From Verrucomicrobiaceae bacterium (lineage in GTDB: Bacteria; Verrucomicrobiota; Verrucomicrobiia; Verrucomicrobiales; Verrucomicrobiaceae), in NCBI GenBank assembly GCA_947471905.1, contig CANIZT010000009.1:1-32683 (forward strand): a stretch of DNA of 32,683 nt, given 5' to 3'. Below, one piece after another: positions 1 to 32,683 of this stretch. How positions within the stretch are numbered: the first letter of the stretch is position 1; the number at the start of each line of letters is the position of its first letter. The notes under the pieces were generated by a model. The model did not search any database and was not told where the DNA came from. It was given only the letters and a program-made list of their open reading frames with translations. Both the position numbers and the translations under genes were made by a program.

Positions 1-177
1 GTGAACTTCTACAACGTCGGCCGCAACGCCAGCGAACTCGTCCGCAAGATGGAAGCCAACGTCCATCTCCTTGCGAACCCGAACGAAGCCTGCCCGGCCA
101 ACTGGAAACCCGGCGCGAAGACGCTGACTCCTGGCAAGGACATCGTCGGCAACGTCGCCTCCGTGCTCTCGAAGTAA
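1..177 (+). CDS. ahpC: AhpC-type 2-Cys peroxiredoxin, C-terminal end (5' truncated)
   Basis: Only the last 58 codons are in the window, ending at TAA 175-177; the frame is open to base 1, so the GTG at base 1 is not taken as a start. Peroxiredoxins of this class reduce hydrogen peroxide and alkyl hydroperoxides in the cytoplasm. The visible tail has the features of the AhpC/Prx1 C-terminus: a helix with GRNASELVRKMEA, then the resolving-cysteine motif NEACPANWKPG, then a segment (KTLTPGKDIVG) that closely follows the end of enterobacterial AhpC. The peroxidatic cysteine lies outside the window. A strong terminator follows 24 bases downstream, so this is the last gene of its transcript. AhpC versus other typical 2-Cys peroxiredoxins cannot be settled from the tail alone. 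Confidence 0.8.
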   Translation: MNFYNVGRNASELVRKMEANVHLLANPNEACPANWKPGAKTLTPGKDIVGNVASVLSK

Positions 178-201
178 ATTCAGCAGCAAAACGACATCTC
201 C

Positions 202-243
202 ACCGGCCTTGCGCGACTCACGTCCGCAAGGCCGGTCTTTTTT
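202..243 (+). terminator. Rho-independent terminator after the peroxiredoxin gene
   Basis: A perfect 12-bp stem (ACCGGCCTTGCG at 202-213 pairing with 225-236) closes an 11-base loop and is followed by a T-rich run (CTTTTTT, 237-243). This is a textbook intrinsic terminator, and it separates the peroxiredoxin gene from the hydrolase starting at 278. Confidence 0.93.
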
Positions 244-277
244 AGTTCAAATCGTCCGCTGACTCCGTTGGTAAGGC

Positions 278-1711
278 ATGAAGATTTCTAACGGCATCGC
301 CTGCATCTTGCTCAGCTCACTCATTGCTCACGCGGACATCACCATCGGCAAATTCGATCTGGCGTCGATCCGCGACACCTCGACGCTGGAGACGAAAGTG
401 ATTGAAGACTGGCATCCCAACCCCAAAGACGCCGCGATCCGCCAAAAGCTCGTCGAGATCACCATCTGCGAATGGTGGCCGGGACAAAAGGTGCGGATGC
501 CGGTGACGATGCTCGCGCCTGCGAACGGCGTATGCACGAACGTGCTCATCGAGAACACCAGCGCACAGTTGAAGGTGACTGCCGCCTCTGGCGCGAAGCT
601 CCGTTTGCTCAAGGAGCACGGCGTGGGCCTCGTCTTCATTGGCTGTATGCCGATCGATACGATGGAGCCAGTTGGTAAACTGCATCTCATGATGGAGGAG
701 CATTTCATCCAGACCAAGAGCACGCGCTACACACCCGCTTGGATCTGGGGCATCGGCGAAATGCGGGCTCTGACTACTGCCATCGCGGAGAAGGACGTGT
801 TTCAGCCAAAGAAGGTGCTCGCCACCGGCGGATCGAAGCGCGGCGTCGCCACCGCAGCCGCTGGCATCGCGGATGATCGTTTCACCGCTATCATGCCTGT
901 CGTCGCGCCGGTGATCGAAAGCCCCGGCGGCCCGTATGTCGAAGGCATGATGCCGTCGGAGATCACGAAGATGAACGACGCCTTCATCGCCGCGATGGCC
1001 GATCCTGTTGGCAAGGAGAAGCTGCTCATTCGTCAGAAAGCCCGCTCCGACGAACGCATCACGGTCAAGATGGCCCGAGAGGCCGGTTGGAGCGATGCGG
1101 AGATGAAAACGGCCTGCAATGCTGCGTGGGAAGCCTGCCGCACCACAAACTACCTCGACGCGCTCAAGCAGCGCGGCACCGAGATCTTCTACAATCAAGG
1201 ATCTAACGACAACGTTAGCCCAGGACTCGTCGAACTCGGTCGCCGCTTCCCGCAACTGCCTGTTTACATCGTGCCCGGCGGCCAGCACGGCGGCGCAAAG
1301 GAGGCCGGCTTCGTCAAATCCGTCGGCGGCTTGCCCGAAGTCGATGAAAACCTCTACGCCTTCGCCACGCATCATTTCTTCGGCGCACGCCGCATGGTAG
1401 CACCGCCCAAAGTCATGCATCAGTGGGACAAAGTCACAAAGCGTCTGACTGTAACGGTGGTTTTTCCTGATGGCAGTGAACCCCAAGAGAACGCGCTCTG
1501 GTGGTCCGTGAATCGTCACCCGGATTACTCCATTGCCATGGAGTTCGACGGATGGGCCTCAGCACCATTGAAGAAGAACGGCACAGCAACATACAGCGGT
1601 GAGGCCACGATCGAGAGCGAGGTCAAGAAACTCGACTTCATCACCGTTCATGCACATCAGGAAAACGGCTCCACGTTGACCGTGTCGAGCCCAGAGATTC
1701 GGATCCAGTGA
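278..1711 (+). CDS. Secreted PhoPQ-activated pathogenicity-related family hydrolase
   Basis: A 477-residue protein with a short signal peptide (hydrophobic residues 7-17, cleavage near Ala18-Asp20) and an alpha/beta-hydrolase body. The nucleophile elbow GGSKRG puts the serine at 186 and matches the G-x-S-K-R-G signature of the PhoPQ-activated pathogenicity-related (PqaA) family. Likely partners are Asp311 (QGSNDNVSP) and His337 (GGQHGG). An upstream segment (about 115-170) with several Trp and Met residues fits the lid/substrate region of that family. About 110 residues follow the catalytic His and may form a C-terminal beta domain. It is probably exported and acts as an esterase or peptidase-like hydrolase on an unknown substrate. 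It stands alone: a terminator lies upstream and a convergent gntR gene begins 8 bases downstream of its stop. Confidence 0.75.
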   Translation: MKISNGIACILLSSLIAHADITIGKFDLASIRDTSTLETKVIEDWHPNPKDAAIRQKLVEITICEWWPGQKVRMPVTMLAPANGVCTNVLIENTSAQLKVTAASGAKLRLLKEHGVGLVFIGCMPIDTMEPVGKLHLMMEEHFIQTKSTRYTPAWIWGIGEMRALTTAIAEKDVFQPKKVLATGGSKRGVATAAAGIADDRFTAIMPVVAPVIESPGGPYVEGMMPSEITKMNDAFIAAMADPVGKEKLLIRQKARSDERITVKMAREAGWSDAEMKTACNAAWEACRTTNYLDALKQRGTEIFYNQGSNDNVSPGLVELGRRFPQLPVYIVPGGQHGGAKEAGFVKSVGGLPEVDENLYAFATHHFFGARRMVAPPKVMHQWDKVTKRLTVTVVFPDGSEPQENALWWSVNRHPDYSIAMEFDGWASAPLKKNGTATYSGEATIESEVKKLDFITVHAHQENGSTLTVSSPEIRIQ

Positions 1712-1719
1712 ACGTTGAG

Positions 1720-2499
1720 CTATCTCATTCTCCCCACGGCCGGTCTGGCGCTTGAAACGCCGCCGAGTTGGTTGCGGAACTCATACACATCACTCCGATA
1801 TAGCGTCTCTTCATACCAAAGCGGCACGCCACCGTCGAGGAAGCCTGTGGCGATGACGAGGAGGCAGGCTGCATTCGCCGCGACGCCCAAATGAACGGCC
1901 TGTGACTTCGTGGCGTTCACCGCGCGGATGGATTCGTCGGCTCCAGAGATGGTGAGTTTGCACTTCGCGGTCCAAAAAGCATACAGCGAGCCTTTGGCAT
2001 CGGTTTTGGTCATGGCGGGGCAATGACGCGCTGCGACGTGACGGCGCTCATAGATGACCGGTTGCCCATCCGCGAGGCGAAGTCGCTCGATGTAAAGCAG
2101 CGGCTCGTTGGCAGTTAATTTGAGTGCTTGTACGATCTCGTCAGACACATCGGCGGCACTGAGCTTTTGGAAGGCGAGGACTTGCGTGCTGGGCTCCTTG
2201 CCCGCTGCGCGGGCTTTGTCGGTGAAGCTGACGAGGCGCTGCAAATCGTAGTCGAGCACGCTTTCGCGCACGAAAGTGCCCGCACCCTGGCGAAACTCGA
2301 GCAAGCCCTGAGAAACGAGGCTGCTAAGGGCTTTGTTGGCTGTGGGGCGGCTGGTCTCAAAGCGCTCGGCAATCTCGCGCTCGGTGAGGAATTGGGCACC
2401 TGGCACGAACTGACGACTGCGGAGGAGTTTCCGCAGTTTGGTGATGAGTTCCTGATGAAAAGACGCTGGCTTGCCCACGGAGTCGATCTTGCGACACAA
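1720..2499 (-). CDS. GntR-family regulator, HutC/UTRA subfamily, divergent from deoC
   Basis: A 259-residue transcription factor. Residues about 13-78 form the GntR winged helix-turn-helix (LTEREIAERFETSRPTANKA, then a wing with GLLEFRQGAGTFV). Residues about 98-240 form a UTRA ligand domain of chorismate-lyase fold, with the family's LLYIERLRLADGQPVIYERR core and a late VPLWYEETLYRSD segment. UTRA regulators usually repress a neighbouring catabolic gene until a small sugar or amino-acid derivative binds. The divergent neighbour is deoC and the gap between them carries a two-site inverted repeat, so this protein probably represses deoC and itself; the inducer may be a deoxyribose or nucleoside derivative (inference). 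The longest frame starts at TTG 2499. A GTG at 2478, seven codons in, is an alternative start that leaves the DNA-binding domain intact. Confidence 0.88.
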   Translation of the reverse strand: MCRKIDSVGKPASFHQELITKLRKLLRSRQFVPGAQFLTEREIAERFETSRPTANKALSSLVSQGLLEFRQGAGTFVRESVLDYDLQRLVSFTDKARAAGKEPSTQVLAFQKLSAADVSDEIVQALKLTANEPLLYIERLRLADGQPVIYERRHVAARHCPAMTKTDAKGSLYAFWTAKCKLTISGADESIRAVNATKSQAVHLGVAANAACLLVIATGFLDGGVPLWYEETLYRSDVYEFRNQLGGVSSARPAVGRMR

Positions 2500-2506
2500 T
2501 CCGACT

Positions 2507-2534
2507 TTGACAAGTGGCTAAGCCAATTTAGGAA
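2507..2534 (+). promoter_or_regulatory. Candidate deoC promoter with consensus -35
   Basis: A perfect -35 hexamer TTGACA lies at 2507-2512. At a 16-base spacing the best -10 is TAGGAA (2529-2534), which matches the consensus poorly, so the call is tentative. If correct, the left palindrome (2515-2525) falls between -35 and -10 and the right one (2536-2546) covers the expected transcription start: a classic repression layout. No strong Shine-Dalgarno precedes the deoC ATG at 2558. Confidence 0.3.
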
Positions 2535-2546
2535 TTGGCTTAGCCA
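2515..2546. promoter_or_regulatory. Tandem palindromic operator between gntR and deoC
   Basis: A perfect inverted repeat has 14-base arms (2515-2528 and 2533-2546) around a 4-base spacer (TAGG). Each arm itself contains an 11-bp palindrome: TGGCTAAGCCA (2515-2525) and TGGCTTAGCCA (2536-2546). Their centres, 2520 and 2541, are 21 bp apart, two helical turns, so two dimers would sit on the same DNA face. GntR-family proteins bind short palindromes of this kind. The position between divergent starts (2499 and 2558) makes binding by the adjacent GntR protein the simplest reading. Confidence 0.8.
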
Positions 2547-2557
2547 ATCTACAATCC

Positions 2558-3340
2558 ATGAAATACTCCTACTCAGACCTCGCCAAAATGATCGACCACT
2601 CGTTGCTACAGCCGACGATGACCGACAAAGATCTCCAGGAAGGTTGCGCGTTGGCCGCGAAATACGATGTGGCCTCCGTGTGCATCAAACCCTACGCGGT
2701 GAAGCAAGCTGTTCAGTGGCTGCGAGGGACAGACGTCAAAGTCGGAGCCGTGATCGGTTTCCCTCATGGCAATAGCACCACGGAATCGAAGCGTTATGAA
2801 ACGGAGCTGGCCTGTAAAGATGGCGCGGTGGAGATCGACATGGTGGTCAATCTGGGCAAGGCTCTCAGCGCTGACTGGGATTACGTCGAGGCTGATGTGA
2901 AAGCCGTCTGCGATGAAGCTCACAAGAACGGAGCCAAGGTGAAGGTCATCTTTGAAAACGATTACCTCACCAACGGAGGCGCAGGTCTGAGCAGCGACGA
3001 GTTCAAAATCAAACTCTGCCAGCTCTGCGAGCGCGCTGGAGCCGATTGGGTGAAGACGAGCACAGGCTATGGCTTCGTGAAGCAACCCGACGGCAGCTAC
3101 AACTACAAAGGTGCCACCGAACACGACCTCGCTCTTATGCGCGCCAACGTGTCAGCCAAGGTCCAAGTCAAAGCCGCCGGCGGCGTGCGCGACCTCGATG
3201 GCCTGATCAAAGTCCGCGATCTCGGCGGTTCTCGCTGTGGAGCCACAGCGACTGCCGCCATGATGGATGATTATCGCAAACGCGAAGCGGCTGGCACACT
3301 GGCTGCCGCAGGTGGGAAGATCGGTGCGGGTGGGTATTGA
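2558..3340 (+). CDS. deoC: Deoxyribose-phosphate aldolase
   Basis: A 260-residue cytoplasmic class I aldolase that splits 2-deoxyribose-5-phosphate into glyceraldehyde-3-phosphate and acetaldehyde in deoxynucleoside catabolism. The Schiff-base lysine is Lys166 in WVKTSTGYG; the proton-relay partners are Asp94 in VEIDMVVN and Lys205 in VKAAGGVRD. The N-terminal IDHSLLQP and the VGAVIGFPHG segment are also characteristic. Length is normal for the family. It starts at ATG 2558 directly after the two-site operator and diverges from the GntR regulator. No other deo genes (deoA, deoB, deoD) are nearby, so this is a single-gene unit under local control. Confidence 0.97.
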   Translation: MKYSYSDLAKMIDHSLLQPTMTDKDLQEGCALAAKYDVASVCIKPYAVKQAVQWLRGTDVKVGAVIGFPHGNSTTESKRYETELACKDGAVEIDMVVNLGKALSADWDYVEADVKAVCDEAHKNGAKVKVIFENDYLTNGGAGLSSDEFKIKLCQLCERAGADWVKTSTGYGFVKQPDGSYNYKGATEHDLALMRANVSAKVQVKAAGGVRDLDGLIKVRDLGGSRCGATATAAMMDDYRKREAAGTLAAAGGKIGAGGY

Positions 3341-3378
3341 AGCGCATCGATCCGTGATGCCAAATAAATGCTGGTTAT

Positions 3379-3394
3379 CCAAGATCGATCTTGG
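3379..3394. promoter_or_regulatory. Perfect 16-bp palindrome between deoC and the next gene
   Basis: CCAAGATCGATCTTGG is fully self-complementary with no spacer. It sits 39 bases after the deoC stop and 30 bases before the preferred start of the downstream secreted protein. There is no T-run, so it is not an intrinsic terminator. Its symmetry and place suggest an operator for the downstream gene, but no cognate regulator is identifiable here. Confidence 0.35.
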
Positions 3395-3423
3395 TAGTAC
3401 CATTTTTCATGCGTGCCGCAGTC

Positions 3424-5994
3424 ATGAAAATTCTCTTCTTCCTCACGATCACCCTCGTGCTTGGCTCGGCCCTGAATCGGTTGAACGCCGCAGATGTAGC
3501 CGAGGGGCGGCCCAAGATCGCGTTCAGGCTGGTGGATGCGGCTGATGGTTCGCCCATTGCTGATGCGCAGGTGAGGATTGCAGCGTCGTGGCAACCTTTT
3601 GGTCCTGAGAAGCAACGTCGATCATTGTCACTGCCCGCCGACTTGCTTGCCGCACCGCCGACTGTGCAGCCAGCAACAAGTCCACCGCCTGTGGGAGTTC
3701 CAGTGGTTGAAGAGTTTGTAGTGATTGCCAATGCCGCGGGCCGCTTTGAGACGGCGTTGCCAATAGGTGATGCGATGCTTGTCGTGATTCATCCGCGTGG
3801 CATTGCTTTCTATCGAGAGGGCGAATGGAACCGAACTGCTGGTGATTTGCGCATCCAACTGCAGCCTTGGGCGTCAGCGACAGGGATTGTCACACAAGAT
3901 GGTCGGCCTGCTGCGGGCGTGGTGCTCTCCATCTCCCGATCCTTTGCGAATGCGAGCATCGGCAGCATGTTCAGCTTTTACACGCCGCCGCTTACTCACA
4001 CCATTTATGCGCGGACGGACAACGAGGGCCGGTTTGCTTTCGAGCGGCTGCTGCCGACTGCCATTGATGACCATAGAGCTGTACCCTACAGCATCAATGA
4101 ATGCATCGTGCCCGGTGCACCGGCGACAGAATCAGAGCTAAAAAATGCCACGGGAGGATGGATCGGCATGGGCATCGGCCGCGCCTCGATCAATATCGAA
4201 CGCGGCAAGCTGAGGTTTGCTCCTGGTGAGACGAAGCAGACGGGGTTCGTGATGACTCCGCTTTGTGAACGCGAAGTCTCTGGCAGGCTGGTGTGGGCCG
4301 ATGGGAAGCCGCTCACTGCCGCAGACATCACGGGTACCGGACCGAATCCAGTGGTCACTCCGCTCATGTTTTGGCCGAAACTCAGTGGTGGATACTCTGG
4401 CTCATCGCCTGCGGCGAAGGTGGACTCTGAAGGTCGCTTTAAACTGTCCCTTCCCCTAGCTGGCAGATGGAAGATGACTGCTAGCAATCTGCGTCCAGCG
4501 GGCCAGCAGTCGGATATCGAGTTTGTTCTGCCGTCGGCAAAGAATGGCAGCGACAAAGGTGAACCCATCGATCTCGGTGACATCGTGTTACAACGCGAGG
4601 GTGCCACGAGTGCGTCAGCACCCAAGGCGGATGATCAGGGTCTCGCGGAGGTGGTCTTTACACTGCTCGATGAGCAACGCCGTCCGCTCGAAGGGGTAAC
4701 GGCCAAGGTGACGATCCTTGAATCCAAGGACGATCATTCATCACACAATTTTTATCCGAAGGTCATGCCCCAGTCGCGCAGCGGTGACGGTGGCATGGTG
4801 CGCTTGAAAGTGCCCGTCACGCATCGCGACAAAGACGGCAAGGACTGGCCGGTGACGCATGTGTCCGTAGGACTCAAAAAGGACGGCTTTGCGCCGCTGG
4901 AGAAGAAATTTGCGCTCGGCGAGAAGGGGGCCGTGCTGGCGATGCAACGCTCGCTCAATGCCGTGCTGCGCGTGATGAAGGATGGCAAAGCGATGCCGCT
5001 GAATCAGCTGTACCTTGAGTCAGGCTGGGTTTCTCATGCTGATTCGTTTGAGCATGTGAAGTGGCAGCAGGATGAGCGGCTCGTGCTGCGTCGGCCGAAT
5101 GCCCCATCAGGCATTTGGCAGACGCAGGCAGCCCACATCGATCAGGACAAGTGGCGCTGGTTCAGCCAAGTCGCCGAGGTGAATTTGCCAAAGGACAAAG
5201 CGCCCACCGTGCTCGTGTTGCAACGTGGCGTACAAGTGGACGGCGTGTTGCATGTCGATGTGCCGCGCCCTGTGAAGCGCGGCATGGTGCGCGTGGTGGT
5301 GCGGATGCCGCTGCCGGCGAATGCGGATGCGCGTCCGCTGTATTGGTCCGACTGGCAGCCGGTGGATGAAGCAGGGAAGTTTATCTTTCGCGGCCTGCCT
5401 CCCGGCGAGGCGTGGATCGCCGCTGCATGCGACGGTTGGATTTCGCAACAAGGAGCGCAACCTGAGGGTATGCTGCAAAACGCCAATCCAAACTGGGGAG
5501 AGGCACTCTTCATGCTGTGGCGGGCGCAACCTTTGCGCATCAATGCCGCAGCTTCTTCCACGACCATCAGCATGGTGCAAACGGGAACGTGCGTGTTTCA
5601 TTTCAAAGATCGCGATGGCAAGCCTGTACAAGGAGCCAGGCCGTCATGGGATCCCAATTTGGACCTCGGTCCCCAGCGCGAGAGCCTGAGTGGCACGTCA
5701 CGGTCACTCGAAGATTTGCTCACAAACCTCACGGCGACCAGCTACCACACCGAATCGTTCCTGCCGAAGCTGGTGGACCGCACGGACGCGACCGGCGTGG
5801 TGCGACTGGAAAACCTGCCACCAACACGCATGCGTCTCGCCGTGAAGCTCGAAAGCAAATTGCTCGTGCAGGTCGGAGCCGCCAAGCGCGATGGCGTCCA
5901 TCCGCATGATCGCTTTGCGCCGTTTCAAGCCGAGGTGAAATCTGGCGAGATCATCGAGCACGAGTTCAGGGTGGAACCGAAGGATGGTTGGTGA
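3424..5994 (+). CDS. Large secreted protein with repeated carboxypeptidase-regulatory-like domains
   Basis: An 856-residue protein counted from ATG 3424, chosen because it gives a compact signal peptide (MK, then ILFFLTITLVLGSAL, cleavage near LNA-AD). In-frame alternatives are ATG 3409 and TTG 3391. No catalytic motif is visible. Several segments begin with the turn-rich pattern typical of carboxypeptidase-regulatory or other Ig-like beta-sandwich modules: KIAFRLVDAADGSPIADAQV near the mature N-terminus, then GIVTQDGRPAAGVVL, SGRLVWADGKPL, VVFTLLDEQRRPLEGV, a LPPGEAWI segment, and a late FHFKDRDGKPVQGARP. Such domains are usually structural or binding parts of cell-surface proteins in this phylum. 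It is monocistronic: a palindrome lies upstream and a convergent beta-helix gene ends 30 bases downstream. Function unknown. Confidence 0.7.
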   Translation: MKILFFLTITLVLGSALNRLNAADVAEGRPKIAFRLVDAADGSPIADAQVRIAASWQPFGPEKQRRSLSLPADLLAAPPTVQPATSPPPVGVPVVEEFVVIANAAGRFETALPIGDAMLVVIHPRGIAFYREGEWNRTAGDLRIQLQPWASATGIVTQDGRPAAGVVLSISRSFANASIGSMFSFYTPPLTHTIYARTDNEGRFAFERLLPTAIDDHRAVPYSINECIVPGAPATESELKNATGGWIGMGIGRASINIERGKLRFAPGETKQTGFVMTPLCEREVSGRLVWADGKPLTAADITGTGPNPVVTPLMFWPKLSGGYSGSSPAAKVDSEGRFKLSLPLAGRWKMTASNLRPAGQQSDIEFVLPSAKNGSDKGEPIDLGDIVLQREGATSASAPKADDQGLAEVVFTLLDEQRRPLEGVTAKVTILESKDDHSSHNFYPKVMPQSRSGDGGMVRLKVPVTHRDKDGKDWPVTHVSVGLKKDGFAPLEKKFALGEKGAVLAMQRSLNAVLRVMKDGKAMPLNQLYLESGWVSHADSFEHVKWQQDERLVLRRPNAPSGIWQTQAAHIDQDKWRWFSQVAEVNLPKDKAPTVLVLQRGVQVDGVLHVDVPRPVKRGMVRVVVRMPLPANADARPLYWSDWQPVDEAGKFIFRGLPPGEAWIAAACDGWISQQGAQPEGMLQNANPNWGEALFMLWRAQPLRINAAASSTTISMVQTGTCVFHFKDRDGKPVQGARPSWDPNLDLGPQRESLSGTSRSLEDLLTNLTATSYHTESFLPKLVDRTDATGVVRLENLPPTRMRLAVKLESKLLVQVGAAKRDGVHPHDRFAPFQAEVKSGEIIEHEFRVEPKDGW

Positions 5995-6024
5995 GCTAAG
6001 CGATGAAAAATTCGCCTCTGGCTC

Positions 6025-6897
6025 TCACTCCCGCCGCCACTCGACGCCTGATTGGATCAATTGGGCGTCTTCGCGCATCTCGAAGTCCTTCGCTTGATGA
6101 TGGATGACGCAGTTGGTCACGCGGTGTGACTTTCCTGCGAAGCTGAAGGCCGCACCGAGGTTGTGATGCACCTCGCAGTTCGTGTAGGTCGTGACACTGT
6201 CGTTCACATCGGCCACGCCGCCTGCGGAGGAGCCGTTCCAGGCGATTTCGGCATTCACCACGTCCATTTGCACCGTTTCGTGGGCGCTGATGCCTTCGTC
6301 ACCATTGGAGAACGCCTTTACATGCTCTAGACGGACACCGACGCGAGCACCGTGAATGTTGAAGCCATCGTTGGCGGCATGAATCGCGGTGATGTTTCGC
6401 ACAATGATGTGCGAGCACTGAATCGACACACAACTCGCGAGATTGGCAGGTGGTAGGAAGATGCGTGCGGTGCCGGGCTTCTTCCCGACCGGCCAGCGGA
6501 AATAGATCGCGCCCTCCGCCGTGAAACCCACCTCGCCTGGCTTCAGCGCTGCCTGGGCTGCGAAGATGACCTGGCCAGCAACGCCGCCTTTCTTCTCGGC
6601 CTCCCGATCACGCACGATACGCATGGGAACTTCCTCAATGAACAGCACCCCACGCTGGGGGTCCGTCACCGCCGGATGTTTGGCAAACGGACCGTTCGAG
6701 GTCCACACGTCATTGTTCTTCTGCCAATCATGCGTGGTGACGTCGATACCCAGATCAATGATTATCCCCTTGCCATCAAACACCGTCGGATTCTCTGGCG
6801 TGCCACCCTTGCTCAAGGTTAGCGGCACATGGCGGATTTCCTGCGCGTGAACGGAAGTGATGATGAAAGTTGTGAGAGCAAGAAGGCGGCAAAACAT
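6025..6897 (-). CDS. Secreted right-handed beta-helix (pectate-lyase-fold) protein
   Basis: A 290-residue protein with a clear signal peptide (MFCRLLALTTFIITSVHAQ). From about residue 160 to the end it has successive beta-helix coils: SHIIVRNITAIHAANDGFNIHGA, VRLEHVKAFSNGDEGISAHE, MDVVNAEIAWNGSSAGG, TNCEVHHNLGAAFSF, TNCVIHHQA. This pattern of hydrophobic strands with Asn and Gly at the turns is typical of the PF13229-type right-handed parallel beta-helix found in polysaccharide lyases, epimerases and carbohydrate-binding proteins. At 290 residues it is short for an active lyase of this fold, and no lyase catalytic site can be pointed to. The start ATG 6897 diverges from the Asp-box gene at 6992. 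Polysaccharide binding or processing is the likely role; specificity is unknown. Confidence 0.7.
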   Translation of the reverse strand: MFCRLLALTTFIITSVHAQEIRHVPLTLSKGGTPENPTVFDGKGIIIDLGIDVTTHDWQKNNDVWTSNGPFAKHPAVTDPQRGVLFIEEVPMRIVRDREAEKKGGVAGQVIFAAQAALKPGEVGFTAEGAIYFRWPVGKKPGTARIFLPPANLASCVSIQCSHIIVRNITAIHAANDGFNIHGARVGVRLEHVKAFSNGDEGISAHETVQMDVVNAEIAWNGSSAGGVADVNDSVTTYTNCEVHHNLGAAFSFAGKSHRVTNCVIHHQAKDFEMREDAQLIQSGVEWRRE

Positions 6898-6960
6898 GGG
6901 ATCACATCATCGCGGCCGGTTGCGGCGGCCTTTCAAAGGATGCACCGAGGCGAGCGATTC

Positions 6961-6976
6961 ACGCTGCTCGCAGCGT
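6961..6976. promoter_or_regulatory. Short inverted repeat in a divergent intergenic region
   Basis: ACGCTG (6961-6966) and CAGCGT (6971-6976) are perfect inverted arms around CTCG. An overlapping alternative pairs GCGAGC (6950-6955) with GCTCGC (6966-6971). Both lie in the 94-base gap between the divergent starts 6897 and 6992, just upstream of the plus-strand gene. This could be an operator or an mRNA hairpin; the support is only symmetry and position. Confidence 0.25.
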
Positions 6977-6991
6977 TATAGAGCACACATT

Positions 6992-8245
6992 ATGAAACAC
7001 ACCACAGCACTTGATCGCCGCCAATTCATCGGAACCACCGCAGCCGCTGTTGGCGGTCTTTTTCTGTCAGACGCTTCGACATTGCGCGCTGAGCCAGCAT
7101 CCACGGAGCACTTTTGGTATCGCCTTCAGCCGGAGGGGCCTTACATCGACTCGCAGCGTGATAACAAGGCGTTTGGGTTCGGTGATGGGAAGATTTTCTT
7201 GTCGGAGGACAGTGGCAAGACGTGGCCGCACAGCGCAGCATTCGCTGAAGCGGATAAGATCACCTTCAGTGTCATTCTGAAGAATGGGAACATCCTCTTT
7301 GCCACGCTGGCGCAGCTTTTCCTCAGCACGGACAATCTAAAAACGCACCGGGCTATCACGGTGAAGAACTTCGACGGCAGCGACTATTTGCCGCACACGC
7401 CCGTGAACCCTGAGCAGCCCGGTTGGTATTTCCATTCGCTCGATGGCGAGCACTGCTTCGAGGTCGATGGCAAGGAAATGCTCGTGTGGGGGAACTACTG
7501 CAACGTCCTCGGCGGTCCGGTGCCAGTGAACATCTACTACTCGACTGACAGCGGCCAGACGGTGAAGCTGGCGTATGCATTTGGGCAGAATCCCAAGTTC
7601 CAGCAGAAGGATGCGGCGCCGGAGAACTTCATCGGCAATCCCGACAACAAGCTCATCGCCCGCCACGTCCACAACGTGACCTACAATCCCGCAGAGAACG
7701 CCTTCTACGCCTGCACCGGCGACATCGACCGCACGCATGGCAAGGAGGTCCACTGGCTGCGCGGCACCTACGATGCCAAGGCCGACAAATGGGACTGGAA
7801 GCACGTCATTTCAGTGGACTCGAACTCCCGCTTCAAATGCGGCGGCATCAACTTCATCGACGGCAAATGCTACTGGATCGCCGACGCCAACGGCCCCGCC
7901 ATCGCCAACCGGTATGACCGTGGCATCTTCATGTGCGATCCGAAAGACATCACCGACACTTCGAAGCACACGCTGCTGTTCAATCCCATGTTTGAATCCG
8001 CCAACATGCTCGTGCAGGACGGTATCATGCTCGCCACGCACTGCGCTCCGGCGTCGACCTATGCCTGCGGCATCATCTACTCCCCCGACATGGGCAAGAC
8101 CTGGGCGCAATACGACCTCAAAGAGTTCGGCCCACGCTCCGGCTGCCGCATTCATCGGAAAAACAGCGACGGTTGGTTCCGCATGGACCTGCGCAAAGGC
8201 TGGATCGAGCGCGCTGAGGTGTTGTTTATCAAACCGAAGGTGTGA
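6992..8245 (+). CDS. Tat-exported Asp-box (BNR/sialidase-like) beta-propeller protein
   Basis: A 417-residue protein starting at ATG 6992. The frame extends 45 codons further upstream, but this ATG leads directly into a twin-arginine signal (LDRRQFIGTTAAAVGGLF) with a cleavage site near LRA-EP. The body shows Asp-box turns (S-x-D-x-G-x-T-W or variants): SEDSGKTW at 71-78, STDNLKTH at 112-119, then STDSGQTV and SPDMGKTW. These mark a sialidase-type six- or seven-bladed propeller. A complete arginine triad of a true sialidase could not be assigned by eye, so exo-sialidase activity is only possible. A plus-strand operon begins 33 bases after its stop; read-through is possible because no terminator is seen. 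Confidence 0.75.
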   Translation: MKHTTALDRRQFIGTTAAAVGGLFLSDASTLRAEPASTEHFWYRLQPEGPYIDSQRDNKAFGFGDGKIFLSEDSGKTWPHSAAFAEADKITFSVILKNGNILFATLAQLFLSTDNLKTHRAITVKNFDGSDYLPHTPVNPEQPGWYFHSLDGEHCFEVDGKEMLVWGNYCNVLGGPVPVNIYYSTDSGQTVKLAYAFGQNPKFQQKDAAPENFIGNPDNKLIARHVHNVTYNPAENAFYACTGDIDRTHGKEVHWLRGTYDAKADKWDWKHVISVDSNSRFKCGGINFIDGKCYWIADANGPAIANRYDRGIFMCDPKDITDTSKHTLLFNPMFESANMLVQDGIMLATHCAPASTYACGIIYSPDMGKTWAQYDLKEFGPRSGCRIHRKNSDGWFRMDLRKGWIERAEVLFIKPKV

Positions 8246-8278
8246 AAAGCGGGGATTTGCGTCGTTAATGAGAGGGTA

Positions 8279-11242
8279 ATGATGTCACCCATTCTCAATC
8301 GTATTTCGCTGGCGGTTCTCGCGGCCAGCAGCGCACACGCCGTCGATTTCAATCGTGAAGTGCGGCCGGTGCTCGCGCAGCAGTGCTTTGCTTGTCATGG
8401 CATGGATGACCACGCGCGGAAGGGCAAGCTGCGGCTGGATTTGCGTGATTCGGCTGTTGGCGCAGGGAAGTCGGGTGAGATCGCGATTGTTCCTAGCAAG
8501 CCGGAGGCGAGTGAGATCATCAAGCGACTGCTCTCCACGGATGAAGATGAGCAAATGCCGCCGCCGCATACGAAGAAGTTTGTATCAGAAAAGGACAAAG
8601 CCATCCTGAAGCAATGGATCGCCGAAGGGGCCAAGTATGAGGCGCATTGGGCTTACACGCCGCCGAAAGCCAGTGCAGACGCCAAGGCGAGTATCGATGG
8701 ATTCATTCGGCAACGACTCGCCAAAGAAGGATTGAAGCTCTCAACGGAGGCGGATCGCTACACGCTTGTTCGTCGCCTCTATCTCGATCTCATCGGCCTG
8801 CCTCCCACGCCTGTGGAGGCGGATGCCTTTGTGAATGACAAAGCGCCGGATGCATATGACAAGCTCGCGGACTCACTCCTCGCCTCCAAACAATACGGCG
8901 AGCGTTGGGCACGCCGCTGGCTCGATCTCGCGCGATACGCCGACACGAACGGTTTTGAAAAGGATCGCCCGCGTAGCATTTGGCCGTATCGCGATTGGGT
9001 GGTGAAGGCGCTGAATGATGACATGCCGTTTGATCAATTCAGCATCAAGCAGATCGCTGGCGACATGTTGCCGAAGGCCACGCCTGAGGACCTCATCGCC
9101 ACCGGATTTCATCGCAACACGATGCTCAATGAAGAAGGCGGCATCGATCCGAATGAGTATCGTTTTTACGCCATGGTGGACCGCGTCAGTGTCACCGGCA
9201 CCACGTGGATGGGCCTGACCATGAACTGCTGCCAGTGCCACACGCACAAATACGATCCCATCCTGCACACCGACTACTACAGCACCATGGCGCTGCTGAA
9301 TAACGCCAGCGAGCCGACCTATTACATCCCCACTCCTGACATCGAAGCCCAAAAGAAAACGCAGGCCGAGAAGATTGCCAAATTGGAGGTTGAATTGCCG
9401 TCTAAGTTTCCCGGTGGTGCCGCTGCGATGCAAAGCCGCCTCGCAGGCTGGATCGAGGGTGAATCGCATCGCGCTTCCAAGTGGCAAATCATTCGTCCCA
9501 CGAAGATGGCGACTACCATGCCGCATCTTGAGCAGCAGGCTGATGGCTTCATTCTCGGCAGCGGCGACATCTCGAAGAGCGATGTGTATGACTTGAGCTT
9601 CAAAGCGCCGATCAAAGGCGTCACTGCCATCAAGCTCGAAGTCGCCAGTCATCCGAGTCTGCCGAACGACGGACCTGGCCTAACGAATTACGAAGGACCA
9701 CTCGGCGGATTTTTCCTCAGCGAGCTGCAAGCCTTCCAGAAAGGTCTGCCGATCAAAATCAACCGCGCCGAAGCCACCAACGACGAGGAAGAAGACCGCA
9801 TCAGCGATGCTGCCGCCGCCAACCCAAAAGCAAAGGCCAAAGCAGCTCGGAAGCCCAAGAAAACCAACAACGTCAGCGCTGCCCTAGATACTGAAATGTC
9901 CAGTGGCTGGCAGGTGCTCGGTGGATACGGCGTGCAGCACGCAGCGGTGTTTTATTTTGAGCAGCCGATGGATCTGACGAACGGCTTCGATTTGAAGATG
10001 CTGTTTGAAAAGCACTTCGCCTGTCCGCTCGGCCACTTCCGCATCTCCGTGACCACCAGCGACCACGCCGAGGCCACTGGACATCCATCTGAGGTCGAGG
10101 AAGCACTTGCAGCAAACGATTCAACGAAGCGCGAACTATTGCTGCATCGCTTCCTCGAAACCGCGCCCGAGATGAAGCAAGCCGTGGCCCCGCTTCTAGC
10201 GATGCGCAAGAATCCACCGCGCGGCCAGCCCACGCTGGTCATGAACGAGCGACCTGCATCGAATCCACGTCCGACTCAACTTCATCATCGTGGCGAATAT
10301 CTTCAACCCAAAGAAGAAGTGCCGCCCGCCGTACCAGCCTTTCTTCCTCAACTACCAAAGGGCGCTCCAGCCAATCGACTCACCTTTGCCAAGTGGCTCT
10401 TCGCTCCCGAAAACCCGCTTACAGCACGCGTCACCGTCAATCGGCAGTGGCAGTCCTTCTTTGGTCGCGGCTTCGTGAAGTCGCTCGAAGACTTCGGCTA
10501 TCAGAGCGACCCGCCTTCCCATCCCGAACTGCTCGACTGGCTCGCCGTTCAGTTCGTGAAGCAAGGTTGGTCCATGAAGAAACTGCATCGCCTCATCGTC
10601 ACCAGCGCCACCTACAAGCAGTCCTCTCGAATCACGCCGGAACTCCTCCAGCGCGATTCTGAAAACATCCTGCTCGCTCGCGGTGCACGTTTCCGACTCG
10701 ATGCCGAAATCATCCGCGACTCCGCTTTAAAGGCCGCTGGTGTCTTGTCGCTCAAAATGGGCGGCCCTGGCGTCTATCCACCGCAGCCAGCGAGCGTGAC
10801 CTCGGAAGGAGCCTATGGCAAAATCGAGTGGAAGATCAGCGAAGGCGAAGACCACTTCCGCCGCAGCCTCTACACCTTCACCAAGCGCACCGCGCCCTTC
10901 GCCATGGCCACCACGTTTGATGCGCCGACCGGCGAATCCTGCCTCGCGAGACGCGATGTTTCCAACAGCCCCCTGCAAGCCCTCACGCTGCTCAACGATC
11001 AAATGTTCATGGAAGCCGCTCAAGCCATGGCCAAACAAGTCATGGCCGAATCCCCAACCGACGACGAGCGCCTCATCAACATCTTCCGCCGCTGCACCAC
11101 CCGCCCTGCGGCCGCCGATGAACTCGCCATGCTCAAATCCTTCCTCCAAAAACAACGCGACAAGAAACTCGAAGGCGAAGCGCTCTGGGCTGCGGTGTGC
11201 CGCGCTGCGCTAAACCTCGACGAAGCCATCACACACCCATGA
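8279..11242 (+). CDS. Planctomycete-type cytochrome c / DUF1549 / DUF1553 protein
   Basis: A 987-residue exported protein. GAGAGGG just upstream is a good ribosome site for ATG 8279; ATG 8282 is adjacent. A signal peptide (ILNRISLAVLAASSAHA) is followed by a planctomycete cytochrome C domain with heme motif CFACH at 36-40 and a possible Met ligand in QMPPP near 93. The DUF1549 domain spans about 140-345 and holds a second C-x-x-C-H (CCQCH, in the conserved context CHTHKYDPI). A central beta-sandwich-like region contains a Lys/Ala-rich linker at about 520-545. DUF1553 occupies the C-terminus from about 695 (FAKWLFAPENPLTARVTVNR). These proteins are hugely expanded in Planctomycetes and Verrucomicrobia and are nearly always paired with DUF1501, as here. 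A periplasmic redox role in polysaccharide use is suspected; no activity is established. Confidence 0.93.
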   Translation: MMSPILNRISLAVLAASSAHAVDFNREVRPVLAQQCFACHGMDDHARKGKLRLDLRDSAVGAGKSGEIAIVPSKPEASEIIKRLLSTDEDEQMPPPHTKKFVSEKDKAILKQWIAEGAKYEAHWAYTPPKASADAKASIDGFIRQRLAKEGLKLSTEADRYTLVRRLYLDLIGLPPTPVEADAFVNDKAPDAYDKLADSLLASKQYGERWARRWLDLARYADTNGFEKDRPRSIWPYRDWVVKALNDDMPFDQFSIKQIAGDMLPKATPEDLIATGFHRNTMLNEEGGIDPNEYRFYAMVDRVSVTGTTWMGLTMNCCQCHTHKYDPILHTDYYSTMALLNNASEPTYYIPTPDIEAQKKTQAEKIAKLEVELPSKFPGGAAAMQSRLAGWIEGESHRASKWQIIRPTKMATTMPHLEQQADGFILGSGDISKSDVYDLSFKAPIKGVTAIKLEVASHPSLPNDGPGLTNYEGPLGGFFLSELQAFQKGLPIKINRAEATNDEEEDRISDAAAANPKAKAKAARKPKKTNNVSAALDTEMSSGWQVLGGYGVQHAAVFYFEQPMDLTNGFDLKMLFEKHFACPLGHFRISVTTSDHAEATGHPSEVEEALAANDSTKRELLLHRFLETAPEMKQAVAPLLAMRKNPPRGQPTLVMNERPASNPRPTQLHHRGEYLQPKEEVPPAVPAFLPQLPKGAPANRLTFAKWLFAPENPLTARVTVNRQWQSFFGRGFVKSLEDFGYQSDPPSHPELLDWLAVQFVKQGWSMKKLHRLIVTSATYKQSSRITPELLQRDSENILLARGARFRLDAEIIRDSALKAAGVLSLKMGGPGVYPPQPASVTSEGAYGKIEWKISEGEDHFRRSLYTFTKRTAPFAMATTFDAPTGESCLARRDVSNSPLQALTLLNDQMFMEAAQAMAKQVMAESPTDDERLINIFRRCTTRPAAADELAMLKSFLQKQRDKKLEGEALWAAVCRAALNLDEAITHP

Positions 11243-12651
11243 ACACCTCCAACATCACCCGCCGCCATTTCTTCCAAGACTGCGGCATTGGCACTGGCAA
11301 GATCGCTTTGGCGTCATTGCTGGCGGAATCGGCTTATGGATCGAGCAAGAGCCCGAATGTGGCTGCGGCTCCGCATTTGCAGCCGAAGGCGAAGGCCGTG
11401 ATCCACATGTTCATGGCGGGTGCGCCGTCACAGCTTGAGCTTTTCGACAACAAACCGCTGCTGACCAAATTTGAGGGCAAGCCGATCCCGCCTTCTATCA
11501 TCGGTGGGCAGCGTTATGCGTTCATCCGGCCGGATGCGGCGGTTTTGGGGCCGCGCTTCAAGTTTGCTAAGCATGGGCAGAGTGGCTTGGAGCTATCTGA
11601 GATGCTGCCGCATTTGGCGACGGTGGTGGATGACATTGCCATCATCAAATCCTGCCGCACCACGCAGTTCAATCATGCGCCGGCGCAAATTTTCATGAAC
11701 ACGGGCTTCTCACAGCCTGGCCGCCCGAGCATGGGCTCGTGGATCACTTATGGTCTCGGCTCGGAGTCGCGTGATCTGCCGTCCTTTGTCGTGATGAGCA
11801 CCGGCAGCGGCATCAGTGGCGGTGCGGCGTGTTGGGGCAGCGGTTTCCTGCCGAGCATCTATTCCGGCACACGATTCCGTAACACGGGCGACCCCATTTT
11901 GAATGTCAGCACGCCGCAAGGGATCGAAGCGGGCACGCAACGCGATACCATTGATCTCATCAACGCGATGAACCATCGCAGACTCAAACTGGATGGCGAC
12001 AGCGAGACGGCGACGCGAATCGCTAACTACGAGATGGCCTACCGCCTGCAAAGCTCCGCGCCTGAGCTGATGGACCTCACCAGCGAGGACAAGGCGACGC
12101 TGGAGATGTATGGCTGCGATCCGAAGGTGCCTTCCTTTGCCCGCGCCTGTTTGCTGGCTCGGCGCATGGTTGAGCGCGGTGTCCGCTTCATCAATATCTA
12201 CAACGAAGGCTGGGATGCCCACAGCGACGTAGCTGGCAATGTGAAGAAAAACTGCGGCATCACGGATCAAGCCAGTGCCGCACTCATCAAGGATCTCAAA
12301 CAACGCGGCATGCTCGATGATACGCTCGTCGTCTGGGGTGGTGAGTTTGGTCGCACACCAATGGTCGAAGCCAGTGTGTCACTGGGCCGCAGCATGGGTC
12401 GTGATCATCATCCGCAGGCCTTCAGCATGTGGATGGCCGGTGGCGGCATCAAAGGTGGCGTCACCGTCGGTGCCACGGATGACATGGGCTTCAACATCAT
12501 CGAAGACGAAGTCCACGTGCCCGACCTTCAAGCCACCATCCTGCACTGCCTAGGCATCGATCATGAGCACCTGACGTTCCGCAGCGCTGGATTGGATTTC
12601 AAACTCACCGGTGTGGAGCCGTGCAAGGTGGTGAAGAAGATTTTGGCATGA
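11239..12651 (+). CDS. Tat-exported DUF1501 (sulfatase-superfamily-like) protein
   Basis: A 470-residue protein whose ATG 11239 overlaps the stop of the cytochrome/DUF1553 gene by four bases (ATGA), implying translational coupling. A twin-arginine signal (TRRHFFQDCGIGTGKIALASLL) is followed by DUF1501 landmarks: VIHMFMAGAPSQLELFDNKP, FNHAPAQIFMNTG, a RPSMGSWITYGLG block, VVWGGEFGRTPM and GRDHHPQAFSMWMAGGGIKGG. The fold belongs to the alkaline-phosphatase/sulfatase superfamily, but no formylglycine cysteine motif is present, so it is not a classical sulfatase. It is the standard partner of the upstream protein. Its biochemical role is unknown. Its stop overlaps the next gene by four bases. Confidence 0.93.
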   Translation: MNTSNITRRHFFQDCGIGTGKIALASLLAESAYGSSKSPNVAAAPHLQPKAKAVIHMFMAGAPSQLELFDNKPLLTKFEGKPIPPSIIGGQRYAFIRPDAAVLGPRFKFAKHGQSGLELSEMLPHLATVVDDIAIIKSCRTTQFNHAPAQIFMNTGFSQPGRPSMGSWITYGLGSESRDLPSFVVMSTGSGISGGAACWGSGFLPSIYSGTRFRNTGDPILNVSTPQGIEAGTQRDTIDLINAMNHRRLKLDGDSETATRIANYEMAYRLQSSAPELMDLTSEDKATLEMYGCDPKVPSFARACLLARRMVERGVRFINIYNEGWDAHSDVAGNVKKNCGITDQASAALIKDLKQRGMLDDTLVVWGGEFGRTPMVEASVSLGRSMGRDHHPQAFSMWMAGGGIKGGVTVGATDDMGFNIIEDEVHVPDLQATILHCLGIDHEHLTFRSAGLDFKLTGVEPCKVVKKILA

Positions 12652-13091
12652 TCCCAGCCACCATCGTTCAAGGCCATCGCGTCGCTTCCGGCCTCAATGG
12701 CAATCCGCGCTTTCCTGGTGGCACGATGCGGATGCAGTTGCCATTCTTTCGAGAACTAGGCCTCGATTTGAGCGGCTACCATCTCGGCACGCTGAATGTG
12801 AGCATCGCGCCGATGAGTTATTGTGTGGTGAAACCAAAATGGACTTTTCGCGCTTTGAAATGGCATCCCACGGAGCCAGCGGAAGATTTCTCGTTCTTCG
12901 ATGTGATCGTCCATCGCGATGATGCGGCACCCGTGAGTGGTTTGATCTACTTTCCGCATCCAGAGACGAAGCCCAAGCATTTTCAGAAGCCAGATGTGCT
13001 CGAACTGCTGTTGCCGTGGACGGAAGGTTTGGCCTATGGCACGAAAATACGGCTGGAAGTGCCTGCGGAGCAGATGAGGATCGAGTCATGA
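12648..13091 (+). CDS. CTP-dependent riboflavin kinase-like (cradle-loop barrel) protein
   Basis: A 147-residue cytoplasmic protein with ATG 12648 in a 4-base overlap with the DUF1501 stop. It shows the layout of archaeal CTP-dependent riboflavin kinases (DUF120/PF01982, e.g. the Methanocaldococcus MJ0056 enzyme): a first strand GHRVASGL at 9-16 matching G-x-V-x-S-G-L; an LPFFRELGLDL segment followed by the signature GTLN at 47-50; then GLIYFPHPETK at 98-108; DVLELLLP at 116-123; and a closing TKIRLEVP at 132-139. Order and spacing agree with the family as I know it. The archaeal enzyme makes FMN from riboflavin using CTP, whereas bacteria normally use RibF. Activity here is inferred, and a related non-kinase barrel is possible. 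Its stop overlaps the esterase start by four bases. Confidence 0.55.
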   Translation: MIPATIVQGHRVASGLNGNPRFPGGTMRMQLPFFRELGLDLSGYHLGTLNVSIAPMSYCVVKPKWTFRALKWHPTEPAEDFSFFDVIVHRDDAAPVSGLIYFPHPETKPKHFQKPDVLELLLPWTEGLAYGTKIRLEVPAEQMRIES

Positions 13092-13936
13092 GAAATATCG
13101 TCTTCCTCCTTCATCTGATCAGTTGCTGCGCCTTCGCTGGCACGCAGACAGACATCGAATACGCGCGCGTGGGCGATCACTCACTCAAACTAGACCTGCA
13201 TACGCCCAAGACCGCCAATGCGCCTTTGCTCGTCTATGTCCACGGCGGCGCTTGGCGTGCAGGATCGAAGTCGGATGTGCCGATCGCAAAGCTGCTGGAT
13301 CACGGCTTCGCGATTGCGAGCGTGGAATATCGGCTTTCGACTCAAGCGGTGTTTCCCGCACAGATTCACGACATCAAGGCAGCCATTCGTTTCCTGCGTG
13401 CCAAGTCTGAGTTGTATCACCTCAATACATCCCGCATCGGCATCATTGGCTCATCGGCGGGTGGACACCTAGCGGCGCTGGTGGGTGTGACGAATGGCCA
13501 CAAAGAACTCGAAGGCAAAGTCGGCGAGTCTTTGAGTCAAAGCAGCGATGTGCAGTGCATCGTGAGTCTTTACGGTGCCTCAAACTTGCAGACGATCTTA
13601 TCCCAAAGCACCGAGTTTGGCCTGAAGATGCGCGTGCCTGCGCTGCAACTGCTGCTTGGCGGTCAGCCGACCGAAAAGCCTGATCTGGCCAAACTTGCGA
13701 GCCCTGTTGCGCACCTCGATAAAAATGATCCACCGCTGCTCTTGATCCACGGCGATGCTGATCCGCAGATGCCGCCAGCGCAATCGCAGGAGTTTGCCAA
13801 GGCTTACGAAGCCGCCAAACTGCCCGTGCAGCTCATCCTGATGCCCGGCAGCAAGCACGGTGGTGCTGAGTTCTATGATGACGAACGCACCGCCATCATC
13901 GCCAAGTTTCTTCAAGCGCATCTCACAAAGCCATGA
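13088..13936 (+). CDS. Secreted alpha/beta-hydrolase, BD-FAE/acetyl-esterase-like
   Basis: A 282-residue protein starting at ATG 13088 (ATGA overlap with the preceding stop), which opens with a signal peptide (MRNIVFLLHLISCCAFAGT). An oxyanion motif HGGAW is followed by a nucleophile elbow GSSAGG with Ser123, an acid in IHGDADPQMP and the catalytic His in SKHGGAEF. This resembles bacterial feruloyl/acetyl esterases that act on decorated polysaccharides (PF20434 group) and the hormone-sensitive-lipase-like families. It should deacylate a small ester substrate outside the cytoplasm. Its place between a riboflavin-kinase-like gene and a hotdog gene in a tightly coupled operon is unexplained. Its stop overlaps the next gene by four bases. 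Confidence 0.85.
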   Translation: MRNIVFLLHLISCCAFAGTQTDIEYARVGDHSLKLDLHTPKTANAPLLVYVHGGAWRAGSKSDVPIAKLLDHGFAIASVEYRLSTQAVFPAQIHDIKAAIRFLRAKSELYHLNTSRIGIIGSSAGGHLAALVGVTNGHKELEGKVGESLSQSSDVQCIVSLYGASNLQTILSQSTEFGLKMRVPALQLLLGGQPTEKPDLAKLASPVAHLDKNDPPLLLIHGDADPQMPPAQSQEFAKAYEAAKLPVQLILMPGSKHGGAEFYDDERTAIIAKFLQAHLTKP

Positions 13937-14349
13937 GCCGTTCTGTCGTTGATTTACCCTTCAATCGTTTCATTGGCCTGCAACAAGCCGCCGAGCCAAA
14001 TGTGCTCACGCTGCCGAATGGTGGGCAGTATTTGAATCATTTGGGCACGGTGCATGCCAGCGCTTTGCTCGCGTTGGCAGAAGCCAGTAGCGGTGAGTTT
14101 TTGATCAAGCATCTCGGGCATGTTGAAGGCCTCATTCCGGTGGTAAGGAGGCTGGAATCGAAGTTCAGAAAGCCTGCACACGGTAGCGTGACGTCCACAG
14201 TCACGACCAAGACTGATCAACTCGATATCGTGATGAGCGATCTCGCTGCGAAAGGGCGTGCGCTGGTGAGCATCGCTGTCGAATTGCATGATCAAGCGGG
14301 TGAACATGTTCTTTCTGCGACTGTGGACTGGTTCATTGCCAAATCTTGA
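13933..14349 (+). CDS. DUF4442-type hotdog-fold protein (putative thioesterase)
   Basis: A 138-residue cytoplasmic protein starting at ATG 13933 in the fourth consecutive ATGA overlap of the operon. The central helix region NHLGTVHASALLALAEASSG (35-54) is the hotdog signature: an Asn, a G-T-x-H, then an acidic residue (Glu50) one turn before a small-residue run. This is typical of PaaI/DUF4442-type acyl-CoA thioesterases. The rest is an alternating strand pattern (VVRRLESKFRKPAHGSVTS; ALVSIAVELHDQAGEHVLSA) as expected. It may hydrolyse an acyl-CoA or bind an acyl group; the substrate cannot be told. pdxA starts 13 bases downstream. Confidence 0.72.
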   Translation: MSRSVVDLPFNRFIGLQQAAEPNVLTLPNGGQYLNHLGTVHASALLALAEASSGEFLIKHLGHVEGLIPVVRRLESKFRKPAHGSVTSTVTTKTDQLDIVMSDLAAKGRALVSIAVELHDQAGEHVLSATVDWFIAKS

Positions 14350-14362
14350 GTAAAGAGCCGCG

Positions 14363-15358
14363 ATGCCCAAACCAATCATCGCCGTTACCATGGGCGACCC
14401 TGCCGGGGTCGGTCCTGAAATCTGTCTGCAATTGCTCGCCAATGAAGCCGTGTGCGAAGTCGCCACACCCGTTGTGTTTGGAGATGCGCGGCTGCTTTCC
14501 CGCTGTGCACGTCAGGCGAATCTGCCAGCGCCGAAGCGCATCATCTCAGAGATCGAATGGGCAGACAAATGCAGTTCCATCGACGGTCCGGCGGTGCTCG
14601 ATCTGTTCGGCTTTGATGCGGAAGATTTCACGCCAGGCAAAGTAAGTGCCAGAACCGGTGCGGCGGGCTTTCGCTATGTCGAAAAGAGCATCGAGGCTGC
14701 GTTAGCCAAGCAAGTCGCCGCTGTGGCAACGGCACCGCTGAACAAAGAAGCCCTGCATGCCGCAGGCATCACCTATCCCGGCCATACGGAGATGTTCGCA
14801 GAGAAAATGGCCGCTGCGCGTTCCTGCATGACATTTTTCTCCGAGGAGATGATCTGTAGTCTCATCACCGTGCACATCGGCTACCAAGATGTGGTTCCCG
14901 CACTCACCACTGCGCGCATTTTGGATGTCATCGAATTGACGGATGAAGCCGTGCAACGTGTGCGTGGCAAGAAACCCAAGATCGCCGTGCTTGGTCTCAA
15001 TCCGCACGCAGGCGAGCACGGCTTATTTGGCCGCGGAGAAGAGGAAAGCATCATCATGCCCGCCATCGCTGCGGCACGCGCAAAAGGCATCCAAATCGAG
15101 GGCCCGCTACCCCCTGACACAGCCTTCATTCCTGCGAAGCGCCGCCAAGTGGACGCCTACATCTGCATGTATCACGACCAGGCCTTGATCCCGCTCAAGA
15201 TGATCGCCTTTGATTCAGCCGTGAACACAACGCTCGGCCTTCCCGTGCCGCGCACCAGTGTCGATCACGGCACCGCATGCGACATCGCGTGGCAAGGCAA
15301 AGCGAACGGCAACAGTCTTGTCGAGGCGGTGTTGCTGGCGGCGCGTTTTTGTAGCTAA
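14363..15358 (+). CDS. pdxA: 4-hydroxythreonine-4-phosphate dehydrogenase
   Basis: A 331-residue cytoplasmic NAD-dependent, metal-dependent enzyme of the DXP-dependent pyridoxal-phosphate pathway. It oxidises 4-phosphohydroxythreonine, and the product condenses with DXP in the PdxJ step. The N-terminal MGDPAGVGPE (10-19) is diagnostic. Metal ligands His171 (VHIGYQDV), His215 (GLNPHAGEHG) and His271 (MYHDQALIPLK) are all present, as is the substrate contact YPGHTEMF around 139-145. A Shine-Dalgarno-like AAAGAG precedes ATG 14363. pdxJ is not nearby. PdxA2 paralogues acting on other four-carbon acid phosphates exist, but they usually sit beside a DUF1537 kinase, which is absent here. Confidence 0.94.
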   Translation: MPKPIIAVTMGDPAGVGPEICLQLLANEAVCEVATPVVFGDARLLSRCARQANLPAPKRIISEIEWADKCSSIDGPAVLDLFGFDAEDFTPGKVSARTGAAGFRYVEKSIEAALAKQVAAVATAPLNKEALHAAGITYPGHTEMFAEKMAAARSCMTFFSEEMICSLITVHIGYQDVVPALTTARILDVIELTDEAVQRVRGKKPKIAVLGLNPHAGEHGLFGRGEEESIIMPAIAAARAKGIQIEGPLPPDTAFIPAKRRQVDAYICMYHDQALIPLKMIAFDSAVNTTLGLPVPRTSVDHGTACDIAWQGKANGNSLVEAVLLAARFCS

Positions 15359-15451
15359 TCAGGGCTTCCAAGAAAAAGAACGCACAGGTTCATTCCTGTA
15401 AACGGAACAACCGAGCAACAAGCCGACTCTTTAGCTCGTTTGGTTTTCTCG

Positions 15452-16429
15452 ATGAAAACAACCGCTAACTCCGTCCATCGTCGTCATTTCCTCGCCACCA
15501 CCGGCGCTGCTTCGCTTTCGCTGTTTTCGTCCGCTAAAGCAGCGTCGTTCAAGACAGTGATCAAGAAAGCCAAGATCATCGGCAAGCCGGAGGAGAAGGT
15601 GCTGCGCGAACTCAAGGACGCGGGATTCGACGGCGTGGAGATTTCGTTTCTCTTTGATGACGAGACGGAAGCCAAGAAGGCGCGCGAACTCGTCGAGGGC
15701 ATCGGCTTAAAGGTACACTCCGTGCTGCGCGGCTGGGCGGAGTTTAACAGTGATGATCCAGGACAAGTGGCCGCCAGTTATGCGGTCACTGAGAAAGCGC
15801 TGCGCACGGCAAACTGGCTCGGCGCGGAGACGATCCTACTGGTGCCGTGCCGCGTCGGTGGGCCTACGGTGAAGATGCCGCAGCCGTGGGAGTTCGACAT
15901 CGAGTTCGACGAGAAGACCGGCCACGTCAGCCGCGTGGTGAAGGGCGACAACGCGCCGTTCGAGCGCTACATCGCGCTGCAGAACAAATCGACCGATGGA
16001 TCGAAGGAGCAGGTGACGAAGCTCATCCCGCTGGCGGAGAAGTTGAACGTCATCATCGGCCTCGAAAACGTCTGGAACAATCTCTGGGTGCGCCCGGACC
16101 TCTACAAGAACTTCGTCGCGTCCTTCAATCATCCGTTTGTGAAGGCCTACTACGACGTGGGCAATCATGTGAAGTACATCGTACCTGTGCACGACTGGAT
16201 TCACACGCTGGGCAGCCTCATCAAGAAGATCCACATCAAGGACTATGCGCTCGCGTCGGACAACCACAGCGGCAAGTTCGTGCATCCGCGCGATGGCAGC
16301 ATCGACTGGCCAAAGATGCGCCAAGCGCTCGAGGATGTTGGCTACAACGGCTGGATCACCGTGGAGGACAATGGCCTGCCGCTGCCTGAGTTCACGGACC
16401 GGCTGAACAAGATCATCGCGGGCGTGTGA
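15452..16429 (+). CDS. Tat-exported sugar phosphate isomerase/epimerase-like TIM barrel
   Basis: A 325-residue protein starting at ATG 15452, chosen because it leads into a twin-arginine signal (VHRRHFLATTGAASLSLF, cleavage near AKA-AS). The mature part is an AP-endonuclease-2/xylose-isomerase-like TIM barrel (PF01261). Candidate metal ligands are Glu in IIGLENVWNN, Asp in YYDVGN, His in KKIHIKDY and Glu in WITVEDN. Close relatives include hydroxypyruvate isomerase, myo-inosose dehydratase and 3-dehydro-sugar-metabolising proteins. Tat export of such barrels is common in Verrucomicrobia and suggests folding with a metal before export. A 93-base gap separates it from pdxA, so it may have its own promoter. 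It converges on the next gene with only three bases between stops. Confidence 0.82.
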   Translation: MKTTANSVHRRHFLATTGAASLSLFSSAKAASFKTVIKKAKIIGKPEEKVLRELKDAGFDGVEISFLFDDETEAKKARELVEGIGLKVHSVLRGWAEFNSDDPGQVAASYAVTEKALRTANWLGAETILLVPCRVGGPTVKMPQPWEFDIEFDEKTGHVSRVVKGDNAPFERYIALQNKSTDGSKEQVTKLIPLAEKLNVIIGLENVWNNLWVRPDLYKNFVASFNHPFVKAYYDVGNHVKYIVPVHDWIHTLGSLIKKIHIKDYALASDNHSGKFVHPRDGSIDWPKMRQALEDVGYNGWITVEDNGLPLPEFTDRLNKIIAGV

Positions 16430-16432
16430 GCC

Positions 16433-17293
16433 TCACTTCTTCAGCACCTTAGCCACAAACTCACTCAACGCCTTCGTTGCGGGATCATCGGGCAGGCCTA
16501 GGTCGTCGTTGAGTTTCACATGACTGGTGTCCTTGGCACCGAAGACGGTTGTCGTGACGCCAGATTCTTTCAGCACGGCCCCAAGACGCTGCGCTTGAGC
16601 GCTGGTGTCGGGATGACTGGCGACGTGTAGGATCAGGAAGGGCGGAATGCCTTTGTCCTTCGCCACATGCGTGACAGCGGAGAAATTGAGGTGATTTTCA
16701 GGTGTGCTGCCAAACTTTTCACGATGACCATTCACTCGTGGCGGCAGATGATGCACGCGCAGGCGTGTCTCGGCGGTCTCGATAATGGCGGGCACATCGT
16801 AGGTGTCGCCATCGACGGGCACGCAGCCGATAAGGTCATCCAATGAATCGCCTTCTGCTTTCAAGTAACGGTCATCCGTGCAGATAATCGCCGCGAGTTG
16901 CGCGCCAGCCGAGTGTCCGCCGACGAGCACGCGTTTCGGGTCGCCGCCGTATTCGGCAATGTGCTTGTGCATCCAGCCATATGCCTTGGCGACATCGCGT
17001 ATGAGCGTGCCCATGTTCACCTCGGGCAGCAGGCGGTAGTTCGTGGGCACAAAGACGAAGCCTTTGTCGATGAACCACTGCGGTTTCAATTTCACATCCG
17101 TCTTATCGCCCTGCTGCCAGCCGCCGCCGTGAATCCAGAACACGACTGGCAGATTCTTCGCGTCCTTCGGCGCGTAGATGTCGAGAACGTGCCGTGCGTG
17201 GCCGTCGTCGAGGTAGCGGATGTCACGCTGGACATTTTGAGCAAAGGCGGTAACGCAAAACGCGAGGCTGATGATGAGGTGCTTCATGGTCAT
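16433..17293 (-). CDS. Secreted alpha/beta-hydrolase (BD-FAE/lipase-like)
   Basis: A 286-residue esterase-like protein with a signal peptide ([19 protein letters not shown]; Met3 is an alternative start). It has the oxyanion motif HGGGW at 55-59, the elbow GGHSAG with Ser128, a probable acid at Asp229 (HVASHPDT), and the His at 258 ([10 protein letters not shown]). Like the plus-strand esterase at 13088, it belongs to the carboxylesterase group often attached to polysaccharide-degrading loci. It sits 21 bases downstream of the deacetylase gene on the same strand, so the two are likely co-transcribed. Confidence 0.85.
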
Positions 17294-17314
17294 TTCTATA
17301 CGTGGCTACAACCC

Positions 17315-18040
17315 TCACTTCTTCGCCACATACTTCGCGAGATCACGCATGGCGATCACCGTGCAGCCCTCGTCCTTGAGATGCTGCATGTAAGCCTCGA
17401 ACTTCGCTGGATCGGTGTTCACCCACGGATGCTTGATGTCCGGCACGCCATGAAAAGTCATCACGGCGATCTTGCCGTCCTTCGCCTGCGCCACGGCGGC
17501 TTTGAACTGCTCCAGTATGCTGTCCGGCTTGCCATCAAAGGCCTGCGGCATCGTCAGCGGATCATCTGTCTTTGGGTCGAAGGCCTTTGCGCCGCCAGCA
17601 CGTGCAAACTGATAGCCACGCTCGCGCAGCAGCTTCACTGCGGCTTCGCTCGTCGCGTAGCCGGGATAGCAAAAGCTCACCGGCTTCGGAATGCCGTATT
17701 TCGTGCACTGTTGCTCGATGAACTCCACATCCGCGGCGAGCTGCTCCGGCTTCTGCTTGCTCACGCCTGCGTGTTTGCGGGTATGGTTGCCGATCTCGAA
17801 TCCGTCTGCATGCAGCGCCTGGATCTGCTCCCAAGTCATGTAGTGCTCCTTGTCCACGAGGAACTCAAAGCCCTCGGTGATGAAGAATGTGGCCCCAAAT
17901 CCATGTTTCTTCAGCAGTGGCGCCACAAAGATCGCCTGGCTCGCCACGGAGTCATCGAAGGTGAGCGCGACGAGCTTGTCCGGCACCGGTTCGGCGTGCA
18001 GCGAGGTGGCGAGCAACAGGGCAAAGAAGAATTTTTTCAT
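17315..18040 (-). CDS. Secreted NodB-type polysaccharide deacetylase
   Basis: A 241-residue protein from ATG 18040, which begins a signal peptide (MKKFFFALLLATSLHA). The NodB homology domain follows at once: TFDD (27-30), the metal pair in NHTRKH (His86 and His90 with Asp30), a motif-3 variant FCYPGYAT around 123-130, and TFHGVPD near the C-terminus as motif 5. The complete zinc triad indicates an active carbohydrate esterase family 4-like enzyme that removes N- or O-acetyl groups from a glycan. Motif 3 has CYPGY rather than the more common RPPYG, as seen in divergent bacterial members. It is divergent from the sulfatase at 18124 with an 83-base gap and probably forms a two-gene unit with the downstream esterase. 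Confidence 0.88.
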   Translation of the reverse strand: MKKFFFALLLATSLHAEPVPDKLVALTFDDSVASQAIFVAPLLKKHGFGATFFITEGFEFLVDKEHYMTWEQIQALHADGFEIGNHTRKHAGVSKQKPEQLAADVEFIEQQCTKYGIPKPVSFCYPGYATSEAAVKLLRERGYQFARAGGAKAFDPKTDDPLTMPQAFDGKPDSILEQFKAAVAQAKDGKIAVMTFHGVPDIKHPWVNTDPAKFEAYMQHLKDEGCTVIAMRDLAKYVAKK

Positions 18041-18123
18041 GTGGGCGCAACTATCGGAGGCTTCACCGCTCTGCAAGTCTCGATGCGGAAGCTCGAAAGC
18101 CTCGTGCTCTCTGCGCGTTCAGC

Positions 18124-18951
18124 ATGTCCATGATCCGTCTGCTTTGCCTTCTCTCACTCCGGCTTGGTTGCTCGCTGCATGCGGCATCGAGGCCCAACAT
18201 CATCTTCATCCTCGCCGACGACTACGGCTGGGGTGATCCGGCCTGCTACGGGCATCCTTATGCAAAGACGCCGAACATCGACCGCCTAGCGCGGGAGGGC
18301 ACACGCTTCACGCAGTTCTATGCCACTGGCGTCACCTGCTGCCCGGCACGCACGGATCTCATGACCGGCAAGCGGCCCGCGACCTTTGCGAAGTATCCGG
18401 CAAGCTTTGGCTTTGGGGATCGCGTGACCGTCACGGAGCTGATGAAAAAGGCCGGCTATGCGACGGGCCACTTCGGGAAATGGCACATTGGGCCGAGCGA
18501 GACGCCTGGAACGTATGGCATCGACGTCATCGGCTCCGACGAAGAAAACACGGCCCCAAAGCCCGTCGATGGCGGCAAGGACACGCGTGTCTATGACAAC
18601 GCCATCGCCTTTTTGGAGAAGCACAAGGACGTGCCCTTCTACATGAATGTGTGGGGCCACATCACGCATCATCCGGTCGATCCTACGCAGAAGTTCGTCG
18701 ATGAGTTCGCCAGCCTGAAAGTGAACTCCGAGAAAGCCGATCCCGCCATGCGCTGGCAAAACTGGAAGCTCCACGGCACCCATCGCGCTCGCGGCGAGAT
18801 CGAGCTTTACGATCTAACCAGCGATCCAGGTGAACGCTACAACCTCGCCCCTCAGAAACCCGATCTCATGCTGGAACTCACCACCCGCCTCAAAGCTTGG
18901 GCCGACACTCTTCCCAAGACTTACGAACACGGTGATGTGAAGGACAACTGA
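18124..18951 (+). CDS. Sulfatase with internal deletion, probably inactive
   Basis: A 275-residue formylglycine sulfatase remnant; complete family members are about 450-550 residues. A signal-like N-terminus (MIRLLCLLSLRLGCSLHA; Met1 or Met3 as start) is followed by the intact catalytic half: ADDYGWGD (Asp32, Asp33), the modification motif CCPAR with Cys72 as the formylglycine site, FGKWHIG (Lys119, His121) and NVWGHITHHPVDP. At about residue 200-206 the sequence jumps to the C-terminal subdomain (AMRWQNWKLHGT, then IELYDLTSDPGERYNL). The usual stretch between them, with the metal-binding S-D-N/Q-G motif and following lysine, is missing: roughly 180 residues judged from family memory. The frame stays open across the junction (about 18720-18745), so a protein could be made but should lack an intact metal site. 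Confidence 0.85.
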   Translation: MSMIRLLCLLSLRLGCSLHAASRPNIIFILADDYGWGDPACYGHPYAKTPNIDRLAREGTRFTQFYATGVTCCPARTDLMTGKRPATFAKYPASFGFGDRVTVTELMKKAGYATGHFGKWHIGPSETPGTYGIDVIGSDEENTAPKPVDGGKDTRVYDNAIAFLEKHKDVPFYMNVWGHITHHPVDPTQKFVDEFASLKVNSEKADPAMRWQNWKLHGTHRARGEIELYDLTSDPGERYNLAPQKPDLMLELTTRLKAWADTLPKTYEHGDVKDN

Positions 18952-18960
18952 GTGCCCATC

Positions 18961-20076
18961 TCACGGCCTCACCAGCCCCCACGCCACCGCTCGCAAGCCC
19001 TGCGCACCACCGCTGACGTTTGCCATCTCGAAGGTGAAGACTTCATGCCAGCTTTTGCCGCCATCAGTGCTGCGGAGGATGTTGGAGCGCTTGGCGTCCA
19101 CGCACACGAGCGTGCCGGTGTCGGAGGCGGTCACGTTGCCCTCTGGCATCGCGGCGGGCAAATCACGCCAGGTTTTGCCATCCGCGCTGGCACGCGACAC
19201 CTTGCCACTGAGCCAGAACTCTTGGCCGACGAGGCTCATCGTCGCACGCTTCGTGCCGGTGGGATGCGGCCCTGACCATGTCTCACCGCCATCGGTGCTG
19301 GTCCAGGCGTTTGCGGCGTCATTGTCGGTCATGACGAGCAGTCGGCCATTGCACTGCATTTCGCCGCGACCGGTGGAGGCCTCCAAACCTTTCGGTGCGA
19401 GCCAGCGCCACGTTTTGCCGAGATCATCGCTGGCAAATAGATGGCCAAACCTCGGCCCGGCGTCGCCGCGGTTGTCACCGAGCGCGAGGAAGCGTCCGCT
19501 AGCATCGCCGCAATACACGGTGCCGACGTGATGCGTGCTCAGCTTGCCACGCGGATCGTCTTTGAACGCGCCCCACATGCCAAAAGAGCTGAAACTCTGT
19601 CCGAGATCGCTCGTGGCGCAGAAGGTCATGTAGCCGCTGCCGACGAAGGTGCCCTTGCCGCCCGCGATGCCCCAGGTGCCTGGCATCACGCGGGCATCGC
19701 CCTTGCCCTCCGGCAGCTTCGCGGTGCCTTTCGTGAGGTGACGCCAGTTCATCGCGTTGTCGGAGGCCAGATAAATCGTCGCCGCGCCCCAGCCGACGGG
19801 CACCACGAACACACCACCCGTGTAAGCGACCGCCTTCGTCGCCCACGGCCCGTGATCGGCACCCGGTGCAGCAAAGAAGGACTGCGTCCACGTCTTGCCA
19901 TCATCCTTCGACACGATGATCCGCGCCCCATGCCCCACCGCGACAAACGCCCCCACCTTCGGCTCTGGTTTGAAATCACCGCCCAGCGGGATCGATTCGC
20001 GAATCTTTACATCGTCGGGTGATTCATTCGCGGCGAAAGCGGTGACGACAAGCAGGAGAGAAAGGAGCATTTTCAT
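18961..20076 (-). CDS. Secreted Asp-box (BNR) beta-propeller protein
   Basis: A 371-residue protein counted from ATG 20076, chosen because it directly precedes a signal peptide (MKMLLSLLLVVTAFAANE); ATG 20070 is equally possible. It contains about seven Asp-box-like turns in sequence: SKDDGKTW, ASDNAMNW, TSDLGQSF, SDDLGKTW, STDGGETW, SADGKTW and STDGGKSW. The regular spacing suggests a seven-bladed propeller nearer the YCF48/BNR type than the six-bladed true sialidases. Catalytic residues of GH33 are not evident. It is the last gene of a ten-gene minus-strand run and converges on the deleted sulfatase gene with nine bases between stops. Confidence 0.75.
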   Translation of the reverse strand: MKMLLSLLLVVTAFAANESPDDVKIRESIPLGGDFKPEPKVGAFVAVGHGARIIVSKDDGKTWTQSFFAAPGADHGPWATKAVAYTGGVFVVPVGWGAATIYLASDNAMNWRHLTKGTAKLPEGKGDARVMPGTWGIAGGKGTFVGSGYMTFCATSDLGQSFSSFGMWGAFKDDPRGKLSTHHVGTVYCGDASGRFLALGDNRGDAGPRFGHLFASDDLGKTWRWLAPKGLEASTGRGEMQCNGRLLVMTDNDAANAWTSTDGGETWSGPHPTGTKRATMSLVGQEFWLSGKVSRASADGKTWRDLPAAMPEGNVTASDTGTLVCVDAKRSNILRSTDGGKSWHEVFTFEMANVSGGAQGLRAVAWGLVRP

Positions 20077-20129
20077 AAGCGATGCTGGAACGAACCAGCC
20101 TGCGATGATCTGACAGGCCTTTGCCAGAC

Positions 20130-22196
20130 TCACGGCACTCGATCACGCCCCATCCCGTCCACCGACTGCTCGATGACGACGCGATCCTTGCCGACGAGTT
20201 GGATCAAGTCCGGCAGGTCGTAGTGACGCAGCACGCCGTGAATCAGGTTCACCGTTTGATCGAAAGTCTCCTCAGAGCCGACGAGCGATTCGTAGCTCGA
20301 GATCATCCGGCGGAGCGTGATCTGTGTGAAGGCATCGCGCTCGAGCGCGGCGGCATGCAGCGCGGGAATGGCGGCCTCGCCGATGGCGATGACGCTGATG
20401 GCGGAGGCTTTCGTCTTCAAAAAGCGTGCCCAGCTCCGCACATCATCCGTGCGCATGCCGACGTAGCTTTTGCCAATGAGGTAGGCGGTGAGGATTTCGA
20501 GGTTGTCGCGACCGAAGCGGCCTGCGCCGAAGGATTTGCGCCGGAGGCCGGTTTCCGTCTCGCCGATGCCGCGCAGTTCGGCGGCGAGGACGATGTTTCC
20601 GGCCTTCACGAGCTGCTCGATGGCGGCAGCATCCGCTTTGAGGCTTTCGCCATGCAAATAGAGCACGGCCTGACCATTCGGCTTGGCAGGCGTGTAAAGC
20701 AGCGCGGGCAGTTGGAAGGCGTTCTCGGCATTCAACGCCAGTTTCTCAATGGCGAAGCCCTCGCGAGTGATTTGAGCGAGTGTTTCGACTTTGGGCTCCG
20801 CAATCGTTTCGGAGGCTCCGATGGCTTCGAGGATGGTTTTCGGCCCCAAACCGCTTTCACGGGTCGATTTGAGCTTCGAGGCAGTTTCTGCATTGATTTG
20901 AAAAACACTGCGCTCGCCCAGTAGCAACCTCACCTGGCCTTTCGGTGTGCATTGAAGCTGCTGCGGCGTCCAATCCGCCACGCTGAGCGCTCGAAGCTCC
21001 TCGTCGGTAAATGAATCCGGCAGTTTCGCGACTTCGCGCACGACGATGTCTTTGCCGAGAAGATGCCGAGCCATGAATCGCGTCACCGCCTCGCGCAATT
21101 GCAACGTAAAGCCGTGCGGCGCATCGGGAGCCACGAGGTCGATCATGTCCGGGTGGCCGAGGCGCGAGTAGAAGCGCTTGGCATCGCGAAACAGTTCCCA
21201 CGTGCCGCCGAAGTCGAAGGTCACATCCCGCGTGCCCGCGCAGATGAGCGTGGGCTTCGGCGCACGCATGATGCAGTAATCCGCCTCGTCCATGCCGAAA
21301 GCGATCTGCCCGGCGATGTTCTGCTCGCCATCCTGCGGCCCTTTGGTCTCGATGAGCTTTTTGAAGGTGGTGAGGAAGCAACCCGGGGCCGCGGCGAGGA
21401 TGCGATCATCCAGCGCCATCAAATACGCCGTCTCCGTGCCGCCACCGCTGTTTCCTGTGCAGCCGATTTTATCCGTGAGAATGTCCGGGCGGCTTTGCAG
21501 GTAGTCGATGACGCGCATGCCATCCCAGATGCGAAACTGCGCCGCGTTCGCGCCGATCAAAGCGCTGCTGATGGCCGTCATCGTGTGCTCCGTGGTGCAA
21601 ACGAGGCGCACATTCGGATGTGGCACCTTCACATGCGGCGCATCGTCGAAGACCGCACGTTCCTTCGCCAGATCGAGCATTTGATACCTCTCACCCTGCC
21701 CGATGGGATCGTAGCACATCGCCGCCATGCCATGACGTGCCAACAGCATGCAGATGAGCTGATACTGCCCCACCGCCTTACCCTCATGACTGTGCCCGCA
21801 CGGCACCAGCACCGCAGGCCACGGCGGCGGCGTGTCCGGCAGGTAAAGATTCGCCGTAAGATGAAACGTCGGCCTCGTTTCCAGGATGATTTTCTCCACT
21901 CGATAGCCCTTGCCTTGCAACGTGCCCGTGATCTGCGGATTCAGCGGCGTGCGCTCCGGCAACCCGCCGATGCGCTCCAGAAAAAACGCCCGCCGCTCCT
22001 CCTGCCAGCGTTTGCATGCCGCCTCGCTCTTGATCATCACCTCAAACGCCGCGCTGCGTTTGTCGCACAGCTCATTGAACTCACGCACAAGCCAACCCTC
22101 AAACGCCTCGGCCGGTTTGGATGCCGGATCGAGCACGGTGAGTTCATCCGCAGTCATCGCGGAGCCGAGAGCGAGAAGAAAAAGGAGCAAGCGCAT
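20130..22196 (-). CDS. Two-module acetyl-xylan-esterase-like hydrolase with degenerate second module
   Basis: A 688-residue protein with a short signal peptide (MRLLLFLLALGSAMTADE). Module 1 (about 60-380) is an AXE1/dienelactone-hydrolase-like alpha/beta hydrolase: CGHSHEGKA near 133-141 as oxyanion region, elbow GNSGGG with Ser250, Asp324 in AGTRDVTF and His361 in DAPHGFT, a complete triad. Module 2 (about 470-688) repeats the fold (VLYLHGESLK at 511-520, then AAELRGIGETETG), but the elbow position reads AIGEAAIP, with Ala608 where the serine should be. Module 2 therefore looks non-catalytic and may serve binding or stability. A role in deacylating polysaccharide esters is likely. It starts 19 bases after the ceramidase-like stop. 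Confidence 0.82.
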   Translation of the reverse strand: MRLLLFLLALGSAMTADELTVLDPASKPAEAFEGWLVREFNELCDKRSAAFEVMIKSEAACKRWQEERRAFFLERIGGLPERTPLNPQITGTLQGKGYRVEKIILETRPTFHLTANLYLPDTPPPWPAVLVPCGHSHEGKAVGQYQLICMLLARHGMAAMCYDPIGQGERYQMLDLAKERAVFDDAPHVKVPHPNVRLVCTTEHTMTAISSALIGANAAQFRIWDGMRVIDYLQSRPDILTDKIGCTGNSGGGTETAYLMALDDRILAAAPGCFLTTFKKLIETKGPQDGEQNIAGQIAFGMDEADYCIMRAPKPTLICAGTRDVTFDFGGTWELFRDAKRFYSRLGHPDMIDLVAPDAPHGFTLQLREAVTRFMARHLLGKDIVVREVAKLPDSFTDEELRALSVADWTPQQLQCTPKGQVRLLLGERSVFQINAETASKLKSTRESGLGPKTILEAIGASETIAEPKVETLAQITREGFAIEKLALNAENAFQLPALLYTPAKPNGQAVLYLHGESLKADAAAIEQLVKAGNIVLAAELRGIGETETGLRRKSFGAGRFGRDNLEILTAYLIGKSYVGMRTDDVRSWARFLKTKASAISVIAIGEAAIPALHAAALERDAFTQITLRRMISSYESLVGSEETFDQTVNLIHGVLRHYDLPDLIQLVGKDRVVIEQSVDGMGRDRVP

Positions 22197-22215
22197 GCCA
22201 CGATTACGGCTCCCG

Positions 22216-23577
22216 TCACTCGCCCTTCCACATTTCGTGCACCTTGCTGATGATGTGTTCTTCGAGCGAGTCGGCGAACTTTTCGGGGTGCAGCGGATTC
22301 GACCAGTAAATGATGGAACGATAGGCCTCGTAGCCGCCTTCGTGCAGCACGCGCTTGCTGGGGATGTAGGCGAGCACGTCGTTGCAGTAGCCCGCGACCC
22401 ACAGACTGCCGGGACCGGTGAACTCGCGCTTCAAACGCAGCGAGTAGTCCACGCAGGTCTCGCCGCTGAGCCCAACAAAGGTGAGATCATCGCCGAAGCG
22501 CACGAGTTGCACCGGGAAGTCGTAGTGATCGCGCAACTCACCCTTCTTCAGCGCGAGCAAGCGCCGCTCGTCCCACTTGCGATCATAGCCGCTGCTGGTC
22601 TCCAGGTGCTTTTCGAGATCGGCGGCGGTCGGAATGGATTCGTAATCGAGGCGCGTCGTCTGCCAGTCGAGATGTAGCGGGCCGTGGATGAGTTTGGGCT
22701 TCGCGTCGATGGCTGCTTCCACCGCGGTTGCGAGGCTTTGACCATGCCTCATGCTGAAAATGGGGCTGAAGCGCGGATACGCATTCTGATCTCCGCCGCA
22801 GCCCATCATGAAGAGCGCGATGGTGCCCGGATGCGCCTCCTCGATCATCGCTTGCGCGTGGCCCGCGTAGTCGCCGTGCCACTGCTTGATGCTCATCGAC
22901 GTGTTGTGGCAGGCGTAGCCGAACAAGATGGCGGCGAGCTTGTTGTCGGCCGTCGTCACCGTGAGCACGGGCACATCGTGATCCACCGCGCCCTCGGGAT
23001 TCGGGCTGTTCAAGTAGGGATCGCCCGTTGGCTTGTCGCTCTTCAGGCGACGGTTCATCGCGAATCCACATCGCGCATGACCATAGCTGATCGTGGCCGG
23101 TGATAGCGCCTTCAAAGCCTCGCCGATGATGCCGACGATCTTGTCGGTGAGAAAGGCGTTGTAGCGCAGGCATCGCTCCTTTCGCAGCGGATCGGTGAGG
23201 CCCATGAACTCCAGTTCTGTGTATTTCAGCTCCGGCCCGCAGTGCGTGTGCGAGCAGTTCATCAGCAGCGACTTCTCCGGCAATCCAAACTTCGCCTTCA
23301 CCTCCTTCGCGACCGCCTCCCGCAACTGATACGTCACCTCGACGAGATCGAGCGTCACCATCACGAAGCGCGTCCCCGCTTTGTCCTCCATCGCGAGCGT
23401 CTTCGCGAACAACTCCATCGCCGTGCTCTCGGCTGGCACTTCCCGACCTGCGAATCCGGCAAGATACATGGGCTCCTGCGGCGTGATGACCGCCTTCGCG
23501 GCCGCGGCTTTCCACTCGGGCGTTTGCGCGACGAGTGCCAAGGGGAAGAGCAAAACGAGACTGAGGAGAGCTTTCAT
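22216..23577 (-). CDS. Neutral/alkaline ceramidase-like secreted amidase
   Basis: A 453-residue protein from ATG 23577 (a TTG two codons earlier is also open) with signal peptide MKALLSLVLLFPLALVAQ. The N-terminal ceramidase segment AAAKAVITPQEPMYLAGFAGR (25-45) is clear. The zinc motif is SHTHCGP at 109-115, where the family usually has THTHSGP or SHTHSGP. A second metal His lies in YACHNTSMSIKQWHGDYAG, matching the HGTSM-type motif of bacterial neutral ceramidases. Full bacterial ceramidases are about 650 residues, so this is a short version lacking the C-terminal immunoglobulin-like domain. The family (PF04734) hydrolyses the amide of ceramide, but short members in Planctomycetes and Verrucomicrobia are uncharacterised. 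Amide hydrolysis of an acylated amino sugar or lipid is equally possible. Confidence 0.78.
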   Translation of the reverse strand: MKALLSLVLLFPLALVAQTPEWKAAAAKAVITPQEPMYLAGFAGREVPAESTAMELFAKTLAMEDKAGTRFVMVTLDLVEVTYQLREAVAKEVKAKFGLPEKSLLMNCSHTHCGPELKYTELEFMGLTDPLRKERCLRYNAFLTDKIVGIIGEALKALSPATISYGHARCGFAMNRRLKSDKPTGDPYLNSPNPEGAVDHDVPVLTVTTADNKLAAILFGYACHNTSMSIKQWHGDYAGHAQAMIEEAHPGTIALFMMGCGGDQNAYPRFSPIFSMRHGQSLATAVEAAIDAKPKLIHGPLHLDWQTTRLDYESIPTAADLEKHLETSSGYDRKWDERRLLALKKGELRDHYDFPVQLVRFGDDLTFVGLSGETCVDYSLRLKREFTGPGSLWVAGYCNDVLAYIPSKRVLHEGGYEAYRSIIYWSNPLHPEKFADSLEEHIISKVHEMWKGE

Positions 23578-23628
23578 GAGCAACCTTTACGGCCTGAACG
23601 TCCGCTTCCTCACGAGGAGTGCGCTCCT

Positions 23629-25170
23629 TCACTCCATCCAAAACGAGAACAAGCCGCCATTCTGCACGCTGAACTCGAGTCGCACAGGCTGGCCTGCTCT
23701 CGCGGAGAGCTTGGTGAGCTCGGGAATGGCGATGTCGGTGGCGTCGCGTTCGTTGAGCGTGACTTTTTGAAGCGAAGCACCGGCTTCATCGAGCAGGCTG
23801 ATGGTGAGACGGCCAAATTTCACGGCAGCATTCACATGCAGCGTGCCGCCGTCGTGGATGAAGGGCTTTGTGCGCAGGATGCCAGGGCGGTAATTGCCTT
23901 CCATGGCGACAAAGCGGTCGCGCTTGATCGTGGCGAGGCCGAGCGAGCCGCGAAACGGCGACACACCGGCGAGCAGCTTCGGATTGTCCTCAGGAATCCA
24001 GCGTGTGCTGTGCAGGCCGTTGCGACCGGTGTAGTAAAACCACAGCTCATCTCCGACGACGAGCGGATCGGTTGTGGGCGGCGAGATGACGCTGCGATCC
24101 CATTCGCCAAAGCCGCCCTGCGCGAGGAAGGGCGAGCGATCGCTGAGACGCTGCCAGGTTTTGTTGTCGCGGCTCACGGCGAGCTGGATGGGCAGCGTGA
24201 CGCTGTCGGGGTTGTTCAGAAACATGTGCACGAGGCCGATGTGCAGTCCGGCATACGGAATGCTGCGCATGTCGTAAATCTCCGTGGTGGGCGAGTCCTG
24301 CGCATCGCTCGCCATGACGAGATCGCCCTTCTCCGGCGTCCAGTGGATGAAGTCCGTGCTCTCGCAACGGATCACCGCGCGTCCTGCGTTGTATTGCAGA
24401 TTCGGCTCGGCCGCTTGCGCGGCCTTCTTTTCATCGGTAACGACTCCGAAGGCTCGTCCGAGCATGATCCAGCGCTGACGCTTCTCGTCCCAGTTCACAT
24501 GGATCGGCGCATCGAGCGTCGCGTAGCTCGCGGGCTCGTTGTGAGGCGTCCAGTGGATGCCATCGGGGCTGAAGGCCACGCCCAGCGCGGTGAGCTTGCC
24601 CGGCTTCGAGGTGGGCGTGCGCTGGAATTTCCGGTCGATCCAGAGGTAGGCCATCTTGTAGCGCCGCTGCGGATCGGTCTCGCGCTTGTCTTTGATGACG
24701 CCGCTCGCGTAGCAAAAGTAGGTCCATCCGCGCTCGCGAGAGCGCAAATAGGCCAGCTTCTCCGGCGGCGCTTCTTTTTGATCAAACTCGAAGCCGCTGA
24801 GGATCACGCGATTCGTCGGCTCCGCGTCGAACTCCGGAAAAAGATGCAGCTTGGGCCGCTCCCAGTTGATGCCGTCCTTGCTCGTGAAGTAAAACACGCC
24901 CGGTCCTCCGCCATCGATCCACGCTTTGAAGATGCGTTCCTCCTCATCAAAGAGCACCGACGGCAAAAAGTAGCCCTCAGGCTCCCATTTCGCCCTCGGC
25001 ACGATCATGGGATTCGCCTCATGCTTCCGCGCCTGCTGCACCCGCCGCGTGAGATGCTCCGTGCGCTCGATGAGATGGTCGTCGAGGAAAAGCTGGTGCG
25101 TTTTTCCGATGCGGATGGGCTCGGCGGCGGCAGCAGCGAGTGGGAGAACGAGGGAGATGAGCAGACGCAT
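23629..25170 (-). CDS. Secreted GH43/GH32-like five-bladed propeller protein
   Basis: A 513-residue protein from ATG 25170, which begins the signal peptide MRLLISLVLPLAAAAAEP; the open frame runs further upstream without a better start. The body has repeated S-x-D-G-x-x-W strands typical of five-bladed glycoside-hydrolase propellers: SKDGINWERP, SPDGIHWTPH, STDFIHWTPE and SRDNKTWQRL. An early HQLFLDDHLIE segment is common to this uncharacterised family in Planctomycetes and Verrucomicrobia. A C-terminal beta-sandwich (about 430-513) follows. The general fold resembles GH43, GH32 and GH68, but three catalytic acids could not be assigned with confidence. Probable glycan hydrolase or binding protein, 37 bases downstream of the preceding gene in the run. 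Confidence 0.68.
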   Translation of the reverse strand: MRLLISLVLPLAAAAAEPIRIGKTHQLFLDDHLIERTEHLTRRVQQARKHEANPMIVPRAKWEPEGYFLPSVLFDEEERIFKAWIDGGGPGVFYFTSKDGINWERPKLHLFPEFDAEPTNRVILSGFEFDQKEAPPEKLAYLRSRERGWTYFCYASGVIKDKRETDPQRRYKMAYLWIDRKFQRTPTSKPGKLTALGVAFSPDGIHWTPHNEPASYATLDAPIHVNWDEKRQRWIMLGRAFGVVTDEKKAAQAAEPNLQYNAGRAVIRCESTDFIHWTPEKGDLVMASDAQDSPTTEIYDMRSIPYAGLHIGLVHMFLNNPDSVTLPIQLAVSRDNKTWQRLSDRSPFLAQGGFGEWDRSVISPPTTDPLVVGDELWFYYTGRNGLHSTRWIPEDNPKLLAGVSPFRGSLGLATIKRDRFVAMEGNYRPGILRTKPFIHDGGTLHVNAAVKFGRLTISLLDEAGASLQKVTLNERDATDIAIPELTKLSARAGQPVRLEFSVQNGGLFSFWME

Positions 25171-25207
25171 GATCAGGATGAAAATGTAGCTTTGTGAACC
25201 AGAAATC

Positions 25208-26554
25208 TTACAGGCTATCAGTCGTGCGCAGCGGCGGCGACACGTGGCCCTCGCGATCCAGCGCTTGAATTTCAAATCGGTAAATGCTGGCAGGAAAAAG
25301 CTGCCGACTCAGGTCGATCTGGTTGGCCTGGGTCTCCAGCGTGGCCTGCGGAAGCACCTCCGCCTCGCTGAAGGCCGCGCTCGGCTTCACCAGCACCGGC
25401 GTCACGCGATACCCCACCGCACCCGCGACCGCTTGCCAGCTCAACGTGCCTTTGCGCATCACCGCGTTCGTTGGGGGAGCCAAATCTTGCGCCACAGCAC
25501 TCGGAGCGCGGATCGACACACGCCAGGCATCAATGCGGCCATTCGCGGGCGAAACGACCACGAGCGAATCTTTGCCCGCAATCGTCATGCCCGCATTGCC
25601 GCCGCTGAGACTCGTCAAAACGTGAGCGTGGCTCCACTCGCGGCCATTTCCATCGGCGGAGAGGTAGAGGCGGCAGTGATTCTTCGAATGCGCTGTGAGC
25701 AGCGCCAGCATGCCATTCGGCAGGAGTTGCAAAGTCGGCAACTTGCCCGCTGCGGCCATTTTCTCCGGCGCCGACCACGTCTTGCCGCGATCCGTGGATC
25801 GCACGCTCACTAGCGATGCCTTGGCGCTACTGCCCGTGCGCACGATGGCCAGCCAGTCACCGCCTTTCGTCGGCGAAACTGTCGTTTCCAGCCACGGGGT
25901 CGTCACCGGCGCCCCCGCCTTCACCATCGCCGCCGCCGTCGTGATGCTCGAATGCACTGTCCAGCGCCTGCCGCGATCCACCGAGGTCAAAAGCAGCGCG
26001 TGATTCCCGTGCCTGCCCCACGCATACGCCGGCATGAAAAGCGCCCCGTTTTCGTCCTCAAAGACATGGGGCAGCGGCCTCGCGATAACACCGAACTCCG
26101 CCGGACACTCGATCACCGCCGCCTGCGACTGCCACGTGCGCCCCTGATCCTTCGACATCGCGATTTGATACGCATCCGCCGGCACATCCTTCGCTGTCAT
26201 CTCTCCGCGCTTCTTGGGATCAGGCACCCAGCGGATGCCAAAGGCGAGCAACTCGCCATTGCGCAGCTTATCAGCCCACAGATCGACCATCTTCGGCATC
26301 GGCCAATCATCCCGCTGCGCCGTCCACGTTGCCCCACCATCCGCTGAAACACTCGACCCCGTGCCGCCGCTGCCACCAAAGTCATCCGGATGATTCGGGT
26401 AAAACATCAGCAGCCGATCTCCCGACGAGACGATTTGTCCGCCGCCTGTGATCCCCGTACGCTCGACGACCGACACACGCGGCTGCACGATGACCTGCGG
26501 ATCAGCAGCCCAAACGTGCACGCAAACGGTGAGGAGGAACAAGAAGCATTTCAT
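25208..26554 (-). CDS. Exo-alpha-sialidase-like Asp-box protein with C-terminal FnIII-like domain
   Basis: A 448-residue protein with signal peptide MKCFLFLLTVCVHVWA. Asp boxes are plentiful and close to consensus: SADGGATW, SKDQGRTW, SVDRGRRW, STDRGKTW and SADGNGREW. Between them, FGIRWVPDP and VRTGSS-type strands resemble GH33 architecture. After about residue 345 the sequence changes to a fibronectin type III-like module (LSWQAVAGAVGYRVTPVLV, then YRFEIQALDREGHVSPP), a common add-on of secreted glycan-active enzymes. It could release a terminal acidic sugar, but relatives in this phylum are mostly annotated as sialidases by fold alone. It belongs to the minus-strand run, 69 bases after the esterase stop. 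Confidence 0.8.
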   Translation of the reverse strand: MKCFLFLLTVCVHVWAADPQVIVQPRVSVVERTGITGGGQIVSSGDRLLMFYPNHPDDFGGSGGTGSSVSADGGATWTAQRDDWPMPKMVDLWADKLRNGELLAFGIRWVPDPKKRGEMTAKDVPADAYQIAMSKDQGRTWQSQAAVIECPAEFGVIARPLPHVFEDENGALFMPAYAWGRHGNHALLLTSVDRGRRWTVHSSITTAAAMVKAGAPVTTPWLETTVSPTKGGDWLAIVRTGSSAKASLVSVRSTDRGKTWSAPEKMAAAGKLPTLQLLPNGMLALLTAHSKNHCRLYLSADGNGREWSHAHVLTSLSGGNAGMTIAGKDSLVVVSPANGRIDAWRVSIRAPSAVAQDLAPPTNAVMRKGTLSWQAVAGAVGYRVTPVLVKPSAAFSEAEVLPQATLETQANQIDLSRQLFPASIYRFEIQALDREGHVSPPLRTTDSL

Positions 26555-26623
26555 GATCTCAATGAACGCGGATGATGTGTGGGGATTGCCGAAGTTCTGG
26601 ATTGCGATTCGCTAGCCTGATTT

Positions 26624-27523
26624 TCAGGGCTGCCTGCCCAAGCTATCCAGCCACTCAACAAGCAGCTTCGGCCACTGGGCACCGGGGAAGTTGTGTTGAA
26701 CCCGTGTGGGGATGAGATTGCCGACGCCGTGGCCGCCTTCTTCAAAGAGATCGAGCCGGGCGGGGACGCCGAGCTTTTTCAAGTCGGCGATGATGTTGGT
26801 GGCGATCTCGATTGGCTTGTCGGTCGTGGCGTGGACGAGATAGACGGGTGGTGAGTTCGCTTTGAAGACGAAGGGATTCTCCGGCTTCCGCCAATGCCAC
26901 GTCCCAAGGCCCACAGCGAATGCAGGACGGCTGTTGAGGCGGTCGATGGGATCGGTGGCAGCAGGATCACCGAGGTCAAAGTTCGCAGCGAGGTTCATCG
27001 CGAGGTTCGCGCCGGCGGAATAGCCTGCGACGCCGATTTTTTCTGGATCGATGCCCCATTCAGCGGCCCGATGACGCACGAAGCGCATGGCACGTTTCGC
27101 ATCGAGCAGCGTGAGCGCCTGGATGCCTTCATTCGGCAGGAGGTGCGGCGGACGCGTGCGGTATTTGAGGCCGATGACGGCCACGCCCATTGGATTGAAG
27201 ATCTGCGCGGCATAAACGACGTGCGTCTTCCAGGCGTGTCCACCGTAGCCGCCACCGGCACAGACGACGATGGCCATGCCGTTGCGATTTTCCTTCGGCG
27301 GCAGGTAGGGCGTGATCGTCGGCACCGACACGCTTTGGATGGTCTGATTGTCTTTGATGACCTCCGGCGCGGCGTTTTCCATGAACTGTGGCGGTTTGCC
27401 CGGCCAGAGCAAAATCGGCTCCGGCGTGCCGGGGCCGAGTTGCTTCATTAGCTCACTCTCGCTGAGCGTGAGTTCGGCGAAGGCGGTGGTGGCTAGCGAG
27501 AGGAGCAGTAGCAGGGGTTTCAT
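26624..27523 (-). CDS. Secreted alpha/beta-hydrolase (esterase)
   Basis: A 299-residue protein with signal peptide MKPLLLLLSLATTAFA. A PGTPEPILLWPGKPP segment typical of xylan/pectin acetylesterase-like hydrolases of this phylum precedes the catalytic core: oxyanion region CAGGGYGGHAW (88-98), elbow GYSAGA with Ser169, acid Asp235 (HATTDKPIE) and His265 (EEGGHGVG). The triad is complete. Its ATG overlaps the stop of the LamG/Asp-box gene by four bases (27520-27523), so the two are translationally coupled and probably act on the same substrate, one removing acyl groups and the other recognising or cleaving the sugar. Confidence 0.87.
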   Translation of the reverse strand: MKPLLLLLSLATTAFAELTLSESELMKQLGPGTPEPILLWPGKPPQFMENAAPEVIKDNQTIQSVSVPTITPYLPPKENRNGMAIVVCAGGGYGGHAWKTHVVYAAQIFNPMGVAVIGLKYRTRPPHLLPNEGIQALTLLDAKRAMRFVRHRAAEWGIDPEKIGVAGYSAGANLAMNLAANFDLGDPAATDPIDRLNSRPAFAVGLGTWHWRKPENPFVFKANSPPVYLVHATTDKPIEIATNIIADLKKLGVPARLDLFEEGGHGVGNLIPTRVQHNFPGAQWPKLLVEWLDSLGRQP

Positions 27524-29133
27524 GGGATCACTTCCACATCCACGGTCAGCGCACTGAGTTTGGAGGCATCATGCGTGTAGAGCAGCCTGCCGGGGCTGAT
27601 TTCGCGGATGCTGGTGTAGTTGAAGCCGACCTTGTCGGAGATGACGTGATGGCTCGGCCAGGTCTTCCCGCCATCCATGCTGAACATCAAACAACTCGCG
27701 GGACGACCATAGCTGCAGGCGAGGACACCGTTGCTCATGAGCACGAGATCGGGGAGGACTTTGCCGACTTCGAGTTCGATTGGCTGCGTCCATGTCTTGC
27801 CAGCGTCGTGCGAGAACATCTGCTTCATGCGTGAATTGCGGTCGCCACGGATGACAGCGGTTTGTTCGGTGGCGCTGAGGCGGCACACGGCGGGTTCGCC
27901 GCCGGGACCGACGGTGCTGAAGTAGGTCCACGTTTTGCCTTCGTCCGTGCTGCGCATGAGATGAGACCAGCGCTCGGTGTTGTTGCGGCCATCGGGTAGT
28001 TTCACGCTCTTGCGGCTCCACACGACCATCGTCGTGCCGCCATCGGCATCATTCCAAATGTGGCGCTCGCAGACGACGACATCGCCACGCTTCTCGGGCA
28101 TGTATTGCGGCGGCAGCGTGAGGCGGCTGTCGATCATGGTGAACTTCGTGGCTTCGGCATCGAGATGAACTGTTTTGCCAGTCAGTGAGCCATCCGGCTG
28201 CGGCCACGTCCAGCGTGAGGCTCCGAGGATTCTGCCATCGGGTCGGCGCACGCAGGGCAGCGGCGTGGTGTCGAGCTTGTCGAGTCCGGTAATGGGCGAC
28301 CACGTTTTGCCAGCGTCGGTGGATTTGAGCAGGCCATACGGCTCGTAGAGCGCGTCGGGGCCTTGGGCCACGCTCATGAGCAGAAGGCCTTTGCCCATGT
28401 CATGAAGATAAGGCCGTGTTTGCTTCACATCATCGCGAGGAATGAGCCACGGCTCGCTGACGGTGAGTTTGATCGGATCTTTGGCAGGAGTGGCGCTCGA
28501 TTTGCGCACGCCGAGTTTCACGCTGGACCACAGGGCATCGCCCGTGGCGGTCTTCGCGCTCGATCCGAATTGGATGAACGGCTCGGGCGAGTCGGCAGGC
28601 TTCCAGAAGGCATTTTGGCCGACGATCTTCTGCTCACCATCGACCCACATCTCCATGTCCGTGCCGCGAATGACCAGCCGATAGGTGTGGAAGCGGTTCG
28701 TCGTGTCCATCGGGACGAATCGATCCGTGAAGTTCGTGGCTTGAGCGGGAAAGATCACGAGGCCGTCCTGATGCTTCCCATCGCTGACCTGCACCATCAC
28801 CGGCGCGCCGTCGCGCCAGGGCCAGAGGGAGGTCGCGGGCTTCTTCGGCTGTGAGCCGGTGATGGCACCGGCTTTGAGCGTGGCTTCGACAATGATCTCG
28901 TCATCGGGGCTCGCCTTCCACGAAGCACGATAATGCGCGGACTCTTTGCCATCGTCGATGAGGCGCAGGCCATCGGCTTCGATCTTCGCGTTCGTTTTGC
29001 CAATCGCCACCCACGGCGCTGAGGGCAACGCTCTGGCGTCGTAGTTCACGAGCCAGGTGATGTCATCCGCAGCGTCCGACCGGCCGATTGAAGCGAGAAA
29101 GAGCGCAAATAGGCCGAGGCGCGAAATGATCAT
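27520..29133 (-). CDS. Secreted LamG-like plus Asp-box (sialidase-like) two-domain protein
   Basis: A 537-residue protein with signal peptide MIISRLGLFALFLASIGRSDA. Residues about 25-205 form a concanavalin/LamG-like jelly roll (RFHTYRLVIRGTDMEMWVDGEQKI, then ALWSSVKLGVRK). Residues about 220-537 form an Asp-box propeller with STDAGKTW, STDEGKTW, SHDAGKTW and SMDGGKTW. The jelly roll is a usual N-terminal carbohydrate-binding element of bacterial sialidases. Catalytic residues are not all identifiable by eye. The start ATG 29133 lies five bases after the SGNH hydrolase stop, and its own stop overlaps the following esterase. Confidence 0.82.
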   Translation of the reverse strand: MIISRLGLFALFLASIGRSDAADDITWLVNYDARALPSAPWVAIGKTNAKIEADGLRLIDDGKESAHYRASWKASPDDEIIVEATLKAGAITGSQPKKPATSLWPWRDGAPVMVQVSDGKHQDGLVIFPAQATNFTDRFVPMDTTNRFHTYRLVIRGTDMEMWVDGEQKIVGQNAFWKPADSPEPFIQFGSSAKTATGDALWSSVKLGVRKSSATPAKDPIKLTVSEPWLIPRDDVKQTRPYLHDMGKGLLLMSVAQGPDALYEPYGLLKSTDAGKTWSPITGLDKLDTTPLPCVRRPDGRILGASRWTWPQPDGSLTGKTVHLDAEATKFTMIDSRLTLPPQYMPEKRGDVVVCERHIWNDADGGTTMVVWSRKSVKLPDGRNNTERWSHLMRSTDEGKTWTYFSTVGPGGEPAVCRLSATEQTAVIRGDRNSRMKQMFSHDAGKTWTQPIELEVGKVLPDLVLMSNGVLACSYGRPASCLMFSMDGGKTWPSHHVISDKVGFNYTSIREISPGRLLYTHDASKLSALTVDVEVIP

Positions 29134-29138
29134 GGAAT

Positions 29139-29993
29139 TTACTTCTTCTTTGGTGTTGGCGCTGCCTTGGCCTTTTCCGCAGCCGCTTTGGCTCTGGCTT
29201 CAGCCTGCTTCTTGGCGGCTTCCGCGGCCAAAGCTTCGAGCGCTGGCCATGCGGCCTTCGCTTTGCCGAGTTCGGCTTCGTTGAGCCCGAAAGCCTTCAG
29301 CACGCCGATGGCCATGAGCTTATTGCCTTCGCCATTCATGTGCACGCCGTCGCTGGTGAGCACTTTGACGTTGGGTTTGTTCTCCGCCTTGATGCGCTCT
29401 TCAAACATCGCAAACAGATCGGCCATTGGGACATTTTTCTCTTTGGCGAGTTGGCGCAGGAAGTTGTTGTAGGGCGCGAGCAGGCCGTTCTCTTTGCTGG
29501 CGAGGTTTTCCTGAATCACCGTCGCTGTGAGCATCACGGGCTTCACGCCTGCGGCAGTCGCCTGATCGATGATGGCGGTGATGTTTTTCTGGTAGGTGCC
29601 ACGTGAGGCCACTTTGTCGTCGTAGGTGCCGCTTTTCGCCATAGCGTCATCCAGCGGCACGCCGCGTGGGCCGTGCCAGACATCGTTCACACCACAGCTA
29701 AGAGTCATCCACTGCGGTTTCTTGCTCAGCACATCTTTGTCGAGTCGAGCGAGCATTTGATCTGACTTATGCCCGCTGATCCCGGCAGGAATAGGCTCGG
29801 CTTTGACTCCATTTGCTTCCAATCCCGCGATCACGAGCTTCACATAGCCCGCTGGATTGCCCCAGCCACCTGCGGTAATCGAATCTCCGAGGAAGGCGAT
29901 TTTGTCGCCGCTTTTCACGGAGATTTCAGCGGTGGCAAAGTTTGGCAGGCTGAGTGCAGCAGCCGTGAGAAAGGGAAGGATGTGGAGTTTCAT
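29139..29993 (-). CDS. Secreted SGNH/GDSL hydrolase with basic Ala/Lys tail
   Basis: A 284-residue protein from ATG 29993, chosen for the signal peptide MKLHILPFLTAAALSLPNFATA. All SGNH blocks are present: GDSITAGG (Ser38), AGISGHKS (oxyanion Gly), GVNDVW (Asn103) and SDGVHMNGEG (Asp215, His218). Such enzymes remove O-acetyl or other acyl groups from polysaccharides, lipids or sialic acids. The last 35 residues (about 250-284) are almost entirely Ala, Lys, Glu and Arg, ending PTPKKK: a helical, strongly basic tail not needed for catalysis and likely to bind an anionic surface or polymer. It sits 59 bases after the propeller gene stop. Confidence 0.9.
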   Translation of the reverse strand: MKLHILPFLTAAALSLPNFATAEISVKSGDKIAFLGDSITAGGWGNPAGYVKLVIAGLEANGVKAEPIPAGISGHKSDQMLARLDKDVLSKKPQWMTLSCGVNDVWHGPRGVPLDDAMAKSGTYDDKVASRGTYQKNITAIIDQATAAGVKPVMLTATVIQENLASKENGLLAPYNNFLRQLAKEKNVPMADLFAMFEERIKAENKPNVKVLTSDGVHMNGEGNKLMAIGVLKAFGLNEAELGKAKAAWPALEALAAEAAKKQAEARAKAAAEKAKAAPTPKKK

Positions 29994-30052
29994 GAGTGGT
30001 TGTGTTTGAATGATCGACAGAGCAAGCAAACGACCACTTGTGGACATCCTTT

Positions 30053-30895
30053 CTAGAACCAGCGGGCTTTGTAGGGTCTAGCGTCTTTGAACTGAATTTT
30101 GCCATCGGGATTGAAGAGACGAACCGTGGCAGACCATTGGCTGACAACGATGCGGCCGGTCGTGGGATGGATGTCGGCAGATTTGACCTTGGTTTCAGCG
30201 CCAAGGATGGGATGGGGTTTGAAGGCAGCTTTGTCTCGATCAAACAACTGCACCGTGTGCTCGGTGGTGATGAGAAGCTCGCTGGTGCCTGGCACTGGCC
30301 GCAGATCGTGGCCGTCTTTGTCAGGCAGTGCGTGGGTGCTCTTGAGCTTGAGAGCGGGTTTGTCAGTTTCCCATGCGGCGAGTGTGTAGGCTCGCAGTTC
30401 ATCAAAGCCGAGCGCCCACAAGCACTGGCGTTCTTCGTCCCAAACAACGCCGTGGGCGGAATGGAGCGGCGTTTTGAAGGCTGGAGTCATGGGGCCTGAG
30501 ATGTCGAAGACTTCGAGGTGATCTCCACTGAGAGAGCTGGCCACGACGATGCGGTTGTGTGGCAGAAGTGCGAGTGAGTGGGCGTTGCGTGCGCGCACAC
30601 GCCACAGGATGCGATTCGTCGCGCGCTCGATCAATGCGCATCCACCATTCGATGCGCAGACGAGAATCTTGCTGCCGTTCTCGATGGCTTTGCATTCATC
30701 GAGATGCTGGAAGTCGCGACGTGCATCTTCTGGGAGATCTGGCGCGTCTTCACCACTCCAGCGCCAGAGTTTTTTCGTCGTGTCGCCATCGATATTGATG
30801 ACGAAGACTTCATTGCCGCCTGCCAGCATGAGTTCTGCCCCGTATGCCTGGGCGTTGAGATAGAGAAGTGCCGAAAAGATCAACCAACACCTCAT
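30053..30895 (-). CDS. Secreted beta-propeller protein of unknown function
   Basis: A 280-residue protein from ATG 30895, which overlaps the stop of the coiled-coil/WD40 gene by four bases and starts a signal peptide (MRCWLIFSALLYLNAQAYGAE). The frame continues upstream but this start fits the overlap and the signal. The sequence is a run of short strands resembling a PQQ/WD-like propeller: LMLAGGNEVFVINIDGD, ILVCASNGGCALIERATNRILW, HSLALLPHNRIVVASS, LLITTEHTVQLFDRDK and RIVVSQWSATVRLFNPDGKI. No catalytic motif is seen. It may be an accessory or scaffold partner of the upstream WD40 protein. Confidence 0.7.
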   Translation of the reverse strand: MRCWLIFSALLYLNAQAYGAELMLAGGNEVFVINIDGDTTKKLWRWSGEDAPDLPEDARRDFQHLDECKAIENGSKILVCASNGGCALIERATNRILWRVRARNAHSLALLPHNRIVVASSLSGDHLEVFDISGPMTPAFKTPLHSAHGVVWDEERQCLWALGFDELRAYTLAAWETDKPALKLKSTHALPDKDGHDLRPVPGTSELLITTEHTVQLFDRDKAAFKPHPILGAETKVKSADIHPTTGRIVVSQWSATVRLFNPDGKIQFKDARPYKARWF

Positions 30896-32683
30896 GGCTT
30901 GAAGAGGGCGACTTCTTTCGCTGTGGCCACATCCCAAGCTCTGACGTTGCCGTCTTGATCGCCGCCGAGGATGAGATCTCCGGCTTGGTTGGTGGCGAGG
31001 GATTGGAGGAAGGCGGTGGTACCGGCGAATTGTTTGAGCTCGCCGCCATCGCTGTTGATGAGGCGCATCTTGTTGTCGCCAGCACTGGTGATCATGCTAT
31101 CGCCTGCGCCGAGGTAGCGGATGCCGGTGACTTCTTTGTCCCAGCCATCGACGTTCTTGCGGCGGTCACCGGTGGTCCAATCCCAAATTTTCACGACGTT
31201 GTCGGCGCCGGAACTGGCCAGCAGGCGGCCATCGGCACGCCAAGTGACACCGAGCACGTGATGCGTGTGGCCTTCAAAGACCTTCACGACTTTGCCGGTG
31301 CTCAAATCGGTGATGCGCACTGCTTTATCGGCACCGCCGGAGGCGAGGAGTTTGCCATCGGGTGAGAAATCGAGGGCGAAGATGCTGTCGAGATGACGCT
31401 CGGCATAAGTCTTGGTGAGCATGCCGGTGGCGACGTCCCACAAGGTGATGTCGCCGCTGCGGGAAGGCTCGCCGCTGCCGATGGCGAGTGTTTTGCCATC
31501 GGGGCTGAAGGCGATGCTATTTGCGCGATCGGTGATGAGTGATTTTCCATCTCCCGTGCCGAAGCTGCGCTCAAGAACCCAAGCGGTAGTGCTGCTGCCA
31601 GGAGCGATGGGCTTGCCATTCACGGTGCTCCACGCGAGCGGAGGACCCGCATCGAAGGTGGCGATGAGTTCGAGGCCATTGGCGGAGAATTGGAGCGCTT
31701 TAGCCTTCTTGAGGCCGGTCGTGAGTGTTTTGGCAATAAGATCACGATCCGCGTTGGCCTTCTCAGATTCCTTTTTCACGACTTCGAGACGTGCTTTGGC
31801 ATCAATGACGGTCTGTTTGGCCTTCTTCTCGTTATCGGTGACGAGTTTGATTTCGTTGGCGGTGTCGGTGATCGCAGCTTCAGCACGTGTGAGGGCCTCT
31901 TGAGCGAGTTTGAGGTCGCTGGCCGCCTTGGTAGCCAGTGCTTGGGCGTCCGTGTTCTTTTTGGCCAACGCTTCATCGGGCTTGCCTGTCGATGCTTTGG
32001 CGACTTGATCAGCGATCTCCTTCGCAGCTTTGTCAGCAGCAGCTTTGGCATCTTCCTTGGGCTTGATAGCCTTCTTTTTGTCTTCGAGAGCCGGCTTCGC
32101 GAGTTCAATGATCGCGGCCAAATCGGCGGCCTTTTTTGCATCACCAGCAGCGAGTTTGATTTCGTTGGTGGCGGTGGCGATGGCAGCCTCGGCACGTGTG
32201 AGAGCTTCCTGGGCAAGCTTGAGATCGGCGGCGGCCTTGGCAGCCTGGCCTTGGGCTTCGGCGTGCTTCTTGGCCAGCGCTTCATCCGGTTTGCCTGACG
32301 ACGCCATGGCGAATTGAGCACCGATCTCCTTCGCCGCTTTCTCGGCGGCGACTTTGGCGTCTTCCTTGGGCTTGATGTCCTTCTTTTTCTCTTCAAGCGC
32401 CTTCTTGGCGAGATCAGCGAGTTCGTTGGCCTTCTTCAAGCGATTCGTCTGCTCGGTGGCATCGGTGTCGGCCTTCTTGATGGCTTCGTTTTGATAGGTG
32501 ACTTCGAGCGTGGCACGCACAGCGCCAAGGCTGCGCTGAGCAAGCGTTTGCTCGGTGGCGAGATCCGTTTTGATTTGAGCGATGAGTTTGCCGCCGGTGG
32601 TTTCAGTGAGCTTGATGCTGTTATCGGCCTCCTGCGTGGCGGTGAACTTGGTGGAAGGCGCGAAGGCTGGCGCGGCTGGCGCA
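30892..32683 (-). CDS. Coiled-coil plus WD40 protein (5' truncated at window edge)
   Basis: 596 codons are visible and the frame remains open to the window end, so the N-terminus lies outside; an internal GTG at 32520 is not taken as the start. The visible part begins Ala/Pro-rich, then has a charged alanine-rich coiled coil of roughly 250 residues made of tandem 103-residue units, then a WD40 propeller covering about 31707-30895. WD-like blades include NSIAFSPDGKTLAIGSG, FALDFSPDGKLLASGGAD, GVTWRADGRLLASSGAD and GDLILGGDQDGNVRAWDVAT. In Verrucomicrobia and Planctomycetes this architecture often follows an N-terminal planctomycete cytochrome c and a first WD40 block; that is expected but not visible here. 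Its stop overlaps the next gene by four bases. Confidence 0.82.
   Translation of the reverse strand, partial: APAAPAFAPSTKFTATQEADNSIKLTETTGGKLIAQIKTDLATEQTLAQRSLGAVRATLEVTYQNEAIKKADTDATEQTNRLKKANELADLAKKALEEKKKDIKPKEDAKVAAEKAAKEIGAQFAMASSGKPDEALAKKHAEAQGQAAKAAADLKLAQEALTRAEAAIATATNEIKLAAGDAKKAADLAAIIELAKPALEDKKKAIKPKEDAKAAADKAAKEIADQVAKASTGKPDEALAKKNTDAQALATKAASDLKLAQEALTRAEAAITDTANEIKLVTDNEKKAKQTVIDAKARLEVVKKESEKANADRDLIAKTLTTGLKKAKALQFSANGLELIATFDAGPPLAWSTVNGKPIAPGSSTTAWVLERSFGTGDGKSLITDRANSIAFSPDGKTLAIGSGEPSRSGDITLWDVATGMLTKTYAERHLDSIFALDFSPDGKLLASGGADKAVRITDLSTGKVVKVFEGHTHHVLGVTWRADGRLLASSGADNVVKIWDWTTGDRRKNVDGWDKEVTGIRYLGAGDSMITSAGDNKMRLINSDGGELKQFAGTTAFLQSLATNQAGDLILGGDQDGNVRAWDVATAKEVALFKP
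31825..32400 (-). repeat. Tandem 309-bp coding repeat (103 residues) in the coiled coil
   Basis: Two units lie in register at exactly 103 residues (309 bp): 32400-32092 and 32091-31825. Shared blocks include KKxIKPKEDAK, SxGKPDEALAKK, DLKLAQEALTRAEAAI and ATNEIKL or ANEIKL. A weaker trace of an earlier copy is seen just upstream (KKANELADLAKKALE against KKAADLAAIIELAKPALE). The DNA copies are diverged, so the duplication is old and maintained at protein level. Confidence 0.88.

Follow-up and report, generated by a model that had tools for sequence, protein, structure and literature searches.

How is deoC controlled when the gene divergent from it encodes not DeoR, CytR or a similar regulator, which likewise act on deoC, but a GntR protein with a UTRA domain? 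This question is raised by a 32,683-nucleotide stretch of DNA (hereafter the window) from a Verrucomicrobiaceae bacterium. The window is contig C9 of a 4,494,546-base assembly (∼4.49 Mb, completeness 78%), whose closest named relatives, judged by gntR, are Verrucomicrobiaceae and Prosthecobacter MAGs. The gap between gntR and deoC holds two putative operators, for which the coordinates and sequence given in the original prediction proved exact: O1 (TGGCTAAGCCA), an odd 11-bp palindrome at 2515–2525 (centre 2520), and O2 (TGGCTTAGCCA), an 11-bp palindrome at 2536–2546 (centre 2541) that is nested in a 15-bp palindrome (ATTGGCTTAGCCAAT, 2534–2548). Both 11-bp palindromes are perfect, and their centres, claimed to lie two helical turns apart, measured exactly 21 bp apart. 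The exact 11-mer has two copies in the entire assembly, namely O1 and O2. From composition alone, ∼2.1 single copies would be expected by chance, but only ∼1e-6 pairs at 21-bp spacing. When the 78%-complete assembly was searched for a further exact 11-bp site as an extra target, none was found elsewhere.

The gene assignments agree with the predicted arrangement, a UTRA-type GntR gene divergent to deoC. The regulator gene (gntR, minus strand, 1720–2478) encodes a GntR/HutC-type protein with an N-terminal GntR winged helix-turn-helix (PF00392; 55.1 bits, cut-off 27) and a C-terminal UTRA domain (PF07702; 123.5 bits, cut-off 23.8). The product of deoC (plus strand, 2558–3340, ATG at 2558) belongs to the deoxyribose-phosphate aldolase family (TIGR00126; 191.3 bits, cut-off 117.3). 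The longest gntR ORF starts at TTG 2499; most orthologues start with GTG or ATG at or near 2478, and GTG 2478 is the likely start. A domain search (E ≤ 0.001) of the regulator returned GntR, UTRA and a weak generic HTH, with no DeoR, LacI or SorC domain, which sets the locus apart from the DeoR/CytR arrangement, as had been claimed. Among the HutC-subfamily equivalogs (HutC, PhnF, TreR, LSA1692 and others), no curated NCBIfam cut-off was reached; the best score was 133.7 bits for NF041547 (cut-off 275), and HutC scored 114.4 (cut-off 220).

The nearest solved relatives of the regulator are NagR/YvoA of Bacillus subtilis (2wv0/4u0v, E ∼2.5e-35) and DasR of Streptomyces coelicolor (9i0v, E 2.5e-28), with which it shares the operator-reading arginines and the phosphate-binding residues. 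In the accessible part of PMC4333415, Arg38 and Arg48 of NagR are described as reading GG of its operator. Their counterparts here, R34 and R44, were invariant in all 20 of the regulators that we aligned from the 29 in the family. Similarly, the six DasR phosphate contacts, as given in the accessible part of PMC4918961, are all identical here and invariant in 20/20. The ring side is different: Arg221, Glu232 and Val234 of DasR correspond to Ala, Trp and Glu in the window's protein, and Tyr98 to Phe. With changes at three positions that contact the sugar ring, GlcNAc-6-phosphate is probably not the ligand, and a different phosphorylated sugar is the natural guess.

To follow the sites among relatives, we searched 68 genomes of the family with the regulator protein; 27 of them contain gntR, at 29 places in total. 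deoC lies divergently beside gntR in 25 of the 29 loci. Both palindromes are exact at 21 bp in 23 of these 25 loci, and in 25 of all 29; the sites and their phasing are thus conserved upstream of orthologous gntR–deoC pairs, as the original prediction implied. Taken singly, O1 is exact in 27/29 loci and O2 in 26/29. The exceptions are an altered O2 (L024), a degenerate O2 (L026), a lost second site (L029) and one changed base in O1 (L030), and the 21-bp distance is kept in every family locus that retains two sites. Allowing up to 3 mismatches, the 32-bp pattern of both sites was found at 31 places in 27/68 family genomes, compared to one place in each of 3/68 for a reversed-pattern control. 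With up to 2 mismatches, it was found at 28 places in 26/239 genomes of the order, all of them Verrucomicrobiaceae (the window's own family), compared to 2/239 genomes for the control. A gntR orthologue adjoins 27 of these 28 places, which supports the predicted pairing of site and GntR regulator; the remaining place is a deoC gene without gntR, in genome G037. Two 3-mismatch matches in G016 and one in G017 were treated as chance.

For column counts, we aligned 30 rows (the 29 gntR loci and the G037 deoC), anchored on TTTGACAA[G/T]TGGCTWAGCC. Flanks are variable in the aligned rows, while the sites and the box that precedes them are constant. Among the 25 rows with both sites exact, a script counted 16 in which the two centre bases are complementary and 9 in which they are the same. 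The window's sites are also arms of a perfect 14-bp inverted repeat (2515–2528/2533–2546, with a 4-nt middle), the sole one detected in 2400–2650. This repeat, which the original prediction had described, is indeed present, but it is intact in just 13 of the 30 rows. On the evidence of the alignment, the conserved unit is two odd 11-bp palindromes at a fixed distance and not the long repeat.

The gene deoC occurs in 52/68 family genomes and gntR in 27/68. As 26/68 genomes have deoC but no gntR match, the circuit is optional; gntR without deoC was seen once (G058). We checked the 300 bases upstream of seven deoC genes that are >83% identical and have no adjacent gntR (G026, at 84%, was left out). 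Six of the seven are without the sites, and the one in G037 retains the operator with one mismatch. In two genomes (G046 and G031), the gene directly upstream of deoC is the hydrolase gene that neighbours gntR in the window, and regulator and operator are therefore taken to be present or absent together. Upstream of the G009 deoC, TTTTGACAAG is retained and the palindromes are absent.

Several loci stand out individually. In G037, the deoC with the operator pair and no adjacent gntR is on contig C603 (L110), and a partial gntR that retains the O1 side alone is on contig C586 (L109); a rearrangement inside an operator is possible. In L024 (G052), deoC is 93% identical to the window's, and its gntR just 64%, which hints at exchange of regulator or deoC between loci, the deoC tree being poorly resolved. 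In G041 and G040, a second deoC (L175, L176) is ∼60% identical to that of the window and has no adjacent gntR; both genomes also carry an operator-linked deoC copy.

Adjoining O1 is a conserved box (TTTGACAAG, 2506–2514), which precedes O1 in 29/29 gntR loci when extracts are taken unanchored; in the 30-row alignment, invariance of box and motif is by construction, as the rows are anchored there. Immediately before O1, 28 of 29 loci have CTTTGACAAG, and L029 has TTTTGACAAG instead. The box contains TTGACA (2507–2512, plus strand), the -35 for deoC, and TTGTCA (2513–2508, minus strand), a possible -35 for gntR, and by this reading of its letters TTGWCAA may serve as -35 on both strands. The putative -10 of deoC, TAGGAA (2529–2534, plus strand), comes 16 bp after TTGACA. 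Most relatives have TAKAAA at this position (T 23, A 26, A 23, A 25 and A 25 for the fixed letters, in 30 rows), and the window's own hexamer is weak. The putative -10 of gntR, CAAGAT (2486–2491, minus strand), comes 16 bp after TTGTCA; such hexamers are CAARRT-like, and A at the second position and T at the sixth are conserved in 27/30 rows each. A consensus promoter scanner found no sigma-70 promoter at its threshold in 2440–2600. Given this and the weak TAGGAA, we treat the -10 elements as inferred.

With these elements, O1 falls within the spacer of the deoC promoter, between the -35 and the putative -10, and O2 falls just past the -10, over the presumed start. This is the classical place for repression. 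The O2 centre is 17 bp from the deoC start codon, and the O1 centre is 42 bp from the likely gntR start (2478), so that the pair lies off-centre between the two genes. Suvorova et al., in the accessible part of that paper, give a criterion by which a pair nearer deoC than gntR favours control of deoC alone. Joint control of gntR and deoC, which had been proposed at the outset, is plausible because the TTGWCAA box can act as a -35 on both strands.

We extended the analysis to deeper relatives with profile searches of 286 genomes of the class (E ≤ 1e-45) and 387 of the phylum (E ≤ 1e-28), which gave 8 and 10 places, respectively, beyond the window's own. Five of the 18 (L165–L169, ∼30% identical) form a separate group in which neither site type is present. 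At all 13 others, TGG-N5-CCA occurs within ∼140 bp upstream of the gntR match. It is flanked as GTGG-N5-CCAC in 12, the exception being L112, where the pair is of the window's type. At one of the 13 there is a TGG-N6-CCA as well, farther off, and four places other than L112 have two sites 90–109 bp apart. HutC sites are mostly GT-N4-AC, according to the accessible part of PMC4494728; this core, typical of most but not all HutC sites, is absent from the window, where the pattern is TGG-N5-CCA with GC for GT. Half-sites are six nucleotides apart in the dre-sites of NagR and DasR, compared to five here and between the GG/CC half-sites of Escherichia coli FadR (PMC4333415, accessible part). Because TGG-N5-CCA was found at 13/13 places, against six nucleotides for NagR and five for FadR, this comparison suggests that the clade of UTRA proteins goes with FadR-like half-site spacing. 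The effector domain of FadR is of another kind, whereas the protein here carries UTRA. The exact 21-bp pair was seen among the deeper relatives at L112 alone (G413, another family of the class), and L112 falls inside the family's clade, which suggests transfer.

The gene neighbourhoods of these deeper relatives bear on what deoC does. Of the 13, 7 have a deoC homologue on the same stretch (L121, L124, L126, L163, L164, L170 and L172), and 10 have a gfo homologue close to gntR if a fragment in L112/L120 is included; the stretches are of unequal length, and several of them stop at contig ends. Gene order is gntR-gfo-rok-iolE-deoC in L170 and gntR-gfo-iolE-deoC in L172. G066 (L173) has gfo-iolE-rok-deoC, with gntR absent from the part examined. 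Within the family, an IolE-like gene is present in 24/27 gntR-bearing genomes versus 13/41 without gntR (Fisher p ∼4e-6, kinship ignored); the window's own assembly has none, as far as 78% completeness tells. We conclude from this context that deoC provides one step in a broader sugar pathway. Because deoC belongs to a gntR-gfo-(rok)-iolE-deoC cluster in deeper relatives, the isolated deoC of the window appears to be what is left of a larger regulon for a sugar pathway, and its isolation is probably secondary. In G413, a single ORF (L120, 1997–3262) fuses the start of the gfo homologue with the end of the iolE homologue and with the rok kinase, which would fit an internal deletion of most of gfo and iolE just behind the operator.

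In the family, the operator faces genes other than deoC in 3/29 loci. An MMSDH-type aldehyde dehydrogenase directly faces the regulator in L028; gluconokinase and then MMSDH do so in L030, and Gfo/Idh, IolE-like and ROK genes, followed by MMSDH, in L031. In each of the three, a Zn-dehydrogenase comes next. After it, L106 and L107 have class II aldolase and uronate-dehydrogenase-like genes, and the L108 stretch ends before them. L029 is a fourth locus without deoC, and its operator is truncated. MMSDH of this kind (E ≤ 1e-150) occurs in 3/68 family genomes, the same three that have those regulators. The regulators of other targets are not one clade: L026, whose target is deoC, groups with L028 as its sister (starred branch), and the target has therefore changed at least twice. 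Two genomes, G056 and G052, each have two copies, one of the deoC type and one of the other type, whose operators are nearly identical. The description of the target as an isolated deoC must therefore be amended, given the three loci with other targets and the clustered deoC of deeper relatives.

The reading we favour, with a probability of about 0.78, is that the pair is a two-site repression operator for the adjacent UTRA-type GntR protein; very probably, it is the regulator's seat for switching the enzyme off. Binding, cooperativity, direction of control, the -10 elements, the start sites and the ligand are all postulates of this model. Without inducer, one repressor dimer would occupy O1, between the -35 and the putative -10 of deoC, and a second would occupy O2, just after the -10 and over the presumed start. 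Spaced by 21 bp, the two dimers would be neighbours on the same helical face, would probably cooperate and would together block RNA polymerase. Repressor on O1 may also damp gntR (autoregulation), since O1 abuts the TTGWCAA box, readable as a -35 both ways. The repressor would be released when its UTRA domain binds a phosphorylated sugar, most likely one that the deoC-containing pathway consumes or forms; we propose relief by such a sugar because all six DasR phosphate contacts are kept. Counted against the model are the absence of a scanner promoter, the poor TAGGAA, the degenerate, altered or lost O2 in L026, L024 and L029, and the G037 operator, which faces deoC without an adjacent gntR.

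The two sites could instead be independent single-dimer operators, with O2 repressing deoC, O1 repressing gntR or being spare, and no cooperation between them. Deeper relatives with one site, or with two sites 90–109 bp apart, fit this arrangement, and operon-specific double sites are the second class in Suvorova et al. (PMC4494728, accessible part). We nevertheless consider it unlikely, as the 21 bp are constant while the distance from O2 to deoC ranges from 3 nt (L018) to 23 nt (L019), and as O1 lies inside the deoC promoter spacer and outside the presumed gntR core. Some GntR proteins are activators, and this, along with the operator kept at one deoC without adjacent gntR (G037), would accord with activation of deoC by the regulator, or with sites that bind another protein. 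Such a role is improbable, given that the sites overlap the promoter core instead of lying upstream of the -35 and are almost confined to this regulator gene's side (27/28 places). An RNA element (leader hairpin, attenuator or terminator), to which the perfect 14-bp repeat with its 4-nt loop lends itself in this genome, was rejected as highly improbable, since the pairing is intact in 13/30 rows versus 25 for both 11-bp palindromes, a scan found no terminator-like site, and neither transcript would include both arms under the proposed promoters.

A two-site repression operator of this layout is, as an arrangement, known, double-site GntR divergons being a published class. Co-operative double-site TF-gene divergons with a constant distance were already defined by Suvorova et al. 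2015 (PMC4494728, in the part accessible). Like the HutC- and FadR-subfamily divergons described there, the locus has a TF gene divergent to its target, two palindromes at a constant distance (here 21 bp) and presumed co-operation. It differs in that the pair is off-centre towards deoC, the half-site spacing is unlike that of most HutC sites, and Verrucomicrobiota are absent from the taxa in Table 2 of that paper, as far as the table is shown. What is new is the TGG-N5-CCA spacing, the same operator before other operons, and the conserved gntR-gfo-(rok)-iolE-deoC cluster. A literature search of incomplete coverage returned no paper describing this operator, deoC control by a UTRA regulator or a gfo-rok-iolE-deoC cluster, and in the literature searched there was no UTRA-regulator operator of such kind in Verrucomicrobiota. 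With this analysis, a UTRA regulator of this phylum gains a precisely defined operator and a candidate regulon. HutC-type proteins with FadR-like spacing across a clade, as suggested here, bear on the prediction of operators from sequence.

The pathway context is more interesting than the operator itself. Tentatively, and at somewhat less than even odds, the loci can be read jointly as a sugar-catabolic regulon of Verrucomicrobiota not described so far. Its UTRA regulator, acting through FadR-like sites of 11 bp, would control the conserved gfo-rok-iolE-deoC pathway. The DERA-family aldolase of this pathway would cleave a phosphorylated sugar made by the Gfo/Idh oxidoreductase, the IolE-like isomerase and the ROK kinase; the substrate of the aldolase would not be nucleoside-derived deoxyribose-5-phosphate. 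In Verrucomicrobiaceae, the regulator and its operator would have been re-used as a unit either before deoC or before a malonate-semialdehyde-dehydrogenase/class II aldolase operon. The operator would have changed very little, so that two paralogous regulators in one genome would share one DNA code. The 'deoC' of a gfo-rok-iolE-deoC set may not serve nucleoside salvage, contrary to what automatic annotation implies.

As for the enzyme itself, KTSTG, EIDMVVN and VKAAGGVR of the window's DeoC align with solved DERAs; these motifs hold the Schiff-base lysine and its partner residues. Two candidate marks of a special enzyme were dropped: an altered GASS phosphate motif, because GASA is found in the solved DERA 3ngj, and a 10-residue insert, because it is also present in Verrucomicrobiota DeoCs without a gntR link. 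About 40 bp past deoC lies a 16-bp perfect palindrome (CCAAGATCGATCTTGG, 3379–3394), followed within a few bases by a T-run; it may be a terminator. Farther along the window (8279–12651), a PSCyt1-PSCyt2-PSD1 protein (8279–11242) is followed by a DUF1501 protein (11197–12651), a gene pair common in Planctomycetes and Verrucomicrobia.
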